Under the pieces are notes generated by a model. It was not told where the DNA came from and did no database searches. It worked only from the letters and a program-made list of their open reading frames with translations. The position numbers were made by a program, and so were the translations under genes. This document shows, piece by piece, positions 1-64,000 of a stretch of DNA of 64,000 nt. Location: the NCBI RefSeq assembly GCF_900186535.1, contig NZ_FYDE01000005.1, forward strand, positions 1,464,895 through 1,528,894. The letters are read 5' to 3'. Position 1 is the first letter of the stretch. Every line of letters starts with the position of its first letter. This DNA is from Marasmitruncus massiliensis (GTDB taxonomy: Bacteria; Bacillota; Clostridia; Oscillospirales; Ruminococcaceae).

Positions 1-2
1 TC

Positions 3-1268
3 CAAAGGATTCAGCTTTGCGGCGGCGTGCATTTCAGCAGCGTCACCGATCCGAAATTTAAACATAACCGAATCACCGCCAATATGGTGTTGCCTCTGAA
101 CCGTGATACGGTCACAAATCAGGCTGTGGTACCGTTTGTGCTGCGCAAAGGCAGCCGGGTCTGCCCGGATTTTACCCAGTTAAACCGCAGGCTCTGCGAA
201 TTATACGGGGCAAATCTGTCCTGCGACGTCTCGAAATTTGGGGGATATCAGGTACTGGAGCTGTCTATCTATGGGATAGACGACCGGTTTGCGATGGACG
301 GGCAAAGCATGATCGCGTCGTGCGCCCAGCTTCTGACAGAGGTTCTGCTTGACCCCAATATGAACGGCGGGCTGTTTTCGGAGCAGGATGTGGAGCTGGA
401 AAAACAGCAGATTATCGACACCATCGAAAGCCTGATCAACGATAAGCGCGCTTATGCGATGAGCCGCTGCAAATCGATCATGTGTGAGGGGGAAACCCTC
501 GCCATTGAGAAATACGGCTATATTGAGGATGCAAAACGGATAACGGCACAGTCTGCTTCCGAGGCTTATCAGAATATCATGAAAACCGCACAGGTGGAGC
601 TGATTTTTGTCGGCTGCGGAAACCCGGAGATTGCCGCGGATATTTTTGCAAAGGCTTTCGGCGGCCTGCGGCGCAGCCCCGTTGCGGTGGAACGCACCGT
701 AACAAAGCTCAGCGCCGATCACGTAAAGGAAACAACCGACGAGATGGATGTCGCGCAGTCCAAACTGGTCATGGGCTTCCGTACCGGAAACATTACCAGC
801 CGCAGGGAGTTCGGCGCGACGCGCATGATGGTGGCCCTGTTTGGCGGAACGCCGAATTCCCGTTTGTTTACGTATGTGCGTGAAAAACTGAGCCTTTGCT
901 ACTACTGCGCCGCGCGGTTCGACCGGCTGACCGGCCTGATGTTTGTGGACAGCGGCGTGGAGAAGCGCAACAAGCAGAAAGCTTACGACGAGATTTTAAA
1001 GCAGCTGGATGTCCTGCGAGAGGGCGGCTTCAGCGACCAGGAAATCGTGGCCTCGCGCCTGATCATGCAGAATTCGCTGAAATCGGTCGGGGATTCGCTG
1101 GGCGCCATCGAGGAGTGGTACCTGACGCAGATTATGGGAGGCGAATGTTACTCGCCGTCCGATGAGACGGAACTGCTTGAGGAGATCACCCGCGAAGATA
1201 TCATCGCCGCCGCGCGGCGGGTAACGCTCGATACCGTTTATTTTCTGACTGGAAAGGAGGCGGAGTAA
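3..1268 (+). CDS. yfmF: M16 peptidase-like subunit, YfmF type (5' end cut by window)
   Basis: The reading frame is open from the window edge. The GTG at 27 is internal, because the in-frame residues before it (QRIQLCGG) match the usual start of this family, so only a few codons are missing. The protein has the insulinase/M16 fold but lacks the HxxEH zinc motif; the corresponding region reads RRLCELYGANL. It is therefore expected to be the non-catalytic partner of the next gene. This pair is known from Bacillus as YfmF/YfmH, associated with 5-aminopentanol modification of elongation factor P. It ends 2 bases before yfmH, so the two are co-transcribed. The assignment is by family resemblance; the cellular substrate is not shown by the sequence. 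Confidence 0.85.
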   Translation, partial: QRIQLCGGVHFSSVTDPKFKHNRITANMVLPLNRDTVTNQAVVPFVLRKGSRVCPDFTQLNRRLCELYGANLSCDVSKFGGYQVLELSIYGIDDRFAMDGQSMIASCAQLLTEVLLDPNMNGGLFSEQDVELEKQQIIDTIESLINDKRAYAMSRCKSIMCEGETLAIEKYGYIEDAKRITAQSASEAYQNIMKTAQVELIFVGCGNPEIAADIFAKAFGGLRRSPVAVERTVTKLSADHVKETTDEMDVAQSKLVMGFRTGNITSRREFGATRMMVALFGGTPNSRLFTYVREKLSLCYYCAARFDRLTGLMFVDSGVEKRNKQKAYDEILKQLDVLREGGFSDQEIVASRLIMQNSLKSVGDSLGAIEEWYLTQIMGGECYSPSDETELLEEITREDIIAAARRVTLDTVYFLTGKEAE

Positions 1269-1270
1269 CG

Positions 1271-2572
1271 ATGAAAAAACAAGTGATCAAATCTGCCCGG
1301 CTCGGGGAAGAAATGGTAAAAATCAAGCACGATTCCGGCCTTACAATGCTGTTGTGCCCGATGAAAGGCTACTCCACCGCCTACGCCACCTTTACGGCGA
1401 ATGTGGGCTCTGTGGATACCGGCTTCCGTACGCAGGACGACAGCGATTTTATCGACGTGCCGGAAGGAATCGCCCATTTTCTGGAACACAAAATGTTTGA
1501 AAATCCGGACGGCGACGCCTTTGCGCTTTACGCAAAGACAGGCGCTTCCGCCAACGCGTTTACCTCTTTTGACAAAACCTCCTATCTGTTTGCCTGCACC
1601 GACAAGTTTGAGGAGTCTCTGTCCATTCTGCTTGATTTTGTGCGCCGCCCGTATTTCACAAAGGAGTCCGTCCAGAAAGAACAGGGGATCATCGGACAGG
1701 AAATCCGCATGTATGACGACAATGGCGATTGGAGGGTTCTGTTTAACCTTTTAGGCGCGCTGTATGAGAACCATCCGGTGAAAATCGATATTGCGGGAAC
1801 GGTCGAATCGATCGCGAAAATCGACCATGAACTGCTCTACCGCTGCTATCGGACTTTTTATAATCTGAACAATATGGTGCTTTGCGTATCGGGCAATTTC
1901 GATGTGGACACTGTGCTCCGGGTGGCGGATCAGGTGCTCAAGCCGGACGAAAAACCGGTTGTAATTGAACGCAAGGAATTCCCCGATTCGGGAACTGTTG
2001 CGAAAAAGCTTGTCGAACAGAAGCTTTCGGTCGCCGCGCCGCTGTTTAACCTCGGGTTTAAGTGCAAATCAGAAGGCGTATCGGAAAACCTGAAAAATCA
2101 GGTGCTTGATGAGATCCTCTGCGAGTTGATCGCGGGCGAGATGACGCCGCTGTACCGCAGAATGTATGACGCCGGCATCATCAATGCTACGTTTGATACC
2201 GAAATCATGGCGGGGCGCGACTATATGTGCGCCATCTTTGCCGGGGAGAGCCGCGAACCGCAGCGCGTGGCGGATGAAATCCGCAAAGAAATTGTCAGAA
2301 TGTGCAGCGAGGGGATTGACAGGGAAACCTTTGAGCTGGCGCGCCGTGCAACCTATGGACGGTATGTCGGCATGTACGCGCGCACGGAATCAGTCGCGGG
2401 GTTGATGACAGCCACCTATTTTGCGGGAATGGACGATATCTATTCACTGCTCGATATTGTGGCAAACGCAACGAAGGAACAGCTTGCCGAAAGACTCAAA
2501 CTGGATTTTGATCCGGAAAAATCGGCGCTTTCGGTGATCTATCCGGTTGACGGGGAGGAAACCGAAAAATGA
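1271..2572 (+). CDS. yfmH: M16-family zinc peptidase, YfmH type
   Basis: This 433-residue cytoplasmic M16 metallopeptidase carries the inverted zinc motif HFLEH (His69, Glu72, His73) and a downstream Glu at about 144 (GQEIRMY) as third ligand. The C-terminal half is the usual non-catalytic M16 repeat. It pairs with the inactive YfmF-like protein just upstream, an arrangement typical of the EF-P modification-associated peptidases. The stop overlaps the lgt start by 4 bases, suggesting translational coupling in a yfmF-yfmH-lgt-folD operon. An SD-like AGGAGG lies at the end of the previous gene, about 7 bases before the ATG. The peptide it cuts in this organism is unknown. Confidence 0.88.
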   Translation: MKKQVIKSARLGEEMVKIKHDSGLTMLLCPMKGYSTAYATFTANVGSVDTGFRTQDDSDFIDVPEGIAHFLEHKMFENPDGDAFALYAKTGASANAFTSFDKTSYLFACTDKFEESLSILLDFVRRPYFTKESVQKEQGIIGQEIRMYDDNGDWRVLFNLLGALYENHPVKIDIAGTVESIAKIDHELLYRCYRTFYNLNNMVLCVSGNFDVDTVLRVADQVLKPDEKPVVIERKEFPDSGTVAKKLVEQKLSVAAPLFNLGFKCKSEGVSENLKNQVLDEILCELIAGEMTPLYRRMYDAGIINATFDTEIMAGRDYMCAIFAGESREPQRVADEIRKEIVRMCSEGIDRETFELARRATYGRYVGMYARTESVAGLMTATYFAGMDDIYSLLDIVANATKEQLAERLKLDFDPEKSALSVIYPVDGEETEK

Positions 2573-3630
2573 ACCAGACAGTCTCCTTCCCCGGGCTGGG
2601 AATCGGTGAGTTTACCATTAACCGGGTCGCCTTTTCGGTGCTAGGCCATCCAATTTACTGGTATGGCATTATCATCGCACTGGCGTTTTTGCTTGGGATT
2701 CTTTATATTGTAAAACGCGCGCGGCTTTTCGGCCTTGATTCCGACCGTGTTATGGACGTGGTTCTGGGCGCCGTGATCGGTGGAATCATTGGCGCGCGCG
2801 CCTATTATGTCATTTTCTCCTGGGAGCAGTACCGGGACAATCTTGCCGATGTAATCAAAATATGGGAAGGCGGCATTGCTATTTACGGCGGTGTCATCGG
2901 CGGCTTTCTGGTGGGGGCCTGGGCGAGCAAAATCCGTAAGGTGCGGTTTATCCCGATGGCGGATTTGGCGGTAGGCGGTTTGATTTTGGGACAGTCCATC
3001 GGCCGCTGGGGCAACTTCATCAATGTGGAGGCGTTTGGTTCCAACACCAGCCTGCCGTGGGGCATGACAAGCCCCTCCATAGCCGAATACCTGACACGCC
3101 ATCAGGCGGCACTTGCCGCCCAGGGCGTTGCGGTGGACCCCGCAATGCCGGTGCATCCTACCTTTTTTTACGAGTCAATGTGGTGCCTGATTGGGTTCCT
3201 TCTGATTGCGTTTGCAGCCAGACGCCGCCGCTTTGACGGGGAACTGACACTGCTGTACGCGGCATGGTACGGCGCCGGACGCGCCGTTATAGAAGGATTG
3301 CGCACCGACAGCCTCATGTGGGGCAATGTGCGGGTTTCCCAGGCGCTTGCCGTAATACTGGTCATTGCTTCGATTGCAATCTGGCTGCTGATTCGCTCAA
3401 AAATCAAAAAATCGGGGGATCAGGAATACTTAAAGCTTTATGTGGATACCGCGGAAGGACAGGCTGTCCTGAACGGAACGTTTTACCAGAAGCCCGCGGA
3501 GGAAAAGCAGCCCCCAGCGGCCGAAACCCCATCAGTGGAACAGCAGGAAAGCGTTATATCATCAGAGGAAGAACAAACGACAGATAAGGCCGAAGGAGAG
3601 AATGATCAAGATGAAAGCAATGCTGATTGA
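2569..3630 (+). CDS. lgt: Prolipoprotein diacylglyceryl transferase with acidic C-terminal tail
   Basis: Lgt transfers a diacylglyceryl group from phosphatidylglycerol to the lipobox Cys of prolipoproteins at the cytoplasmic membrane. The protein has about seven hydrophobic segments and the Lgt signature [13 protein letters not shown] at residues 145-157; HPIYWYG near the start and HPTFFYES are further family motifs. At 353 residues it is longer than the usual 260-290. The extra is an acidic, Glu/Gln/Ser-rich tail from about residue 300, with no membrane segment. It overlaps yfmH by 4 bases and folD by up to 29 bases. Lipoproteins that would use it in this window include the GHL10 protein at 11.6 kb and the GerC-like protein at 53 kb. 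Confidence 0.95.
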
Positions 3631-4456
3631 TGGGAAAGCGGTTTCCGCATCTTTGCGGGAGGCTATGAAAGCCGAAGTGGAAGAATTGGCGGAGCAGGGA
3701 ATTACACCCGGACTGGCAGTGGTTTTGGTGGGTGATGACCCGGCTTCACAGGTCTATGTGCGCAACAAGGAAAAAGGCTGTGAAGAGCTCGGCATTTACT
3801 CTGAAAAGTATGAACTGCCTGCCGCCACAACGCAGCGCGAACTGATGGATCTGGTGGAAACGCTGAATAAAAAACCGGATATCGACGGAATTCTCGTACA
3901 GCTTCCGCTGCCGGACCATCTCGATTCCAATGCGGTCATTGAGGCAATCTCTCCTGATAAGGACGTGGATGCGTTCCACGCTTCCAACGTCGGCAGAATC
4001 ATGCTCGGGGATTATCGTTTTCTGCCATGCACCCCCGCCGGGATTATGGAACTGATTCATTCCACCGGCATTGAAGTGGAAGGCAAGGAGTGCGTGATAG
4101 TTGGCCGCAGCAATATCGTCGGCAAGCCGATGGCGATGCTGCTCCTGCATGAAAACGGAACGGTTACGGTCTGCCATTCCAGAACAAAGAATCTTGCGGA
4201 AGTAACCCGACGCGCGGATATTCTGGTTGCCGCTGTCGGCAAACCGAACTTTATCACAGCTGAAATGGTAAAAGAGGGCGCTGTGGTCATCGATGTCGGC
4301 ATGAACCGCGACGGGAACGGAAAGCTCTGCGGCGATGTGGACTTTGAGGCGGTCGGGGAGGTTGCGGGCGCGATTACCCCGGTACCCGGCGGCGTCGGCC
4401 CGATGACGATTACCATGCTGCTGAAAAACACCATTACCGCGGCAAAAAAACAGTAG
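3611..4456 (+). CDS. folD: Methylenetetrahydrofolate dehydrogenase / methenyl-THF cyclohydrolase
   Basis: FolD interconverts 5,10-methylene-, 5,10-methenyl- and 10-formyl-THF in one-carbon metabolism. Visible signatures are [14 protein letters not shown] with the catalytic Lys, [20 protein letters not shown], the NADP-loop [11 protein letters not shown] and the C-terminal [13 protein letters not shown]. Two starts are possible. The ATG at 3602 has the AAGGAG SD only about 3 bases away, while the ATG at 3611 has it about 12 bases away and gives the family-typical MKAMLIDGK start, so 3611 is preferred (281 aa). Either start lies inside the end of lgt. A strong promoter for rplU follows at once, with no clear terminator between. 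Confidence 0.95.
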
Positions 4457-4473
4457 AATGTCCCTAAACCCGC

Positions 4474-4502
4474 TTGACATGGCTTATCCGCTGTGCTAAA
4501 AT
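4474..4502 (+). promoter_or_regulatory. Sigma-A promoter of rplU-rpmA-obgE
   Basis: A -35 TTGACA (4474-4479) and a -10 TAAAAT (4497-4502) are separated by 17 bases. It lies right after folD and starts the ribosomal protein operon, with an expected transcription start near 4509. Confidence 0.85.
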
Positions 4503-4508
4503 AATCTA

Positions 4509-4575
4509 TGCCGCATGTTCCGGGCTATAAGTGCGCGTAGGCGACGCCTTGTAACAGCGAGACTTATGAAATGAG
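4509..4575 (+). promoter_or_regulatory. Possible L21 leader RNA
   Basis: About 75 bases separate the expected transcription start from the rplU ATG at 4584. The stretch is GC-rich and can fold locally (GCGCGTAGGCGACGCC region). Leaders upstream of rplU in Firmicutes often bind the encoded protein; here this is suggested by position only. A covariance search with the Rfam L21 leader model would decide. Confidence 0.4.
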
Positions 4576-4583
4576 GATACAAA

Positions 4584-4895
4584 ATGTACGCAGTAATTTG
4601 TACAGGCGGAAAACAATATCGTGTTTCCGAAGGCGATGTTGTTTATATCGAGAAGCTCGATGCTGAAGTCGACTCCACCGTGGATTTCGATCAGGTTCTT
4701 GTTGTCGGCAAGGATGACGGAATCGTGACCGGCGCCCCGACTGTTTCGGGCGCTACCGTGACCGGCAAGGTGCTGAAAAACGGCAAGCAGAAGAAAATCA
4801 CCGTTTTCACCTACCGTTCCAAGAAGGGCTCTGCCCGCAAACTGGGCCACAGACAGCCTTATACAAAGGTTGAAATCCAGTCGATCAAGGCTTAA
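4584..4895 (+). CDS. rplU: 50S ribosomal protein L21
   Basis: This 103-residue protein starts [18 protein letters not shown], the L21 N-terminus, and keeps the C-terminal [17 protein letters not shown] signature. It binds 23S rRNA in the large subunit. It is the first gene of an rplU-rpmA-obgE-mrnC-yitT run with its own strong promoter. No Prp protease gene follows: rpmA starts only 32 bases downstream. That differs from the rplU-prp-rpmA order of Bacillus and Clostridium. Confidence 0.97.
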
Positions 4896-4927
4896 TATTT
4901 TTTCGAAGAAAGCAGAGGTGTTATTTC

Positions 4928-5185
4928 ATGGCACATAAGAAGGGCGTAGGCTCCACCAAGAACGGACGTGATTCCGAATCCAAACGCCTCGGCGTGAAGA
5001 GAGCGGATGGCCAGTTTGTACTTGCCGGAAACATTCTCGTTCGCCAGAGGGGAACACATATCCATCCGGGCACCAATGTTGGAATTGGTTCAGACGATAC
5101 TTTGTTCGCTCTCACAGACGGACGTGTAAAATTTGAGCGTATGGGACGCGACCGCAAAAAGGTTTCGATTTGCCCCGTACAGTGA
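4928..5185 (+). CDS. rpmA: 50S ribosomal protein L27, no N-terminal extension
   Basis: This is 85-residue L27, beginning directly with [20 protein letters not shown]; the N-terminus reaches the peptidyl transferase centre. Many Firmicutes make L27 with a short extension that the Prp protease removes. Here the extension is absent and so is prp between rplU and rpmA, so the two absences agree. The SD is AGAGGTG about 8 bases before the ATG. A strong terminator follows at once. Confidence 0.97.
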
Positions 5186-5194
5186 TAATGGTGA

Positions 5195-5225
5195 AAAATC
5201 CCGAGTGAAGCCACTCGGGATTTTT
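5195..5225 (+). terminator. Intrinsic terminator after rpmA
   Basis: A perfect 13-bp stem (arms 5195-5207 and 5212-5224, loop AAGC) ends in a T run. Some read-through into obgE is likely, since no strong promoter is evident in the 60 bases before it. Confidence 0.9.
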
Positions 5226-5284
5226 GTTCGTTTTGGGAATCATAACAGAATCATGATATTTGTTTTGGAAAGATTGGAGCAGCT

Positions 5285-6556
5285 ATGTTTGTAGATAAGG
5301 TAAAAATAAAAATCAAGGCCGGAGACGGCGGGAACGGAGCTGTCAGTTTCCACCGCGAAAAATTTGTGGCCGCAGGCGGGCCGGACGGCGGGGACGGCGG
5401 ACGCGGCGGCAATATTTTATTTATTGCCGATACGAATTTGTCTACTCTGGTAGATTTTAAATTTAAAAAACGTTATTTTGCCCAGAACGGAGCGAATGGC
5501 TCAACCAAACGCTGTAACGGCAAAAATGCCCCCGATATGATTATCAAAGTGCCAAAGGGAACGGTTGTCAAAGAAGCGGAAAGCGGCAGAGTAATGGCCG
5601 ACCTTTCCGGAGATGAGCCGGTGGTTGTTGCGCGCGGCGGAAAAGGCGGCTGGGGGAACAGCCATTTTGCAACCCCGACCAGGCAGGTGCCGCGTTTTTC
5701 CAAACCGGGACTGCCCGGTGAGGACTATGAGGTGTTTCTTGAACTGAAACTGCTGGCAGATGTGGGGCTGGTGGGCTTCCCAAATGTGGGGAAATCCACC
5801 CTGCTGTCCGTAGTCAGTGCGGCGAAACCGGAAATTGCAAACTATCATTTTACCACGCTGACACCCGTTCTGGGGGTGGTGTCCGTGGAAGCTGGCAAAT
5901 CGTTTGTCATGGCGGATATTCCGGGACTGATTGAAGGCGCGAGCGAGGGAGTCGGCCTTGGGCATGAGTTTCTGCGCCATGTGGAGCGCTGCCGCCTGAT
6001 TGTTCACGTTGTCGACGTGGCGGGCAGTGAGGGAAGAGATCCGATTGAGGATTTTCAATCCATTAATGCCGAACTGCGCAATTTTAATCTGGAGCTTTCC
6101 GAACGTCCGCAGATCGTTGCCGCCAATAAGTGCGATCTGGCAACGGAAGAACAGCTGAAAACGTTCCGCGCTTTTATCGAAGAGCAGGGCTATCAGCTGT
6201 TTGAGATCAGCGCACCGATTGCAATGGGAACGAAAGAATTGATATATGCGGTGTCGCGGACGCTGGATACACTGCCCCCCATTAAGCAGTACGAAGTGGA
6301 TCATGTGCCGGTTGATGTCAATGCGAAAATGGCGCGCGATGTGTTTGATGTCCGCGTGGAGGATGGCGTTTATGTGGTGGAAGCGGATTGGCTGGCTTCT
6401 GTTTTCGGGCTTGTTGACCCGGATGATTACGAGAGTCTGCAGTATTTTCAGCGTGTGCTGCGGTCCAGCGGCATCATCGACAAGCTGGAAGAGATGGGAA
6501 TTCAGGAGGGCGACACCGTGAGTATCCTGAATCTTGAATTCGACTATATTAAATAA
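5285..6556 (+). CDS. obgE: Ribosome-associated GTPase Obg
   Basis: Obg is a GTPase of late 50S assembly and stress/sporulation control. The 423-residue protein shows the glycine-rich Obg fold (1-158; GDGGNGAVSFHREKF and GGPDGGDGGRGGN). The G domain has G1 GFPNVGKS at 164-171, DIPG at 211-214 and NKCD near 287. A C-terminal OCT domain follows (about 345-423), which is the long Gram-positive form. The SD is TTGGAGCAG before the ATG. mrnC follows 11 bases later, so they form one unit. Confidence 0.97.
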   Translation: MFVDKVKIKIKAGDGGNGAVSFHREKFVAAGGPDGGDGGRGGNILFIADTNLSTLVDFKFKKRYFAQNGANGSTKRCNGKNAPDMIIKVPKGTVVKEAESGRVMADLSGDEPVVVARGGKGGWGNSHFATPTRQVPRFSKPGLPGEDYEVFLELKLLADVGLVGFPNVGKSTLLSVVSAAKPEIANYHFTTLTPVLGVVSVEAGKSFVMADIPGLIEGASEGVGLGHEFLRHVERCRLIVHVVDVAGSEGRDPIEDFQSINAELRNFNLELSERPQIVAANKCDLATEEQLKTFRAFIEEQGYQLFEISAPIAMGTKELIYAVSRTLDTLPPIKQYEVDHVPVDVNAKMARDVFDVRVEDGVYVVEADWLASVFGLVDPDDYESLQYFQRVLRSSGIIDKLEEMGIQEGDTVSILNLEFDYIK

Positions 6557-6567
6557 GGAGACGGAAT

Positions 6568-6978
6568 ATGCTGGAACAAACTGCTGAAATGGCAAATCCG
6601 AAGCTGCTGAGCCCGCTGGCGCTTGCCTTTCTGGGAGACGCGGTGTATGAAATCTGTGCGCGCCGGAAAATCGTAGGCGAGGGAAACTGCCCCGTCAATC
6701 AGATGCACCGGAAATCGGTTGGCATGGTATGTGCCAAAGCACAGTCCGCCGCCCTGGAAAAGCTTTTCGATTTGTTAACAGAAGAGGAACAGGCTGTATT
6801 TAAACGCGGCCGGAACGCTCATTCGGCAAGTTCGCCCAAGCATACGGAACTCGTCGATTATCGCAGGGCCACCGGAATGGAAGCGCTTTTTGGATATCTT
6901 TATCTGCAAGGCAGGATGAGCAGAATTGAGGAGCTTTTTGAGCTGGCAGTCACGTCGGAGGAACGGGAGGCATTTTGA
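6568..6978 (+). CDS. mrnC: Mini-ribonuclease III
   Basis: A 136-residue RNase III-type catalytic domain without a double-stranded RNA-binding domain. The catalytic signature LAFLGDAVYE contains Asp24 and Glu28. Mini-III matures the 23S rRNA ends in Bacillus. In many Firmicutes it follows cysS; here it sits between obgE and yitT, with SD AAGGAG close before the ATG. The stop TGA shares its last A with the start of the next gene. Confidence 0.92.
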   Translation: MLEQTAEMANPKLLSPLALAFLGDAVYEICARRKIVGEGNCPVNQMHRKSVGMVCAKAQSAALEKLFDLLTEEEQAVFKRGRNAHSASSPKHTELVDYRRATGMEALFGYLYLQGRMSRIEELFELAVTSEEREAF

Positions 6979-7841
6979 TGAACCATCGTTCAGCGAGGAT
7001 GATGAAATTTGCGGTAGATATGGTTTTTACAATCGCAGGTTGTTTCATTTTTGCGATCGGTATTTATGTATTTATCCAGCCAAATCAAATTGCGCCGGGC
7101 GGCGTCAGCGGCGCGTCAATTATGCTGCATTTTCTGACGGGGCTTCCGGTGGGCGCCCTGTCGTTATTCATGAATATCCCACTGCTGCTGCTTGCCTGGA
7201 AATTCTTGGGATCAAAGTTTACCGGCCAGACATTAATATCGGTAGCCACTCTTTCGTTTATGCTGGACTATATAGCCGTCCTATTTCCGCAGTATGAAGG
7301 AGACCCCCTGCTTGCCGCCTTGTTTGGCGGCGCGCTGATCGGTACGGGTCTTGCCATTGTTTTCATGCGGGGGTTTACCACCGGCGGCACGGACATCATC
7401 TCGCGCCTGCTTCAGTTAAAATATCCATATTTGCAGCTTGGCAAAATTCTGATGGTGATCGACTTGATTGTCATTTTAACTTCCGCTTATGTATTCGGAC
7501 GGATTGAAACGGCGCTGTATGGGATGGTGGCTGTTTTCACTTCTTCCCGTATGGTGGACAGTCTGCTTTACGGTATGGATACCGGGAAACTGGTCTACAT
7601 CATGTCCTGCAGAGCGGCAGAACTGAGCGAACGGATCATTGGAGGACTTGGGAGAGGCTGCACCATCTTAAAATCTACCGGTGCCTATACGAAACAGGAT
7701 TCCAACGTGCTGATGGTTGCGGTCAGACGCTCGCAGTACTATGTATTGAAAAAAATGGTCCGGGAAGTGGACCCCAGAGCGTTTATCATTGTTACGGATG
7801 CAACGGAAGTGCTTGGCGAAGGATTTAAACGAATCGAATAA
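6978..7841 (+). CDS. yitT: YitT-family membrane protein
   Basis: This is a 287-residue protein with about five to six hydrophobic segments in the first 180 residues, including the family motif GFTTGGTDIISRLLQLK. A soluble DUF2179-type C-terminal domain follows (from about residue 205; YVLKKMVREVDPRAFIIVTDA). The function is not established; YitT proteins are abundant in Firmicutes. The ATG at 6978 overlaps the mrnC stop by one base and is preferred over the TTG at 6975. A strong terminator follows. Confidence 0.88.
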   Translation: MNHRSARMMKFAVDMVFTIAGCFIFAIGIYVFIQPNQIAPGGVSGASIMLHFLTGLPVGALSLFMNIPLLLLAWKFLGSKFTGQTLISVATLSFMLDYIAVLFPQYEGDPLLAALFGGALIGTGLAIVFMRGFTTGGTDIISRLLQLKYPYLQLGKILMVIDLIVILTSAYVFGRIETALYGMVAVFTSSRMVDSLLYGMDTGKLVYIMSCRAAELSERIIGGLGRGCTILKSTGAYTKQDSNVLMVAVRRSQYYVLKKMVREVDPRAFIIVTDATEVLGEGFKRIE

Positions 7842-7845
7842 AAGA

Positions 7846-7881
7846 CGCCGCGGAAAAAGTCCTCTTTCCGCGGCGCTTTTT
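7846..7881 (+). terminator. Intrinsic terminator after yitT
   Basis: An 11-bp GC-rich stem (CGCCGCGGAAA at 7846-7856, TTTCCGCGGCG at 7865-7875) is followed by CTTTTTAT. Confidence 0.88.
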
Positions 7882-7893
7882 ATATATAATATA

Positions 7894-7935
7894 AGCCTGC
7901 CTAAAAACGGCATAGCTGCTGTTTTTAGGCAGGCT
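7894..7935. repeat. 15-bp inverted repeat between convergent genes
   Basis: The perfect arms AGCCTGCCTAAAAAC (7894-7908) and its complement (7921-7935) enclose 12 bases. The plus strand has no T run. On the minus strand an AT-rich tail follows, so it may end the Asn-rich ORF's transcript. Confidence 0.6.
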
Positions 7936-7958
7936 GTGAAAGAATCGGAAATCTGGAA

Positions 7959-8216
7959 TCAGTTATTGTAACTTTCGGTATCTTTATTGTCGGAAATTTT
8001 CTGGCTGCGGGAGTCTGCGGTATTGTTGTAGCTGTTCTTATTGCTTGTTTTGTTGCTGGCACGGTTGTTGGCTCTGTTTGTCGCATTGTTACTCGTGCGG
8101 CTGGTATTGTTGTTCATATTGTTATTGGCATTGTTACTGGTGCGACTGGTAGAGTTGCTGTTCATATTGTTATTGGCGTTGTTATTTGTACGGTTGTTCA
8201 TGTTATTATTATCCAT
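7959..8216 (-). CDS. Asn-rich repeat protein, function unknown
   Basis: An 85-residue protein made almost only of Asn, Ser, Thr, Arg, Met and Ala, with no Cys, no signal peptide and no hydrophobic segment. It contains about three imperfect copies of a 15-16-residue unit beginning RTS/RTN and containing NNANNNMN. The start chosen is the ATG at 8216, because AGAGGTG ends about 7 bases before it; the upstream ATG at 8222 is too close. The good SD supports real translation. I do not recognise a family. The composition resembles disordered Asn-rich or coat-like proteins of spore formers. The Leu-rich frame on the other strand (8041-8259) is its mirror image and is not a gene. Confidence 0.6.
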   Translation of the reverse strand: MDNNNMNNRTNNNANNNMNSNSTSRTSNNANNNMNNNTSRTSNNATNRANNRASNKTSNKNSYNNTADSRSQKISDNKDTESYNN

Positions 8217-8402
8217 TCTCATTCACCTCTTTTCGATTGGCCTTACGGATAGTATGTGATGGAGAATGGCGGTTATTCGCGCAGAATCTGTTTTCAGTCA
8301 CAAATTCGGAATGAAAAAAGGAAAGATGCCCCATCATCCAAAATGACTTTTTATAAAATAGATATAAAAAGAACATTTTTTATAAAAATTTGGAATTTAT
8401 AC

Positions 8403-8431
8403 TTGACTTCAAGAAAATGGTATGCTATATT
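8403..8431 (+). promoter_or_regulatory. Promoter of reverse rubrerythrin
   Basis: TTGACT (8403-8408), a 17-base spacer and TATATT (8426-8431), in a very AT-rich 270-base gap. The operator-like box lies just downstream, over the expected start of transcription. Confidence 0.75.
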
Positions 8432-8441
8432 ATATTCATAA

Positions 8442-8456
8442 CAATAATCATTATTG
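8442..8456 (+). promoter_or_regulatory. PerR/Fur-type 7-1-7 operator
   Basis: CAATAATCATTATTG is a perfect 7-1-7 palindrome whose core ATAATNATTAT matches the PerR and Fur box consensus. It lies 11 bases after the -10 element, where a bound repressor would block initiation. Control of a peroxide-reducing rubrerythrin favours PerR over Fur, but the sequence alone cannot separate them. Confidence 0.7.
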
Positions 8457-8484
8457 ATTTTAAATACTAAAGGAGATGTCTGTT

Positions 8485-9033
8485 ATGAAAAAGTTTGTTT
8501 GCACAGTCTGCGGTTATGTTTATGAAGGAGAATCCGCTCCCGAATCCTGTCCGCAGTGCAAGGCTCCGGCTTCCAAGTTTGAGGAGCAGAAAACCAATGC
8601 AATGACCTGGTCGGATGAACACAGGATCGGGGTTGCCGCAGGTGTAGACGCGGAGATTCTGGAAGGGCTCCGGATGAACTTTACCGGTGAATGCACAGAA
8701 GTCGGCATGTATCTTGCAATGGCCCGTCAGGCGCATCGCGAAGGCTATCCTGAAATCGGCCTTTACTATGAGAAGGCTGCCTATGAAGAGGCAGAGCATG
8801 CCGCGAAATTTGCGGAACTTCTCGGCGAATGTGTTTACGCCGACACGAAAAAGAACCTCGAACTGCGCGTAGCTGCTGAAAACGGCGCCTGTGCAGGTAA
8901 AAAGCAGATTGCCACACGTGCCAAGGAACTGGGTCTCGATGCAATTCATGATACCGTACATGAGATGGCCAAAGACGAAGCCCGCCACGGCTGTGCGTTC
9001 CAGGGCCTCCTGAGCAGATACTTTGGGAAATAA
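8485..9033 (+). CDS. Reverse rubrerythrin (N-terminal rubredoxin domain)
   Basis: A 182-residue non-haem iron peroxidase. The rubredoxin-like site comes first (Cys6, Cys9, Cys22, Cys25), followed by the ferritin-like four-helix di-iron domain with its Glu and ExxH ligands ([35 protein letters not shown]). Domain order is reversed relative to classical rubrerythrin, as in the oxygen- and peroxide-detoxifying reverse rubrerythrins of clostridia. The ATG at 8485 is chosen because AGGAG lies 9 bases before it; the ATG at 8476 overlaps that SD. It is monocistronic with its own promoter, PerR/Fur-like operator and terminator. Confidence 0.92.
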
Positions 9034-9300
9034 TTAAAACATATAAGCACCCTCCTGCAAGAGCTTTATGATTACTCTTGCAGGAGGGTGCTTTTTTGCT
9101 TCAGACTTCGTATCCGCCAGCTTTTTTGCCAGCTTCCGCAGTTTGGGGAGCCGTACGCCAAGCACATTCCCGCATCCCGGTAATAACCGGGATGCGAACG
9201 CCTGATATTCAGGTTCCGCCCATTCCGTAAGAAGCTGCTTGATTTCCTTTTGCCCGGCTGCCGCCGATCGGTCAGGTTTCTTTTTCTGTCTTTGCGTCAT
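9034..9300 (-). pseudogene. 3'-truncated AlkD-like DNA alkylation repair gene
   Basis: Residues 18-68 (EIKQLLTEWAEPEYQAFASR, then GVRLPKLRKLAKKLA) resemble the first helices of AlkD-type HEAT-repeat DNA glycosylases, which normally exceed 210 residues. The start is intact: GAGGAG lies 7 bases before the ATG and overlaps the end of the DUF1836 gene. After about residue 68 the frame enters the rubrerythrin terminator, and its last 19 residues (KHPPARVIIKLLQEGAYMF) are encoded by that hairpin. The stop codon abuts the stop of rubrerythrin. A deletion that removed the 3' two thirds is the simplest reading. It is unlikely to be active. Confidence 0.7.
9045..9097 (+). terminator. Intrinsic terminator, also read as the tail of the alkD remnant
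   Basis: A perfect 19-bp stem (9045-9063 with 9075-9093) and a T run end the rubrerythrin transcript. On the other strand, the last codons of the truncated alkD frame run straight through both arms. Confidence 0.92.
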
Positions 9301-9811
9301 CGATCAGCTCCTCGCATACGCGCCTGAAATAGGTAGCTCCGGAAGAAAGTGCGAGCGTCAGCGCCAGCCGGTTTTCTGATTCGGAACTGTCGGGACAGCT
9401 CTCGAGCGTTTTTATTAATAGCGCGGGAAGCTCCTGTTTCAGGCGTTCTTTCATTTCCAGCGATTTTTCATAGGCTTTTTCGAAGTTCACGGTTTCCGAT
9501 TCTTTTGTCAAAAGCGTTTTGAGGTCGGATAACAAAAGTGTCTGCTTTAAATTCAGAATGCACAAGAGCTGGATCAACTGTTCGCGGGAATATTTTTTCC
9601 CTTTTATGGGCAAAATAAGATGCTCCTTACTGTAATTGTTGATCATTGTTTTGGTCAGCAGCTTTTCGTCCGGAGAGCGTTTGTTGGCGGAAAGCCCTTC
9701 ATCAAACAGCGTCAGAATTTGATCCATATAAAGATCCAGCCGCGGAAGTTCAGCCGGAGAGATGTCTGCGTCGGAGAAAGCTGTATCAAGTAGTTCTGAA
9801 AATGCTTTCAT
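9272..9811 (-). CDS. DUF1836 domain protein
   Basis: A 179-residue soluble protein containing the DUF1836 core: LPRLDLYMDQILTLFDEGL, then LLTKTMINNYSKEHLILP and KKYSREQLIQLLCILNLKQ. The middle resembles a winged-helix/MerR-like DNA-binding region (about residues 50-90), so a regulatory role is plausible but unproven. The ATG at 9811 has AGGTGG 6 bases upstream and is preferred over the GTG at 9820. A promoter reads leftwards from 9869. Its last 29 bases overlap the alkD remnant, which was presumably its operon partner. Confidence 0.8.
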   Translation of the reverse strand: MKAFSELLDTAFSDADISPAELPRLDLYMDQILTLFDEGLSANKRSPDEKLLTKTMINNYSKEHLILPIKGKKYSREQLIQLLCILNLKQTLLLSDLKTLLTKESETVNFEKAYEKSLEMKERLKQELPALLIKTLESCPDSSESENRLALTLALSSGATYFRRVCEELIDDAKTEKET

Positions 9812-9840
9812 TTTTTCCACCTGCCTTCATGAATAGGTTT

Positions 9841-9869
9841 ATTTTACATAAAAATAAAAACAATTGCAA
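9841..9869 (-). promoter_or_regulatory. Promoter of DUF1836 gene
   Basis: On the minus strand: TTGCAA (9864-9869), 17-base spacer, TAAAAT (9841-9846). It is back to back with the hemolysin III promoter. Confidence 0.65.
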
Positions 9870-9876
9870 TATGTAG

Positions 9877-9904
9877 TTGCAATTTTTCTGTTATATGATA
9901 TGAT
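9877..9904 (+). promoter_or_regulatory. Promoter of hemolysin III gene
   Basis: TTGCAA (9877-9882), 16-base spacer, TATGAT (9899-9904). It is divergent from the DUF1836 promoter, the two -35 elements lying 7 bases apart. Confidence 0.6.
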
Positions 9905-9956
9905 ACATAACAGAAAGTAGTTTTAAATACCACATGATGAATATGGAGGAGTCAAG

Positions 9957-10610
9957 GTGCCGAAGATATTTCAAAAAGCAAGGGATCCGATCAGCAGCTA
10001 TTCTCACTTTATTGGCGCGGGGCTTTCTGTGTTTGGGCTGGCGGCAATGTGCATCCATCTGCTCCTGCAGCCGGATGTGGAGGCAAAATCCGCGCTTTCC
10101 AGCATTTTGTTTTGTGTGTCGCTGATTGCGCTGTACTGTACAAGTGGTATCTATCATTTTTCGATGTCCCCGCCCAGGGTGATTCTGATTCTGCGCAAGC
10201 TGGACCACGCCATGATCTATATTCTGATTGCGGGTACTTATACGCCGCTGCTTTTGAATCTGCTGCCTTATCCTAATAACGTTGGGTTCACAACGGCCAT
10301 CTGGTGCGTGGCAGCCGCCGGAATTCTGATGAAACTCTGCTGGATGAATGCCCCGAGATGGCTTGGAACCCTGCTTTATCTGTTGATGGGGTGGGCCATT
10401 CTGGTTGACGTTCGCGCTCTGACCATGTTCCCGGCAGCAGGAACGGTTCTGCTCGTGACAGGCGGCGTCCTGTATACCATCGGCGGTATTATCTATATGC
10501 TGAAGCGTCCAAACCCGACGCCGGCATTCGGATTTCATGAACTATTCCATCTTTTTGTCATCGCCGGCAGTATCTGCCACTATTTTATGGTCTTTTTGTT
10601 TATTGCTTAG
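9957..10610 (+). CDS. Hemolysin III / TrhA-family membrane protein
   Basis: A 217-residue protein with seven predicted membrane segments and the PAQR/hemolysin III pattern: DPISSYSHFIGAGLS at the start, YHFSMS, LRKLDHAMIYILIAGTYTP in the middle and the C-terminal metal-site motif FHELFHLFVIAG. Bacterial members (YqfA/TrhA) are linked to membrane lipid homeostasis; the hemolysin name is historical. The start is GTG, with GGAGG about 9 bases upstream. It is probably monocistronic. Confidence 0.9.
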   Translation: MPKIFQKARDPISSYSHFIGAGLSVFGLAAMCIHLLLQPDVEAKSALSSILFCVSLIALYCTSGIYHFSMSPPRVILILRKLDHAMIYILIAGTYTPLLLNLLPYPNNVGFTTAIWCVAAAGILMKLCWMNAPRWLGTLLYLLMGWAILVDVRALTMFPAAGTVLLVTGGVLYTIGGIIYMLKRPNPTPAFGFHELFHLFVIAGSICHYFMVFLFIA

Positions 10611-10639
10611 TTGTAATAAGCGGCAATCCATGGTATGAT
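10611..10639 (+). promoter_or_regulatory. Promoter of ComEA-like gene
   Basis: TTGTAA (10611-10616), 17-base spacer, TATGAT (10634-10639), starting one base after the hemolysin III stop. Confidence 0.6.
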
Positions 10640-10670
10640 CTTCCTGTAAAAGTGCAAAGGAAGGGTTTGG

Positions 10671-11024
10671 ATGGATTGGAAACTGGGGTACGGTTCGCTT
10701 GGACTGATCGCGTTGGTGCTGATTGGCGGAATGATTTGGTGCAATCATGTCTATGCGCCTTTGGAGGTGCCTGCCGCTATCCTCATGGAGCCGGCGCCGG
10801 TGCTGAACCCGTATCCGGAACTGGAAGGGGTGCGCGTGCACATCAATACCGCCTCGGAGGAGGAATTGCAGCAGCTTCCCAATATTGGCCCTGCCAGAGC
10901 GAAAGCAATCCGGGACTATATCAAAACATACGGAAAACTGACGACCCCGAAACAGCTTTTGGAGATCGAGGGGATCGGCGAATCGACAGTGGAACAGATC
11001 AAGTCTTTTTTGATATTTGATTGA
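10671..11024 (+). CDS. ComEA-like helix-hairpin-helix protein
   Basis: A 117-residue protein: one N-terminal membrane segment (about 8-25), a short linker and a C-terminal double helix-hairpin-helix DNA-binding domain (about 55-117) reading INTASEEELQQLPNIGPARA then EIEGIGESTVEQIKSF. This is the layout of the competence protein ComEA, which binds incoming DNA outside the membrane. Here the linker is much shorter than in Bacillus ComEA (about 205 aa) and no comEB/comEC follows. A role in DNA uptake is thus inferred only from the domain. A terminator follows at once. Confidence 0.8.
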   Translation: MDWKLGYGSLGLIALVLIGGMIWCNHVYAPLEVPAAILMEPAPVLNPYPELEGVRVHINTASEEELQQLPNIGPARAKAIRDYIKTYGKLTTPKQLLEIEGIGESTVEQIKSFLIFD

Positions 11025-11033
11025 GTATATGAT

Positions 11034-11064
11034 AAAAAAATGAGCCTTCGAGGCTCATTTTTTT
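11034..11064. terminator. Bidirectional terminator
   Basis: An A7 tract, a 7-bp stem (TGAGCCT/AGGCTCA, loop TCG) and a T7 tract. It serves the ComEA-like gene on the plus strand and the zinc-ribbon gene on the minus strand. Confidence 0.88.
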
Positions 11065-11082
11065 ATGTCGAAATTGCAGGAA

Positions 11083-11451
11083 TTACAGCTTTGAGCCGCA
11101 CTGATTACAGTAGAGACTGCTGCTGCTCTGCTCCGCGCCGCAGACAGGGCAGCGCCGCCCAAAATTGTTCCGCAGAAGGGTCAGGCTTTCTGCTGATGCA
11201 TGCACAGCCTCACCCTGTTCCGCGGCTTTACCAAGCTCCTGACTCAACTCAAATACACTGGCACACGAAGGACAGGTTGCAATATAAACGCTGTGAAAGC
11301 GTACAAGCGGAATAAAAAACGCGTGAAGATAATCATAATGGCGGCAGAGATGAAAGGTGCCGCTTTTGCCGCAAACAGGACAGATTGTCCCGGAAATTTG
11401 ACCGGCGGGTACTACTTTGGAATTTGAACCGAATATACCTATTAAGAACAT
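11083..11451 (-). CDS. Zinc-ribbon protein
   Basis: A 122-residue protein with paired CxxC motifs: CPVCGKSG near residue 24, CPSC near 60, and a C-terminal rubredoxin-like ribbon CPVCGAEQSSSSLYCNQCG. A short hydrophobic start (FLIGIFG) may be peripheral rather than a true membrane anchor. It resembles small zinc-ribbon proteins common in clostridia; function unknown. The ATG at 11451 is chosen since GGAGG lies about 7 bases upstream; the longer frame begins inside that SD. Confidence 0.75.
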   Translation of the reverse strand: MFLIGIFGSNSKVVPAGQISGTICPVCGKSGTFHLCRHYDYLHAFFIPLVRFHSVYIATCPSCASVFELSQELGKAAEQGEAVHASAESLTLLRNNFGRRCPVCGAEQSSSSLYCNQCGSKL

Positions 11452-11569
11452 GGTTTCCTCCAATCCATCCTATCCACCGGTGTTTTACCGGATCGGATAA
11501 GGTCTCTACAGAAGAGTGTATACGATATGTTGAAAAAGTCAACACCAAAGAGAGAATTCCCGAATGCTA

Positions 11570-11598
11570 TTGACCATTTTAGTCGAAACGTGTAAAAT
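11570..11598 (+). promoter_or_regulatory. Promoter of GHL10 lipoprotein gene
   Basis: TTGACC (11570-11575), 17-base spacer, TAAAAT (11593-11598), about 36 bases before the chosen ATG. Confidence 0.75.
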
Positions 11599-11633
11599 TG
11601 TAATGAATTGCGGTGCGAAGAAGGGGACAGAAT

Positions 11634-13100
11634 ATGAAACGATTTTTTTCCGTTATACTATCGGTAATTTTGGTGCTTGGTGCATCCGGATGCGCGCAGC
11701 GTTCCGGCGAAAACACTGTACATACAGACTCTCAGCAATCGGCCCCGGTTCTGGAAAGGCCGTCGTCACAAACGGTATATGGCGGGGAGCAGCCTTTGGC
11801 GGACGAAAAGGTAGTGCTGGATGAGGCTGTTGCGGAATCATCTGGGACATCGGAGCCGGCGTCATCCGAAGCGCAGGACGAGTCGTCCTCCGCCCCGGCT
11901 TCTTCTTCTGAAACTTCCTCGCAGGAGGTTTCGGAACCCGCGCAGGAACCTGAGCCTCAAAGCTCAGAGGCAAGCCCTCAGACGCAGGAAACCGAAGTGC
12001 TTGCGGCAAATCCTGTGTTTCATGAGGTGCGGGCGGTCTGGCTCTCCTATCTGACATTGGAGCCGATGGTGAAAAATAAAACCAAAGCGGAGTTTACCGC
12101 GAATATTGATCAGGCGTTTGCCAATGTGGCCGAGACGGGATTCAATACGGTCTTTGTGCATGTCCGCCCGTTTGGTGACGCCCTTTATAACTCTGCCTAC
12201 TATCCATGGTCTTATCTTCTGAGCGGTACAGAGGGGAAGAATCCCGGGTATGACCCGCTGAAAATTATGTGCGAGCTGGCGGACAGCCACGGGCTGCGCA
12301 TTGAGGCATGGATTAACCCTTATCGTGTGCGTGCAAGCGGAAGCAGGGAACTGGCCTCGGACAACCAGGCGAAGAAGTGGATTGCCTCGGGGAATGACGG
12401 CGCGCTGGAGTGGAACGGCGGTGTCTATTATAATCCGGGCAGCGCCGATGCGCGCAAGCTGATTGTCAACGGCGTGAAGGAAATTGTGAAAAATTATAAT
12501 GTGGACGGAATCCACTTTGACGATTATTTTTATCCTACCACGGATATGTCTTTTGATAAAGCAACCTATCAGGCGTCCGGCAGTTCCAAATCGCAGGCGG
12601 ACTGGAGACGGGAAAATGTCAACATTCTGGTGCGTGAGGTGTATGCCGCCATTAAAAAGATTGACAATTCATGCATATTCGGCATCAGCCCGCAGGGCAA
12701 TATGAAAAACAACTACGACGCGCAGTTTATCGACTGTGCGAAATGGCTTGCCAATAAGGGCTATGTGGATTATATCTGCCCGCAGATCTACTTCGGCTTT
12801 GAGAATTCAGGGCTTCCTTACGCGGAAACAGTTGATGCCTGGAACCGCATGATTAAAGTGTCCGGCATCGACCTGTACATCGGTATTGCCGCCTATAAGC
12901 TCGGCCAGGCCGACCAGTGGGCCGGAGCGGGCCAAAATGAATGGGTTGGCACAACGGACATTCTTGCCCGCATGGTTAAGACGGCAAGAAACGCCTCCCA
13001 CTACGGCGGGGCGGCGATTTACAGTTATGATTCCCTTTATCTGACCAATACCGCTCAGGTGAAGGCGGAACATACCAATCTCAAAAAGCTGTTCCGCTGA
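11634..13100 (+). CDS. GHL10/DUF187 glycoside hydrolase-like lipoprotein
   Basis: A 488-residue lipoprotein. The signal peptide ends in the lipobox LGASGC (lipidated Cys20). A Ser/Glu/Pro-rich low-complexity linker (about 25-120) precedes a TIM-barrel domain of the DUF187/GHL10 family (about 130-485). Family landmarks are EVRAVWLSYLTLEP, FNTVFVHVRPFGDALY, IEAWINPYRVR, VDGIHFDDYFYPTTD (candidate acids Asp296 and Asp297) and VDYICPQIYFGF. Members are thought to act on cell-wall glycans outside the membrane; the exact bond is unknown. The ATG at 11634 follows AAGGGG; the in-frame TTG further up adds a few unlikely residues. The next gene carries a related barrel. Confidence 0.88.
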   Translation: MKRFFSVILSVILVLGASGCAQRSGENTVHTDSQQSAPVLERPSSQTVYGGEQPLADEKVVLDEAVAESSGTSEPASSEAQDESSSAPASSSETSSQEVSEPAQEPEPQSSEASPQTQETEVLAANPVFHEVRAVWLSYLTLEPMVKNKTKAEFTANIDQAFANVAETGFNTVFVHVRPFGDALYNSAYYPWSYLLSGTEGKNPGYDPLKIMCELADSHGLRIEAWINPYRVRASGSRELASDNQAKKWIASGNDGALEWNGGVYYNPGSADARKLIVNGVKEIVKNYNVDGIHFDDYFYPTTDMSFDKATYQASGSSKSQADWRRENVNILVREVYAAIKKIDNSCIFGISPQGNMKNNYDAQFIDCAKWLANKGYVDYICPQIYFGFENSGLPYAETVDAWNRMIKVSGIDLYIGIAAYKLGQADQWAGAGQNEWVGTTDILARMVKTARNASHYGGAAIYSYDSLYLTNTAQVKAEHTNLKKLFR

Positions 13101-13125
13101 GCTTTTTCAGCATAAAACCTGTCTT

Positions 13126-13161
13126 GCGGTCTTCCGGCTCTGCCGTGATCAGGAAGACCGC
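13126..13161. repeat. Inverted repeat after GHL10 gene
   Basis: Arms GCGGTCTTCC (13126-13135) and GGAAGACCGC (13152-13161) without a T run. A second short palindrome, AGACAGCG/CGCTGTCT, sits at 13190-13207 just before the SD of the next gene. They may be weak terminators or mRNA-processing hairpins. Confidence 0.45.
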
Positions 13162-13223
13162 GGACATTGATTTTACATGAACATCATGAAGACAGCGGAC
13201 GCTGTCTGTGGGGAGGCAACCAA

Positions 13224-16200
13224 GTGGCACATCAAACTCCCAATCGCAAAACGATAGCGATCGTCCTGTCAGCAGTATTCATTGCGATTACGATGCTGAC
13301 GGGCGTTTTGGCTTCTTTGAAAAATAATCCCTATCAGGTGGACAAGCCTGTCGTGGAATCCGAGTCTTCGTCTGTCTCGCTCCCTTCTGATGAGGAGAGC
13401 GACCCGGAAGACAGCATTCCTGATTCTTCGGAAGAAAGCCAGCCGGAGGACAGCGCTTCCGAAGAAAGTTCTGAATCAGAGGATGCTCAAGAGCCGGACG
13501 AGGACGAAACGGTCTATTATAATGTTCCGGATGAGATGCGGGCGGTCATGCTGGTGGCCGGGCGCGACTATCTGACATCGCCGGAGACCACTGACCGCGC
13601 AACAATCGCGGGCCAGATTGATCAGGCTTTGAACGCGGCAAAAGAACTGACGATGAACACCATTATCATCGACACCAAGTATCAGGATCAGGTGCTGTTC
13701 AGTTCCAAGACGCTTTCCCAGGCGGAGGTGGACCTCGACTGCACCGATTATATCACGACAAAAGCGCGCGATTTTGGCTTTTATGTTTACGCGACCTATG
13801 ATGTGACCGACGGTATGGACGGGAACGGCTATGTACGCCTTTCCAATTCGGACGGAGATACGCTTGATGCTGTCGCAGAGAGCGTCGGGTCCTTTGCGGA
13901 AAAATATAAATTTGACGGAATTCTGCTGAATAATTACTATAATACCGCCAGCGGCGGCAGCTATGCGCAATATGTGCAGAGCGGCGGCGGCATGGGCTAT
14001 CAGAATTACCTGCGGCAGGTGCCTGCGGCGCTGGTGGATACTGCCGTAAAATCAATCCGCGGCCATGCCCCGGGTACGCAGGTGGGCCTGCTCGCGGAAG
14101 CGGTATGGCAGAATGCCGCCGACGATCCGGAAGGGACGGAAACTTCCGCCGCGTTTACGGCGCTCAGGGACGGTAACGCGGATACGCGTGCGTTCGTGCA
14201 AAGCGGGGACTTCGATTTTGTCATGGTGGAAAACTACGGTTCCACAAATGAACAGACCGCCCGTTTCGGAATCGTGGCGGACTGGTGGTCCAAGGTGACC
14301 TCGGAAGCCAGCGTGCCGCTTTACATCATGCACGCATCCGACCGGGTGGGAACACAGTCCACCGGCTGGACGGTTTATGAGCAGCTGACCAAACAGGTGA
14401 TCGATTTGGAAAAGGTCAGCAATATTTACGGACATGCTTTCAATTCCTTCAAAGCGCTGCAGGACAACCCCGGCAACAGCACGACCACGCTGATCCAGTA
14501 TATGAACGACCAGATTGACGAGCAGTATGTGCTCAGCCAGTTGGCGCTGACCAAGCCGGCCCAGACCACGTTTACCACAAAGGAGCCTAGCGTCACCTTT
14601 CAGGGCGCTTCCGACCCGCGTGAGCCTGTGACTGTCAACGGGGAAAAGATCCCTACCAATGACAGCGGTTATTTTACGATCAAGGAAGATCTGAAGGCCG
14701 GCGTCAATACGTTTGAAATCTCCCATAAAAACAAAACGTTTACCTACACCATCACCCGGCAGGTGGAGGTGCTCAAGGAAATATGGCCGACGGGAAGCAT
14801 CAATGTGGACGGCGGTATGCAGGTGTCCGTATCTGCTCTTGCCTATGAAGGGGCAACGGTAACCGCCAGCATCGGAGGGCAGAATATTACGCTTGCGCTT
14901 TCTGAAACCGAAGACGACGAGATAGACCGGGATTCCGGATACCAGCGTTATACGGGTGTCTTTACGGCACCGTCCGCTTCCGCGTCCCCGACTTCGCTCG
15001 GAACGATTACTGTGACCGCGTCGGCGCAGGGCGCGACCAAAACCCTCACCGGCGCCGCCGTAACGGTAAATAAGATCGCGAAGATGGGCGACGGCGCAAT
15101 TGTGCAGGTGGTGGCTGATCAGGCGGAAACCTTCCCAATCAGCACCCTGAACGATAACTCTAACCCCGGATATTTCCCGTTGCCGTTAGGTACGACCGAT
15201 ATGACCTATGGCTCCGAAATCATCTATAAGGACGGAAAAAAATCCTACAGCTACTGGAAATTGCAGTCCGGCGTGCGCGTGTATTCCGATGATATCAAGG
15301 CCACCGGAAATTCACTGCCCGATCAGAATGAAATCAGTAAGATGAGCATTCAGTCCGGCAGCCAGTATACAACGGTAACCCTCACAACAAAAGAAAAAGT
15401 ACCCTATAAGGTGACTTACGATGGAACAAAACTGGTGTTTGCGTTTGAATACACTGCGTCGGTGCCCGATTCGGCAACGCTGAAAAACAACGCGCTGTTT
15501 TCCGCCGCAAACTGGAGCGGCTCCAGTCTTACGCTTACCTTACGCAAAACAGGAGGATTCCTCGGGTATAAAGCCTATTACGAGGACGGAAACCTGCTGC
15601 TCCGCTTCAACAACTCTCCGGGCTCGCTTTCGGGGGCGCGTATTGTGGTTGACCCGGGGCACGGCGGCAGCGATCCGGGCGCGGTCGGCTTCTATCCCGG
15701 CAAGGATGAGGCGGATATCAACCTGGCGGTGGCCAATAAACTGGTTTCCGAACTGAAGAGCCGGGGAGCCAGCGTTCTGATGGTGACACCCGGAAGCACG
15801 ATGGCATCCCGTCTGAGCGCCGCGCGGGCGTTTAATCCGCAGGTTCTGGTAAGTGTGCACTGCAATACGTCGCCCAGTTCGAGCGCCAAAGGTACGGAAG
15901 TCTATTACTTCTACCCGTTCCAGAAACAGCTCGCGGCGAATATTGCCGCCAATGTTTCCTCGGCTCTCAATACAACAAACCGCGGGGCAAAAGCCGGGCT
16001 CTATTATATGACCCGCGAATCCCAGTTTGCCTGCGTATTGGCGGAGCTTGGCTTTATGAGCAATGAGTCGGAATATACGCGGCTCATCAGTTCAAAATAC
16101 CAGTCCCGTATTGCCGAGGCAATTGCCAATGGTGTGAACGGTTATCTGAGCGGGACAAATTCCGGCGGCGGCACCGGCGGGACGGATGACAGTTCCTCTT

Positions 16201-17303
16201 CGTCCTCCTCGTCAGACTCCCTCTCACTGAGCGACGATGTGCTGAATATGGATACAGGCGAAACGGCGGTCCTGTCGGCATCGGGTGATACGGAGGTCAC
16301 CTGGAAATCTGAAGACACCTCCATTGCCACAGTGAACAGCTCCGGAAAGATAACGGCGAAATCAGAAGGAACAACCTATATTACTGCGACCGCCGGAGAC
16401 GGCGGCGAATCCGTGGAATGCGAAGTAAATGTCGGCAAAACCGGCGGGAGCAGTGTTACCGGCGTTTCGCTCAATAAAACGACTTTGAACCTGTCGGAAG
16501 GAGATACCTATACGCTGACCGCCACTGTCAAACCGTCCACAGCCAGCAACCGGAAGGTTACCTGGGAATCGGACGACGAGGATATTGCAACGGTCAGTTC
16601 AACCGGAAAGGTGACTGCGGTTGACGAAGGGGAAACCTGGATTACCGTAACCACCAAAGATGGTGATTATTCGGCCGACTGCAAAGTGGTTGTCGGTAAG
16701 GCGGACCGTTCCGGCGGGCTGATCAGATCGATTACGATTTCAGGTGAAAGCCGGGTGGCGGTTGGTACCCGAATTGAGCTGACGGCTTCCGTCAGCCCGT
16801 CAAATGCCGCGGACCCCGGCGTGAAATGGAAGTCCAGTGACAGTGAGATCGCGGTTGTTTCCAATACAGATGACGACTCCTGCAAGGTGGAGGGCGTAAA
16901 AAACGGTACGGTTACCATTACGGCTACCGCGTATGACGACGGTAAAGAGTCGGCCACGTTTAAACTGAAGGTCGGGACAGGCACCGGCTCGGGAAGCAGC
17001 AATTCTTCTTCCGATGTGGACCCTGAACGGGGCGTGATGCCGACCGGGGTGACCATCACGGGAAGTTCTGCGTTAAAACGCGGTACCCGCTCGGAGTATG
17101 TCGGGAAAATTTCACCTAACAACTGTGAGGATCCGGGCGTCAAATGGTCGGTCAGCGACAGCGATATTCTGACCATCTATCGAACAGACGACGAGAATGT
17201 CATCAAGGTGGAAGGCTCCAAAACCGGAACCGCCTATCTGATCGGCGAGTCTTATCTGGATGGCTCGGTTTATAAGCGGTTTAAAATTACGGTTACGTCG
17301 TAA
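13224..17303 (+). CDS. Multidomain wall protein: TIM barrel + amidase_3 + four BIg2
   Basis: A 1359-residue surface protein. Order: one membrane anchor (about 10-30); acidic Ser/Glu linker; a GHL-type TIM barrel (about 95-430; EMRAVMLVAGRDYL); beta-rich segments (about 440-790); an N-acetylmuramoyl-L-alanine amidase_3 domain (about 805-970) with all ligands visible, namely His813 in DPGHGG, Glu829, His879 in SVHCN and Glu941 in LAELGF; a Ser-rich linker; and four BIg2 Ig-like repeats to the end. The amidase would cleave the stem peptide from MurNAc. In the barrel the usual acid pair is replaced: FDGILLNNYYN at 230-240 has Asn236-Asn237, so it probably binds rather than cuts glycan. The GTG at 13224 follows GGGGAGG. 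Confidence 0.9.
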   Translation: MAHQTPNRKTIAIVLSAVFIAITMLTGVLASLKNNPYQVDKPVVESESSSVSLPSDEESDPEDSIPDSSEESQPEDSASEESSESEDAQEPDEDETVYYNVPDEMRAVMLVAGRDYLTSPETTDRATIAGQIDQALNAAKELTMNTIIIDTKYQDQVLFSSKTLSQAEVDLDCTDYITTKARDFGFYVYATYDVTDGMDGNGYVRLSNSDGDTLDAVAESVGSFAEKYKFDGILLNNYYNTASGGSYAQYVQSGGGMGYQNYLRQVPAALVDTAVKSIRGHAPGTQVGLLAEAVWQNAADDPEGTETSAAFTALRDGNADTRAFVQSGDFDFVMVENYGSTNEQTARFGIVADWWSKVTSEASVPLYIMHASDRVGTQSTGWTVYEQLTKQVIDLEKVSNIYGHAFNSFKALQDNPGNSTTTLIQYMNDQIDEQYVLSQLALTKPAQTTFTTKEPSVTFQGASDPREPVTVNGEKIPTNDSGYFTIKEDLKAGVNTFEISHKNKTFTYTITRQVEVLKEIWPTGSINVDGGMQVSVSALAYEGATVTASIGGQNITLALSETEDDEIDRDSGYQRYTGVFTAPSASASPTSLGTITVTASAQGATKTLTGAAVTVNKIAKMGDGAIVQVVADQAETFPISTLNDNSNPGYFPLPLGTTDMTYGSEIIYKDGKKSYSYWKLQSGVRVYSDDIKATGNSLPDQNEISKMSIQSGSQYTTVTLTTKEKVPYKVTYDGTKLVFAFEYTASVPDSATLKNNALFSAANWSGSSLTLTLRKTGGFLGYKAYYEDGNLLLRFNNSPGSLSGARIVVDPGHGGSDPGAVGFYPGKDEADINLAVANKLVSELKSRGASVLMVTPGSTMASRLSAARAFNPQVLVSVHCNTSPSSSAKGTEVYYFYPFQKQLAANIAANVSSALNTTNRGAKAGLYYMTRESQFACVLAELGFMSNESEYTRLISSKYQSRIAEAIANGVNGYLSGTNSGGGTGGTDDSSSSSSSSDSLSLSDDVLNMDTGETAVLSASGDTEVTWKSEDTSIATVNSSGKITAKSEGTTYITATAGDGGESVECEVNVGKTGGSSVTGVSLNKTTLNLSEGDTYTLTATVKPSTASNRKVTWESDDEDIATVSSTGKVTAVDEGETWITVTTKDGDYSADCKVVVGKADRSGGLIRSITISGESRVAVGTRIELTASVSPSNAADPGVKWKSSDSEIAVVSNTDDDSCKVEGVKNGTVTITATAYDDGKESATFKLKVGTGTGSGSSNSSSDVDPERGVMPTGVTITGSSALKRGTRSEYVGKISPNNCEDPGVKWSVSDSDILTIYRTDDENVIKVEGSKTGTAYLIGESYLDGSVYKRFKITVTS

Positions 17304-17306
17304 GCG

Positions 17307-17346
17307 AAACGCATGGCTTCATGAAACATGGAGTCATGCGTTTTTT
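17307..17346 (+). terminator. Intrinsic terminator
   Basis: A 16-bp stem with one wobble region (GAAACGCATGGCTTCATG with CATGGAGTCATGCGTTTTTT, loop AAA), then a T run. Confidence 0.85.
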
Positions 17347-17361
17347 ATATTCCCCTGGATA

Positions 17362-17390
17362 TTGCATCCGATTAAAAAAGTTGTTATAAT
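17362..17390 (+). promoter_or_regulatory. Promoter of nfnAB
   Basis: TTGCAT (17362-17367), 17-base spacer, TATAAT (17385-17390). The 120-base leader holds the inverted pair TGATAA/TTATCA (17398-17419) and a further TGATAA; an operator there is possible but unidentified. Confidence 0.75.
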
Positions 17391-17521
17391 AAAAAGTGAT
17401 AAAAAGTTACAATTATCATATCGTTTTTGATAAAAATTTACCAGCGAGAACTGGAAGATAATAATTTTTTGTCTAATTTGCACCGCGCGGATTCGTGCGG
17501 TATAAAAATAGGAGTGAAACT

Positions 17522-18370
17522 ATGTACAAAATCGTTACCAAGCGCTGTCTGAACGATTCCGTGACACTCATGGAAATAGAAGCGCCGCATATTGCCAGAA
17601 AAGCAAAGGCGGGCCAGTTTATCATTTTCCGTGTCGATGAAAAAGGGGAGCGCATTCCCTTGACGATCGCTGATTACGACCGCGAAAAAGGTACTGTCAC
17701 CATTATTTTTCAGATTGTCGGCGCTTCCACAAAGTTGCTGAATACGCTGGAAGAGGGCGACAGCATCCTTGACTTTGTCGGCCCCCTTGGTGTTGCGACA
17801 CACATTGATCCGAATGCCAAGCGCGTCTGCGTAATCGGCGGCGGAGTCGGCAATGCGATTGCTTATCCGCAGGCGAAAGCGCTGCACAACGCGGGCATTC
17901 AGGTGGATATGATTGCAGGATTCCGTTCCAAGGATATCGTCATTCTGGAAGATGAAATGGGTGCAGTCAGCGACCATCTCTACATTATGACGGACGATGG
18001 CTCCTACGGCGAAAAGGGGCTTGTAACAAACAAGCTCCAGCAGCTGATTGACGCCGGCAACAAATATGACGAAGTCATCGCGATCGGCCCGATTATCATG
18101 ATGAAGTTTGTGGCCGCGACCACGAAGCCTTACGGCATTAAAACGCTGGTCTCCCTCAATCCGATCATGGTGGACGGTACAGGTATGTGCGGCGGATGCC
18201 GCGTCAAGGTAGGCGGACAGACGAAGTTTGCCTGTGTTGACGGGCCTGACTTTGACGGCCATGAGGTTGATTTTGACGAACTGATGAAGCGCAACACCTT
18301 CTACAGAGAGCGCGAGACGACAGATAAAGAGCATGTATGCCGCTTAACAGGAGGAAAACGCAATGCCTAA
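17522..18370 (+). CDS. nfnA: NfnA: ferredoxin-NADP+ reductase-like subunit of electron-bifurcating transhydrogenase
   Basis: A 282-residue FAD/NAD-binding protein of the dihydroorotate dehydrogenase electron-transfer (PyrK-like) family. The FAD-binding beta barrel is followed by the NAD-binding motif VIGGGVGNA (around residue 105). The C-terminal [2Fe-2S] region VDGTGMCGGCRVKVGG has Cys223, Cys226 and Cys238 plus an upstream Asp, in line with the family's one-Asp/three-Cys ligation. With the next gene it forms NfnAB, which couples NADH- and ferredoxin-dependent NADP+ reduction. The ATG at 17522 has AGGAG 7 bases upstream. It overlaps nfnB by 8 bases, so translational coupling is likely. Confidence 0.9.
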   Translation: MYKIVTKRCLNDSVTLMEIEAPHIARKAKAGQFIIFRVDEKGERIPLTIADYDREKGTVTIIFQIVGASTKLLNTLEEGDSILDFVGPLGVATHIDPNAKRVCVIGGGVGNAIAYPQAKALHNAGIQVDMIAGFRSKDIVILEDEMGAVSDHLYIMTDDGSYGEKGLVTNKLQQLIDAGNKYDEVIAIGPIIMMKFVAATTKPYGIKTLVSLNPIMVDGTGMCGGCRVKVGGQTKFACVDGPDFDGHEVDFDELMKRNTFYRERETTDKEHVCRLTGGKRNA

Positions 18371-19751
18371 TATGTCTTTGAAAAAAGTTTCCATGCCGGA
18401 GCAGGAGCCAAATGTCCGCAACAAGAATTTTCTGGAAGTTGCTACCGGCTATACAGAAGAAATGGCGGTCGAGGAAGCAACCCGCTGTCTCCACTGCAAA
18501 AATAAACCCTGCGTCGCCGGCTGTCCGGTGAATGTGCATATTCCCGAGTTTATTGCAAAAGTCGCGGCCCGGGATTTCGAGGGGGCCTATGAAGAAATCT
18601 CTCTCACAAACTCCCTGCCTGCTGTCTGCGGCCGCGTTTGTCCGCAGGAAAGCCAGTGCGAAGGCAAGTGTGTCCGCGGAATCAAGGGCGAGCCTGTCGG
18701 GATCGGCCGTCTCGAGCGTTTTGTTGCCGATTGGCACATGGCTAACGGCACGGAGCATATTGAAAAGCCGAAAACCAACGGCCATAAGGTTGCAATCGTC
18801 GGAGCCGGCCCGTCCGGCCTGACCTGCGCCGGAGATCTTGCAAAACTGGGCTATGAAGTGACTGTTTTTGAGGCGTTCCATGCCGCCGGCGGCGTTTTGA
18901 TCTATGGAATTCCGGAATTCCGTCTGCCAAAGTCAATTGTGGCGCAGGAAGTCGGCAAGCTGGAAAAAATGGGCGTTGAAATTAAACCCAATATGGTGAT
19001 CGGTAAAGTGGATTCTGTGGACGAGCTGTTCGAACAGGGCTATGAGGCCGTGTTCATCGGTTCCGGCGCCGGACTGCCGAGCTTTATGAATATCGAAGGC
19101 GAAGACCTCCTCGGCGTTTATTCCGCCAACGAGTATCTGACCCGTATCAACCTGATGAAAGCATATCGCGAAGGCTATGACACCCCGATTGCCAAGAGCC
19201 ACTCTGTTGCGGTCGTCGGCGGCGGCAATGTCGCGATGGACGCCGCCCGCTGTGCGAAACGCATGGGCGCGGAAAATGTTTATATTGTTTACCGCCGTTC
19301 CATGGAAGAGCTGCCCGCGCGTGCGGAGGAAGTACACCATGCGCAGGAAGAAGGCATCATCTTCAAGCTGCTTAATAACCCGGTGAAAATCCTCGGGGAT
19401 GAAAAAGGCAGGGTCAGCGGCATGGAGTGTGTGGAGATGAAGCTGGGCGAACCGGACGCATCCGGACGCCGCCGCCCGATTGCCGTGGAAGGAAGCAATT
19501 TTGTGCTGCCGGTTGACACGGTGATCATGTCGATCGGAACCAGCCCCAATCCGCTGATTCGTTCCACCACGACGGGGCTGGAAGCAAACAAACACGGCTG
19601 CCTGATTGCGAAGGATAACGGCGCGACAACAAAAGACGGTGTTTTCGCGGGCGGCGATGCCGTCACCGGCGCCGCGACGGTCATTCTGGCGATGGGAGCC
19701 GGAAAAACCGCCGCGGAAGCGATCGACGAATATATTAAGTCCAAAAATTAA
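18363..19751 (+). CDS. nfnB: NfnB / GltA-type NADPH oxidoreductase subunit
   Basis: A 462-residue flavoprotein of the glutamate synthase small-subunit family. The N-terminal cluster-binding region has CLHCKNKPCVAGCPVN and CGRVCPQESQCEGKC. Two Rossmann motifs follow, GAGPSGLTCAGDL (FAD) and VVGGGNVAMDAARCAKRMGA (NADPH), and the end has GDAVTGAATVILAMGAGK. No glutamate synthase large subunit is nearby, and the partner upstream is NfnA, so NfnAB is far more likely than GltD. In a fermenting anaerobe the complex supplies NADPH from reduced ferredoxin plus NADH. The SD is AGGAGG about 8 bases before the ATG. A strong terminator follows. Confidence 0.9.
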   Translation: MPNMSLKKVSMPEQEPNVRNKNFLEVATGYTEEMAVEEATRCLHCKNKPCVAGCPVNVHIPEFIAKVAARDFEGAYEEISLTNSLPAVCGRVCPQESQCEGKCVRGIKGEPVGIGRLERFVADWHMANGTEHIEKPKTNGHKVAIVGAGPSGLTCAGDLAKLGYEVTVFEAFHAAGGVLIYGIPEFRLPKSIVAQEVGKLEKMGVEIKPNMVIGKVDSVDELFEQGYEAVFIGSGAGLPSFMNIEGEDLLGVYSANEYLTRINLMKAYREGYDTPIAKSHSVAVVGGGNVAMDAARCAKRMGAENVYIVYRRSMEELPARAEEVHHAQEEGIIFKLLNNPVKILGDEKGRVSGMECVEMKLGEPDASGRRRPIAVEGSNFVLPVDTVIMSIGTSPNPLIRSTTTGLEANKHGCLIAKDNGATTKDGVFAGGDAVTGAATVILAMGAGKTAAEAIDEYIKSKN

Positions 19752-19760
19752 TCGGGATAG

Positions 19761-19795
19761 ATGTGGGGCGGCGCCGCTGCCCCACATTTTTTTTG
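19761..19795 (+). terminator. Intrinsic terminator after nfnB
   Basis: A long GC stem (ATGTGGGGC at 19761-19769 with GCCCCACAT at 19779-19787, further pairing inside) is followed by eight T. Confidence 0.88.
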
Positions 19796-19855
19796 GTTTT
19801 TCTGCATAAACTTGTCTTGAAAAGTCTTGTAAAGAAGGCAAGGAGTGTGAAAACC

Positions 19856-20668
19856 ATGCTGAATCGTTCAAAACAGGCCCGCCGAACTGTTGTGCGACCG
19901 ATCCGCAAGACGCCCGCCGAACGGGACCCGTATCTTGCGGCTCTGCTGTCTCAGCTGGCAGTCAGTACCCTGCTGGTGGTTTTGTGCTATGTGCTTGTGG
20001 ATGCGAAACCGCCGTTTCTGGAACAGCTCGCGCGGCAGTATCAGGAGCTTCTGGTTGCGGAAAAGATCGATCTGGAATCAATTCCGGAGATGGGAACCTG
20101 GAAAGAAGACGCGCTGGACACCTGCGCCGATCTTATAGAAAAGCTGGCCACCCCCAGAGATGCGCAGCCTGAACTGGATGGTCAGGGCGGCTGGTTTGGC
20201 ATTGGGAACGGTGACGGCAGGGCGGCTCCTTCCGCCTGCGATCTGTCGCCGGTAGTCTCCTCGGTGCCGGTGCTCGCGCCGGTAAGCGGTAAGGTTACCT
20301 CCACCTTTGGATACCGCATTCATCCGGTCAATGGGCTGGATGACTTTCATAATGGGGTAGATATCGCCGCGGCGCAGGGCAGCGGGATTTATGCGTCGCT
20401 GCCGGGTAAGGTAGTGGAAATTGACAGCTCCGCCATTTACGGCAACTATATTACGCTTGACCACGGAGGCGGATTCCGGACTACCTACTGCCATTGCGAT
20501 ACGATCGTAGTACCGCTCGACGCAAATTTAAGACAGGGGGAGCTGATTGCCACCGTGGGCAACACCGGCATTTCCACCGGTCCACACTGCCATTTTGAAA
20601 TCAGTAAAGGCGGAACCTATTACAACCCTGCGTGGGTGCTTAACGGAATGAACGGCTATGGAGTTTGA
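19856..20668 (+). CDS. spoIVFA: SpoIVFA-like membrane-anchored M23 protein
   Basis: A 270-residue protein with one membrane segment (about 30-49), an extracytoplasmic helical region and a C-terminal LytM/M23 domain (about 140-265). The zinc-site residues look intact: His165 and Asp169 in HNGVDIAA, and His244/His246 in GPHCHFEIS. The next gene, overlapping by 11 bases, is an M50 site-2 protease. This two-gene layout is that of spoIVFA-spoIVFB, in which SpoIVFA holds the protease that activates sigma-K in the mother cell. Bacillus SpoIVFA has a degenerate LytM domain, so the intact site here is notable. The ATG at 19856 is about 12 bases after AAGGAG. Identity is inferred from domain and neighbour. 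Confidence 0.7.
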   Translation: MLNRSKQARRTVVRPIRKTPAERDPYLAALLSQLAVSTLLVVLCYVLVDAKPPFLEQLARQYQELLVAEKIDLESIPEMGTWKEDALDTCADLIEKLATPRDAQPELDGQGGWFGIGNGDGRAAPSACDLSPVVSSVPVLAPVSGKVTSTFGYRIHPVNGLDDFHNGVDIAAAQGSGIYASLPGKVVEIDSSAIYGNYITLDHGGGFRTTYCHCDTIVVPLDANLRQGELIATVGNTGISTGPHCHFEISKGGTYYNPAWVLNGMNGYGV

Positions 20669-21227
20669 ACTTGCATCCACCCGGTTTTCGTTTTCTTTCG
20701 GTTTCTTTGTGGTTCTTTGCCTGTATTGCCTGTATGACAGGGAAGGAGCGGGGATTCCGGTTCTCTGCGCGGTTGCGCTGCATGAAGGCGGGCATGTGCT
20801 GGCGCTCAAAGCAGTGAAGGGGAAAATACCGTATCTGCGGTTTGAGCCGTTCGGTATCCGGATGGTCAGAAGCGGGCTGCTGACCTACGGGCAGGAATTT
20901 CTGGTCTATTCCGGCGGAATTCTGGCAAATGCGGTTACACTGCTGATCGCCCTGCCGATTTTAGGCTGGTGCCAGTTCACGATGGCGAATCTGGCACTGC
21001 TGCTGTTCAACGGCCTGCCTGTCGGGCGGCTGGACGGGGGGCAGCTGCTTCGGGTAGCGTTGTGCCGCCGGATGAAAAACCTTGACCATGTGGAAACCGT
21101 GCAGCGGCTGGTAGGATTCCTGATCCTTACGCCTTTATTTGCAGGCGGATTTTACCTGCTTCCGCAAAAAAATATCACGCTGCTGCTTACCGCCTGCTAT
21201 CTGGCGCTCACGCTCTGGAAATCGTGA
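20658..21227 (+). CDS. spoIVFB: SpoIVFB-like M50 intramembrane metalloprotease
   Basis: A 189-residue membrane protein with about five hydrophobic segments and both M50 signatures: HEGGH at 42-46 (zinc His42 and His46, catalytic Glu43) and the third-ligand motif NGLPVGRLDGG with Asp126. Bacillus SpoIVFB is about 288 residues with a C-terminal CBS domain; here that domain is missing. The start overlaps the SpoIVFA-like gene by 11 bases. A role in sigma-K processing is plausible in a spore former, but other M50 substrates cannot be excluded; sigK is not in the window. Confidence 0.72.
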   Translation: MEFELASTRFSFSFGFFVVLCLYCLYDREGAGIPVLCAVALHEGGHVLALKAVKGKIPYLRFEPFGIRMVRSGLLTYGQEFLVYSGGILANAVTLLIALPILGWCQFTMANLALLLFNGLPVGRLDGGQLLRVALCRRMKNLDHVETVQRLVGFLILTPLFAGGFYLLPQKNITLLLTACYLALTLWKS

Positions 21228-21242
21228 GCGCCTTTTGCGTTC

Positions 21243-21271
21243 TTGCAATTTCAGCCTGTTTATTGTAAACT
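21243..21271 (+). promoter_or_regulatory. Promoter of radical SAM TIGR03960 gene
   Basis: TTGCAA (21243-21248), 17-base spacer, TAAACT (21266-21271), in the 105-base gap after the SpoIVFB-like gene. Confidence 0.6.
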
Positions 21272-21332
21272 AAACAGATGCAATATGGAGAAACTATGCG
21301 AAAGCCCTTGATTATGAGAGGATGTAAAACGA

Positions 21333-23183
21333 TTGAATAACGTAAAAAAGGCGCTGGAACGAGTACTGCTGCAGGTACAAAAGCCGGCGCGCTATACCGG
21401 AGGCGAGATGGGCAGCATTGTAAAGGATGCTTCCAAAGTCGATGTCCGGTTTGCGTTCTGCTTTCCTGACCTTTACGAGGTAGGAATGTCGCATCTGGGC
21501 ATGAAAATCCTTTATTCGCTGACGAACGAGCGGCCGGACTGCTGGTGCGAACGGGTGTTTGCACCGGATGAAGATTTTGAGAAAATGATGCGTGCGAACC
21601 GGATTCCCCTGTTCGGGCTGGAGAGCATGGACGCTATCACAGAGTTTGACTTTATCGCGTTTACCCTGCAATATGAGCTGAGTTTTACGGCGATTCTGAA
21701 TATGCTGGATCTGGCCGGTCTGGAGGTGCGCTCAAAAGACCGCGGGTGGGACAAGCTCAGCCCGGTCGTGGTGGCCGGGGGGCCTTGCGCCTGTAACCCG
21801 GAACCGATTGCCGACTTTATCGACCTGTTCATTCTCGGCGAGGGTGAAGAAGTGAATATGGAACTGATCGACCTTTACAAGCAGTGCAAACAGGAAGGCA
21901 CGGATAAGAAAACCTTCCTTATCCGTGCGGCGCAGATTGAGGGCATCTATGTCCCGTCTCTGTACAAGGTCGACTATCGTGAGGACGGAACAATTGCTTC
22001 CGTTACCCCTTCCTGCGGTGCTCCGGCCGTGGTGCATAAACGGATTATAAAAGACTTGGACAAAGTCTTTTATCCGGATAACTTTATTGTGCCGTTTACA
22101 GAGACTGTGCATGACCGCGCTATGGTCGAAGTGCTGCGCGGATGCATCCGCGGATGCCGTTTCTGTCAGGCCGGGTTTATTTACCGCCCGTTCCGGGAGA
22201 AACACGCGGATACGCTCAACCAAAACGCGCACGACCTTTGCAACCATACCGGCTACGATGAGGTTTCGCTGACCTCCCTTTCCACCAGCGATTATTCCGA
22301 GCTGGAGCCTCTGCTGAACCGGATGCTTACATGGACGGAACCGGACGCTGTCAATATTGCGCTTCCGTCCCTGCGCGTCGATAATTTTTCCAAAGATCTG
22401 ATGGAACGCGTTGCCGCTGTTCGCAAGTCGTCGCTGACGTTTGCGCCGGAAGCGGGAACCCAGCGTCTGCGGGATGTCATCAATAAAAACGTGTCGGAGG
22501 AAGATGTGATGCGCACCTGCCGGACGGCTTTTGAAGGCGGTTACACCAATGTGAAGCTGTACTTTATGCTGGGGCTGCCCACCGAAACGGACGAAGACGT
22601 TGCGGGGATTATCCAGCTGGCGCAGAAAGTCGTGGACATGTTCTACCATCTTCCGGAAAAGCCGAAGGGCAGGGGTGTCAATGTGACCGTTTCCGTTGCG
22701 TGCTTTGTCCCGAAGCCGTTTACCCCGTTTCAGTTTGAACCGCAGGATACCATGGAAGAACTGCGCCGCAAGCAGAAAATTTTGCTGGATACGGTGAAAT
22801 CCAAAAAAATTTCCGTTAAATACCACGACAGCCCCACCAGCTTTCTGGAGGCGGCGCTTGCCCGCGGTGACCGCAGGCTCTGCCCGGTGGTCGAATATGC
22901 GTGGCGGAGCGGTTCCAAGTTGGACGGCTGGAACGATTACTTTTCCATGGAGCGCTGGGAAGACGCCGCGCAGGTCTGTGGCGCAGACTTCCGCTTTTAT
23001 GCGAACCGTGTCCGCGCTTACGATGAAGTGATGCCCTGGGATCATTTGGACTATGGGGTGAGCAAGCGGTACCTTATCCGCGAAAACCAGCTGGCACACG
23101 CGGATACCACGACGCCGCACTGCCGCCTGAAATGCTCGGGCTGCGGGGCAAATCAACTGCTGGGGGGTGCCTGTTTTGGCTGA
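21333..23183 (+). CDS. Radical SAM protein, TIGR03960 family
   Basis: A 616-residue protein starting from TTG with an AGAGG-type SD. An N-terminal B12-binding-like region (FPDLYEVGMSHLGMKILYSL, about 30-190) precedes a radical SAM core. Its cluster motif EVLRGCIRGCRFCQAGF has Cys271, Cys275 and Cys278. The C-terminus has a Cys-rich end (HCRLKCSGCG). The family is widespread in Firmicutes and usually adjacent or fused to the TIGR03936 protein, as here where it overlaps the next gene. It has been placed near RNase G and the L21/L27 genes in other clostridia, suggesting an RNA or ribosome role, but no reaction is established. Confidence 0.88.
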   Translation: MNNVKKALERVLLQVQKPARYTGGEMGSIVKDASKVDVRFAFCFPDLYEVGMSHLGMKILYSLTNERPDCWCERVFAPDEDFEKMMRANRIPLFGLESMDAITEFDFIAFTLQYELSFTAILNMLDLAGLEVRSKDRGWDKLSPVVVAGGPCACNPEPIADFIDLFILGEGEEVNMELIDLYKQCKQEGTDKKTFLIRAAQIEGIYVPSLYKVDYREDGTIASVTPSCGAPAVVHKRIIKDLDKVFYPDNFIVPFTETVHDRAMVEVLRGCIRGCRFCQAGFIYRPFREKHADTLNQNAHDLCNHTGYDEVSLTSLSTSDYSELEPLLNRMLTWTEPDAVNIALPSLRVDNFSKDLMERVAAVRKSSLTFAPEAGTQRLRDVINKNVSEEDVMRTCRTAFEGGYTNVKLYFMLGLPTETDEDVAGIIQLAQKVVDMFYHLPEKPKGRGVNVTVSVACFVPKPFTPFQFEPQDTMEELRRKQKILLDTVKSKKISVKYHDSPTSFLEAALARGDRRLCPVVEYAWRSGSKLDGWNDYFSMERWEDAAQVCGADFRFYANRVRAYDEVMPWDHLDYGVSKRYLIRENQLAHADTTTPHCRLKCSGCGANQLLGGACFG

Positions 23184-23853
23184 TGCCGGTTATCTGCTCA
23201 CCGTCCGGGTCTTTTACCGTAAGCTTGGGCGCATGAAATACATCTCGCATCTGGACATGAACCGATGTATCGCCCGTGTGTTCAAACGTTCCGGGCTGCC
23301 TGTCTGGCATACGCTGGGCTTTAACCCCCATATCTATACCACATTTGCCCTTCCTCTGCCGCTTGGCTTTGAGAGCACCTGTGAATCGCTGGATTTCCGC
23401 CTGACCCGGGAAATGCCCATGCAGGAAGTCTGCGACAGGCTGAACGCGGTTTTGCCGGAGGGACTCGTTGTGTATCGCGCGCAGCCGGCGGTCAATAAAC
23501 CGGAGGTGATCTGCTGGGCGGATTATGAAATCACGCAGGAATTCGATCAGGGCGATGCCGCACAGATTGCCCGCCGGTTTGCGGAATTCTGTGCGAAAGA
23601 GGTCATTGAGATCACGAAAAAGGGCAAAAAAGGTGAGCGGCAGATGGATATTAAACCGCATTTTTCTATCCGCGAAGTCAAAGCGGATGGAAATACGCTT
23701 TCCTTTACGCTGCGCGCGGCCGCGGGCAGTACGCTGAATATCAACCCCATGCTGCTGCTGGACGCGTTCGCTGCTGAAAGCGGGCTGAAAGCGGACTGGC
23801 TGAGAATTGTAAGGACCGCAATTCTGGATCGGAATTTTCAGGAGTTCTCTTAA
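23176..23853 (+). CDS. TIGR03936 / DUF2344 radical SAM-associated protein
   Basis: A protein of about 225 residues with the family N-terminus VRVFYRKLGRMKYISHLDMN and PVWHTLGFNPHIYTTFALPL, LGFESTCESLDF. It has no cluster motif of its own and is the regular companion of the TIGR03960 protein. Two starts are possible: GTG at 23167, or TTG at 23176 with a G-rich SD about 8 bases upstream; the latter is used here. Both overlap the upstream stop, so translation is coupled. Function unknown. Confidence 0.8.
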   Translation: MADAGYLLTVRVFYRKLGRMKYISHLDMNRCIARVFKRSGLPVWHTLGFNPHIYTTFALPLPLGFESTCESLDFRLTREMPMQEVCDRLNAVLPEGLVVYRAQPAVNKPEVICWADYEITQEFDQGDAAQIARRFAEFCAKEVIEITKKGKKGERQMDIKPHFSIREVKADGNTLSFTLRAAAGSTLNINPMLLLDAFAAESGLKADWLRIVRTAILDRNFQEFS

Positions 23854-23872
23854 TAAAATTGTAAATTCCCTA

Positions 23873-23901
23873 TTGCTTTCCGGATTCGGTTGTGCTATAA
23901 T
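23873..23901 (+). promoter_or_regulatory. Promoter of rplS
   Basis: TTGCTT (23873-23878), 17-base spacer, TATAAT (23896-23901). It gives rplS its own transcript, independent of the radical SAM pair. Confidence 0.8.
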
Positions 23902-23907
23902 CATTTA

Positions 23908-24030
23908 GCATGTAATGAACGTTGTATCCTGCAACGGGACTTTGTGCCCGGTTCGCGAACGGGAACCGACATAAAAGCGGACAGTCCTCTGCCATAATCC
24001 TATGGGTATGAATGTCTGAAACAAAAAGGA
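23908..24030 (+). promoter_or_regulatory. Probable L19 leader RNA
   Basis: A leader of about 135 bases lies between promoter and rplS. It contains self-complementary segments (GTTCGCGAAC near 23951, GTGCCCGG with CGGG) and a second hairpin near the SD. Autoregulatory leaders precede rplS in many Firmicutes. Assignment is by position; a search with the Rfam L19 leader model would decide. Confidence 0.5.
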
Positions 24031-24041
24031 GGAGCTATCAG

Positions 24042-24386
24042 ATGGATGCTTTAAAGCACATTGCCAGCGACTGCATCAAGACAGAAATGCCCAAAGTGGA
24101 TATCGGCGATACCGTCAAGGTATACGTTTGGATTAAAGAGGGCGAGAAGAGCAGAGTTCAGATGTTTGAGGGAACGGTGATCGCCAAGAAACACGGCGGT
24201 ATTTCCGAGACTTTTACAGTCCGCCGCGTTGCACACGGCTGCGGAGTGGAGAGGGTTTTCCCGGTTCATTCCCCCAACATCGACAAAGTCGAGCTTGTCA
24301 GAAAAGGCCGCGTCCGCCGCAGCAAGCTTTATTATCTGCGTGACCGCGTGGGTAAGGCTGCCAAGGTTAAGGATGTTATCCGCTGA
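24042..24386 (+). CDS. rplS: 50S ribosomal protein L19
   Basis: A 114-residue L19 with the signatures [40 protein letters not shown] and [20 protein letters not shown]. It sits at the 30S-50S interface. The ATG at 24042 follows AGGAGG by 8 bases and gives the canonical MDALK start. The usual upstream rpsP-rimM-trmD genes are not here; only the downstream rplS-lepB-rbgA-rnhB-yraN order is conserved. Confidence 0.97.
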
Positions 24387-24400
24387 TTATAGCGCACTCG

Positions 24401-24426
24401 AAAGGGACGTGAAAACGTCCCTTTTT
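24401..24426 (+). terminator. Intrinsic terminator after rplS
   Basis: A 10-bp stem AAAGGGACGT/ACGTCCCTTT with a GAAA tetraloop and a T run. Confidence 0.9.
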
Positions 24427-24446
24427 TGCTGTTTTCAGGTTTTTGG

Positions 24447-24475
24447 TTGAACGGATGGGCAAATTATGTTATACT
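24447..24475 (+). promoter_or_regulatory. Promoter of lepB-rbgA-rnhB-yraN operon
   Basis: TTGAAC (24447-24452), 17-base spacer, TATACT (24470-24475). Confidence 0.7.
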
Positions 24476-24565
24476 ATAAACCGATTTTGCGGCGATAGAC
24501 AGCGGTTTGCTGAAAACTTGCGGGTCTTAACCGCAAAATTGAAATGGAAGAAATCAGGTGAATCA

Positions 24566-25141
24566 ATGGACGATCAGGAGATAAAGGAGCCGATCCCTTC
24601 AGAGCCGGCAGGCAGCTGTGCGATGGGGGAACTTTACGAGTGGGTTGAGTCCGCTTTGTTTGCGGTTGTAGCTATGCTGACGATCTTTACTTTTTTTGTG
24701 CGGCCCGCAACTGTGGATGGGTCCTCCATGGTTCCGACGCTGCATAACGCGGAACGGCTGGTACTGCAGCAGATTGGCTATAATGACCCGCAGTACGGCG
24801 ACATTGTTGTTGTGGACCGTACCGGCAAAGGCGAGCCGCCGATTGTAAAACGCGTCATCGGCAAGGGCGGAGATACCATTTATATCAATTTTGAGACACA
24901 TGAAGTCTGGCGGAATGACGAACTGCTCGATGAGCCTTATATCAACGAGCCGACGTCCAGCCAGCTTGACATTCAGTTCCCGGTCGAAGTGCCGCAGGGA
25001 ACGATCTTTGTAATGGGGGACAACCGAAATCATTCCCTTGACAGCCGCTCAACCGAAATCGGGATGGTGGATTTGCGTTGTGTTATGGGGAAAGCAATTT
25101 TCCGGTTTTTCCCGTTTAATAAGATGGGAGGGTTTTCATGA
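24566..25141 (+). CDS. lepB: Type I signal peptidase
   Basis: A 191-residue S26A signal peptidase with one N-terminal membrane segment (about 28-46). The catalytic Ser54 is in DGSSMVPTL and the general base Lys95 in IVKRVIG; the conserved GDNRNHSLDSR box is near the C-terminus. It removes signal peptides from exported proteins. The ATG at 24566 follows AGGTG; the longer frame upstream is the 5' leader. Its stop overlaps the rbgA start by 4 bases. Confidence 0.94.
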   Translation: MDDQEIKEPIPSEPAGSCAMGELYEWVESALFAVVAMLTIFTFFVRPATVDGSSMVPTLHNAERLVLQQIGYNDPQYGDIVVVDRTGKGEPPIVKRVIGKGGDTIYINFETHEVWRNDELLDEPYINEPTSSQLDIQFPVEVPQGTIFVMGDNRNHSLDSRSTEIGMVDLRCVMGKAIFRFFPFNKMGGFS

Positions 25142-26049
25142 GCAGCCGGGATGAAGAGGAACGTGCTTTAGCTCCAATGGCGCCGGTTCCGTCCATCCAA
25201 TGGTTTCCCGGGCATATGGCGAAAACCCGCCGTCTGATGGCGGACAGCATGAAGCTGGTGGATATTGTGGTAGAACTGACGGATGCCCGGATACCGGCAT
25301 CCAGCCGGAATCCGGAAATCGACCGCCTGGTAGGCGCGAAACCCCGCGTAGTGCTTCTCAATAAGTGTGATTCCGCGGATGAAGCGGCAACAAAGGCCTG
25401 GGTCGATTATTATGCCGCAAACGAAATACCGGCGATTCCAACCGACTGCCGGAGCGGCCGCGGGCTGAAAGCCTTTCTGCCGCTGGTGCGCAGGGTGCTG
25501 GAAGAGCTGCTTGCGCGCCGTGCCGCCAAAGGCATGGCCGGCCAGCCGATCCGCATGATGATTGTCGGAATCCCGAATGTGGGGAAATCTTCCTTTATCA
25601 ATCGGATGGCGGGTGCAAAACGGGCCAAGGTAGAAGACCGTCCGGGTGTCACAAGGGGGCGCCAGTGGGTCACGCTGGAAGGCAGCGTGGAACTTCTGGA
25701 CATGCCGGGTGTCCTCTGGCCGAAATTTGAGGACCCCGCGGTTGGGGAGAGGCTTGCGTTTACAGGCGCGGTCAAGGACGATGTTTTGGACATTGAGCTT
25801 CTTGCCATGCGCCTGCTTTGGCTTCTGAACAAGGAGTACCCGTCCCTTTTGACGGAACGTTACAAAATTCAGGAACAAGAGGCGGACAGGCTGGATGCTT
25901 ATGGCCTGCTGAACCTTGTCGGCAGAAAGCGCGGTATGCTGGTGTCGGGCGGGGAAGTAAACACCGAACGGGCCGCCATCACAGTTTTGGATGAGTTCCG
26001 AAGCGGAAAGCTGGGCAGGATTACGCTGGAACTCCCACCGGAGGGCTGA
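25138..26049 (+). CDS. rbgA: Ribosome biogenesis GTPase RbgA (YlqF)
   Basis: A 303-residue circularly permuted GTPase: G4 NKCD (75-78) comes before G1 GIPNVGKSS (about 144-152) and G3 DMPG (188-191). The N-terminus has the family QWFPGHMAKT motif and the C-terminus a helical RNA-binding region. It acts in late 50S subunit maturation. It overlaps lepB by 4 bases and is followed 2 bases later by rnhB. Confidence 0.94.
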   Translation: MSSRDEEERALAPMAPVPSIQWFPGHMAKTRRLMADSMKLVDIVVELTDARIPASSRNPEIDRLVGAKPRVVLLNKCDSADEAATKAWVDYYAANEIPAIPTDCRSGRGLKAFLPLVRRVLEELLARRAAKGMAGQPIRMMIVGIPNVGKSSFINRMAGAKRAKVEDRPGVTRGRQWVTLEGSVELLDMPGVLWPKFEDPAVGERLAFTGAVKDDVLDIELLAMRLLWLLNKEYPSLLTERYKIQEQEADRLDAYGLLNLVGRKRGMLVSGGEVNTERAAITVLDEFRSGKLGRITLELPPEG

Positions 26050-26051
26050 AT

Positions 26052-26654
26052 ATGGGGTTATACGATTATGAGTTGATTGCCTATGATAACGGATTTTCCG
26101 CCATCTGCGGGGTAGACGAGGCCGGGCGTGGACCGCTTGCGGGCGATGTATACGCGGCCGCCGTCATTCTGCCGCGCGGGGTGGAAATCGAAGGCGTCAA
26201 CGATTCCAAAAAGCTCTCCGAGAAAAAGCGGGAAAGACTCTTTGATGTGATTACAGAAAAGGCGGTGTCGTATTGCATCGCGACTTCTACGATCGAAGAG
26301 ATCGATACGCTGAATATTTTGCAGGCGTCTCTGCTTGCGATGCGGCGGGCCGTTGCCGGATTGTCCGTCCAGCCTGATCTGGCGCTGGTGGACGGGAACC
26401 AGGACCCCCACCTCGCGATAGCCGCCACCCCGATTATTGGAGGGGACGGCAAAAGCGCATCTATTGCGGCCGCATCCATCCTTGCAAAAGTTGCCCGTGA
26501 CCGCTATATGAAGCAGCTGGATCTGCAGTTCCCCGAATATCAGTTTTCCCGCCATAAAGGCTATGGGACAAAACTGCATTATGAACTTCTTTCGCAGTAC
26601 GGCATTTCTCCGGTTCACAGACGCACTTTCCTGAAAAAATGGGCGGGGAAGTGA
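26052..26654 (+). CDS. rnhB: Ribonuclease HII
   Basis: A 200-residue RNase HII, which removes ribonucleotides and RNA from RNA:DNA hybrids. The catalytic start is ICGVDEAGRGPLAG (Asp22, Glu23). DSKKLSEKKRE, LVDGN and the C-terminal YQFSRHKGYGTKLHY box are also present. The length is typical. Confidence 0.95.
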   Translation: MGLYDYELIAYDNGFSAICGVDEAGRGPLAGDVYAAAVILPRGVEIEGVNDSKKLSEKKRERLFDVITEKAVSYCIATSTIEEIDTLNILQASLLAMRRAVAGLSVQPDLALVDGNQDPHLAIAATPIIGGDGKSASIAAASILAKVARDRYMKQLDLQFPEYQFSRHKGYGTKLHYELLSQYGISPVHRRTFLKKWAGK

Positions 26655-26660
26655 GCGGGT

Positions 26661-27062
26661 ATGGCAGATACGCACACGCGCGGCACAATGGGCGAGGAGT
26701 TCGCCTGCCGCTGTCTGCAGGCGGACGGCTATGAAATTCTGGCGCGAAATTTCCGCAGCTCCCACAGCGAGATTGACATCATCGCCCGGAAGGACTATGT
26801 CATTGCCTTTGTGGAAGTCAAACTGAGAAGCCAAACCGCGCTGGCAGCTCCCATGGCCGCCGTATCGGCGGCTCAGCGGCGGCGCATTGTGCTGGCCGCC
26901 GTTTCTTATTTGAAAGAAAAAGGCATATATAATACAGGGGAATATCAGCCGCGGTTTGACATTTTTGAGGTGGTGACGGAGTCTGCGGGCTCACCCAATG
27001 TGGTGCGTTACGCGCACGTTCCTGCCGCCTATGACACGGGGGATTTGCATGTATTTGTTTGA
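26661..27062 (+). CDS. yraN: YraN-family (UPF0102) nuclease-like protein
   Basis: A 133-residue protein with the restriction-endonuclease-like core: GEEFACRCLQADGYEILARN, then EIDIIARKDYVIAFVEVKLR, where Asp and ExK form the PD-(D/E)xK-type site. Function is unproven. It regularly follows rnhB. Its 3' end overlaps the dipeptidase gene by 14 bases. Confidence 0.9.
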   Translation: MADTHTRGTMGEEFACRCLQADGYEILARNFRSSHSEIDIIARKDYVIAFVEVKLRSQTALAAPMAAVSAAQRRRIVLAAVSYLKEKGIYNTGEYQPRFDIFEVVTESAGSPNVVRYAHVPAAYDTGDLHVFV

Positions 27063-27978
27063 TCTGCACTGTGACACCATCACGCGCCTGAATGATGGTG
27101 TCCGGCTGGAACCGAACGACAGGAGCCTGTTGCTGAACGCAGCCCAGCTTGCGCTGGGCAGGATGCGGGGGGAAAACTGGTGCCAGTGCTTCGCCATCTT
27201 TATGCCCGATGAATACAGAGGCAGGGACGCTGTCGATTATTATGAACGGAGCTACCGCTATTTTCTGGAGCAGATGTCCTTCCATAGTGCGTATGTGGAG
27301 CAGGTGCAAAATGCCCCGGAAGCCGAAGCGGTGATTGCACAGGGGAAAGCCGCAGCGATTTTGACCGTGGAGGGCGGCTCCGCCCTTGCCGGGGATTTGG
27401 GCCGTGTGGAACGGCTCCGGGAATGCGGCGTCAGGATGATGACTCTTACCTGGAACGGTGAAAATGAGCTGGGAAGCGGAAACCTGACTTCACATGGGCT
27501 GACCGATTTCGGCAGGGCGGTTATTCCGGCTCTGGAAGAGGCGGGAATCGTCGCGGATGTTTCTCATCTCAACGACGCCGGATTCTGGGAGGTCGCGCGG
27601 CTGGCGAAACGCCCGCTCTGCGCGTCGCATTCCAATTCCCGCTCGGTGTGCGAACATCTGCGCAACCTGACCGACGACCAGTTCCGGTTCCTTGCGGAAC
27701 ATCAGGGTCTGGCGGGCATCAATTATTACGTTGGCTTTTTGGCGGAAGAGGCTGCAAACGTGACTTTTGACCATCTGGCCGCGCATGTTTCCCACTTCCT
27801 CGAATTGGGGGGAGAAGATGTTCTCGCGCTCGGCTCTGATTTCGACGGTGCGGATACGCCCCCATGGCTGAGCTCCGTCGAGCATACCTGCGGGCTTTAC
27901 ACGCGCATGTGCGCAGAATTTGGGAGAGAGATTACAGATAAAATTTTCTGGGGCAATGCGTTTCGATTTTTCTCGTAA
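27049..27978 (+). CDS. Membrane dipeptidase (M19 family)
   Basis: A 309-residue M19 (renal dipeptidase-like) zinc peptidase. The metal motif DLHCDT opens the protein, then ILTVEGGSALAGDL with the bridging Glu, SHSNSRSV and LGSDFDGAD. Such enzymes hydrolyse dipeptides, including D-amino-acid ones. No signal peptide is seen, so it is probably cytoplasmic. The ATG at 27049 lies inside yraN with a GGGGG SD. Confidence 0.9.
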   Translation: MYLFDLHCDTITRLNDGVRLEPNDRSLLLNAAQLALGRMRGENWCQCFAIFMPDEYRGRDAVDYYERSYRYFLEQMSFHSAYVEQVQNAPEAEAVIAQGKAAAILTVEGGSALAGDLGRVERLRECGVRMMTLTWNGENELGSGNLTSHGLTDFGRAVIPALEEAGIVADVSHLNDAGFWEVARLAKRPLCASHSNSRSVCEHLRNLTDDQFRFLAEHQGLAGINYYVGFLAEEAANVTFDHLAAHVSHFLELGGEDVLALGSDFDGADTPPWLSSVEHTCGLYTRMCAEFGREITDKIFWGNAFRFFS

Positions 27979-27993
27979 AAAAGAGGTGACCAA

Positions 27994-28683
27994 ATGGCGG
28001 TTTATACGATGGGCGATCTTCACCTGTCGCTGAATTCCAATAAATCCATGGACATTTTCCCCGGCTGGCACGATTATGTGCGGCGCATCGAGGAAAACTG
28101 GCGGGCCAGAATTACGGATGCGGATACGGTGGTGCTCCCGGGCGACAGTTCCTGGGGGGAGTCTCTGGAGGAGGCGTTGCCCGATTTTCAATTTCTAAAT
28201 GGGCTGCCGGGGCGGAAAATCCTGCTGAAAGGGAACCATGATTACTGGTGGAACACCAAAAGCAAGGTGACAGGTTTTTTTGCCGCGCAGGGTTTAAATA
28301 CACTGGAAATCCTCAATAATAACAGCGTCGCCATTGATCGGATCGCAATATGCGGCTCCAGAGGATGGCTTCTGGAAAACGGGGAGCCGTTTGACGATAA
28401 GATCATCAAACGGGAGGCTATACGGCTTGAGCTGTCGATCACGGACGCGGAGAAAACCGGAAAAGAACCGGTGGTATTTCTCCATTATCCCCCGGTCTAC
28501 GGGGAAAGCGAATCCCCTCAGATTCTTGATGTGCTTGTGCGGCATAAGATCTCCCGGTGCTATTACGGACATATTCATGCATCGGGCTGCCGGTTTGCGA
28601 TTGACGGCACCTACCTGGGAATTAAATTCTATCTGGTCAGCAGCGATTACCTGGGGTTTGACCCGCTGCTGGTGGAATCATGA
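27994..28683 (+). CDS. Calcineurin-like metallophosphoesterase
   Basis: A 229-residue protein with the phosphoesterase motifs in order: MGDLHLS (8-14), LPGDSSWGE (about 45), KGNHDYWW (about 76), LHYPP and GHIHASG (about 195). Substrate unknown. It follows the dipeptidase by 15 bases, with SD AAGAGGTGA, and ends the rplS-side operon. Confidence 0.85.
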   Translation: MAVYTMGDLHLSLNSNKSMDIFPGWHDYVRRIEENWRARITDADTVVLPGDSSWGESLEEALPDFQFLNGLPGRKILLKGNHDYWWNTKSKVTGFFAAQGLNTLEILNNNSVAIDRIAICGSRGWLLENGEPFDDKIIKREAIRLELSITDAEKTGKEPVVFLHYPPVYGESESPQILDVLVRHKISRCYYGHIHASGCRFAIDGTYLGIKFYLVSSDYLGFDPLLVES

Positions 28684-28726
28684 GATAAAAAAGGCAGCGA
28701 AAATTTTGTTATTTACAATTTATCTA

Positions 28727-28755
28727 TTGGCAGGCAGGCCAAAATTTGCTATACT
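28727..28755 (+). promoter_or_regulatory. Promoter of tig-clpP
   Basis: TTGGCA (28727-28732), 17-base spacer, TATACT (28750-28755). Confidence 0.7.
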
Positions 28756-28838
28756 GTTACGATAGTGGGCTTATAGTGCCTGAACGTTCCTCCATGATGA
28801 ATGGCAGGAGCAACAAAGATTTATGGAGGAAATAAAAC

Positions 28839-30218
28839 ATGTCTGTTAAATCTGTGAAAACCAATGAAGACAAAAAAGTTGAACTTGAAATCGCGGTCAG
28901 CGCTGAAGACTTTAATAAAGCTGTGGATGCGGCGTTTAAAAAGAACGGTAAAAAAATTAATGTCCCCGGTTTCCGCAAAGGCAAGGCTCCCCGCAAGATG
29001 GTCGAAAAAATGTACGGCGAGGGAATGTTCTTTGAGGAAGCTGTGAATAATACCTATCCTGCCGCTTATCAGGCTGCTGTGAAGGAAGCGAATATCGATC
29101 CGGTTGACCGTGCTGATATTGAAATTATGGAAGTCAGCAAGGAAAACGGCTATACGTTCAAGGCAACCGTTACTGTGAAGCCGGAAGTAACCCTCGAAGG
29201 CTATAAAGGGATTGAAGTGGAGAAAAAAGTTTCTGTCGTCACCGATGAGGAAGTGGACGCGGAAATCGGCCGCCAGCGTGAACAGAATGCCCGCGTCATT
29301 GCCGTGGAAGGCAGAGCTGCTGCAAACGGCGATACCGCGGTGATTGATTTTGAGGGCTTTGTGGACGATGTCGCTTTTGAAGGCGGCAAAGGAACCGACT
29401 ATTCCCTGGTGCTGGGCTCCAACAGTTTTATTCCCGGCTTTGAAGATCAGGTCGCCGGCCACAATGTTGGCGAATCGTTTGAAGTGAATGTTACGTTCCC
29501 CGAAGATTATCACGCGGAAGAACTGAAGGGCAAGGCTGCCATGTTCAAGGTGACCATGAAAGAGCTGAAGATGAAAGAGCTGCCAGAGCTTGACGATGAA
29601 TTCGCAAAAGACGTCAGCGAATTCGATACGCTGGATGAGCTGAAAGCCGACGTTTCCAAAAAACTGCAGGAGAAGAAAGACGAGCAGAGCGACACAGATG
29701 TGGAAAACAAGCTGATGGAAGCGGTTGCCAATAAAATGGTCGTCGATATTCCGGACTGCATGTTTGAGTCCCGCGTTGATGAGATGCTTCGTGACTTTGA
29801 ATACCGCCTCCAATCCCAGGGCATGGATCTGAAGAATTATCTGCAGTATACCGGCATGGAGCTGGACGCTTTCCGCAAGACCTTCCGCCCGCAGGCTGAG
29901 GCGCAGGTAAAGACTAGGTTGGCGCTTGAAAAGATCGTTGAACTGGAAAAAATTGAACCGACTTCCGATGAGGTGGAGGCTGAGTATCTGAATATTGCCC
30001 AGCAGTATAAGATGGAAGTTGAGAAGGTCAAGGGCATTGTTCCGACCTCTGACATTAAGAGCGGCCTTGCGATGAATAAAGCGCTTGACATTGTGCGTGA
30101 AAACGCTAAGATTTCTGAGACAAATGATGCCGAGCCCAAGCGCAAAAAGACAACGCGCACCAAAAAAGCGGCCGCGAAAACCGAGACAGCTGAGGAAGCG
30201 GTTGAGGCTGCGGAATAA
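28839..30218 (+). CDS. tig: Trigger factor
   Basis: A 459-residue ribosome-bound chaperone/prolyl isomerase. The N-terminal ribosome-binding domain contains VPGFRKGKAPRKMVEKMYG. The FKBP-type domain (about 160-245) contains GDTAVIDFEGFVDD and LGSNSFIPGFEDQVAGHNVG. The C-terminal arms are helical. The last 30 residues are a Lys/Ala/Glu-rich tail (KRKKTTRTKKAAAKTETAEE). The SD is GGAGG. clpP follows, as in many bacteria. Confidence 0.97.
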   Translation: MSVKSVKTNEDKKVELEIAVSAEDFNKAVDAAFKKNGKKINVPGFRKGKAPRKMVEKMYGEGMFFEEAVNNTYPAAYQAAVKEANIDPVDRADIEIMEVSKENGYTFKATVTVKPEVTLEGYKGIEVEKKVSVVTDEEVDAEIGRQREQNARVIAVEGRAAANGDTAVIDFEGFVDDVAFEGGKGTDYSLVLGSNSFIPGFEDQVAGHNVGESFEVNVTFPEDYHAEELKGKAAMFKVTMKELKMKELPELDDEFAKDVSEFDTLDELKADVSKKLQEKKDEQSDTDVENKLMEAVANKMVVDIPDCMFESRVDEMLRDFEYRLQSQGMDLKNYLQYTGMELDAFRKTFRPQAEAQVKTRLALEKIVELEKIEPTSDEVEAEYLNIAQQYKMEVEKVKGIVPTSDIKSGLAMNKALDIVRENAKISETNDAEPKRKKTTRTKKAAAKTETAEEAVEAAE

Positions 30219-30229
30219 TTTTTCGCTAC

Positions 30230-30262
30230 ATACCGGCATGGGGGATTGCTTCGTGCCGGTAT
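30230..30262 (+). repeat. Hairpin between tig and clpP
   Basis: ATACCGGCA (30230-30238) pairs with TGCCGGTAT (30254-30262). No T run follows, so it is more likely a processing or stability element than a terminator. Confidence 0.45.
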
Positions 30263-30320
30263 ACAAGCAGGATGTAGAGAAGCAGTTTGCGGCAGAAACA
30301 ATCCAGTAGGAGGTATTTAC

Positions 30321-30899
30321 ATGAGCCTGGTGCCAATGGTAGTGGAACAGACAAACAGGGGAGAACGTTCTTACGATATTTTTTCCCGTCTTCTGAATGA
30401 CCGGATCGTAATGCTCTGCGAGGAAGTAAACGATACGAGTGCAAGTCTCGTTGTGGCGCAGCTTCTATATTTGGAGGGGCAGGACCCGGACAAGGATATT
30501 CATCTTTATATTAACAGTCCCGGCGGCTCGGTGACCGCAGGCATGGCAATTTACGATACGATGAACTATATCAAGTGTGATGTTTCCACTATTTGTGTAG
30601 GGCTCGCCGCTTCAATGGGTGCTTTTCTGTTGTCCTCGGGGGCAAAAGGAAAACGCTTCGCGCTGCCGAATGCCGAAATCATGATTCACCAGCCTTCCGG
30701 CGGTGCAAGGGGTCAGGCCAGCGATATTAAAATTCATGCTGACTGGATTTTGAAAACCCGCGAAAAGCTCAACCGTATTTTGTCGGAGCAGACAGGGCAG
30801 CCTCTTGAAAATATTGAGCGTGACACCGAGCGCGACAATTTTATGTCGGCGCAGGAAGCGTGCAATTATGGTCTGGTAGATAAAATCATTACCCGGTAA
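30321..30899 (+). CDS. clpP: ATP-dependent Clp protease proteolytic subunit
   Basis: A 192-residue serine protease that forms the tetradecameric ClpP chamber. The catalytic triad is Ser98 (GLAASMGAF), His123 (MIHQPSGG) and Asp172 (ERDNFMSA). The ATG at 30321 has AGGAGG 7 bases upstream. It partners with ClpX, encoded next. Confidence 0.97.
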
Positions 30900-30906
30900 T
30901 GACTGG

Positions 30907-30940
30907 AAATGTGCAACACCTTTTGAGGTGCTGCACATTT
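30907..30940 (+). terminator. Partial terminator between clpP and clpX
   Basis: The stem AAATGTGCA-a-CACCT/AGGTG-c-TGCACATTT is followed by only a weak T tract (TTTGTGTT), so it probably attenuates rather than stops transcription. Confidence 0.6.
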
Positions 30941-30977
30941 GTGTTACGTTTAAGCTACAATCAGGAGGTATCCCTAT

Positions 30978-32291
30978 ATGGCAAAAAATGACGACCAGCG
31001 GGAGTTGCGCTGCTCTTTCTGCGGGAAATCGCAGAATCAGGTTCAGCGGCTAATTGCGGGGCCGGGCGTATGCATTTGCAATGAGTGCGTCGAATTGTGC
31101 CTGAGTGTTCTGGAAGATGATGTCCCCGAGCAGCATGCCGGCCGGCCCAACAGACAAGAACAGCAGATTACGATTCTCAAGCCTCATGAGATCAAAGAGA
31201 AACTTGACGAGTATGTCATCGGCCAGGACCGCGCAAAGACGGCACTCGCAGTAGCGGTATATAATCACTATAAACGCATTTATTTCAGCGGCTCCAGCGA
31301 TGTGGAGATCAATAAAACCAATATTCTGATGCTGGGCCCTACCGGCGTCGGAAAGACGTTGCTTGCACAGACATTGGCGCATATGCTGAATGTCCCGTTT
31401 GCCATCGCTGACGCCACCACGCTGACGGAAGCCGGATATGTGGGCGAGGACGTGGAAAACATCCTGCTGCGTTTGTTGCAGGCGGCCGATTATGACGTGG
31501 AACGTGCCCAAAAGGGGATTATCTATATCGACGAGATCGATAAGATCACGCGTAAGAGCGAGAATCCTTCCATCACACGGGATGTTTCCGGCGAAGGCGT
31601 CCAGCAGGCGCTGCTGAAAATCCTGGAAGGCACGGTTGCCAACGTCCCGCCTCAGGGCGGGCGCAAACACCCGCAGCAGGAATTTATCCAGATTGACACG
31701 AAAGATATTCTGTTTATCTGCGGAGGCGCTTTTGAAGGCATCGATAAAATTATCGAGCGCCGTGTGGATAAAAGCTCCATCGGTTTTGGCTCCACGCTCA
31801 AAGATGTCAAGGCAAAGGATCAGCTGCTTCAGCAGGTCATTCCGCAGGATCTGATTAAATTCGGCCTGATTCCGGAGCTGGTGGGCCGCACCCCGCTGAT
31901 TACCGTTCTGGAGCCGCTGGACAGAGACGCGCTGGTAACAATTCTGACCGAGCCGAAAAATTCGATTGCACGCCAGTATCAGCACCTGTTCCAGCTCGAC
32001 GGCATTCAGCTGAATTTTGAACCGGAGGCTCTTGGCGCGATTGCGGACAAAGCGATTGAACTGAAAACCGGCGCCCGCGGACTTCGCGCAATTGTGGAAG
32101 AAATTTTGGGCGATGTCATGTTTAACGCGCCCTCTGATTATACGCTGGACAGTGTTACGATCAGCAAAGAGTGTGTAAAGGAAGGCGCGCAGCCGGTTCT
32201 TACCCATGATGCGGACCGTAAACCAACCCGCCTTCAGATCAGTACGGCCCGCCGCGTCACTCCGCGGTCGCGCCGTGAAACCGCGTCCTGA
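30978..32291 (+). CDS. clpX: Clp protease ATP-binding subunit ClpX
   Basis: A 437-residue AAA+ unfoldase. The N-terminal zinc domain has Cys12, Cys15, Cys34 and Cys37. Walker A GPTGVGKT is at 120-127, Walker [10 protein letters not shown] at about 185, and the pore/IGF loop region IGFGSTLKD is present. It delivers substrates to ClpP. A strong SD AGGAGG is present. A basic Arg/Thr-rich C-terminus is slightly longer than usual. Confidence 0.97.
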
Positions 32292-32325
32292 CCCCCGGGT
32301 CAGCCGGCAGGAAATCCACTGTTTG

Positions 32326-32354
32326 AAATGCCCGCTTTAAGCGGGCATTTTTGC
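32326..32354 (+). terminator. Intrinsic terminator after clpX
   Basis: AAATGCCCGCTT/AAGCGGGCATTT stem followed by TTTG. Confidence 0.85.
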
Positions 32355-32402
32355 ACATATTCGACGCAAATCGACAAGTTTTTGATTACCAAACCTTTTT
32401 GG

Positions 32403-32431
32403 TTTACAGCTTGCAGGAAACATGTTATAAT
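32403..32431 (+). promoter_or_regulatory. Promoter of lon-engB
   Basis: TTTACA (32403-32408), 17-base spacer, TATAAT (32426-32431). A short AAACC/GGTTT dyad overlaps the -35 side; no CtsR or CIRCE consensus is recognisable. Confidence 0.75.
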
Positions 32432-32490
32432 AATTTTGCAAATCTTTTATTGATTTTTCACATAAATTACTTTTGAATGGAGGTCGCACT

Positions 32491-34938
32491 ATGAGCGAAT
32501 TTCAAGATAAAAAAATCCCTGAACTTCCGGAGCCGCAGCAGGATAAAATGCCTATGCTGGTGCTGCGCGGCCTGGTGCTTTTCCCGCAGATGGTGCTGCA
32601 TTTTGATGTTGGACGCGACAAATCGATTCTGGCGCTGAACCAGGTAATGAGCGGTGACCGCAAAATTTTCCTTGTGGCACAGAAGAATATACGCGATGAT
32701 GACCCCAGGGCGGATGCGCTCTATAAGGTGGGTGTTGTCGCGCAGGTGAAACAGATTGTCAAATCACAGGGCGGCACATGGCGTGTCCTTGTGGAAGGAA
32801 TGTACCGCGCAAAGTTGCTGGAGGTAGTGGGCGAAACCCCTTACTTTGAAGGAGTTGTCGTTCCGTTCCCGCTGAAAAATTCCCGCAATCTAAAATCCGC
32901 GATGTGTGATGCGCTGATGCGCACCATAAAGGATCTTTTTGAAGAATACTGCTACCTGACACCCCGTATGCCGCGTGAACTGGTCGTCAATGCACTTGTC
33001 TCCGAAGACCCGATTCACCTTGCCGAATACATAGCCGGCAATATGCAGATGGAAGTGGAAGACAAACAGGCGATCCTTTCACAGAGCGATCCGTTAAAAC
33101 GTCTGGAACTTTTGGCGAATGTTCTGGAATCGGAAAACGAGATCCTTTCCCTTGAGGCGGACATTCAGGAAAAAGTCAAGGGGCAGATTGACAAAAACCA
33201 GCGGGAATACTATCTGCGTGAGCAGCTGAAAGCAATTTCCGGGGAACTTGGCGAGGATGACCCGCAGGAAGAGAATCAGGACTATTCTGAAAAAATTAAA
33301 AAGCTGAAACTGGAAGAAGAAACGGCCCAGAAGCTGCTGAAGGAGGTCGACAAACTCTCCAGGCTGCCTTCGAATTCCAATGAGGCGGGAGTTATCCGCG
33401 GCTACCTGGATACGGTTCTTGACCTTCCATGGAACAAGAAGACTGTTGATAAAATTGATCTGAAAAAAGCGAAGGCTCTTCTGGATAAAGAACACTATGG
33501 CATGGTGAAGGTCAAGGAGCGCATGCTTGAACTGCTTGCAGTGCGCAAACTCGCGCCCGAGATAAAAGGCCAGATTATCTGCCTGGTGGGCCCTCCCGGC
33601 GTCGGCAAGACTTCGATCGCGCGTTCGATCGCGAAATCGCTGGGCCGAAAATATGTGCGCCTGTCTTTGGGCGGCGTGCGGGATGAAAGCGATATCCGCG
33701 GCCATCGCAAGACGTATATCGGTTCCATGCCGGGGCGGATTATCAATGCAGTCAAACTGTCCGGCAGCAGCAATCCTTTGATGCTGCTGGACGAGGTGGA
33801 TAAGCTGGGCAGCGACTACCGCGGGGATCCGTCTGCCGCGCTGCTGGAGGTGCTTGATTCCGAGCAGAACCACGCTTTCCGCGACCACTTCATCGAGGTG
33901 CCGTTTGATCTGTCCGATGTACTTTTTATTGCCACCGCGAATACACTGGATACGATTCCCGCTCCGCTGCTGGACCGTATGGAGATTATTCATCTCAGCA
34001 GCTATACCCGCGAGGAGAAGTTCCAGATCGGCAGGACCTACCTGCTGCCAAAGCAGATGAAGCGCCATGGCCTGACCGCCGCGAAGGTAAAAGTGTCTGA
34101 CGACGCGATTTATGCGCTGCTCGATAACTATACCCGTGAGGCGGGTGTACGCAATCTGGAGCGCGAACTGGCTTCCCTGCTGCGCAAGGCGGCAAAACGC
34201 ATTGTGGCGGGGGAAACAAAAAAAGTCGTGATTACTAACGACAATATTGTGGAATTTCTCGGCCCGCGTAAATTTAAGCCCGAGCAGATTCAGAGTTACG
34301 ACGAGGTCGGACTTGTAAATGGTCTGGCGTGGACAACTGTCGGCGGCGAAATGCTGCAGGTGGAGGCTGCCGTGCTGGATGGAAACGGCAAAATCGAACT
34401 GACCGGTTCGCTGGGCGATGTGATGAAGGAATCTGCCCATGCGGCGATCAGTTATATCCGCGCCCATTGGGACAAATACGGCTTGGAACATGATTTTTAT
34501 AAGACCCGCGACGTTCACATCCATGTGCCGGAGGGTGCTGTACCAAAGGATGGCCCTTCTGCTGGCGTTACCATCTGCACCGCGCTTGTATCGGCGCTTT
34601 CCGGAGTTCCGGTTCACCGTGACGTTGCGATGACCGGTGAAATTACCCTGCGCGGCCGTGTCCTCCCGATCGGAGGACTGAAAGAAAAATCCATGGCGGC
34701 TTACCGCGCCGGCATCAAAACCGTAGTGATCCCGGCGGAAAACGAACCCGATCTGGCGGAAATTGACCCGGTCGTGCGCGAGCATATTGACTTCATTACG
34801 GCAGATAAAATTGATTCGGTGCTCAATATCGCCCTGGCGGGCAAACTGCGGCAGTCGGTCGGCCAGCTGACGCTGGATGACATCGCGGTTGAATCTTCCG
34901 AAAAAGCAACCCAGACCAATACGTCGATTCCGCAGTAA
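32491..34938 (+). CDS. lon: ATP-dependent protease Lon
   Basis: An 815-residue LonA: N-terminal LAN substrate domain (MPMLVLRGLVLFPQMVLHFD), AAA+ domain with Walker A GPPGVGKTS (about 370), and the C-terminal Ser-Lys protease domain with Ser690 (PKDGPSAGV) and Lys733 (GLKEK). It degrades damaged and short-lived regulatory proteins in the cytoplasm. The ATG at 32491 follows GGAGG by 7 bases. engB follows 37 bases downstream. Confidence 0.97.
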   Translation: MSEFQDKKIPELPEPQQDKMPMLVLRGLVLFPQMVLHFDVGRDKSILALNQVMSGDRKIFLVAQKNIRDDDPRADALYKVGVVAQVKQIVKSQGGTWRVLVEGMYRAKLLEVVGETPYFEGVVVPFPLKNSRNLKSAMCDALMRTIKDLFEEYCYLTPRMPRELVVNALVSEDPIHLAEYIAGNMQMEVEDKQAILSQSDPLKRLELLANVLESENEILSLEADIQEKVKGQIDKNQREYYLREQLKAISGELGEDDPQEENQDYSEKIKKLKLEEETAQKLLKEVDKLSRLPSNSNEAGVIRGYLDTVLDLPWNKKTVDKIDLKKAKALLDKEHYGMVKVKERMLELLAVRKLAPEIKGQIICLVGPPGVGKTSIARSIAKSLGRKYVRLSLGGVRDESDIRGHRKTYIGSMPGRIINAVKLSGSSNPLMLLDEVDKLGSDYRGDPSAALLEVLDSEQNHAFRDHFIEVPFDLSDVLFIATANTLDTIPAPLLDRMEIIHLSSYTREEKFQIGRTYLLPKQMKRHGLTAAKVKVSDDAIYALLDNYTREAGVRNLERELASLLRKAAKRIVAGETKKVVITNDNIVEFLGPRKFKPEQIQSYDEVGLVNGLAWTTVGGEMLQVEAAVLDGNGKIELTGSLGDVMKESAHAAISYIRAHWDKYGLEHDFYKTRDVHIHVPEGAVPKDGPSAGVTICTALVSALSGVPVHRDVAMTGEITLRGRVLPIGGLKEKSMAAYRAGIKTVVIPAENEPDLAEIDPVVREHIDFITADKIDSVLNIALAGKLRQSVGQLTLDDIAVESSEKATQTNTSIPQ

Positions 34939-34951
34939 CCCTGCGGAATCG
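34925..34951 (+). repeat. Hairpin spanning the lon stop codon
   Basis: CGATTCCGCAG/CTGCGGAATCG with a short loop includes the TAA of lon and is followed by TTCTTC. It may partly uncouple lon from engB. Confidence 0.55.
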
Positions 34952-34975
34952 TTCTTCAAAAAGGGGCGGCATCCT

Positions 34976-35632
34976 ATGAACTATCATCATGTGCAGTTTG
35001 AAAGGAGCTTCGGGACATCCGAACAGCTCCCCGAATCCGACCTGCCTGAAATCGCGTTTGCCGGACGTTCCAATGTCGGCAAAAGCTCGATGATCAATAA
35101 GCTGTTTAACCGTAAACAGCTTGCGCGGGTTTCCGCCGTGCCCGGAAAAACCGCGACGATCAATTTTTTCCATGCGGACGGGATTCGTTTTGCGGATCTT
35201 CCCGGCTATGGCTACGCGAAGGTTTCCAAAAGCGAGAAACGGCGCTGGGGAGAGTTAATCGAGGGCTATTTTGCCCAGAAACGCGATCTCCGGCTTGTTT
35301 TTCAGCTGATCGACATGCGCCACGCGCCGTCGGCAGACGATCTGGTTATGGTCAATTTTCTGATTGACCATGAGATCCCTTTTGTGATCATTCTGACGAA
35401 AAAGGATAAACTCTCCGCGACGGCGCAGAAAGAGCGGCTGGGGCAGCTGCAGGATGAACTTCCCTGTGCCGGACAGATGACAATGATTCCGTTATCGTCC
35501 GAGACCGGAGACGGAATCGAACAGGTCAAAGAAATTATTGCGGAGATCGAGCAGGAATGCGCGGATGAAGCAGCCGATCCAAATGGAAACGGCGCAGCCG
35601 ATTCGCCTGAAAGTTCCGACGGCATCATTTAA
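34976..35632 (+). CDS. engB: Ribosome biogenesis GTP-binding protein YsxC/EngB
   Basis: A 218-residue TrmE-Era-like GTPase needed for 50S assembly. G1 is GRSNVGKSS (about 29-37), followed by PGKTATINFF, G3 DLPGYGYAKV and G4 TKKD. The C-terminus is an acidic, low-complexity extension. The ATG at 34976 has AGGGG about 11 bases upstream. Confidence 0.94.
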   Translation: MNYHHVQFERSFGTSEQLPESDLPEIAFAGRSNVGKSSMINKLFNRKQLARVSAVPGKTATINFFHADGIRFADLPGYGYAKVSKSEKRRWGELIEGYFAQKRDLRLVFQLIDMRHAPSADDLVMVNFLIDHEIPFVIILTKKDKLSATAQKERLGQLQDELPCAGQMTMIPLSSETGDGIEQVKEIIAEIEQECADEAADPNGNGAADSPESSDGII

Positions 35633-35700
35633 TTTATATTACGGCCGGGAAAGGCGAAACCGCCGGTTCCCGGTTTACATATCAATTTCTTAAAGGATGG

Positions 35701-37008
35701 ATGACAATGTTTGTTTCTGACTGCCTGGGGCTCAACGACCTCGGCCACCTGACAATCGGCGGGCGCGACACCGTCGAACTGGCCCAGACATATGGCACGC
35801 CGCTGTATGTGATGGATGAAAATGAGATCCGCCGGGCATGCCGCAGCTATTTTGATTCTGTCAAAAAATATTACGGTGGGCGCGGTCTTGTGACCTATGC
35901 CAGCAAAGCGTTCTGCTGCAAGGCGGCCTGCAAGATCGTGGCGGAAGAGGGGCTTGGGCTGGACGTTGTCTCCATCGGCGAACTTTACACCGCGATGAGC
36001 GTGGATTTCCCGCCGGAACGCATCTTTTTCCACGGAAACAACAAAACCGTTCAGGAGCTTCTCGCGGCGATTGAATACGGGGTCGGGCAGATTGTAGTCG
36101 ACAATCTCACCGAGCTGGAGCTGCTCAACCAGCTTGCAATCAGCCGGAAGAAAGCAGTCAGCATCCTGTTTCGGATTAAGCCCGGTATCGATGCCCATAC
36201 CCATGATTTTGTGCGTACCGGACAAATTGACAGCAAATTCGGGCTTGCGCTGGAAACAGGGGAGGCAATGGAAGCGGTCAAAGAGGCGGCGCAGATGAAG
36301 GGTGTCACCCTCAAAGGGCTTCACTGCCATATCGGTTCCCAGATTTTCGATATTGAGCCGTTTGAACATGCCGCAGAGGTTATGCTGAATTTCATTGCGG
36401 ATATCAAAAAGGAGACCGGGCTTGCATTAGAGCTGCTTGATCTGGGCGGCGGATTCGGCATCAAATATCTGCCGCAGCACGACCCGGTGGAATATGACCG
36501 CTACATGCAGCGCGTCGCGCTTACGGTGCGCAGGACATGTGAGGAAAAGGGAATCGACATGCCCTTTATCGTCATTGAACCCGGTCGTTCGATTGTCGGT
36601 CCCGCTGGAATCACGCTCTATACCGTGGGCTCTGTCAAAGAAATTCCGAACGTCCGCACCTATGTTTCCATAGACGGCGGCATGGGGGACAATCCGCGCT
36701 ATATTCTTTACCAGTCCCAATATGAGGCGGTAGTTGCCAATAAGGCGGTCCAGCCGAAAAACAAAACCGTTACCATCGCGGGGAAATGCTGTGAAAGCGG
36801 CGATCTCATCGGCGAGCATATGCAGGTGCAGGATGTGCAGGTGGGCGATATTATCGCAGTGCTTGCTACCGGAGCCTACAACTATTCAATGTCATCCAAC
36901 TATAACCGCATTCCGAAGCCGCCTGTGGTCATGCTCAGGGATGGCGAGGCGAGAGTTGTCGTCAAGCGGGAGACACTCGAGGATATCGTCCGAAACGACT
37001 TGCTTTAA
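35701..37008 (+). CDS. lysA: Diaminopimelate decarboxylase
   Basis: A 435-residue PLP enzyme making L-lysine from meso-diaminopimelate. The PLP Lys69 is in VTYASKAFCC; GLHCHIGSQ, the glycine-rich DLGGGFGIKY, EPGRSIVGPAG and the substrate-site CCESGD motif are all visible. Two close ATGs exist (35701 and 35707); the second is better spaced from AAAGGA. No lysine riboswitch or T-box is seen in the 68-base gap upstream. Confidence 0.94.
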   Translation: MTMFVSDCLGLNDLGHLTIGGRDTVELAQTYGTPLYVMDENEIRRACRSYFDSVKKYYGGRGLVTYASKAFCCKAACKIVAEEGLGLDVVSIGELYTAMSVDFPPERIFFHGNNKTVQELLAAIEYGVGQIVVDNLTELELLNQLAISRKKAVSILFRIKPGIDAHTHDFVRTGQIDSKFGLALETGEAMEAVKEAAQMKGVTLKGLHCHIGSQIFDIEPFEHAAEVMLNFIADIKKETGLALELLDLGGGFGIKYLPQHDPVEYDRYMQRVALTVRRTCEEKGIDMPFIVIEPGRSIVGPAGITLYTVGSVKEIPNVRTYVSIDGGMGDNPRYILYQSQYEAVVANKAVQPKNKTVTIAGKCCESGDLIGEHMQVQDVQVGDIIAVLATGAYNYSMSSNYNRIPKPPVVMLRDGEARVVVKRETLEDIVRNDLL

Positions 37009-37102
37009 GTCCAAATTCTCCAAAAGGGATTATTGATACGAACTATACATAGAATCCGGAGAAGTATTTTTCGTAATTGTACAAATTTACATAAAAACCC
37101 CC

Positions 37103-37131
37103 TTTACTTTCATGCTCTAAAATGATAAAAT
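37103..37131 (+). promoter_or_regulatory. Promoter of yerC-like gene
   Basis: TTTACT (37103-37108), 17-base spacer, TAAAAT (37126-37131). Confidence 0.65.
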
Positions 37132-37172
37132 CATACCAATGAGAGATTTATTATTTTGGAGGCGTATTGGTA

Positions 37173-37460
37173 ATGAATACAAAATTGAAGGACATGAATG
37201 TAGATTTCCTGTTTAAAGCAGTCCTTTCCCTGAAAACAATGGAGGAATGCTATAACTTTTTTGATGATCTTTGCACAGTTCCGGAACTGAAAGCGCTGTC
37301 CCAGCGTCTGGAAGTGGCTAAAATGCTCAGTGAGGGGCGTGTTTACAGCGATATTGTCGCGAAAACAGGGGCTTCCACCGCCACCATCAGCAGGGTGAAC
37401 CGCTCGCTGAATTACGGGAGCGACGGCTATAAGGTCATCTTTGAAAGGGTTAAAGACTGA
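37173..37460 (+). CDS. YerC/YecD-family TrpR-like protein
   Basis: A 95-residue all-helical protein with a TrpR-type helix-turn-helix: FFDDLCTVPELKALSQRLEV, then YSDIVAKTGASTATISRVNR. It is a probable DNA-binding regulator of unknown target. The ATG at 37173 follows GGAGG by 10 bases. Its TGA overlaps the next ATG by one base. Confidence 0.88.
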   Translation: MNTKLKDMNVDFLFKAVLSLKTMEECYNFFDDLCTVPELKALSQRLEVAKMLSEGRVYSDIVAKTGASTATISRVNRSLNYGSDGYKVIFERVKD

Positions 37461-38200
37461 TGTCTTATAACGTCTTTGCCGCCTATTATGACCGCCTGAC
37501 CCGGGAGGTCGATTACCGGCGGCGGGCGCAGTATTTTGATCAAATCATCAGACAGCATTTTCAGGTGACCGATGAGACCATTCTGCTCGATCTGGCCTGC
37601 GGGACGGGGAACTTGTCGGTGGAACTGTCTGCCCTTGGCTATGATGTCATCGGGGTGGACGGAAGCCCGGACATGCTGTCTGAAGCTGTGTCTAAAAACA
37701 ACGGAGAAAAACAGATTCTGTATCTTTGTCAGGATATGGTCTCGCTGGACCTCTATGGTACAATTGACGTTGCGGTCTGCGCGCTGGATTCCCTGAACCA
37801 TATCACCGATGCGGCAAAATTGAAAAAAGTCTTCGAAAAAGTTTCGCTGTTTACCGCGCCGGGCGGGTTGTTTTTGTTTGACGTAAATACGGAATATAAG
37901 CATCGGGAGATTTTGGGGAACCAGACGTTCGTGTATGATCTGGATGATTTGTACTGCGTCTGGCAGAATGTGACCAATGAAACGCTGACCACCGAAATCT
38001 CGCTGGATTTTTTTGTCCGGCGGGGAAATACTTATGTTCGGGAAAGTGAGCGCTTTTGTGAGCGCGCATGGCCGCAGGAACATCTCTGCGGCCTTTTGGA
38101 GCAAACCGGTTATCAGCTTCTGCATATTTATGAGGGAGATACCTTTGAACCGGTTGGCTCTACGGCTCAGCGCGCGGTCTTTGTGGCGCGCAAAAAATAA
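37460..38200 (+). CDS. Class I SAM-dependent methyltransferase
   Basis: A 246-residue protein with the Rossmann SAM motif LLDLACGTGNLSVELSALG (about residues 42-60), acidic end of strand 2 GVDGSPDM, and motif IV CALDSLNHI. The YYDRLTREVDY start is common in Firmicute methyltransferases of this type. Substrate unknown. Translation is coupled to the YerC-like gene. Confidence 0.85.
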   Translation: MSYNVFAAYYDRLTREVDYRRRAQYFDQIIRQHFQVTDETILLDLACGTGNLSVELSALGYDVIGVDGSPDMLSEAVSKNNGEKQILYLCQDMVSLDLYGTIDVAVCALDSLNHITDAAKLKKVFEKVSLFTAPGGLFLFDVNTEYKHREILGNQTFVYDLDDLYCVWQNVTNETLTTEISLDFFVRRGNTYVRESERFCERAWPQEHLCGLLEQTGYQLLHIYEGDTFEPVGSTAQRAVFVARKK

Positions 38201-38223
38201 TGCAGGACTTTGAGGAAACTATC

Positions 38224-39105
38224 ATGGGAAAAATGATTCGGACGATTGCGCATGACGGCTCCGCCGTCTGCATCGCGATAGATTCTACTGATATTGTCGC
38301 GGAGATGGAGCGTATCCATAAGACTTCCGCGACTGTCACGGCGGCGCTCGGCCGGCTGATTACCGCGGCGTCAATCATGGGATCGATGCTGAAAAACGAG
38401 ACGGACAGCGTCACCGTGCGCCTTGCGGGCGGCGGTCCCGCCGGCTCCCTGATCGCGGTTTCGGACAGTCACGGGAATCCCCGCGGCTATGTTGCCAACC
38501 CGATTGTCGAGATTCCGCTCAACCGGTATGGAAAGCTGGATGTTGCGGGTGCGGTGGGAACCAACGGAACGCTTTCGGTGATCAAGGATGTGGGCCTGCC
38601 CGAGGCCTCTACCGGCTCGGTGCCGATTGTTTCGGGGGAAATCGCGGAGGACATCACCAGTTATTACGCCGTCAGCGAGCAGACACCATCCATATGTGCG
38701 CTGGGCGTTCTGGTGAATCCCGACTTGACGGTAAAGGCGGCGGGCGGCTATCTGGTGCAGCTTCTTCCGGGTGCCGATGAAGACGCGGTGAGCCGGCTGG
38801 AAAAGAATATCAATGGGATCAGGCCGGTATCCGCCATGATTGAGAACGGCATGACGCCCGAAGAGATTGCCGGACTTGTGATGGACGGATTTGAGCCGGA
38901 GGTTCTGGACAGATTTTCGCCCGAATACCGCTGCACCTGTTCTAAAAAACGGGTAGAACGCGCGTTGTTGAGTATCGGTAAGGAAGAACTGCAAAAACTG
39001 GCGGAGGAACAGGAAAGCACAGAAGTGGAATGCCATTTCTGCGATAAGAAATACACGTTTTCCCGTTCCGATCTGCAGGCTTTGCTTCGGCGGTCAGCAG
39101 GCTGA
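38224..39105 (+). CDS. hslO: Redox-regulated chaperonin Hsp33
   Basis: A 293-residue chaperone switched on by oxidation. The N-terminal domain begins MIRTIAHDGSAVCIAIDST. The C-terminal zinc switch has CTC followed by CHFC about 30 residues later (CxC...CxxC). The ATG at 38224 has GAGG 8 bases before it, while the in-frame ATG at 38200 has no SD. It overlaps nothing and ends at a perfect terminator. Confidence 0.93.
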   Translation: MGKMIRTIAHDGSAVCIAIDSTDIVAEMERIHKTSATVTAALGRLITAASIMGSMLKNETDSVTVRLAGGGPAGSLIAVSDSHGNPRGYVANPIVEIPLNRYGKLDVAGAVGTNGTLSVIKDVGLPEASTGSVPIVSGEIAEDITSYYAVSEQTPSICALGVLVNPDLTVKAAGGYLVQLLPGADEDAVSRLEKNINGIRPVSAMIENGMTPEEIAGLVMDGFEPEVLDRFSPEYRCTCSKKRVERALLSIGKEELQKLAEEQESTEVECHFCDKKYTFSRSDLQALLRRSAG

Positions 39106-39120
39106 ACTTTCATATGTATC

Positions 39121-39162
39121 AAAAGAGAGGAACAGAACATTCGTGTTCTGTTCCTCTCTTTT
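39121..39162. terminator. Bidirectional terminator between hslO and prenyltransferase
   Basis: A perfect 19-bp stem (39121-39139 with 39144-39162, loop TTCG) flanked by A4 and T4, serving both convergent genes. Confidence 0.92.
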
Positions 39163-39164
39163 AT

Positions 39165-39803
39165 TTATCCGCCTAACGTAACATCCTGTTTGTTATACCA
39201 GTCCATAGCGTAATAGAAATCAGTTTCCTGAAAGTCGGGCCACATATGGTCGATGACATAAAAGTCGGCATATACCGACTGAACGGGCAAAAATCCGGAA
39301 AGGCGCCGCATACCGCCCCAGCGTATCACCAGATCTACGCGCGACACATCTTTGGATTTTAAAGCCTGCAGGATGTTTTTTCTTCCTTCCTGTTCCGTTA
39401 TATCTGATAAATCCCATTCCCAGCCGTAGTTCACCAGAAAATTGACACGGATACCGCCCCCGTTTAAATCCCTGCGCTGTGAATACTGTAAAAGTTCCTG
39501 AGGAAATGCCGGCGAATCGGTATTCCCGACCACAAGCAGTGAAACCGGCTCGTTCGCAATCAGGCCGATGGCGTCTACACAAGCTTTCCGAAAGGATTTT
39601 TGCTGTTCAGTCGGACGTTTACAGTTATCGGTTGTAAAACCGTAATAGGTGATTTCGGAAATGCCGTTTGCCGCGGCAAGTTTTAAAAGTGCCAGCCCAG
39701 GCTGTAAGCCATGAAAATAGCCCTCCTGTTTTTGCATTCCATGGCAGACAGCCCAGCGCCTGTTGCCATCCGGAATGATACCGATGTGCTTGGGAAGCCG
39801 CAT
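39165..39803 (-). CDS. Divergent short cis-prenyltransferase (UppS family)
   Basis: A 212-residue member of the undecaprenyl diphosphate synthase fold. It keeps HIGIIPDGNRRWA with the catalytic Asp12, a His in the FHGL region, and RWGGMRRLSGFLPVQSVYAD. It differs from housekeeping UppS in being about 40 residues shorter, with the region before the RxGG motif shrunk. It has TTDN in place of SSEN and RWGGM in place of RTGGE, and stands alone rather than beside cdsA. It could be a second polyprenyl synthase with altered chain length. The SD is AAGGG before the ATG. Confidence 0.82.
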   Translation of the reverse strand: MRLPKHIGIIPDGNRRWAVCHGMQKQEGYFHGLQPGLALLKLAAANGISEITYYGFTTDNCKRPTEQQKSFRKACVDAIGLIANEPVSLLVVGNTDSPAFPQELLQYSQRRDLNGGGIRVNFLVNYGWEWDLSDITEQEGRKNILQALKSKDVSRVDLVIRWGGMRRLSGFLPVQSVYADFYVIDHMWPDFQETDFYYAMDWYNKQDVTLGG

Positions 39804-40059
39804 ATTTTCATCCCTTTCTTTTTCCTGCTTGTAGTATTGGAAATATTTGTGCCGCGCATACTGAAAAAGGATCGGATTTTTTGAAAATTAAATACATACC
39901 AAAGGTCCTAATATCTATTTTTTAACATACTTTTTGTGCAATCTGTTATAATTCGTAAAAAACTATTTACAATTATGTGGATTAATTATACAATTACTTT
40001 GGAAAGCTAAGAAAGAGATTGCTGGCTTGTACAGACATTAAAATTGGAAGGGGATTTTT

Positions 40060-40809
40060 ATGGAGTTAAGGGACTTGATTTTTTCGGATGAAAGAGTGGA
40101 TATTTACCGTTTCGGTGACAAAACGGTGCGCCTGTTCAAGGAAAGTGTCCGCAAGTCTTCGGTCCTGCATATTGCGTTGACACATTCCTGCGTGGAAGAA
40201 ACGGGTATAAAGATTCCGACACTCCATGAAGTCACTGTCATTAACGGCAGATGGGCGATCGTTATGGACTGTGCCGACGGAGAGACACTGGAGGAGGAGA
40301 TGGCGGAACATCCGGAAAAAATCGATCAATACCTGGACGATATGCTGGATCTCCAGATAGAAATCCACTCCAAATCTGTTCCAAAGCTCAGTAAGCTCAA
40401 GGATGCATTAAGCAGGCGGATCAATGAACTGGACTGCATTGATGATGTAAAACGTTATGAACTGCTGACCCGGTTGGAAAGCATGCCCAAGCATACAAAG
40501 CTCTGCCATGGCAACTTTATTCCGTCCAATATCATTGTTGGCCCCGACGGAGATTTTGTCGTGCTGAACTGGGCCAAGGCACGCCAGGGGAATGCCTCCG
40601 CAGACGTGGCGCACACTTATCTCATGTTCGCAATGAAAGATCAGGCGCTGGCAGACCGTTATCTGGACCTGTTCTGCGAGAAAACCCATACTTCCAAAAA
40701 ATATGTGCAGGATTGGCTGCCGATTGTCGCCGCCGCCCGTATGATTGATGGAGCCGATGAGGAAAAGGAATTCCTTTCCAGATGGATTGATATTGCTTCT
40801 TACGAATAA
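40060..40809 (+). CDS. APH-like kinase-fold protein with substituted catalytic Asp residues
   Basis: A 249-residue protein of the aminoglycoside phosphotransferase/choline kinase fold, resembling the TIGR02172 group. The C-lobe reads LCHGNFIPSNIIV then FVVLNWAKARQGNASADVA. The usual HGD catalytic Asp is Asn152, and the metal-binding Asp of the IDW motif is Asn170. Both substitutions argue against normal phosphotransfer, so it may be a pseudokinase or binding protein. Upstream, TATAAT at 39947-39952 has a poorly spaced TTAACA. It stands alone, with a strong terminator behind. Confidence 0.75.
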   Translation: MELRDLIFSDERVDIYRFGDKTVRLFKESVRKSSVLHIALTHSCVEETGIKIPTLHEVTVINGRWAIVMDCADGETLEEEMAEHPEKIDQYLDDMLDLQIEIHSKSVPKLSKLKDALSRRINELDCIDDVKRYELLTRLESMPKHTKLCHGNFIPSNIIVGPDGDFVVLNWAKARQGNASADVAHTYLMFAMKDQALADRYLDLFCEKTHTSKKYVQDWLPIVAAARMIDGADEEKEFLSRWIDIASYE

Positions 40810-40824
40810 TGAAATCGATTAAAG

Positions 40825-40857
40825 AAAAAAAGGATGGCATCTGCCATCCTTTTTTTC
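40825..40857. terminator. Intrinsic terminator
   Basis: AGGATGGCA/TGCCATCCT stem flanked by A and T tracts. Confidence 0.88.
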
Positions 40858-40960
40858 TTTGCTCCGGTCAGTTGACAGTAATCTGATAAAGCATCAATAA
40901 AAATTAACAATCTCGATAAAATAAATAGGAATCCCGCAAAATGTTTGGTCATTAGACCGA

Positions 40961-40978
40961 TTGATAATAGTTTAACAA
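40961..40978 (+). promoter_or_regulatory. Rex-type operator
   Basis: TTGATAATAGTTTAACAA differs at one position from the Rex consensus TTGTTAA-N4-TTAACAA. It covers the -35 region, so bound Rex (NAD+-rich state) would block transcription and NADH would relieve it. An isolated half-site TTAACAA lies upstream at 40904-40910. Confidence 0.78.
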
Positions 40979-40989
40979 TCGGGTATAAT
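40961..40989 (+). promoter_or_regulatory. Promoter of adhE
   Basis: TTGATA (40961-40966), 17-base spacer, TATAAT (40984-40989). The -35 element and half the spacer lie inside the Rex-type box. Confidence 0.78.
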
Positions 40990-41058
40990 AACATTGTCAA
41001 ATAAATATCAATCATGAAAACAATACACACACTTTAAAAATAGTTGGAGGACTGAATT

Positions 41059-43683
41059 ATGGCAAAAAAAGAACAGACAGCCCTTGTTTCCCCGGAAATT
41101 GTGGACAGCGTCGAAGCGCTGAACATCAGACTGGATGAAATCCGCGCGGCCCAAAGGGAATTTGCGGCTTTTAGTCAGGAACAGGTAGACAAGATTTTCT
41201 TCGCGGCCGCGACCGCAGCGAATAAGGCAAGGATTCCGCTCGCCAAAATGGCGGTCGAAGAGACCGGCATGGGAATTGTGGAGGATAAGGTCATTAAGAA
41301 CCATTATGCTTCCGAATATATCTACAACGCCTATAAAGATACAAAAACCTGCGGTGTTATTGAAGAAGACAAGGAGTTCGGAATTCAAAAAATTGCCGAC
41401 CCGATTGGGCTGATTGCGGCGGTTATCCCGACCACCAACCCTACCTCGACCGCAATTTTTAAAACTCTGATTTCTCTGAAAACCAGAAACGGCATCATCA
41501 TCAGCCCGCATCCCCGCGCGAAAAAATGCACGATTGCCGCAGCGAAAGTGGTTCTGGACGCGGCTGTTCAGGCGGGCGCTCCCAAAGGGATCATCGGATG
41601 GATTGACGTTCCCTCGCTGGAACTGACCAACGAAGTGATGAAGGCCGCGGATATCATTCTGGCTACCGGCGGCCCCGGCATGGTCAAGGCGGCCTATTCC
41701 TCCGGAAAACCGGCAGTAGGCGTCGGCGCGGGCAATACGCCTGCGATTATTGATTCTTCCGCGGATATCACACTGGCGGTCAACTCCATCATCCATTCCA
41801 AAACATTTGATAACGGAATGATCTGCGCATCCGAACAGTCGGTCATCCTGCTCGATTCCATTTACGAACAGGCGAAAAAGGAATTTGCGGACCGCGGCTG
41901 TTATCTGCTGAATCGGGAAGAAACCGAAAAGGTCAGAAAGACCATTATCATCAACGGCGCGCTGAACGCAAAGATTGTCGGTCAGCCGGCGCATAAGATT
42001 GCAGAGCTTGCGGGGGTGAAAACTCCGGAAGACGCAAAAATTTTAATTGGTGAAGTCGAAAGCGTGGAGCTTGAGGAAGAATTTGCGCATGAAAAATTGT
42101 CTCCGGTTCTCGCAATGTACCGCGCAAAGAACTTTGAAGACGCTGTTTCCAAAGCGGAACGCCTGATTGCGGATGGCGGATACGGACACACCTCTTCGCT
42201 TTATATCAACGCAGTTACCGAACGTGAAAAGATTTCTTACTTTACAGAAAAAATGAAAACCTGCCGTATCCTGATCAACACGCCTTCCTCCCACGGCGGC
42301 ATCGGCGATCTTTATAACTTTAAGCTGACTCCTTCGCTGACTCTGGGCTGCGGTTCCTGGGGCGGGAACTCCGTCTCTGAAAATGTGGGCGTCAAACATC
42401 TGGTGAATATCAAGACAGTTGCCGAGAGGAGAGAAAACATGCTTTGGTTCAGAGCGCCGGAAAAGGTCTATTTCAAGAAAGGCTGCCTGCCGGTTGCCTT
42501 TGACGAGCTGGGCAGAGTTTTAGGCAAAAAGAAAGCTTTCATCGTGACCGACTCGTTCCTCTATAAAAACGGATATACAAAGGTTGTTACCGACAAACTC
42601 GACAGCCTGGGCATCGCGCATACCACATTCTTTGATGTCGCCCCCGACCCGACGCTTGCCTGCGCAAAAGAGGGAACAGCCGCAATGAATGCTTTCCAAC
42701 CGGACTGCATCATTGCAGTCGGCGGCGGCTCCGCGATGGATGCCGCCAAGATCATGTGGGTGATGTATGAGCATCCGGAAGTGGACTTCCTGGATATGGC
42801 GATGCGCTTTATGGATATCCGCAAGAGGGTCTACACATTCCCGCATATGGGCGACAAAGCCTATTTCATTGCAGTGCCTACTTCTGCCGGTACGGGTTCC
42901 GAAGTAACCCCGTTTGCCGTCATTACAGATGAAACAACAGGTATTAAATATCCGCTGGCGGATTATGAACTGCTTCCCAAAATGGCAATTGTAGATGCGG
43001 ACCTGATGATGAACATGCCGAAAGGCCTGACCTCCGCTTCCGGTATCGATGCAATGACCCACGCATTGGAAGCGTATGCCTCCATGCTTGCGACGGATTA
43101 TACCGACGGCCTTGCACTGAAAGCGCTCAAATCTATCTTCACCTATCTGCCGCGTGCCTATGAAAACGGAGCGAATGACCCGGTTGCCAGAGAAAAGATG
43201 GCCGATGCCTCCACGCTGGCCGGCATGGCGTTCGCAAATGCATTTTTAGGTGTGTGCCACTCCATGGCGCATAAGCTGGGAGCTTTCCATCATCTGCCGC
43301 ATGGCATCGCGAACGCGCTTTTGATTAACGAAGTCATGAAGTTTAACGCTGACCCCGCTCCCAAGAAGATGGGCACTTTCCCGCAGTACCAGTATCCGCA
43401 CACGCTGCAGAGGTATGTGGAGTGCGCAGATTTCCTTGGAGTCAAAGGCAGCAGCGACCAGGAAAAATTCGATAATCTGCTCAAAGCAGTTGACGAACTG
43501 AAGGCAAAGGTCGGGATTCACAAGACCATCCGTGAATACGGCGTTGACGAACAGGACTTCCTCAATCGCCTGGATGAAATGGTGGAACAGGCGTTTGACG
43601 ATCAGTGCACAGGTGCAAATCCGAGATATCCGCTGATGAGCGAAATTAAGCAAATGTACCTGAAAGCATACTACGGAAACTAA
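41059..43683 (+). CDS. adhE: Bifunctional acetaldehyde-CoA/alcohol dehydrogenase
   Basis: An 874-residue AdhE that reduces acetyl-CoA to ethanol with two NADH. The N-terminal aldehyde dehydrogenase half (to about 440) has the catalytic Cys256 in NGMICASEQ and PTTNPTSTAIFK. The C-terminal iron-dependent alcohol dehydrogenase half has GGGSAMDAAK, the DAMTHALEAYAS segment and FLGVCHSMAHKLGAFHHLPHG with the iron His ligands. Such proteins form spirosomes. The SD is GGAGG. The gene is monocistronic behind the Rex-type operator, matching its role in regenerating NAD+ during fermentation. Confidence 0.97.
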   Translation: MAKKEQTALVSPEIVDSVEALNIRLDEIRAAQREFAAFSQEQVDKIFFAAATAANKARIPLAKMAVEETGMGIVEDKVIKNHYASEYIYNAYKDTKTCGVIEEDKEFGIQKIADPIGLIAAVIPTTNPTSTAIFKTLISLKTRNGIIISPHPRAKKCTIAAAKVVLDAAVQAGAPKGIIGWIDVPSLELTNEVMKAADIILATGGPGMVKAAYSSGKPAVGVGAGNTPAIIDSSADITLAVNSIIHSKTFDNGMICASEQSVILLDSIYEQAKKEFADRGCYLLNREETEKVRKTIIINGALNAKIVGQPAHKIAELAGVKTPEDAKILIGEVESVELEEEFAHEKLSPVLAMYRAKNFEDAVSKAERLIADGGYGHTSSLYINAVTEREKISYFTEKMKTCRILINTPSSHGGIGDLYNFKLTPSLTLGCGSWGGNSVSENVGVKHLVNIKTVAERRENMLWFRAPEKVYFKKGCLPVAFDELGRVLGKKKAFIVTDSFLYKNGYTKVVTDKLDSLGIAHTTFFDVAPDPTLACAKEGTAAMNAFQPDCIIAVGGGSAMDAAKIMWVMYEHPEVDFLDMAMRFMDIRKRVYTFPHMGDKAYFIAVPTSAGTGSEVTPFAVITDETTGIKYPLADYELLPKMAIVDADLMMNMPKGLTSASGIDAMTHALEAYASMLATDYTDGLALKALKSIFTYLPRAYENGANDPVAREKMADASTLAGMAFANAFLGVCHSMAHKLGAFHHLPHGIANALLINEVMKFNADPAPKKMGTFPQYQYPHTLQRYVECADFLGVKGSSDQEKFDNLLKAVDELKAKVGIHKTIREYGVDEQDFLNRLDEMVEQAFDDQCTGANPRYPLMSEIKQMYLKAYYGN

Positions 43684-43692
43684 ACAATTGCA

Positions 43693-43726
43693 GAAGGCGC
43701 GCCGGTTTTTTAACCGGCGCGCCTTC
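43693..43726 (+). terminator. Hairpin after adhE
   Basis: A perfect 15-bp GC-rich stem (43693-43707 with 43712-43726, loop TTTT) lacking a downstream T run. It is likely a transcript end or 3' stabiliser. Confidence 0.65.
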
Positions 43727-43782
43727 CTGCCGCAGGAAGCATTTGTCTGGATATCACATAAGATAAGGTCGGAGGTGATGTC

Positions 43783-43995
43783 ATGAATTTGCGCAACGGG
43801 CAGATTACAGTGGGCGAACTGCTTTCCAATCCGGCGGTGCGCAGGCTTGCACAGCAGGAGTTTCCCGGTATCATGAACCATCCGATGCTGCATTCGGCGT
43901 ACAATATGTCGATCAGTCAGGTGATGACGATGGCCAGGGGACGGGTTCCACAAGTTAAGATTAACCGACTGCTTCAAACGCTCGAATCCCTTTAA
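43783..43995 (+). CDS. Small conserved-looking protein, function unknown
   Basis: A 70-residue soluble, basic protein with a strong SD (GGAGGTGAT, about 8 bases before the ATG) and its own downstream terminator. It has a Pro/His segment (EFPGIMNHPMLHSAYNMS) and a helical C-terminus (QVKINRLLQTLESL). I do not recognise a family. Confidence 0.6.
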   Translation: MNLRNGQITVGELLSNPAVRRLAQQEFPGIMNHPMLHSAYNMSISQVMTMARGRVPQVKINRLLQTLESL

Positions 43996-44040
43996 ATTGT
44001 TTTGAGCGTGTAAGCGTTCCTATAAAGCATAACAGCATAA

Positions 44041-44082
44041 AGACCAGCCATCTGTATATAACAGATGGCTGGTCTCGCTTTT
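44041..44082 (+). terminator. Intrinsic terminator
   Basis: A perfect 15-bp stem (44041-44055 with 44061-44075, loop ATATA) and a CGCTTTTTT tail. Confidence 0.9.
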
Positions 44083-44143
44083 TTCACCGACGGTTGCCGA
44101 ATGTTATTTCCGGGGACCCGCTGCCGGCATGTTAAACAATTCT

Positions 44144-44536
44144 TCAATGATGGTCGTGTTCACCGCATCCGTGTTCACCACAGGTATCCCCATGATGCTC
44201 CCCGTGATGATCGCAGGTAGCTTCTGAGCTAAATTCGAGCCTGTCTGCCAGCAGGGCTTCGACTGCCTTGTCCGCGTCCCCGGTCACGCCGCCGAACAGT
44301 CTGATATCTGCTTCCGACAAAGCTCTCTTGGCTCCATCGCCAATACCGCCGCATATCAGTGTGTCCACATGCAGCTTTTTCAGAATATCCGCCAGCGCAC
44401 CGTGGCCGCTGCCATTGGTGCTGACTGTAGTTGCAACCGTCACTTTGCCGTCTTCAACGTCATAGACCTTAAACCTCTCCGTGTGGCCAAAATGCTGAAA
44501 CACCTCTCCGTTTTCGTATGTGACTGCAATCCTCAT
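44144..44536 (-). CDS. NifX/NifB-family iron-cofactor protein with His/Cys-rich tail
   Basis: A 130-residue protein with the dinitrogenase iron-molybdenum cofactor fold: MRIAVTYENGEVFQHFGHTE, VDTLICGGIGDGAKRALSEA and a Gly-rich turn. The last 25 residues are rich in His and Cys (CDHHGEHHG, CGEHGCGEHDHH), a likely metal-binding tail. No nif genes are nearby, so a general iron-sulfur or metal-handling role is more likely than nitrogen fixation. The ATG at 44536 follows GAGG; the longer GTG start is less likely. Confidence 0.85.
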   Translation of the reverse strand: MRIAVTYENGEVFQHFGHTERFKVYDVEDGKVTVATTVSTNGSGHGALADILKKLHVDTLICGGIGDGAKRALSEADIRLFGGVTGDADKAVEALLADRLEFSSEATCDHHGEHHGDTCGEHGCGEHDHH

Positions 44537-44683
44537 TTGATAAATCCTCACTTTCTGCTTTTAGCATCATGCAATACGGCATGTAATTACTTGCCAATGT
44601 ATCTAGTATAATTTTATTTATGTCATATGTCAATAACTAATTGTTTTTTGGATAAAATGGAAATCTAATAGGGACTAAAAAAC

Positions 44684-44713
44684 TTGACAATAAGGTCTGA
44701 AAAAGTGTAGAAT
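44684..44713 (+). promoter_or_regulatory. Promoter of radical SAM/TIGR03915 operon
   Basis: TTGACA (44684-44689), 18-base spacer, TAGAAT (44708-44713). The expected transcription start falls inside the LexA box. Confidence 0.78.
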
Positions 44714-44715
44714 AC

Positions 44716-44737
44716 AGTTAGAACATATGTTCTAACT
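44716..44737 (+). promoter_or_regulatory. LexA (SOS) box
   Basis: The core GAACATATGTTC (44721-44732) fits the Gram-positive LexA/DinR box GAAC-N4-GTTC. It is extended by perfect arms AGTTA and TAACT into a 22-bp palindrome. It lies 3 bases after the -10 element and 2 bases before the GGAGG of the gene. Confidence 0.85.
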
Positions 44738-44749
44738 TGGAGGCCTGTT

Positions 44750-46060
44750 ATGGAACTGATGGATAAACTCGAAATTTTGTCTGACGCCGCAAAATATGAT
44801 GCTGCCTGCACTTCTTCGGGTGTTTCGCGGGAGGCACGTCCCGGATCGATCGGCAGCTGTTCGCTGGGCGGTATCTGCCACAGCTTTGCCGCCGACGGAC
44901 GATGTATCTCGCTGCTGAAGGTGCTGATGACCAATTCCTGTGTTTATGACTGCAAATACTGCGTTAACCGGAGGAGCAATGACGTTCGCCGCGCAGTTTT
45001 TACACCGCGTGAGCTTGCGGAACTCACCATTCAATTTTACCGCCGCAATTATATTGAAGGGCTTTTTCTGTCGTCCGGCATTTTGAAGAATCCGTCCTAC
45101 ACCTGTGAACAGATGATCGAAACGCTGGAGCTTCTGCGCAATGAATATCATTTCAATGGCTATATCCACGCAAAAGCCATCCCCGGAGCCGATGACGCCC
45201 TGATTCAGCAGCTTGGCCTGCTGGCCGACCGCATGAGCGTCAACATTGAACTGCCGTCCCAGCAAAGCCTGTCACTTCTGGCGCCCGACAAATCCAAAAC
45301 GGACATCCTGCGCCCAATGGGCCTGATCACGCAGAAAATTGCTGAAAACACCACCGAAATCGTGCGCTATCAGCATACGCCCAAATTCGCGCCGGCAGGG
45401 CAGAGCACACAGATGATTATCGGGGCGACCCCGGACACAGATTTTAAAATCCTCAACCTGACACAGGCGCTTTACAAAAAATATAGCCTGAAACGGGTCT
45501 TTTATTCTGCCTATATGCCCGTACAGAGTGATTCTTTGCTGCCTGCCATTGATACAAAGCCGCCCCTTCTGCGGGAACACCGCCTGTATCAGGCGGACTG
45601 GCTGCTGCGCTTTTACGGCTTTGACGCTTCCGAACTGCTGGACGAGCAGCATCAGAGCTTTAATCCGCTGGTCGACCCAAAATGCAACTGGGCGATCAAC
45701 CACATGGAACAGTTTCCGGTGGAAGTGAACAAAGCGCCCTATGAAATGTTGCTGCGCGTGCCGGGGATCGGCGTAAAAAGCGCGCAGCGGATTTTGCAGA
45801 CAAGGCGGACCGGTCCCATTTCTTTTGACGGGCTCAAACGCATCGGGGTGGTGCTCCGGCGCGCCCAGTATTTCCTGCTCTGCCAGGGGAAAATGGCGGA
45901 AGGGCTGCGTGTAACGCCGGAAAGCGTGCTGCGCGCACTGATTTCAAAACAGGACTATGAAGCTGCACTGCGCGTGCAGGAACAGCCGCAGCAGCTCTCG
46001 CTGTTTGATCGGGACCCTACAAAGGAGGATCTTGCAAAATGTCTGACAGGGCAAATCTAG
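44750..46060 (+). CDS. Radical SAM protein with HhH tail, TIGR03916 family (putative DNA repair/modification)
   Basis: A 436-residue protein. The radical SAM cluster motif TNSCVYDCKYCVNRRS has Cys64, Cys68 and Cys71, and additional Cys residues precede it (SCSLGGIC). The core is related to spore photoproduct lyase-like enzymes. A C-terminal helix-hairpin-helix (LLRVPGIGVKSAQRILQTRR, about 335-355) suggests DNA binding. It is a known companion of the next gene; the reaction is not established. The SD is GGAGG 6 bases before the ATG. A LexA box in its promoter links it to DNA damage. Confidence 0.88.
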   Translation: MELMDKLEILSDAAKYDAACTSSGVSREARPGSIGSCSLGGICHSFAADGRCISLLKVLMTNSCVYDCKYCVNRRSNDVRRAVFTPRELAELTIQFYRRNYIEGLFLSSGILKNPSYTCEQMIETLELLRNEYHFNGYIHAKAIPGADDALIQQLGLLADRMSVNIELPSQQSLSLLAPDKSKTDILRPMGLITQKIAENTTEIVRYQHTPKFAPAGQSTQMIIGATPDTDFKILNLTQALYKKYSLKRVFYSAYMPVQSDSLLPAIDTKPPLLREHRLYQADWLLRFYGFDASELLDEQHQSFNPLVDPKCNWAINHMEQFPVEVNKAPYEMLLRVPGIGVKSAQRILQTRRTGPISFDGLKRIGVVLRRAQYFLLCQGKMAEGLRVTPESVLRALISKQDYEAALRVQEQPQQLSLFDRDPTKEDLAKCLTGQI

Positions 46061-46878
46061 TTTACACCTGCGACGGCAGTCTGGAAGGAATTTTGTGCTG
46101 CGTGTTTGAAAGTTATGTGCGCCGCGAAGTTCCTGTGGATATTCTGCCGGATGGGGAACTGACGCTGTTCCCGGTCCGGCAGATTGTTTCCGATGAGGCG
46201 AAGGCTATACGGATACATCGCTCGCTGGAACGCATCTCCGGAGAGGTGCTGGAATGGACGCAAACCGCCTATCTTTCCTGCGTGGACGGCAGGGAATTGC
46301 TGATCTACCGGTTCATCACGCTTGCTTACCGGTACGGCGCAAAAGTCACCTCGATGCTGGCCGACCCGGTAGTAAGCGGGGTATTCAAGGCGGTGCGCGC
46401 GGTACGCAATGAAGCGCACCTGCTGACAGAATTCCTCCGGTTTTCCGATTTCGGCGGCGCGCTGGTGGCTGAAATTGAGCCGAAAGCGCTGGTGCTGCCT
46501 TACCTGAAAACGCATTTTGCGGGACGTTTTCCGGATGAGACTTTTTTCATTTTCGATCTGACGCATGGTCTCGCGCTGCTTTATCGCCCCTATGAAGCGT
46601 CGATTCAGCCAATCGACGGGTTTGAACTGCCGCAGGCAAGCGGGGAAGAACGTGCATTTCGCAGCCTGTGGAAACGATATTATGATACGATCGCTATTGA
46701 AGGAAGATATAACCCCCAATGCCGCATGACCCATATGCCCAAACATTTCTGGAAGCATATGACGGAGTTTTCCGATCAAATTTCTTTGCCCGGGGAGACG
46801 CGGGAAAGCTGCCTTCCTTCCTCGTCAAACCCGCAGAACCCTTGCCGGCGCATTGGCACAGATACCGCTCGCGAATAG
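46039..46878 (+). CDS. TIGR03915-family putative DNA metabolism protein
   Basis: A 279-residue protein with the family start VYTCDGSLEGILCCVFESYV and the end MPKHFWKHMTEF at about 235-245. It is the usual partner of the radical SAM protein. In some organisms the family is fused to a uracil-DNA-glycosylase-like domain. Here the last 35 residues are a low-complexity tail and no glycosylase is present. It overlaps the upstream gene by 22 bases, with AGGAGG about 10 bases before its ATG, so expression is coupled and SOS-controlled. Confidence 0.85.
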   Translation: MSDRANLVYTCDGSLEGILCCVFESYVRREVPVDILPDGELTLFPVRQIVSDEAKAIRIHRSLERISGEVLEWTQTAYLSCVDGRELLIYRFITLAYRYGAKVTSMLADPVVSGVFKAVRAVRNEAHLLTEFLRFSDFGGALVAEIEPKALVLPYLKTHFAGRFPDETFFIFDLTHGLALLYRPYEASIQPIDGFELPQASGEERAFRSLWKRYYDTIAIEGRYNPQCRMTHMPKHFWKHMTEFSDQISLPGETRESCLPSSSNPQNPCRRIGTDTARE

Positions 46879-47205
46879 AAAACGTGGGCGTAAATCGTCC
46901 GCAAAACTGCCTGCGAAACAGAAAGAATCAAATTCCGTGCAGATTCTTCCAATTTCCATAATAATTGACAGAAAAAATATACAATGTTTGTGCACCATTT
47001 GATCTTGAGTTTTCCGCTTATAGTAACGATATATTAAGTAGAACGGTAAGACAGGCAGATCAAGAGACAAAACTGTGCGTCCCCGTTTATGACCAAGGCT
47101 TCGTATTTGCCGCGTGATACGGCCGTAAACGCGGCGGGGCGAAATACAATGTTGGATGTCGGCGCAAGGATGTGCCGGACACAATAAAAACATGGAGGTA
47201 TTATC
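46879..47205 (+). promoter_or_regulatory. Flagellin upstream region and leader
   Basis: These 327 bases hold no gene. A TTGA...AACGATAT arrangement (47005-47032, 16-base spacing) is a weak match to a sigma-D/sigma-28 promoter (TAAA-N15-GCCGATAT). The leader that follows (about 160 bases) contains GTATTT/AAATAC and GCCGCG/CGCGGC complementarity (47110-47152) and the CsrA-type hairpin. Confidence 0.5.
47158..47180 (+). promoter_or_regulatory. CsrA-type binding hairpin in flagellin leader
   Basis: GTC-GGCGCA and TGTGCC-GGAC pair to present AGGA in a four-base loop. CAAGGATGT within it matches the 3' nine bases of the CsrA consensus. A second site ACATGGAGGT at 47190-47199 overlaps the SD, as in the Bacillus hag leader. 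Confidence 0.65.
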
Positions 47206-48678
47206 ATGGGAATGGTAGTAAGAAGTAACATTATGGCGCTCAACGCAAACAGGCAGTTGGGCATGAACAACACTCAGGTTTCCAAATCTCTCGAAAAGCT
47301 GTCTTCCGGCTTCAAGATCAACCGCGCCGGCGACGACGCTTCCGGTCTGGCGATCTCCGAAAAGATGAAAGCCCAGATCAAAGGCCTCGAAACCGCTTCC
47401 GCAAACTCCCAGGACGGCATCAGCCTTGTGCAGACCGCTGAAGGCGCGCTGACCGAAGTGCACAGCATGCTGAACCGTATGGTCGAGCTGGCAACCAAAT
47501 CCGCGAACGGCACCCTGCAGGATGATGTTGACCGTGACGCAATCCAGAGCGAAATTGATGCACTGACTTCAGAAATTGACCGTATCGGTGATTCCACCAA
47601 CTTTAACGGCATCAATCTGCTGGATGGATCTTTGAGCGGCGGCAGTGCAACATCTGTTGCTATTACCGGTACGTTAGCTGGCACACCAATTGCTGGCTCC
47701 GACGTTGCTGCTGCAGCACAGATTTATGAGACAGGCGCAGTTACTCAGACGAACACCGACGGTAGTAAAGCAGCTACCGTGACTGTTGTATACACAGATG
47801 CTTCTGGCACAACGAAAACAAAGGATGTCAATTTTGATAGTGACACTGCTGCTGCTGATACGGCTGATGCGATAATAGCTGCTATTAATGCTGACAGCGA
47901 ATTAAGCGCACTGTTTACTGCTGGTGGTGATAATACTGGCATTACTTTAGAGTCCAACACTGCAGGAACTAAAGCTGCTATGGTGACTGGATTGTTTGTG
48001 AAAGCAGCGGGCGAAGATGTAGTTGCAGTTGCTGCTGGTGAAGTAGACACGCCAGCGCAGGATGCAGGAACTTCTTACGATTTGAGCGCAGCAATTCAAG
48101 CAGGTGATTCGGTTACCATTAATGGTAAGGTATACACCGCAAAAGTGGGTTCCGATGGTACGGATGGTAAAACGTTTGCTGATTGGGCCAGCTTAGTAGC
48201 TGCGGCAGCTAAGAATGGTGTGGAATTAAAGGATATTTCTGGCTCAGATGATGGCTCACAGGCAATGGCTTCCGAAAAGGGTGGCCTGACTCTTCAGATT
48301 GGAGATACCAGTGATACTTTCAACAAGATGACAGTTTCTGTCGAAGATATGCGTTCTGCTGGTTTGGGTATTTCTGGCTTGGATGTCAGCACCGCTGACG
48401 CTGCCGCGAGTGCTATCAACACCATCAAAGACGCGATCAACAAGGTTTCTACCAACCGTGCGGACATGGGTGCTCTCCAGAATCGTTTGGAATACACCAT
48501 CAACAACCTCGACGTTTCCGCCGAGAACCTGACCTCCGCAAACAGCCGTATCCGCGATACCGATATGGCTAAAGAAATGATGAACTATACCAAGATGAAC
48601 GTTCTGACCCAGGCCGCTCAGGCTATGCTGGCTCAGGCGAATCAGCAGCCGCAGTCCATCCTGCAACTGCTCCAGTAA
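47206..48678 (+). CDS. hag: Flagellin
   Basis: A 490-residue flagellin. Conserved D0/D1 ends are MVVRSNIMALNANRQLG to LLDGSL (1-145) and NRADMGALQNRLEYTINNLD to AQANQQPQSILQLLQ (about 415-490). The middle (about 146-390) is a surface-exposed variable domain rich in Ala, Thr, Asp and Gly. Its bases use far more T/A-ending codons (GCT, GTT, ACT) than the ends, suggesting recombination or transfer of the variable part. The SD GGAGG overlaps a CsrA-type site. No other motility genes are in the window. Confidence 0.95.
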   Translation: MGMVVRSNIMALNANRQLGMNNTQVSKSLEKLSSGFKINRAGDDASGLAISEKMKAQIKGLETASANSQDGISLVQTAEGALTEVHSMLNRMVELATKSANGTLQDDVDRDAIQSEIDALTSEIDRIGDSTNFNGINLLDGSLSGGSATSVAITGTLAGTPIAGSDVAAAAQIYETGAVTQTNTDGSKAATVTVVYTDASGTTKTKDVNFDSDTAAADTADAIIAAINADSELSALFTAGGDNTGITLESNTAGTKAAMVTGLFVKAAGEDVVAVAAGEVDTPAQDAGTSYDLSAAIQAGDSVTINGKVYTAKVGSDGTDGKTFADWASLVAAAAKNGVELKDISGSDDGSQAMASEKGGLTLQIGDTSDTFNKMTVSVEDMRSAGLGISGLDVSTADAAASAINTIKDAINKVSTNRADMGALQNRLEYTINNLDVSAENLTSANSRIRDTDMAKEMMNYTKMNVLTQAAQAMLAQANQQPQSILQLLQ

Positions 48679-48713
48679 TCTGGTTTTTCATCAGATTATC
48701 CGCAAATTTAACC

Positions 48714-48748
48714 AAAAACGCCGCCCGATTTTCGGGCGGCGTTTTTTC
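48714..48748 (+). terminator. Intrinsic terminator after flagellin gene
   Basis: A 15-bp stem (AAAAACGCCGCCCGA with its complement, loop TTT) and a T run. Confidence 0.92.
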
Positions 48749-48837
48749 CAATTACAAGCAGGCCATGCAAATCCCACATAACAAATTTGATTTTGAACAC
48801 ACTAAGAAAAATCAAACTGACTTTTGGAGGTTTTGCC

Positions 48838-49668
48838 ATGAGAGCTTCTGCTGCTCGTGTTCTGGCCTGTGTTATAGCGCTGTCTGTCCTTCTGCCGTTT
48901 TCCTCCTGCAAACGCACGAACACGGATAATCCGTCCGCAAGCGGCTATTACGACGAATCCGGCTCCTATCAGATCTCAATTCCGGACAGAAAGCCTCAGC
49001 TTGCCGAACTGGAAAAAAAGAATCCGGATGCGGTTGCCTGGCTGCACATTCCTGATACTGATATCGACGAAGGCGTTGTACAGGCGGGTGATAACGAGTA
49101 TTATCTGCGTAAAAATGTTTACGGAGATTATGCCTATGAGGGCTGCTTCTTTTTAGACTATGAATGTCTGCCGATGGAAAATGGGCTTTTCTCCCGCAAC
49201 TCCATTATTTACGGTCACAATTTAGGCAGCCCGATGGGTGTAAAAGACGACCCCAACGGCGCAAAATTTGCCCAGCTTCTTAAATTCGCGAACGAAGAAT
49301 TTGCGAAAAAAACACCTTATATCTTTATCACAACCGAAAAAAACGCATATGCTTTTGAAATCTTTGCCGCTTTTTACTGCGAAGCGGAAACAGTTCCGGT
49401 TCCGTATCACTATGCGGACTATTCCGACGACGAGTTTACGCAGCTGATGCATGACGTACAGGACCGCTCGGAATATATTTATCAGGCGCAGCCGGGAAAC
49501 GGGGATAACATTCTCACGCTGTCCACCTGCACCTATAAATTTGGCACCTACTCGCAGAATCCGAACCAGCGCTTTGTGGTCATGGCCCGTCTGATGCGGG
49601 AAGGGGACACCTATCAGGAGAGTGCGCAATTTGAAAAAAATCCAAATCCGAAACCTCCCAATTTCTAA
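48838..49668 (+). CDS. Class B sortase, possibly a lipoprotein
   Basis: A 276-residue sortase B. The catalytic His is in IIYGHNLGS, the Cys in LTLSTCTYKF and the Arg in QRFVVMAR; the N-terminal WLHIPDTDID motif is typical. The signal segment (1-24) ends in LPFSSCKR, a non-canonical lipobox-like Cys24 instead of the usual uncleaved anchor. Sortases join surface proteins to peptidoglycan or to each other. No sorting-signal substrate is encoded nearby. The ATG at 48838 follows GGAGG by 7 bases. Confidence 0.88.
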   Translation: MRASAARVLACVIALSVLLPFSSCKRTNTDNPSASGYYDESGSYQISIPDRKPQLAELEKKNPDAVAWLHIPDTDIDEGVVQAGDNEYYLRKNVYGDYAYEGCFFLDYECLPMENGLFSRNSIIYGHNLGSPMGVKDDPNGAKFAQLLKFANEEFAKKTPYIFITTEKNAYAFEIFAAFYCEAETVPVPYHYADYSDDEFTQLMHDVQDRSEYIYQAQPGNGDNILTLSTCTYKFGTYSQNPNQRFVVMARLMREGDTYQESAQFEKNPNPKPPNF

Positions 49669-49707
49669 TGATCAATTGTTTTTCTGGATTAATCTGGCAG
49701 GTTGTGC

Positions 49708-49828
49708 TATAATAGCCGCAAAGCGGCTATTACGTTTATGGCCGAAGCGATGCGCTCACAAAGCTCGCTCCCGCCCAAATGGCCAATTATACCACTGCAT
49801 GCTTTGCACTTGTGGTATAATAGCCGCA
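49708..49828. repeat. Palindromic element with duplicated extended -10
   Basis: The 13-base TATAATAGCCGCA occurs at 49708-49720 and 49816-49828, each preceded by TGN (extended -10 form). The first copy runs into a 9-bp hairpin AATAGCCGC/GCGGCTATT (49711-49731). ATTATACCAC (49786-49795) pairs with GTGGTATAAT (49812-49821). The second copy is well placed to drive the cupin gene. Confidence 0.55.
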
Positions 49829-49853
49829 GAATCATCCGGAAAGAAGGAAAAAT

Positions 49854-50177
49854 ATGTTTGCGTACAATCATGAAATAGCGGCGACTCCCTGTGAACCGGG
49901 CGTTACCCGAAAAATTTTGTGTTACAGTGACCAGCAGATGATGACAGAGGTGTGCTTTGAAAAGGGCGCACAGGGAAACGCACACAAGCATCCGCATGAG
50001 CAGATCACTTATGTTGCTGCCGGCCGTTTCGAATTCACCATTGGAGACCAGGTTCAGGTGGTTTCACAGCGCGATGGTGTTTATATCCCGCCAAATGTGA
50101 TGCACGGGGTAAAGGCGCTGGAAGCGGGTACGTTGGTTGATGTTTTCACACCGAAACGCGACGACTTTTTGAAATAA
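49854..50177 (+). CDS. Single-domain cupin protein
   Basis: A 107-residue cupin with the metal-site motifs GNAHKHPHEQITYVAAGRFE (His-His-Glu) and the second box PPNVMHGVKAL. The end VDVFTPKRDDFL is typical of small stress- or sugar-linked cupins; substrate unknown. The SD is AAGGAAAA before the ATG. The promoter is probably the extended -10 at 49816. Confidence 0.85.
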   Translation: MFAYNHEIAATPCEPGVTRKILCYSDQQMMTEVCFEKGAQGNAHKHPHEQITYVAAGRFEFTIGDQVQVVSQRDGVYIPPNVMHGVKALEAGTLVDVFTPKRDDFLK

Positions 50178-50180
50178 ATA

Positions 50181-50209
50181 AAAAAAGCCACATAAAATGT
50201 GGCTTTTTT
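50181..50209. terminator. Bidirectional terminator
   Basis: AAAAAAGCCACAT/ATGTGGCTTTTTT hairpin between the cupin gene and the minus-strand tRNA operon; serves both. Confidence 0.9.
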
Positions 50210-50211
50210 AA

Positions 50212-50287
50212 TGGAGCGGGTTACGAGGTTCGAACTCGCTACCTCCACCTTGGCAAGGTGGCGCTCTACCAAATGAGCTAAACCCGC
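50212..50287 (-). tRNA. tRNA-Gly(GCC)
   Basis: 76 nt with encoded CCA. Acceptor GCGGGTT pairs with AACCCGC; the anticodon loop TTGCCAA gives GCC; GTTCGAAC T-loop. Last tRNA of the operon. Confidence 0.95.
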
Positions 50288-50291
50288 AATG

Positions 50292-50367
<76 letters not shown>

Positions 50368-50388
50368 AAAAACCCTTTAGAGAAAAAA

Positions 50389-50465
50389 TGGCGACCTGGA
50401 TGGGGCTCGAACCCACGACCTCTAGCGTGACAGGCTAGCGTTCTAACCAACTGAACTACCAGGCC
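50389..50465 (-). tRNA. tRNA-Asp(GTC)
   Basis: 77 nt with encoded CCA and discriminator G, the tRNA-Asp identity base. Anticodon loop CTGTCAC gives GTC; acceptor GGCCTGG/CCAGGTC. Confidence 0.95.
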
Positions 50466-50473
50466 AATTTAAA

Positions 50474-50549
50474 TGGTGGGAACTACAGGGCTCGAACCTG
50501 TGACCCTCTGCTTGTAAGGCAGATGCTCTCCCAGCTGAGCTAAGCTCCC
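50474..50549 (-). tRNA. tRNA-Val(TAC)
   Basis: 76 nt with encoded CCA and discriminator A. Anticodon loop CTTACAA gives TAC; acceptor GGGAGCT/AGTTCCC. First tRNA of the operon. Confidence 0.95.
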
Positions 50550-50588
50550 GGTTTCGATGGAGACGTTGTCTCACAAGCGACGAATGTT

Positions 50589-50617
50589 ATTATACAGGAT
50601 TAATCTATAATTGTCAA
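50589..50617 (-). promoter_or_regulatory. tRNA operon promoter
   Basis: On the minus strand: perfect TTGACA (50612-50617), 17-base spacer and perfect TATAAT (50589-50594), as expected for stable RNA genes. Confidence 0.92.
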
Positions 50618-50634
50618 CACTTTCCCCCAAAGAA

Positions 50635-50670
50635 AATGATATTATTTGCTTTTTTGCAAATAATATCATT
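50635..50670. repeat. Perfect 15-bp AT-rich inverted repeat
   Basis: AATGATATTATTTGC (50635-50649), six T, then its exact complement (50656-50670). It lies upstream of the divergent tRNA promoter and the small ORF at 50703. It has no T tail and could be an operator or a strong RNA hairpin. Confidence 0.55.
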
Positions 50671-50702
50671 GCGACGCGAAATACCCAAGTAACTGAAGGG
50701 AA

Positions 50703-50924
50703 GTGACTGATTTGCTGGAAAAAAACAGCTTGATTCATCCCGGCCGCAAAAAACGGAGCCGACAGCGAAAGGTTGATGCGGCAGTAGACCCGCACGCAGA
50801 AATGACGAATGCGTTCATTAATCAGGCAATCACTTCAACAGAAGGCTACCGCAATGACTTTCCCCGAACTGAAGCGGGGGTAGTAATTCCTTCAACAGAC
50901 TGGATGCGGGGAAAAAACAGGTAA
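50703..50924 (+). CDS. Small hydrophilic protein, function unknown
   Basis: A 73-residue protein with a very basic stretch (HPGRKKRSRQRK) and a polar C-terminus ending STDWMRGKNR. It has no Cys and no hydrophobic segment. The start is GTG at 50703 or TTG at 50712; GAAGGG is better spaced for the latter. A terminator follows directly. It faintly resembles short spore-surface proteins of clostridia (DUF3787 type), but the match is too weak to name it. Confidence 0.5.
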   Translation: MTDLLEKNSLIHPGRKKRSRQRKVDAAVDPHAEMTNAFINQAITSTEGYRNDFPRTEAGVVIPSTDWMRGKNR

Positions 50925-50940
50925 ATGCTGGCTGCCTGAA

Positions 50941-50972
50941 AAAAACGGTCTCTGAAAAGAGACCGTTTTTTT
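50941..50972. terminator. Bidirectional terminator before ger operon 3' end
   Basis: AAAAACGGTCTCT/AGAGACCGTTTTT with a GAAA loop. It ends the small ORF on plus and the ger operon on minus. Confidence 0.9.
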
Positions 50973-52080
50973 ACATTGAGGTATTTTGGCTCTCATAAAG
51001 AGATTTTTTCTTTTTCGCATACCGCTCTGCGGTAATCCAGATAATTACAGGGATAATGACTTGAAACGGAATGGCATAGATGCTGTAATATTTCAGAAAG
51101 TCAAACATTTCGAGTGTATTTCTATAGAGGATTGCGCATAAAGACATCGTCAATAACCCGATTGGCGAAACCATATGCTCAAAGTTTTTAATCTGAAACA
51201 AGCTGGAAATGCCTTTGGCAGCGCAGATCAAGGAAACAGTGATTTTTGTAAGACCTGCCAATATTAAATTGACGGAGATTGTTCCTTCAATCCGTGACAG
51301 GAAATCGCCGATATGAATCGTTCTGGCCATATTAAAAGATGAAAAATAACTGTTGTTCGACATAGGCACGCCAAGAGTTACAATATTTCTGAGAATTGCC
51401 AAAAGCATAATGAAAGCGCTTGAAATAATTGCAAATACGTAAATTTTATAACTGCTTTCCTCTTTTTTAATAGAATTGCCGATGGATAAAAACACAACGG
51501 TCTCAGCAAACGGAAATGTAAAAATCTGTCCTGCGCCGATGATGACCCCTTTTGGACCGTTTGGCATAATTGGCAGCAGATTTTTAAAATCGATGTCTTT
51601 AATGGCTAAAATAATTGTAAACGCAATCAGGAGGATAACAGTGATACCTGAAATGACAGCCCATTGCCCTAAAGTCTTCGGTTTGCTGCGGGCCAGATAC
51701 ATTGTGATAACCAAAAGAAAAGCCATAACCACAACCTGCGGGGTTTCAGGTAAGGCGACGATGCTGATATATTCGGTGAAATTGCGCAGCACCAGCGCGC
51801 ATAAATGAAGGGCGTACCAGGTTAATAGGGCCACCAATACTTTCCCGACTATTTTCCCGAACACTTGATCAATAATACCGAATAAATCGGTTTCGGGAAA
51901 CAGTTTCAAAATTCTTGCATAAATCAAGACCATCGGCAAAGCGAATAGCGTAGCGAGAATCAATGCAATCCAGGAATCCTGCGCTGCTGCTGTATTGACT
52001 CCAAAGAGAACGCTGCTGCCAAGCACAAATAAAAGTATGATAAAAATATGCTGCTGAAAGGTAATATAATCCTTTTGCAT
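50971..52080 (-). CDS. gerB: GerAB-type germinant receptor permease (B subunit)
   Basis: A 369-residue integral membrane protein with about ten membrane segments, of the endospore germination permease family related to amino-acid transporters. The N-terminus reads ITFQQHIFIILLFVLGSSVL, typical of GerAB/GerKB. It binds the germinant within the spore inner membrane. It is last of the gerA-gerC-x-gerB operon; the SD is AAAGGAA. The C-terminus is short, basic and cytoplasmic. Confidence 0.92.
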   Translation of the reverse strand: MQKDYITFQQHIFIILLFVLGSSVLFGVNTAAAQDSWIALILATLFALPMVLIYARILKLFPETDLFGIIDQVFGKIVGKVLVALLTWYALHLCALVLRNFTEYISIVALPETPQVVVMAFLLVITMYLARSKPKTLGQWAVISGITVILLIAFTIILAIKDIDFKNLLPIMPNGPKGVIIGAGQIFTFPFAETVVFLSIGNSIKKEESSYKIYVFAIISSAFIMLLAILRNIVTLGVPMSNNSYFSSFNMARTIHIGDFLSRIEGTISVNLILAGLTKITVSLICAAKGISSLFQIKNFEHMVSPIGLLTMSLCAILYRNTLEMFDFLKYYSIYAIPFQVIIPVIIWITAERYAKKKKSLYESQNTSM

Positions 52081-52111
52081 AGTATCGTTCCTTTCCGCTC
52101 GTTTTCATCTA

Positions 52112-52324
52112 TTAAATTCCCAAAATAGAGTGTATCATTTTCTCAATTGAATCGGTGGGTGACGGAATCTGAACTCCCAAGCTATGCAGCATCAATATGC
52201 AGAAACTGATTGCCATAATTGAGCCATGCAGGATTTTCTCTTTGGTATTCCCGTCCTTTAAAACCGGCTTATAGTCAAACAAATATACAAAAATAAACAG
52301 GAGGACTATAATCAATGGCAGCAT
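52112..52324 (-). CDS. Small membrane protein in ger operon
   Basis: A 70-residue protein with two hydrophobic segments (about 1-16 and 33-50) separated by a short polar turn (DYKPVLKDGNTKEK). It lies between gerC and gerB, where small accessory D-type germination proteins with two membrane helices occur in some receptors. Size and topology agree with that class, but sequence identity cannot be claimed. Confidence 0.65.
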   Translation of the reverse strand: MLPLIIVLLFIFVYLFDYKPVLKDGNTKEKILHGSIMAISFCILMLHSLGVQIPSPTDSIEKMIHSILGI

Positions 52325-52346
52325 TACTTCTTCACTTCTCTTAGAT

Positions 52347-53495
52347 TCATTTTTTTAGAGCAGTATTAATAATTCTGATTTCCGGAGTAATTTCGACCTC
52401 TAAATTTGGAAACAGAGTATCCCAGTCGGGGGAAAGGGTTTCCCATAATTTTGGATTTTTCTTATATATTAATTTACCGAATCCGAAAATATCGGAATTA
52501 TATTGTTTCTGCACTTTTTTAATAACTGCTTCCATTCTTCTTTTCAACTGTTCAGAACCGGTTTTTTCCAGTTTTTTAATTGTCTGATCATCAGAAGAAG
52601 CTATTTTGGTTTCAGCTTCTGCCACATCGACCGTTGTTTGTACTTTTAACTTTATTTTTAGTTTTCCATCCTTGTATGAGAAGGACGGTTTTGTTTTATT
52701 TTCAAAAATTTCAAGAGAAACATCGTTACTGCCATCATCGTTGGAGGAAATTGGGAGAATCCCTCCTTTAACGCCATTCGTAATAAATAAAAAATATTTG
52801 GAATCTTCAGGCGAAAGATAGCCCTGTAACCTTTCATTTTTAAAAATTGCGATACCGTTTAATTCATCTATCTCTTTTTCATCATTTTCAGTAATATGAA
52901 AAGCAGGTAGTGTGGGAGAAATGCCGGGATTCACGATTTTATCAAAGACTTTATATAACTCCAGCGGAGAAGTCGTTGACGTAAACTCGGGATCTTTTGT
53001 GACGATGCTGTTTAGTTCAAATGCTGCGACAGTCTGATCCGTTCCACTTACACGAAACAGGTCGCTTGCTTTTTTTTCCTGTGAAATTACAACATGCACG
53101 GTCTCGCGGCATTCCGCGTCTCTGAGAAACCAGTCAATCACATCACCAAGATCCTCTTCCTTAACCACCTGCTCACTCAGTACCAAAACTTGGGCATTGC
53201 CAAAATACAGCTTGTTTACAAGCCTTCTTTTGGCGTTCCTGACTGCTTCAAAAATAGTCGAGCCTTCGGACTCTATCACTTTTCCGGTTGGGCCTTTTTC
53301 CTGGAGGGATTGTGTGAGATCAATTATTTCGCAGGAAACTAAATAGCGCCCAGTCAGCGGGTCTTTGTCCACCGCTACACCCGATACCAGAGTTATTTCG
53401 TTCAGGCCGCGATAATCCCAGCACCCGTTTAGCAGAAAAAGGGCAGACAGGCAAAAAGCGCAGCATACTATTCTTTTAATCATTGCCTTTTTCAT
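52347..53495 (-). CDS. gerC: Ger(x)C-family germination lipoprotein (C subunit)
   Basis: A 382-residue lipoprotein with signal peptide and lipobox LLNGC (lipidated Cys at about 25), followed by the family start WDYRGLNEITLVSGVAVDKD. The remainder is the three-domain GerC fold, with the C-terminal region SDIFGFGKLIYKKNPKLWET. It overlaps the gerA gene by 20 bases. Lipidation depends on Lgt, encoded at 2.6 kb. Confidence 0.94.
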   Translation of the reverse strand: MKKAMIKRIVCCAFCLSALFLLNGCWDYRGLNEITLVSGVAVDKDPLTGRYLVSCEIIDLTQSLQEKGPTGKVIESEGSTIFEAVRNAKRRLVNKLYFGNAQVLVLSEQVVKEEDLGDVIDWFLRDAECRETVHVVISQEKKASDLFRVSGTDQTVAAFELNSIVTKDPEFTSTTSPLELYKVFDKIVNPGISPTLPAFHITENDEKEIDELNGIAIFKNERLQGYLSPEDSKYFLFITNGVKGGILPISSNDDGSNDVSLEIFENKTKPSFSYKDGKLKIKLKVQTTVDVAEAETKIASSDDQTIKKLEKTGSEQLKRRMEAVIKKVQKQYNSDIFGFGKLIYKKNPKLWETLSPDWDTLFPNLEVEITPEIRIINTALKK

Positions 53496-55038
53496 CCTTC
53501 TGCTTCATACGCACCTGATTTTTGTTTAACCGGTCCGGCCGCAGCCGCATAGTCCACCAGGGAGCCCTGAATGCGGTATCCTTGATTGCCTGGAATTTGA
53601 AGTTGCCTGACAGCGAAAGCTGCGGAACCCCGAAGGACTCAAGATTCAGTAAATGGATAATTAGAGCGCAAAGTCCCATAGTAAGCCCGAATAGGCCCAA
53701 AGTAGACGCTAACAGCAGCAGGGCAAAACGAATATATATGACCGGTGCATTGAGTTTCGGAACCAACAGATTGGTAATTCCGGTGACAGCAATCACAATG
53801 ATCATGGGAGCCGCGACAAGCTTTGCGGTAACAGCTGCCTGCCCGATTACCAGCGCGCCCACAATGCTTAACGCCTGACCGGTGTTTGACGGCATACGGA
53901 TTCCTGTTTCCCGGAGAACGTCAAATGTGATGAGCATTACAAAAGCCTCTACAGCGGCCGGCAGCGGAACGCTTTGCCGCTCAGCGGAGATATTGATAAG
54001 AAGCGGTGTGGGCAGCATTTCGATTTGATAAGCGACAATTGCAATATAAAGTCCGGGAATGATAATCGTCAGGAAGAATCCGAAGATGCGCAGAACACGT
54101 GAAAAGGAAGTATAATAGAAGCTCAGGTAGTAATCCTCGTTACTCTGAAAGTTTTCTATGAATAGATACGGAACCGTGATGACATTTGGGGTGCCATCCA
54201 CAAATATCGCGATCCGGCCTTCCAGCAACTTCCCTACGACGATATCCGGCCGTTCCGTATACCCGGTCGTACGAAACGGCGAATAGCGCGCGCCTCTGAT
54301 CAGCTCAGTAAGATAGTTTGTGTCCAGAATTGCGTCGATGTCGATTCCTTTCAGTTTTTTCATGAGCTGATCAAGGATGTCTTTATTGATAAGACTGTCA
54401 AAATAGCACACACAAATAGAAGTTTGCGTGCGGCGCCCTAAATCCAGGAATTTCATTTTTAAATCATTGGTGCGGGCTCTCCGGCGAACCAAAGAAAGGT
54501 TCTGCATCAGGGACTCTGAAAATCCCTCGCGCGGTCCGCTTAATACCTTTTCATTGTCCGGTTCCGCAATGGAACGCAACGCGAATTCTTTGGTGCTCAG
54601 TATGACAGCCTGATTTGCTCCTTCGGCGAACAAAATGGTGTCGCCATAAGTAACCGCTTTCACAATTTCCTTAAAATTATCAGTTTTTGCTGCATCATTG
54701 ACCTGTACAACCTTTTCGATGATTGTATCAATCAGACCGTCTCCGGGCTTCACTTCCGATGACAGCATCAGCGGCTTGATAATGTTGTCATTGATCAAAC
54801 TGGAATTCACAACGCCATCGCAGTAAAAGATGCCGAATCGGGCACTATTATGATAGTTATTCTCAACAGTCCTTGTCCGAAGAATTTCCACATCCAGAAA
54901 TAAGGCCTTCATGGTATCCACATTGTCTTTCAGCGAATACGATACTTTTCGCGTTTCAAGGGGACCATTTATCTGCTCCACTTTTTTGTCAACTGTTTTT
55001 TGTTTATTGTTTTTATCGTTCTGACGAAAACCAAACAT
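53476..55038 (-). CDS. gerA: GerA-family germinant receptor A subunit
   Basis: A 520-residue protein with a soluble N-terminal domain (1-300), about five membrane segments and a cytoplasmic tail. Family motifs include ARYSPFRTTGYTERPDIVVG, EGRIAIFVDGTPNVITVPY and RMPSNTGQALSIVGALVIGQ. The ATG at 55038 follows GAGG; the longer frame is upstream DNA. A weak sigma-G-like pair, TGCATG and AATACTA (18-base spacing, 55085-55115 on the minus strand), could start the operon. Confidence 0.94.
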   Translation of the reverse strand: MFGFRQNDKNNKQKTVDKKVEQINGPLETRKVSYSLKDNVDTMKALFLDVEILRTRTVENNYHNSARFGIFYCDGVVNSSLINDNIIKPLMLSSEVKPGDGLIDTIIEKVVQVNDAAKTDNFKEIVKAVTYGDTILFAEGANQAVILSTKEFALRSIAEPDNEKVLSGPREGFSESLMQNLSLVRRRARTNDLKMKFLDLGRRTQTSICVCYFDSLINKDILDQLMKKLKGIDIDAILDTNYLTELIRGARYSPFRTTGYTERPDIVVGKLLEGRIAIFVDGTPNVITVPYLFIENFQSNEDYYLSFYYTSFSRVLRIFGFFLTIIIPGLYIAIVAYQIEMLPTPLLINISAERQSVPLPAAVEAFVMLITFDVLRETGIRMPSNTGQALSIVGALVIGQAAVTAKLVAAPMIIVIAVTGITNLLVPKLNAPVIYIRFALLLLASTLGLFGLTMGLCALIIHLLNLESFGVPQLSLSGNFKFQAIKDTAFRAPWWTMRLRPDRLNKNQVRMKQKDEKGND

Positions 55039-55282
55039 AATGTTTCCTCGTTTCAAAGGCAATTTATAGCAATCAGATTGAAGATAGTATTGCCTTTTCG
55101 AACATATTACATGCACCTTATTTTGCAATCAATTGCTTGCAGGAGAGCCAGAGCGCAATAAACAGAGAGTCAAAAGAAAATGGCCTATGAATGCCTTCGG
55201 GCAAAAAGGGCACAGTTATTATAAATCCTGCCGGTATATCCGGGTGATGTTTGTTTTGAAGAAGTAAAGGGGAGAACCCGCC

Positions 55283-55957
55283 ATGAATGCCTTGGCCTTA
55301 AAAATAATAGCGCTGGTCAGCATGTTCATTGATCACTTTGCAGTCGCTTTTCCGTCTTTTTTCAGCGAAACAGGGTTTCTCGTGATGCGGTGTGTGGGGC
55401 GTGTGGCATTTCCGATCTTTGCGTTTCTGATCGCGCGGGGATGTGTCTATACAAAAGACCGCCGGCGTTACTTCCTGCGTATTTTGCTGCTTGCTGTGAT
55501 TTCTCAGATCCCCTATACTTACGCGCTTCATTCCAGTAAGGCGAATATTTTATTTACGTTGGCGGCAAGCGTGGCGGCGATTATCCTGCTTGAAAATATC
55601 CGCGTCCGGAACTACCGGATTTTATCTGCGGTTTTTCTCATTCCGATCTGTTTTGCATCTCCTTATCTTGATTACGGTTGGAAGGGTGTGCTGCTGATCG
55701 TACTGCTTTATTATATCCAGGAACCTGTTCAGACCGGCTGGTTTCTGGTATTCGCTCTGATGCTGATCTATAATCCGATTCGATCGCGGGATTACCTGTT
55801 TTACTATCTCAGCGCCGTTGTGGCAGTCCCTTTCCTTGTAGCTTATAATTCAAGGCAGGGATACAAAGGAAGAGTGTTGCAATATGGCTTTTATCTGCTC
55901 TATCCATTGCACTTGGCGGTTTATTCTCTGCTCAAGCTGTGGCTTGGATTCGCATGA
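55283..55957 (+). CDS. TraX-family membrane protein
   Basis: A 224-residue protein with about seven hydrophobic segments and the TraX-type start LKIIALVSMFIDHFAVAF with VGRVAFPIFAFLIARG. The family is named after the F-pilin acetylase, but chromosomal Firmicute members have no known role, and no conjugation genes are nearby. The SD is AAAGGGGAG before the ATG. Confidence 0.85.
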   Translation: MNALALKIIALVSMFIDHFAVAFPSFFSETGFLVMRCVGRVAFPIFAFLIARGCVYTKDRRRYFLRILLLAVISQIPYTYALHSSKANILFTLAASVAAIILLENIRVRNYRILSAVFLIPICFASPYLDYGWKGVLLIVLLYYIQEPVQTGWFLVFALMLIYNPIRSRDYLFYYLSAVVAVPFLVAYNSRQGYKGRVLQYGFYLLYPLHLAVYSLLKLWLGFA

Positions 55958-55962
55958 CGGCA

Positions 55963-56003
55963 TAAAAAAGCGGTACCATTGGCATTGCAGCCGATGGTAC
56001 CGC
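55963..56003 (-). terminator. Terminator of CAP gene
   Basis: GCGGTACCATTGGC (55970-55983) pairs with GCCGATGGTACCGC (55990-56003). The minus-strand T run lies at 55964-55969. Confidence 0.85.
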
Positions 56004-56025
56004 CGTGATTCAAAAATGAAGCAAA

Positions 56026-56967
56026 TTACGGTCTGAGGAAGGTCTGGGTCCAGATATACTGGCCGTTCGCATTTTTTGCGATGCCGACGCCGATTTCAGT
56101 GTAGCTGGAATTCAGGATATTGGCTCTGTGGCCTTCAGAATTCATCCAGGCATTCATAACGCTTTCAGGGGTGGGTTGTCCCATTGCAATGTTTTCTCCG
56201 GCCGCGGTGTATGTAATGCCAAACTGAGAAAGCATTTCAAAAGGAGAACCATAAGTGGGAGAGGTATGGCTGAAATAGTTCAATTTAGCCATGTCTTCGG
56301 ACTTCAAAGTCGCAACTTTGGCAAGTTCTGCGTTTTCTTTCAGAGCAGAGAGACCGTTTGCGGCTCTTTCTTCATTGACAATTGCAATCACTTGTTTCTG
56401 GAGATCACGGTATGCGCTGTCGATCTCATCGTCAGCCTGGGAAGAGCTTGCATCGGAGCTGGACGAAGAAGGTTCGGAAGAACTTGCTTCGGAGGAGCTG
56501 CTGTCAGAGCTGGAAGGCTCTTCGGAAGAACTGCTGCTTTCATCGCAGGAAGAGACGTCGCAGGTGCTTCCGTCCGAGCTGCATGAAGTTACATTGCAGG
56601 ATTCGCTGTCGGACGGGCAGTTAGGGAGTCCGCAGTTTTTGCCGGCATCGTCGCTGTTTGTGTCAGTGGGGCAACTGTTTGTAAAAAATTTGCTCCAATC
56701 AAAAGATGTGGAAACGAAGTCGTTCAGGTTAAAACTATTCCCGTTATTTCCATTGAGTAACTGGGAAATCAGAGAATTAATTGGGGCACCCTCTGCCTGA
56801 TCTCCGTTTTGGCCGCCAAAAGAGAATAGCGTACGAACAAATTGAGAATTGGAAAGGTTTGGCCCTTGCTTGGGGCAGGTACTGTTGCTATTCGCTGCTA
56901 AAGCAGGCGTGGCGGCGATTGACAGTGTTAGCGCACAAGAGCAAACTGCCATTAACATTTTTTTCAT
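56026..56967 (-). CDS. Secreted CAP-domain protein with Cys-rich and Ser-rich segments
   Basis: A 313-residue exported protein: signal peptide (1-24, cleavage after ALA), an Asn/Gln-rich region, a segment of nine Cys (about 95-142; CGLPNCPSDSESC, CDVSSC), a Ser/Glu low-complexity linker (about 143-180), and a C-terminal CAP/SCP domain of YkwD type (about 190-313). The CAP domain has NEERAANGLSALKEN, YFSHTSP, AGENIAMG and GHRANILNSSYTEIGVG. CAP proteins of spore formers may be wall- or spore-associated; no enzyme activity is assigned. The Cys-rich insert could be disulfide-bonded outside the cell. Confidence 0.9.
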   Translation of the reverse strand: MKKMLMAVCSCALTLSIAATPALAANSNSTCPKQGPNLSNSQFVRTLFSFGGQNGDQAEGAPINSLISQLLNGNNGNSFNLNDFVSTSFDWSKFFTNSCPTDTNSDDAGKNCGLPNCPSDSESCNVTSCSSDGSTCDVSSCDESSSSSEEPSSSDSSSSEASSSEPSSSSSDASSSQADDEIDSAYRDLQKQVIAIVNEERAANGLSALKENAELAKVATLKSEDMAKLNYFSHTSPTYGSPFEMLSQFGITYTAAGENIAMGQPTPESVMNAWMNSEGHRANILNSSYTEIGVGIAKNANGQYIWTQTFLRP

Positions 56968-57375
56968 TTTTTCTTCTCTCTCTTTCTATTGGATTTTACC
57001 AGCTTCTGCTGGCTTGTCTAATATCATAGCACTGTTCATATTTGCAGGCATTGCTTAAAATTAGGCAGATATGACAGATTTTTAAAGATCTCCCAGACTT
57101 ATCCATAAAAAATAGCAGCAAGCTCCAATTAAAAATCCTAAAAAAACAATGTATTACCAACAACTCCGCATATCATGCGGGGTTGTTGGTAATACGCAAA
57201 AATAAAACTGGAAAAAGATTACTGATCAATTTCTTATGAAAAAATTGATAAACCAATAGATAACTGGGAATCTATGTTAAATTTTTGAGAAAAATGCCGA
57301 TCAAAAGCGCCGAAATATGAATAAATTCAGAACTTTTTGAAAACAACGCTCCTCTGCTTTGACGGGTAAAATCGC
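56968..57375. other. Intergenic region without a gene
   Basis: These 408 bases hold the CAP gene's promoter region (a TATGAT-like -10 on minus near 57023-57028), the large inverted repeat at 57151-57195, and AT-rich DNA in which I see nothing else. Confidence 0.6.
57151..57195 (-). terminator. 20-bp inverted repeat, probable terminator of patatin gene
   Basis: GTATTACCAACAAC-t-CCGCA pairs with TGCGG-g-GTTGTTGGTAATAC around a five-base loop. On the minus strand it is followed by ATTGTTTTTTT. It lies 180 bases after the patatin stop. Confidence 0.65.
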
Positions 57376-58239
57376 CTATCGGAACAGGCTTTTTATTGCA
57401 GGCAGCACTTTTACAGTCGTCTCATAACCAATTTCCATGCATTCTTCCATTCTCCCAAAGGAGAGCAGTCCAATATCATCCGGAAGGGAAGGGGTGAGCA
57501 GCAGCTTTTCTCCCTCAGACGCACATTCTTTTAGTCTGCTGCTCATTATGGAAAGCGACCGGGACGCTATTTCCAGTATATTCTGATTTTTAAGCTGCTT
57601 GTATTGTTCGGAAATATCTACGGCCAGTACATTGGCTTCCCCCGCTGCGAGCAGCAGGTTCACAGGCAGAACGTCGGTTACCCCGCCGTCAACAAGATAC
57701 AGATTGCCTATTTGTTTGGGGCGGAAAACGGTTGGAACGGCAATGCTGGCGCGCATCGCTTCCGAAAGGAGGACGTCCGACTGCCAAAGAATTGTCTCAG
57801 ACTGCTTGTTCAAAGGAATCCTGTTTGTGAATACGACTGTCCTGTTGCGGTTAATATCCACTGCCGGAATGACAGTTTTTAGCTTACTATCCTGTATTGC
57901 CAGGCTTTTTGTGTATTTTTTAAAAACTTTTTCCAGCCGGTTCCCTTTGATCAGCCCCGACAACGTAACAGGCCGATTTGTCAGGAACTGCAATACTGCC
58001 TTTAAGATTCCTGCGTAATCCGGATCGACAAAAAGGTAGCCGGTTTTGGACAGCCATTTTACCAGCTGAACCATTTCGTCCGGAGTTACGCCGGCCGCAT
58101 AAAGCCCCGCCACGACGCTGCCCGCGCTTGTACCCGCTATCGACACCGGGAGCAGGCCGTTCTCATGTAATGCACGGAGCACACCGACGTGGGCGGCTCC
58201 CCGGACTCCTCCGCCTGCCAGCGCGATTCCAAAAGACAT
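57376..58239 (-). CDS. Patatin-like phospholipase
   Basis: A 287-residue serine acyl hydrolase of the RssA/YlbK type. The oxyanion motif GGGVRG (9-14), nucleophile Ser38 in GTSAGS and the catalytic Asp in VDGGVTDVLP (about 190) form the Ser-Asp dyad. It has no signal peptide. It hydrolyses lipid esters; the true substrate is unknown. It is a single gene on the minus strand. Confidence 0.9.
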   Translation of the reverse strand: MSFGIALAGGGVRGAAHVGVLRALHENGLLPVSIAGTSAGSVVAGLYAAGVTPDEMVQLVKWLSKTGYLFVDPDYAGILKAVLQFLTNRPVTLSGLIKGNRLEKVFKKYTKSLAIQDSKLKTVIPAVDINRNRTVVFTNRIPLNKQSETILWQSDVLLSEAMRASIAVPTVFRPKQIGNLYLVDGGVTDVLPVNLLLAAGEANVLAVDISEQYKQLKNQNILEIASRSLSIMSSRLKECASEGEKLLLTPSLPDDIGLLSFGRMEECMEIGYETTVKVLPAIKSLFR

Positions 58240-58320
58240 GACAATCCCTCCGCTCGTTTTATCAAGATGTCATATTCTATGCGAACCACAAAAAAATTGC
58301 CCGCGTACTCCATTCAACTC

Positions 58321-58368
58321 AAAACGGTGCCATAAGCGTACAAAAACGCTTGATGGCACCGTTTTTTT
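58321..58368. terminator. Terminator hairpin
   Basis: AAAACGGTGCCAT and ATGGCACCGTTTT form the outer stem, AGCGT/ACGCT the inner one. The plus side has seven T, the minus side four T. It would end the Cys-rich small gene on the minus strand. Confidence 0.8.
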
Positions 58369-58397
58369 AAAATTTTTTGCCGGATGGTTTTGAGCGG

Positions 58398-58547
58398 TCA
58401 GTTAGTTTTTTTTATATTGTTTTTCTGAGCTGTTTTCCAGCAAAACGGAAGCGGGTACTTTTTGCTGTTTTTATGGTGTTCGATGCATTCTTCGCATAGA
58501 CCGTATCTTTTACAGTTTTTCCATCTGCATGGACATGCAGCCTGCAT
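58398..58547 (-). CDS. Small Cys-rich protein, probable metal binding
   Basis: A 49-residue protein with CPCRWKNCKRYGLCEECIEH, then HHKNSKKYPLPFC: seven Cys and paired His that could hold zinc or iron. I recognise the pattern from short uncharacterised proteins in clostridia but no function. The ATG at 58547 is 18 bases from AAGGAG, which is long, so an upstream non-ATG start is possible. Confidence 0.6.
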   Translation of the reverse strand: MQAACPCRWKNCKRYGLCEECIEHHKNSKKYPLPFCWKTAQKNNIKKTN

Positions 58548-58787
58548 TTTTTCCAGTATAATGATCTCCTTTCGAATCGTAAAATAGAGCAATCGGAATA
58601 AACTATATCATAACATTCAGCTGTTTAAATAGCCAGATTTTAAATGTAACAGAGAATTATTTCCAAAACAGGCTTCTTTTGAGGCGAAAATTTATCCTGA
58701 ATCTATTTCATTCTGAAACATGCTGTGATAAAATAAAATTAAATAAGCAAATTCTGGAAACTGCTTAAAAAAGAGGAGGAATTGTCT

Positions 58788-60368
58788 ATGAAACCAGCAT
58801 GGTGTAAAAAACTACTTTCCCTTGCAGTCAGTGCGGTCCTGACAGTAGGAATGCTTTCCATGGCGGCATTCGCCGAAGGAAACAGCGAAACAGTAATCAA
58901 GCTGTTTCATACGAATGACGTGCATTCCCGCTATGATGCAGCTGTGGAAGACGACGGGACGCTCGGCAGCTTCGGGTATGCGCGTCTGAAAACGCTGATT
59001 GATTCCAATTCCGGCGGCGCGGATGGAGTTTTTGTTTTTGACGCGGGCGACACATTCCACGGACAGCCGTTTGCAACGCTCAACCGCGGCTCCAGTATTT
59101 CGGCGCTTATGAAAGCGGTCGGTTATAATGCGATGGTCGTGGGCAACCATGACTTTAATTATGGCTACCGCCGGACCCCAACGCTGGCGTATTTGGCACA
59201 GGTGAAACTCCTGGGTGCAAATGTCCTGAAAAAAAGCGACGGAACCATAGCGGACGGTTTCGCCGAGTATCAGTTCTATAAGGTTAACGGGGTAAAAATC
59301 GGCGTGTTCGGCCTTTCCACACCGGAGACCGCATACAAGACCAACCCCAAAAATGTTGATGCAGTTCAGTTTGCCGATCCCGTCAAGACGGCTAAGCAGG
59401 TTGTTAAAAAGCTGCGCGAGAAACAGGCGGATGTGGTCATCTGCCTCGCACATCTGGGAATTGACGCAGCAAGCGGTAAAAATACCAGCACCTATCTCGC
59501 ACAGAATGTGGACGGAATCGATTTGATTATTGACGGACACAGCCATTCAACGCCTGACAGCTATCAAAAGGTGAATGACACGGTCATCACGAGTGCCGGC
59601 GAATATATGGAATATGTCGGCATGGTGACGATTGAAGTGGACGCTGATAAAAAGGTTTCGGTAAATGCAGATGCATTCAAAGCATCCGATTTTAAAGCTG
59701 ACGCTTTGGAGCCCGATGCAAAGGTTCAGACAATGATTGACCGCGTGAAAAAAGCGCAGGAGCCGAGGCTGAATGCAGTGGTGGCCTCCGCTCCGGAAGT
59801 ATTGGACGGGGAACGCGAGAATGTCAGGACCGGTGAAACCAACCTGTCACGCCTCGTTGCTTCGGCAATGCTGAAAGAGAGCGGCGCGGACATTGCAATG
59901 ACGAACGGAGGAGGCATCCGCGCGTCGATCGATGCAGGCCCGATCACGGTGGGCGAAGTGCAGACTGTTCTGCCGTTCGGCAACTATATTGTTACAGTTC
60001 AGCTGACCGGTAAGGAAGTCCGGGAAGCAGTGGAGCATGGACTTCCTGGTCTGGCAAACGGGAGCTTGGAAGTGATCGGCAATAAAATCCAGGCTGCGGG
60101 CCTCGAAGTAACCTATGACCCTTCCAAACCGGCAGGCAGCAGGATCGTTACCATCACGCATAACGGTGAGAAGATCGTTGACAGCAAGACCTATCTGGTT
60201 GCGACAAATGACTTTATGGCAGCCGGCGGTGATGATTATACCATGCTTAACAAGAAGGTGGTCAACGAGTTCGCCGCGCTTGATGAGGCGGTTATCCACT
60301 ATCTGAATGAAGAGGGAAGCAAAGGAATTTCTGAAATTTCAAACGAATCCCGCATTGTAAGAATCTAA
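58788..60368 (+). CDS. Secreted 5'-nucleotidase / 2',3'-cyclic phosphodiesterase family
   Basis: A 526-residue exported enzyme with a signal peptide (1-27, AAFAEG). The N-terminal metallophosphatase domain has HTNDVHSRYD, DAGDTFHGQP, GNHDFNYG, ICLAHLG and DGHSHSTPD. The C-terminal 5'-nucleotidase domain (about 330-520) has ERENVRTGETNLSRLVASAM, TNGGGIRASID, LPFGNY and VATNDFMAAGGDDY. It dephosphorylates nucleotides outside the cell. No wall anchor is seen. The ATG at 58788 follows GAGGAGGA; a 24-bp terminator stem follows. Confidence 0.93.
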   Translation: MKPAWCKKLLSLAVSAVLTVGMLSMAAFAEGNSETVIKLFHTNDVHSRYDAAVEDDGTLGSFGYARLKTLIDSNSGGADGVFVFDAGDTFHGQPFATLNRGSSISALMKAVGYNAMVVGNHDFNYGYRRTPTLAYLAQVKLLGANVLKKSDGTIADGFAEYQFYKVNGVKIGVFGLSTPETAYKTNPKNVDAVQFADPVKTAKQVVKKLREKQADVVICLAHLGIDAASGKNTSTYLAQNVDGIDLIIDGHSHSTPDSYQKVNDTVITSAGEYMEYVGMVTIEVDADKKVSVNADAFKASDFKADALEPDAKVQTMIDRVKKAQEPRLNAVVASAPEVLDGERENVRTGETNLSRLVASAMLKESGADIAMTNGGGIRASIDAGPITVGEVQTVLPFGNYIVTVQLTGKEVREAVEHGLPGLANGSLEVIGNKIQAAGLEVTYDPSKPAGSRIVTITHNGEKIVDSKTYLVATNDFMAAGGDDYTMLNKKVVNEFAALDEAVIHYLNEEGSKGISEISNESRIVRI

Positions 60369-60371
60369 AAC

Positions 60372-60425
60372 AAGCCTAAAAAAGCAGCCGCCGGATATTC
60401 TTCCGGCGGCTGCTTTTTTAGGCTT
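60372..60425. terminator. Very long intrinsic terminator
   Basis: A perfect 24-bp stem (60372-60395 with 60402-60425, loop TATTCT) with internal A6/T6 tracts; works for both the nucleotidase and the convergent Dabb gene. Confidence 0.92.
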
Positions 60426-60434
60426 GGGCCAATC

Positions 60435-60734
60435 TCATTCTGCTTCGTAATCACATGCGACGCGTTCTATAATCACCTTTTTAATAAAATCCTTGCATTT
60501 GACATGAGCCGGATGCACATCGTAGGCGGCAAGCGCTTCGGGAGATACAAACTTGGAGTAAAGCACGACGTCGTAGTTTTTCGGGTTGGTATCGATCCCC
60601 ACTTCCAGCTTGAGGATGCCGTCAATTTTCTCGGGCAGCGCTTCGAGCATCTGCTTGATTTGCAGGGCGTTTTCAGTACGGGTGCTGCCCTGAGCAACGT
60701 CTTCCAGCTTCCACATGACGATATGTTTGATCAT
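60435..60734 (-). CDS. Dabb-family (stress-responsive A/B barrel) protein
   Basis: A 99-residue single-domain protein: MIKHIVMWKL start, VGIDTNPKNYDVVLYSKF, then YDVHPAHVKCKDFIKKV. These small dimeric barrels are often of unknown function. The SD is AGGAGG, with about 8 bases before the ATG. It lies between the nucleotidase and comM. Confidence 0.88.
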   Translation of the reverse strand: MIKHIVMWKLEDVAQGSTRTENALQIKQMLEALPEKIDGILKLEVGIDTNPKNYDVVLYSKFVSPEALAAYDVHPAHVKCKDFIKKVIIERVACDYEAE

Positions 60735-60792
60735 AAATAGTAGACCTCCTGAATTTTTTAATCGTTTACTCTAATAGGAATGGGATATAAAA

Positions 60793-62325
60793 TTAATTTC
60801 CGCGTGCCCAGTATTTGCGGTCAAGGCTGCGGTATTGGACAGCTTCCGAAATGTGGGACATTTGAATCTGTTCGCTTCCGTCCAGATCCGCAATTGTGCG
60901 GGACACTTTTAAAATCCGGTCGTATGCCCGCCCCGACAGTCCCAGCTTCTCAAATACCAGCCGGAGCGTGCGTTCCGCATCCGGGGAAAGCGGGCATGCT
61001 TCTGCCAGCAGGGAAGGGGGGATGCGCGCGTTGCAGGAGATTCCGGTGCCGGAAAAGCGTTTTTGCTGAATCTCGCGCGCCGCGGCAACTCTTTGTTTAA
61101 TATCAGCGGAGGGCTCTTCTTTTTGTGAGGAAACCAGCTGTTCGTAATTGACGGGCATTACTTCGACATGCAGATCGATTCTGTCAAGCAACGGGCCGGA
61201 TACTTTATTCAAATAGGATGCCACGCGGGTTTCCGAGCAGGTGCACGGGTGAGTCGGGTGCCCGTAATAACCGCAGGGGCAGGGGTTCATTGCCGCCACC
61301 AGCATAATGCGGCTTGGGTAGCTTAGACGCGCGTTTGCGCGGGCAATCGTGAGAACGCCGTCCTCCAGCGGCTGGCGCAGCGCTTCCATAGCGGGACGCT
61401 GGAACTCCGGAAGCTCGTCCAGAAACAGGACGCCGTTATGTGCCAGCGACAGTTCTCCGGGCTGCGGAACCGCGCCGCCGCCGCATAATCCGGCGGGGGA
61501 AACCGTGTGGTGCGGTGACCGGAACGGGCGAATTCTGATGAGCGGCGTATTCGCCGGCAGCTGGCCGCAGGCGGAATAAATTTTCGTGGTTTCAATGGCT
61601 TCCTCCATGCTCATTTCCGGCAAAATCGACGGCAGCCGTTTGGCAAGCATGCTCTTCCCGGTACCAGGCGCGCCAATCAGCAGGACGTTATGGCTGCCGG
61701 CCGCGGCGATTTCCAGTGCGCGCTTGGCTGCCTGCTGGCCTTTCACATCCTGAAAATCCGGGACAGGAGGAATTGTGACGTCCTCGAATTTTACGCCCGA
61801 CGCAAGCTCCAAGGGCGCTTCACCGCGTAAAAAAGCAATCAGTTCATCAACGGAATGAACGGCATAGACGTCCATCCCCTGCACAACGGAAGCCTCCGCG
61901 GCATTCTGACATGGAATAAACGCCCGCTTGATACCTAATTTTGAAGCTCCGAGCAGCATTGGCAGTACGCCGTTCACACGGTGGAGCTGACCGGAAAGCG
62001 AAAGCTCTCCCAGAAAAACACTGCCTTCGAGATTGTCCGGCAAAACGCCCTGCGCACAGAGCAGTCCGATAAAAATTGGAAGATCGTAAAGGGAACCGGC
62101 CTTTTTGATATCGGCAGGCGCAAGGTTTACGACGATTCGTCCGTCCGGAAACGGGTAGTGACAGTGAAAAAACACGGAACGGACACGTTCCCGCGATTCT
62201 TTCACCGCAGCGTCCGGCAGGCCCACAATGTCGAACAGCGGCACCATGCGGGCGAGGCTGACTTCCACGGTTACAGGGAACGGCTCAATTCCCGCCAGCC
62301 CCAGGCTTTGGATGGTTGACAGCAT
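60793..62325 (-). CDS. comM: YifB/ComM-family Mg-chelatase-like AAA+ ATPase
   Basis: A 510-residue protein. The N-terminal Lon-protease-like (ChlI) domain reads VEVSLARMVPLFDIVGLPDA. The AAA+ domain has Walker A GAPGTGKSM (about 218) and FLDELPEFQRPAMEALRQPL. The zinc/C-terminal part has CPCGYYGHPTHPCTCSE. In other bacteria ComM is a hexameric branch-migration helicase that helps integrate DNA in transformation, which fits the ComEA-like protein at 10.7 kb. The ATG at 62325 follows GGGAG; the longer frame is leader. Confidence 0.92.
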   Translation of the reverse strand: MLSTIQSLGLAGIEPFPVTVEVSLARMVPLFDIVGLPDAAVKESRERVRSVFFHCHYPFPDGRIVVNLAPADIKKAGSLYDLPIFIGLLCAQGVLPDNLEGSVFLGELSLSGQLHRVNGVLPMLLGASKLGIKRAFIPCQNAAEASVVQGMDVYAVHSVDELIAFLRGEAPLELASGVKFEDVTIPPVPDFQDVKGQQAAKRALEIAAAGSHNVLLIGAPGTGKSMLAKRLPSILPEMSMEEAIETTKIYSACGQLPANTPLIRIRPFRSPHHTVSPAGLCGGGAVPQPGELSLAHNGVLFLDELPEFQRPAMEALRQPLEDGVLTIARANARLSYPSRIMLVAAMNPCPCGYYGHPTHPCTCSETRVASYLNKVSGPLLDRIDLHVEVMPVNYEQLVSSQKEEPSADIKQRVAAAREIQQKRFSGTGISCNARIPPSLLAEACPLSPDAERTLRLVFEKLGLSGRAYDRILKVSRTIADLDGSEQIQMSHISEAVQYRSLDRKYWARGN

Positions 62326-62412
62326 ACTCCCATCATTCCCTCGTTGTGATATGGGAAAATTATACTGCAATCGTTTGAAAAATGCAATTCGGGCTTCTTA
62401 CAGTTGGCTTTA

Positions 62413-62985
62413 TCAAAGGCCAAAGGTGTGCTCAATGAAAATTTTGAGCCCGATTGCAACAAGAATGATGCCGCCCAAAACCTCCGCGCGCTTCCCAAGC
62501 ACCAGGCCAAACCGATGCCCGAGGAAAGCCCCGACAAGACAGCATAGAAACGTGATGACGCCGACAAAAGCGGCTGCCTGAAGGATCGCGACCTGCATGA
62601 CCGCAAAACCGATGCCGACGGCAAGCGCGTCAATGCTTGTGGCGACTGCCTGCAAAAACAGCACGCGGAAGGTAAAACATCGCTGGGCCGGACAGGAATC
62701 GGGACGCCGGAGTTCCAAAATACCGTCATAAATCATCTTACCGCCGATGGCGCCTAACAGAATCAATGCAATCCAATGGTCGAGGAAGCTGATTGCATTG
62801 CTGAAAGTACGGCCTGCAAAATAGCCGATCATCGGCATCAGCATCTGAAACAAGCCGAATGAAAACGCGGCCGCGAAGATTTGTTTGATGCCGAAGTTGC
62901 GAAAGCACATCCCGTTGGAAACGGATACGGCGAAAGCATCCATCGAAAGCCCCAATGCGATCAGAAAAAGTGTAGCGGTGCCCAA
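62413..62985 (-). CDS. mntP: Manganese efflux pump MntP
   Basis: A 190-residue protein with six membrane segments and the two MntP motifs: LGLSMDAFAVSVSNGM (first repeat, Asp) and ATSIDALAVGIGFAVM (second repeat, Asp). It exports Mn2+. The start is TTG at 62985, with GGAGGAAT upstream. The 5' leader carries a yybP-ykoY-type Mn riboswitch with a terminator, which fits the function well. Confidence 0.94.
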   Translation of the reverse strand: MGTATLFLIALGLSMDAFAVSVSNGMCFRNFGIKQIFAAAFSFGLFQMLMPMIGYFAGRTFSNAISFLDHWIALILLGAIGGKMIYDGILELRRPDSCPAQRCFTFRVLFLQAVATSIDALAVGIGFAVMQVAILQAAAFVGVITFLCCLVGAFLGHRFGLVLGKRAEVLGGIILVAIGLKIFIEHTFGL

Positions 62986-63044
62986 TAAAATTCCTCCTGC
63001 CCAGCTGCCGGAAAGCAGCTATCTAACATTATGTCCTGTATTCA

Positions 63045-63172
63045 TATGAAAAGACCCATGAATACCCAAAAAGGGCATCCATGGGTCTTGTTCTTTCAGA
63101 CAGGCCAGACCATTCGGTCATCGTGTTGACATGCCACGCAAAGATGCGCAAACTACTCCCCCACGCATATTG
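63045..63172 (-). promoter_or_regulatory. yybP-ykoY-type manganese riboswitch of mntP
   Basis: On the minus strand the leader contains the hallmark GGGGGAGTAG (63153-63162) and, later, TGTCAACA (63122-63129), followed by a downstream arm ending ATGGTCTGGCC. The expression platform is a terminator hairpin at 63050-63089 (AAGACCCATG/CATGGGTCTT plus CCC/GGG) with a short T run. Mn2+ would favour the aptamer and allow read-through into mntP. Recognition is from the conserved motifs; a covariance search would confirm it. Confidence 0.85.
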
Positions 63173-63178
63173 TTTTAT

Positions 63179-63207
63179 ATTATAACATAGATTATCATAG
63201 ACTGCAA
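63179..63207 (-). promoter_or_regulatory. Promoter of mntP leader
   Basis: On the minus strand: TTGCAG (63202-63207), 17-base spacer, TATAAT (63179-63184), just upstream of the riboswitch. Confidence 0.78.
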
Positions 63208-63254
63208 GCCTGTCCCCACGGTTTTTACGGATTTTTTATGCGCTGCCGATATGA

Positions 63255-63283
63255 TTGACTTTGACCGGCCAAAACGCTATCAT
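63255..63283 (+). promoter_or_regulatory. Promoter of phosphohexomutase gene
   Basis: TTGACT (63255-63260), 17-base spacer, TATCAT (63278-63283). Confidence 0.65.
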
Positions 63284-63329
63284 GGAGATAAGAAACAGGA
63301 TCAGTTTTCAATACAGGAGGGTGCATGTA

Positions 63330-64000
63330 ATGGATACAAAAGCACTTTTTGAACGGTGGTTGAACACCTCTATGGACGACCCCGACCTTACCGATGAACT
63401 TAACGCGGTCAGAGGCAGGGAAGACGAGATTTTTGACCGCTTTTACCGTGATCTGGAATTCGGAACCGCCGGGCTGCGCGGAGTGATCGGCGCGGGTACA
63501 AATCGCATGAATATCTATACCATCCGCCGCGCGACACAGGGGCTTGCCGATTACCTCAATGGAAAAAACAGCCGGCCGTCGGTTGCGATTTCCTACGATA
63601 GCCGGATCAAATCGGATGTATTTTCAAAAGAAGCCGCAAATGTTTTAGCGGCAAATGGAATTCAGGTCTTTTTATATAAGGAACTGATGCCGGTGCCCGC
63701 GCTTTCCTTCGCGACCCGCGAACTGCATTGCGACGCCGGAATTATGGTGACTGCTTCCCATAACCCTGCGAAATACAACGGCTATAAGGTATATGGCGGG
63801 GACGGCTGCCAAATGACGGAAACAGCCGCGGATGCCGTTCTTGCACAGATCAATCAGCTGGATATTTTTGAGGATGTCCGCCGTTCGGATTTTGATCAGG
63901 CGGTCCGGAACGGGAAAATCGAATGGATTTCAGAGGCCCTGATTGATCGCTTTATCGCCGCGGTTCTGGCCCAGCAGGTCAATCCCGGTGTTTGCGCCGG
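63330..64000 (+). CDS. Phosphoglucomutase/phosphomannomutase (3' end beyond window)
   Basis: The first 223 codons of an alpha-D-phosphohexomutase, still open at the window end. The start MDTKALFERWLN follows GGAGG by 9 bases. Visible motifs are LEFGTAGLRGVIGAGTNRMN (substrate/entry loop) and TASHNPAKYNGYKVYGGDG with the phospho-acceptor Ser143. Long clostridial members (about 570 aa) interconvert glucose-1- and glucose-6-phosphate, feeding wall and glycogen synthesis. The exact sugar cannot be told from this part. Confidence 0.92.
   Translation, partial: MDTKALFERWLNTSMDDPDLTDELNAVRGREDEIFDRFYRDLEFGTAGLRGVIGAGTNRMNIYTIRRATQGLADYLNGKNSRPSVAISYDSRIKSDVFSKEAANVLAANGIQVFLYKELMPVPALSFATRELHCDAGIMVTASHNPAKYNGYKVYGGDGCQMTETAADAVLAQINQLDIFEDVRRSDFDQAVRNGKIEWISEALIDRFIAAVLAQQVNPGVCA

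Follow-up and report, generated by a model that had tools for sequence, protein, structure and literature searches.

The closest described systems are the CAC3343-CAC3344 operon of C. acetobutylicum, presumably a member of the TIGR03916 family as judged from its name, and the COG1573-COG4277 operon, whose COG4277 component we take to be the same family. The former was named as putatively LexA controlled from promoter footprinting and expression (PMC3828012); the available text of that study covers one species at the level of prediction, with no phylum-wide test, structure, or function. The latter was reported to be under SOS control in Bacteroidetes, with Verrucomicrobia and Alphaproteobacteria cited too, and was interpreted as a base excision system built on a uracil-DNA glycosylase; neither the radical chemistry of the COG4277 protein nor crosslinking is discussed in the available part of that paper (PMC8565304). 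The operon analyzed here resembles it in its apparent SOS control but differs in having no glycosylase attached. In the available passages of two further sources, DUF4130 was predicted to be a mutagenesis-related enzyme found beside SplB-like radical SAM proteins and UDGs (PMC3765255), and a protein of this family name was up-regulated by desiccation in Acinetobacter (PMC13130816). No activity, DNA-binding, or damage-induction data were found for any family member in the portions of the literature available, and a word search of the available papers for the names TIGR03916 and TIGR03915 found no mention of them. The earlier note had proposed the operon as a candidate for an undescribed function. 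This holds for the function but not for the regulation, because LexA control has already been published, as the available text of these papers indicates (PMC3828012, PMC8565304).

The window, a 64,000-nt stretch of the forward strand of Marasmitruncus massiliensis (GCF_900186535.1, contig NZ_FYDE01000005.1, positions 1,464,895 to 1,528,894), contains the two genes on its plus strand. A consensus scan located a sigma-70-like promoter, TTGACA-18-TAGAAT, at window positions 44684 to 44713, with 11 of the 12 positions matching; the −35 element TTGACA (44684 to 44689) and the −10 element TAGAAT (44708 to 44713) are separated by an 18-nt spacer. Next to it, at 44716 to 44737, is the palindrome AGTTAGAACATATGTTCTAACT, perfect over all 22 bp, with the core GAACATATGTTC, which was assigned as a LexA (SOS) box from its sequence and its conservation. 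The ribosome binding site of gene 1, GGAGG, is at 44739 to 44743, and gene 1 itself, encoding a TIGR03916 radical SAM protein of 436 amino acids, starts with the ATG at 44750 and ends at 46060. Gene 2 (46039 to 46878), encoding a TIGR03915/DUF4130 protein of 279 amino acids, overlaps gene 1 by 22 nt, and its ribosome binding site, AAGGAGG, is within gene 1 at 46022 to 46028. The coordinates and the sequence thus confirmed that the palindrome is between the −10 element and the Shine-Dalgarno sequence of an overlapping two-gene operon. On the minus strand, at 44144 to 44551, is a divergent gene of the dinitrogenase iron-molybdenum cofactor family (PF02579), with which the operon has its intergenic region in common.

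The 22-bp palindrome was the longest perfect one in the 64-kb window, the runner-up being 16 bp, and the chance expectation for a perfect palindrome of this length is ∼0.015 per 64 kb if equal base frequencies are assumed. The GAAC-N4-GTTC pattern alone was not enriched. It was found twice in the window compared to 0.84 times expected, and 19 of 100 shuffles reached two; genome-wide, there were 58 sites compared to 65 for the reversed control pattern, and a narrower box pattern gave 17 sites compared to 16 for its control. The second GAAC-N4-GTTC of the window, GAACCATCGTTC at 6980 to 6991, lies inside open frames and is probably a chance occurrence. GAAC-N4-GTTC alone is thus nonsignificant, and the box is supported instead by the length of the palindrome, its position, its conservation, and the presence in this genome of such boxes before lexA, recA, and a dinB-like gene. 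Of the 17 narrower-pattern sites, two lie side by side before a dinB-like polymerase gene and one each before recA, lexA, and the TIGR03916 operon, five in total; lexA was located by family search, and the recA and dinB-like genes were named by eye. The lexA box, AAACATATGTTT, has the same inner ATAT as the operon box. The operon promoter therefore carries a box of the kind also found at lexA and recA in the same genome, as would a member of the LexA regulon. The paired LexA-type boxes before the dinB-like gene are at C1:66221-66245 (L083), and this gene follows an ATP-dependent-ligase-like gene (by eye). A perfect GAACATTTGTTC at C3:1235241 (L095) is upstream of a gene resembling those of HTH repressors, after which comes an ImmA-like gene (by eye), an arrangement that resembles mobile elements, and more perfect boxes of the GAACATTTGTTC form are present at two other loci (L091 and L092).

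Box counts in the upstream regions of two samples showed that the box is kept in orthologous promoters. The close-relative sample consisted of the best 80 of 394 loci and is hence biased to near kin, whereas the phylum sample was derived from 299 genomes drawn evenly, 67 of which (own included) match TIGR03916 over the cut-off. The 68 phylum loci comprise the 66 non-own loci that exceed the cut-off and two that fall below it, including a broken fragment. The box counts in both samples ignore kinship, loci shared between the samples were kept, and some start codons were chosen by script. Within 250 bp upstream, the close relatives had a perfect box in 38 of 80 loci and a box with at most one mismatch in 65 of 80, compared to 1 and 14 of 80, respectively, for the reversed control; four permuted controls gave no perfect box and a one-mismatch box in 4 to 9 of 80. 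The density of perfect boxes was 2.18 per kb upstream compared to 0.007 per kb in the remainder of the same 80 loci. The frequencies in the phylum sample were 16 of 68 (perfect) and 46 of 68 (at most one mismatch), compared to 0 and 3 of 68 for the reversed control, and a diverged short subfamily (288 to 335 bits against the own protein) had the box in 11 of its 12 loci in this sample. When both samples were pooled, the box was present in 111 of 148 loci, although a handful of these sites (L144, L151, and L112) lie a long way upstream or have an unusual core and may be chance; the commonest core was ATAT (34 of 111). Of the 68 phylum promoters, 22 had no box at one mismatch or fewer, yet LexA was over the cut-off in all 22 genomes. 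Some promoters lacking such a box carry one with two mismatches, e.g., AAACATATGTTT. In two genomes (G067 and G270), lexA carries perfect boxes but the TIGR03916 operon lacks one, in a comparison that is partial since the LexA start was not located for 11 of the 24 entries.

Relatives are also present in 158 plasmid records, mostly from alphaproteobacterial genera, of which 16 were examined, picked by genus among 30 listed. A perfect GAAC-N7-GAAC was found in all 11 alphaproteobacterial plasmid loci and a perfect CTGT-N8-ACAG in both betaproteobacterial ones, always within 50 bp of the start, compared to two and one occurrences, respectively, in the rest of these 16 loci (103 kb). We take these patterns to be the LexA consensus sites of alphaproteobacteria and betaproteobacteria, respectively. 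In the Parabacteroides, Gemmatirosa, and Subdoligranulum plasmid loci (L170, L182, and L183), none of the four box patterns was matched perfectly, the start codon of the Gemmatirosa locus having been set roughly by hand. The Gemmatirosa relative is 39% identical over residues 54 to 387 and is without the N-terminal cysteine triad described below; it possibly represents a separate subfamily. Three types of LexA box are found ahead of one operon, and a damage-response function is therefore argued. Damage control, which the earlier note had proposed, is well supported by the conserved boxes in the close-relative and phylum samples and the group-specific LexA boxes in Proteobacteria, and it is very likely, on this sequence evidence, that LexA controls the operon. 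In the SOS response, RecA-triggered cleavage of LexA relieves repression. Here, LexA bound to the palindrome would sit immediately after the −10 element and block the promoter, at a position that would let it cover the transcription start, and RecA-triggered cleavage would free the operon promoter.

The gene 1 product scored 680 bits against TIGR03916 (cut-off 343.5), with residues 3 to 419 aligned to profile positions 1 to 415 of 415. Its layout consists of a triad of cysteines (C20, C43, and C52), the radical SAM motif (C64, C68, and C71), a barrel extending to residue ∼288, and a helix-hairpin-helix (HhH) at ∼323 to 354. Of the two domains that the earlier note had read in this protein, the CxxxCxxC core was borne out, with C64-x3-C68-x2-C71 conserved in 164 of 165 sequences; the C-terminal HhH was seen, but its HHH_3 match (E 6e-5, 23.5 bits) is under the Pfam cut-off of 27. 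The general Pfam Radical_SAM model also gave 23.5 bits, under its cut-off of 29.5. The N-terminal triad, with the spacing C-x22-C-x8-C, is conserved in 163 of 165 sequences, and the six near-invariant cysteines are enough to propose a second metal site. A sequence search against solved structures returned only HhH, radical SAM core, or weak matches, the best being the ComEA-related 2duy (profile E 0.0018). The best fold match of the predicted barrel was lipoyl synthase, with HydE, BioB, and others within 1 to 3 Z; confidence in the model is low in its N-terminal part.

The gene 2 product scored 217 bits against TIGR03915 (cut-off 112) and 162 bits against DUF4130 (cut-off 27). No glycosylase domain was found in it by profile and Pfam scans, consistent with the earlier reading that none is attached here. 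By fold comparison alone, its predicted fold resembles DHH-DHHA1 enzymes. It differs from the DHH-DHHA1 phosphoesterases (RecJ, NrnA, and PAP phosphatase) and Cdc45 in sequence: profile comparison with the NrnA and RecJ sets showed no similarity, none of the conserved gene 2 columns form DHH or DHD metal-binding motifs (judged by eye), and DHH membership by sequence was rejected because the profile comparisons were empty. The single match in a sequence search against solved structures had an E value of 0.38 and was taken as chance. As the earlier note had supposed, TIGR03915 is the regular companion of the radical SAM gene. It is downstream in 76 of the 80 close-relative loci, and one of the four loci without it (L075) stops 82 bases past the radical SAM gene. 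The overlap of the pair is 19 nt in 52 of the 76 loci, compared to 22 nt in the own operon. In 62 of the 68 phylum loci, the partner follows downstream on the same strand, and four of the other six genomes encode it elsewhere; none was found in the remaining two genomes, in one of which the radical SAM gene itself is only a fragment. The partner is kept even when unlinked, and the pairing therefore seems to reflect function and not simply gene order.

The second gene is longer in scope in the alphaproteobacterial and betaproteobacterial operons, where TIGR03915 and TIGR03914 (UdgX) form a single polypeptide; each exceeded its cut-off in all three fusions tested. The GEQPG motif and the histidine at the R-loop position are present in 13 of 13 proteobacterial fusions, with the exact [KR]RR[IL]H in 10. 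According to the available text, UdgX removes uracil and becomes covalently attached to the abasic site, the bonding residue being H109 of KRRIH (PMC10359453). Here, in contrast, the partner is unfused, and no UdgX is over the cut-off in the own genome; the single match in a TIGR03914 search is a family-4 UDG encoded elsewhere (144.5 bits compared to a cut-off of 190), which has GEGPG instead of GEQPG, no R-loop, and no upstream box at one mismatch or fewer. The Parabacteroides partner is also without a UdgX domain, like the own clostridial partner. The UdgX fusion suggests a damaged base or an abasic site as the substrate.

From the sequences compared, it is likely that the pair processes a lesion. 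The more specific proposal of the earlier note, that a DNA adduct would be repaired or removed through light-independent radical chemistry, is an inference. The reading that we favor, and judge to have a better than even chance, is a LexA-repressed, damage-induced two-protein enzyme that processes a DNA lesion, for which a candidate substrate class only is offered. The TIGR03916 protein would bind DNA via its HhH and make a 5′-deoxyadenosyl radical at the radical SAM cluster, while a second metal site on C20, C43, and C52, probably Fe-S given their conservation, may serve in chemistry or electron transfer. The TIGR03915 protein, whose predicted fold is DHH-DHHA1-like and which has no DHH active site, may present or hold the DNA substrate. 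In alphaproteobacteria and betaproteobacteria, the fused UdgX-type domain would excise a base resembling uracil and cap the abasic site through a covalent bond. A more specific form of the proposal, namely a light-independent SOS-induced lesion enzyme of an undescribed kind that combines a two-cluster radical SAM protein, an HhH, and a DHH-like pseudo-enzyme, is LexA controlled in at least two phyla with three box types, and is coupled to UdgX in alphaproteobacteria and betaproteobacteria, is tentative, and we give it somewhat less than an even chance.

The term "SplB-like" in the available text of PMC3765255 suggests a direct reversal of thymine dimers as carried out by SPL, and SplB is indeed a radical SAM enzyme acting on DNA, with both SPL and TIGR03916 being radical SAM proteins tied to DNA. 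This is unlikely, however, because profile similarity is limited to the cluster motif (36 to 45 columns around CxxxCxxC), no SPL match was obtained at E 0.01 in the Pfam scan, and TIGR03916 has another cysteine set, six conserved cysteines in all, an HhH, and a partner; SPL kinship was rejected on the first two grounds. The 50 fold entries listed for gene 1 do not include SPL, although an SPL match may lie beyond them. The own genome has a separate SPL gene. Among SPL genes of the phylum, a perfect box was found upstream of 0 of 23 and a one-mismatch box upstream of 1 of 23, compared to 4 of 23 for the reversed control, with 23 of 25 loci resolved and the starts crude. The resemblance to lipoyl synthase raises another alternative, a sulfur-inserting nucleic acid modifier of the lipoyl synthase or MiaB type that uses the second cluster as a sulfur source and marks or protects DNA or RNA during damage. 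Lipoyl synthase is the best fold match of gene 1, and in both proteins three extra cysteines are found before the radical SAM motif. But HydE, BioB, and others match at nearly the same Z, this barrel is common to the superfamily, and the N-terminal part, where the triad lies, belongs to the low-confidence portion of the model. The auxiliary motif of LipA is CX4CX5C, a spacing absent from gene 1, the LipA profile aligns over the radical SAM core only, and the own genome had no LipA (TIGR00510) match at E 0.001; membership in lipoyl synthase was rejected for these reasons. Gene 1 also adds the HhH and a different partner. Since SOS control also suits repair better than routine modification, sulfur insertion seems improbable.

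An accessory role in uracil or abasic-site excision repair deserves more weight and is possible, though we lean against it. The pair would prepare a lesion for a glycosylase or remove the UdgX-DNA crosslink, with the host family-4 UDG standing in wherever UdgX is not fused. The fusions of TIGR03915 to UdgX that immediately follow the radical SAM gene, with their invariant GEQPG and R-loop histidine, favor this role, as do the covalent capture of abasic sites by such residues (PMC10359453) and the treatment of the operon as a UDG-based system (PMC8565304), both according to the available text. It is less easily reconciled with the own clostridial and Parabacteroides partners, from which the UdgX domain is missing, and with an own genome whose only TIGR03914 match is the ordinary family-4 UDG. 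The copies on plasmids could instead mean that the pair has an anti-phage role or serves mobile elements and only borrows the SOS signal. There was no PADLOC match, viral contigs contained no close relative in a search that reaches close relatives only, and anti-phage function was rejected on these two results; defense-type genes were also absent from the commonest neighbors of the 80 loci. We consider this explanation very improbable.

With LexA-type boxes conserved in groups whose LexA sites differ, a DNA damage role is hard to avoid, and the pair represents a widespread, functionally blank part of the SOS response. As far as the available literature shows, damage control was known in outline before and the substrate was not. 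New here are the six near-invariant cysteines, the lipoyl-synthase-like barrel, the lack of sequence kinship with SPL, the predicted DHH-DHHA1-like fold of the partner, which is without the DHH motifs, and the UdgX fusion; the fusion and the second cysteine set give concrete ideas on the substrate and the chemistry. If the proposal is true, dark radical DNA repair in vegetative cells would add a chemistry beside those of photolyases and spore photoproduct lyase.

Neighbor families were built from open frames of at least 90 amino acids linked at >90 bits, and no family other than the partner was present in more than 8 of the 80 close-relative loci; a conserved third gene was rejected, as the next commonest family reached only 8 of 80. 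In four genomes of one family (L234 to L237), the TIGR03915 gene is unlinked and adjoins a QueC-like gene (by eye). In the Parabacteroides plasmid, queF and queC are just beyond the operon, on the opposite strand, with one gene between.
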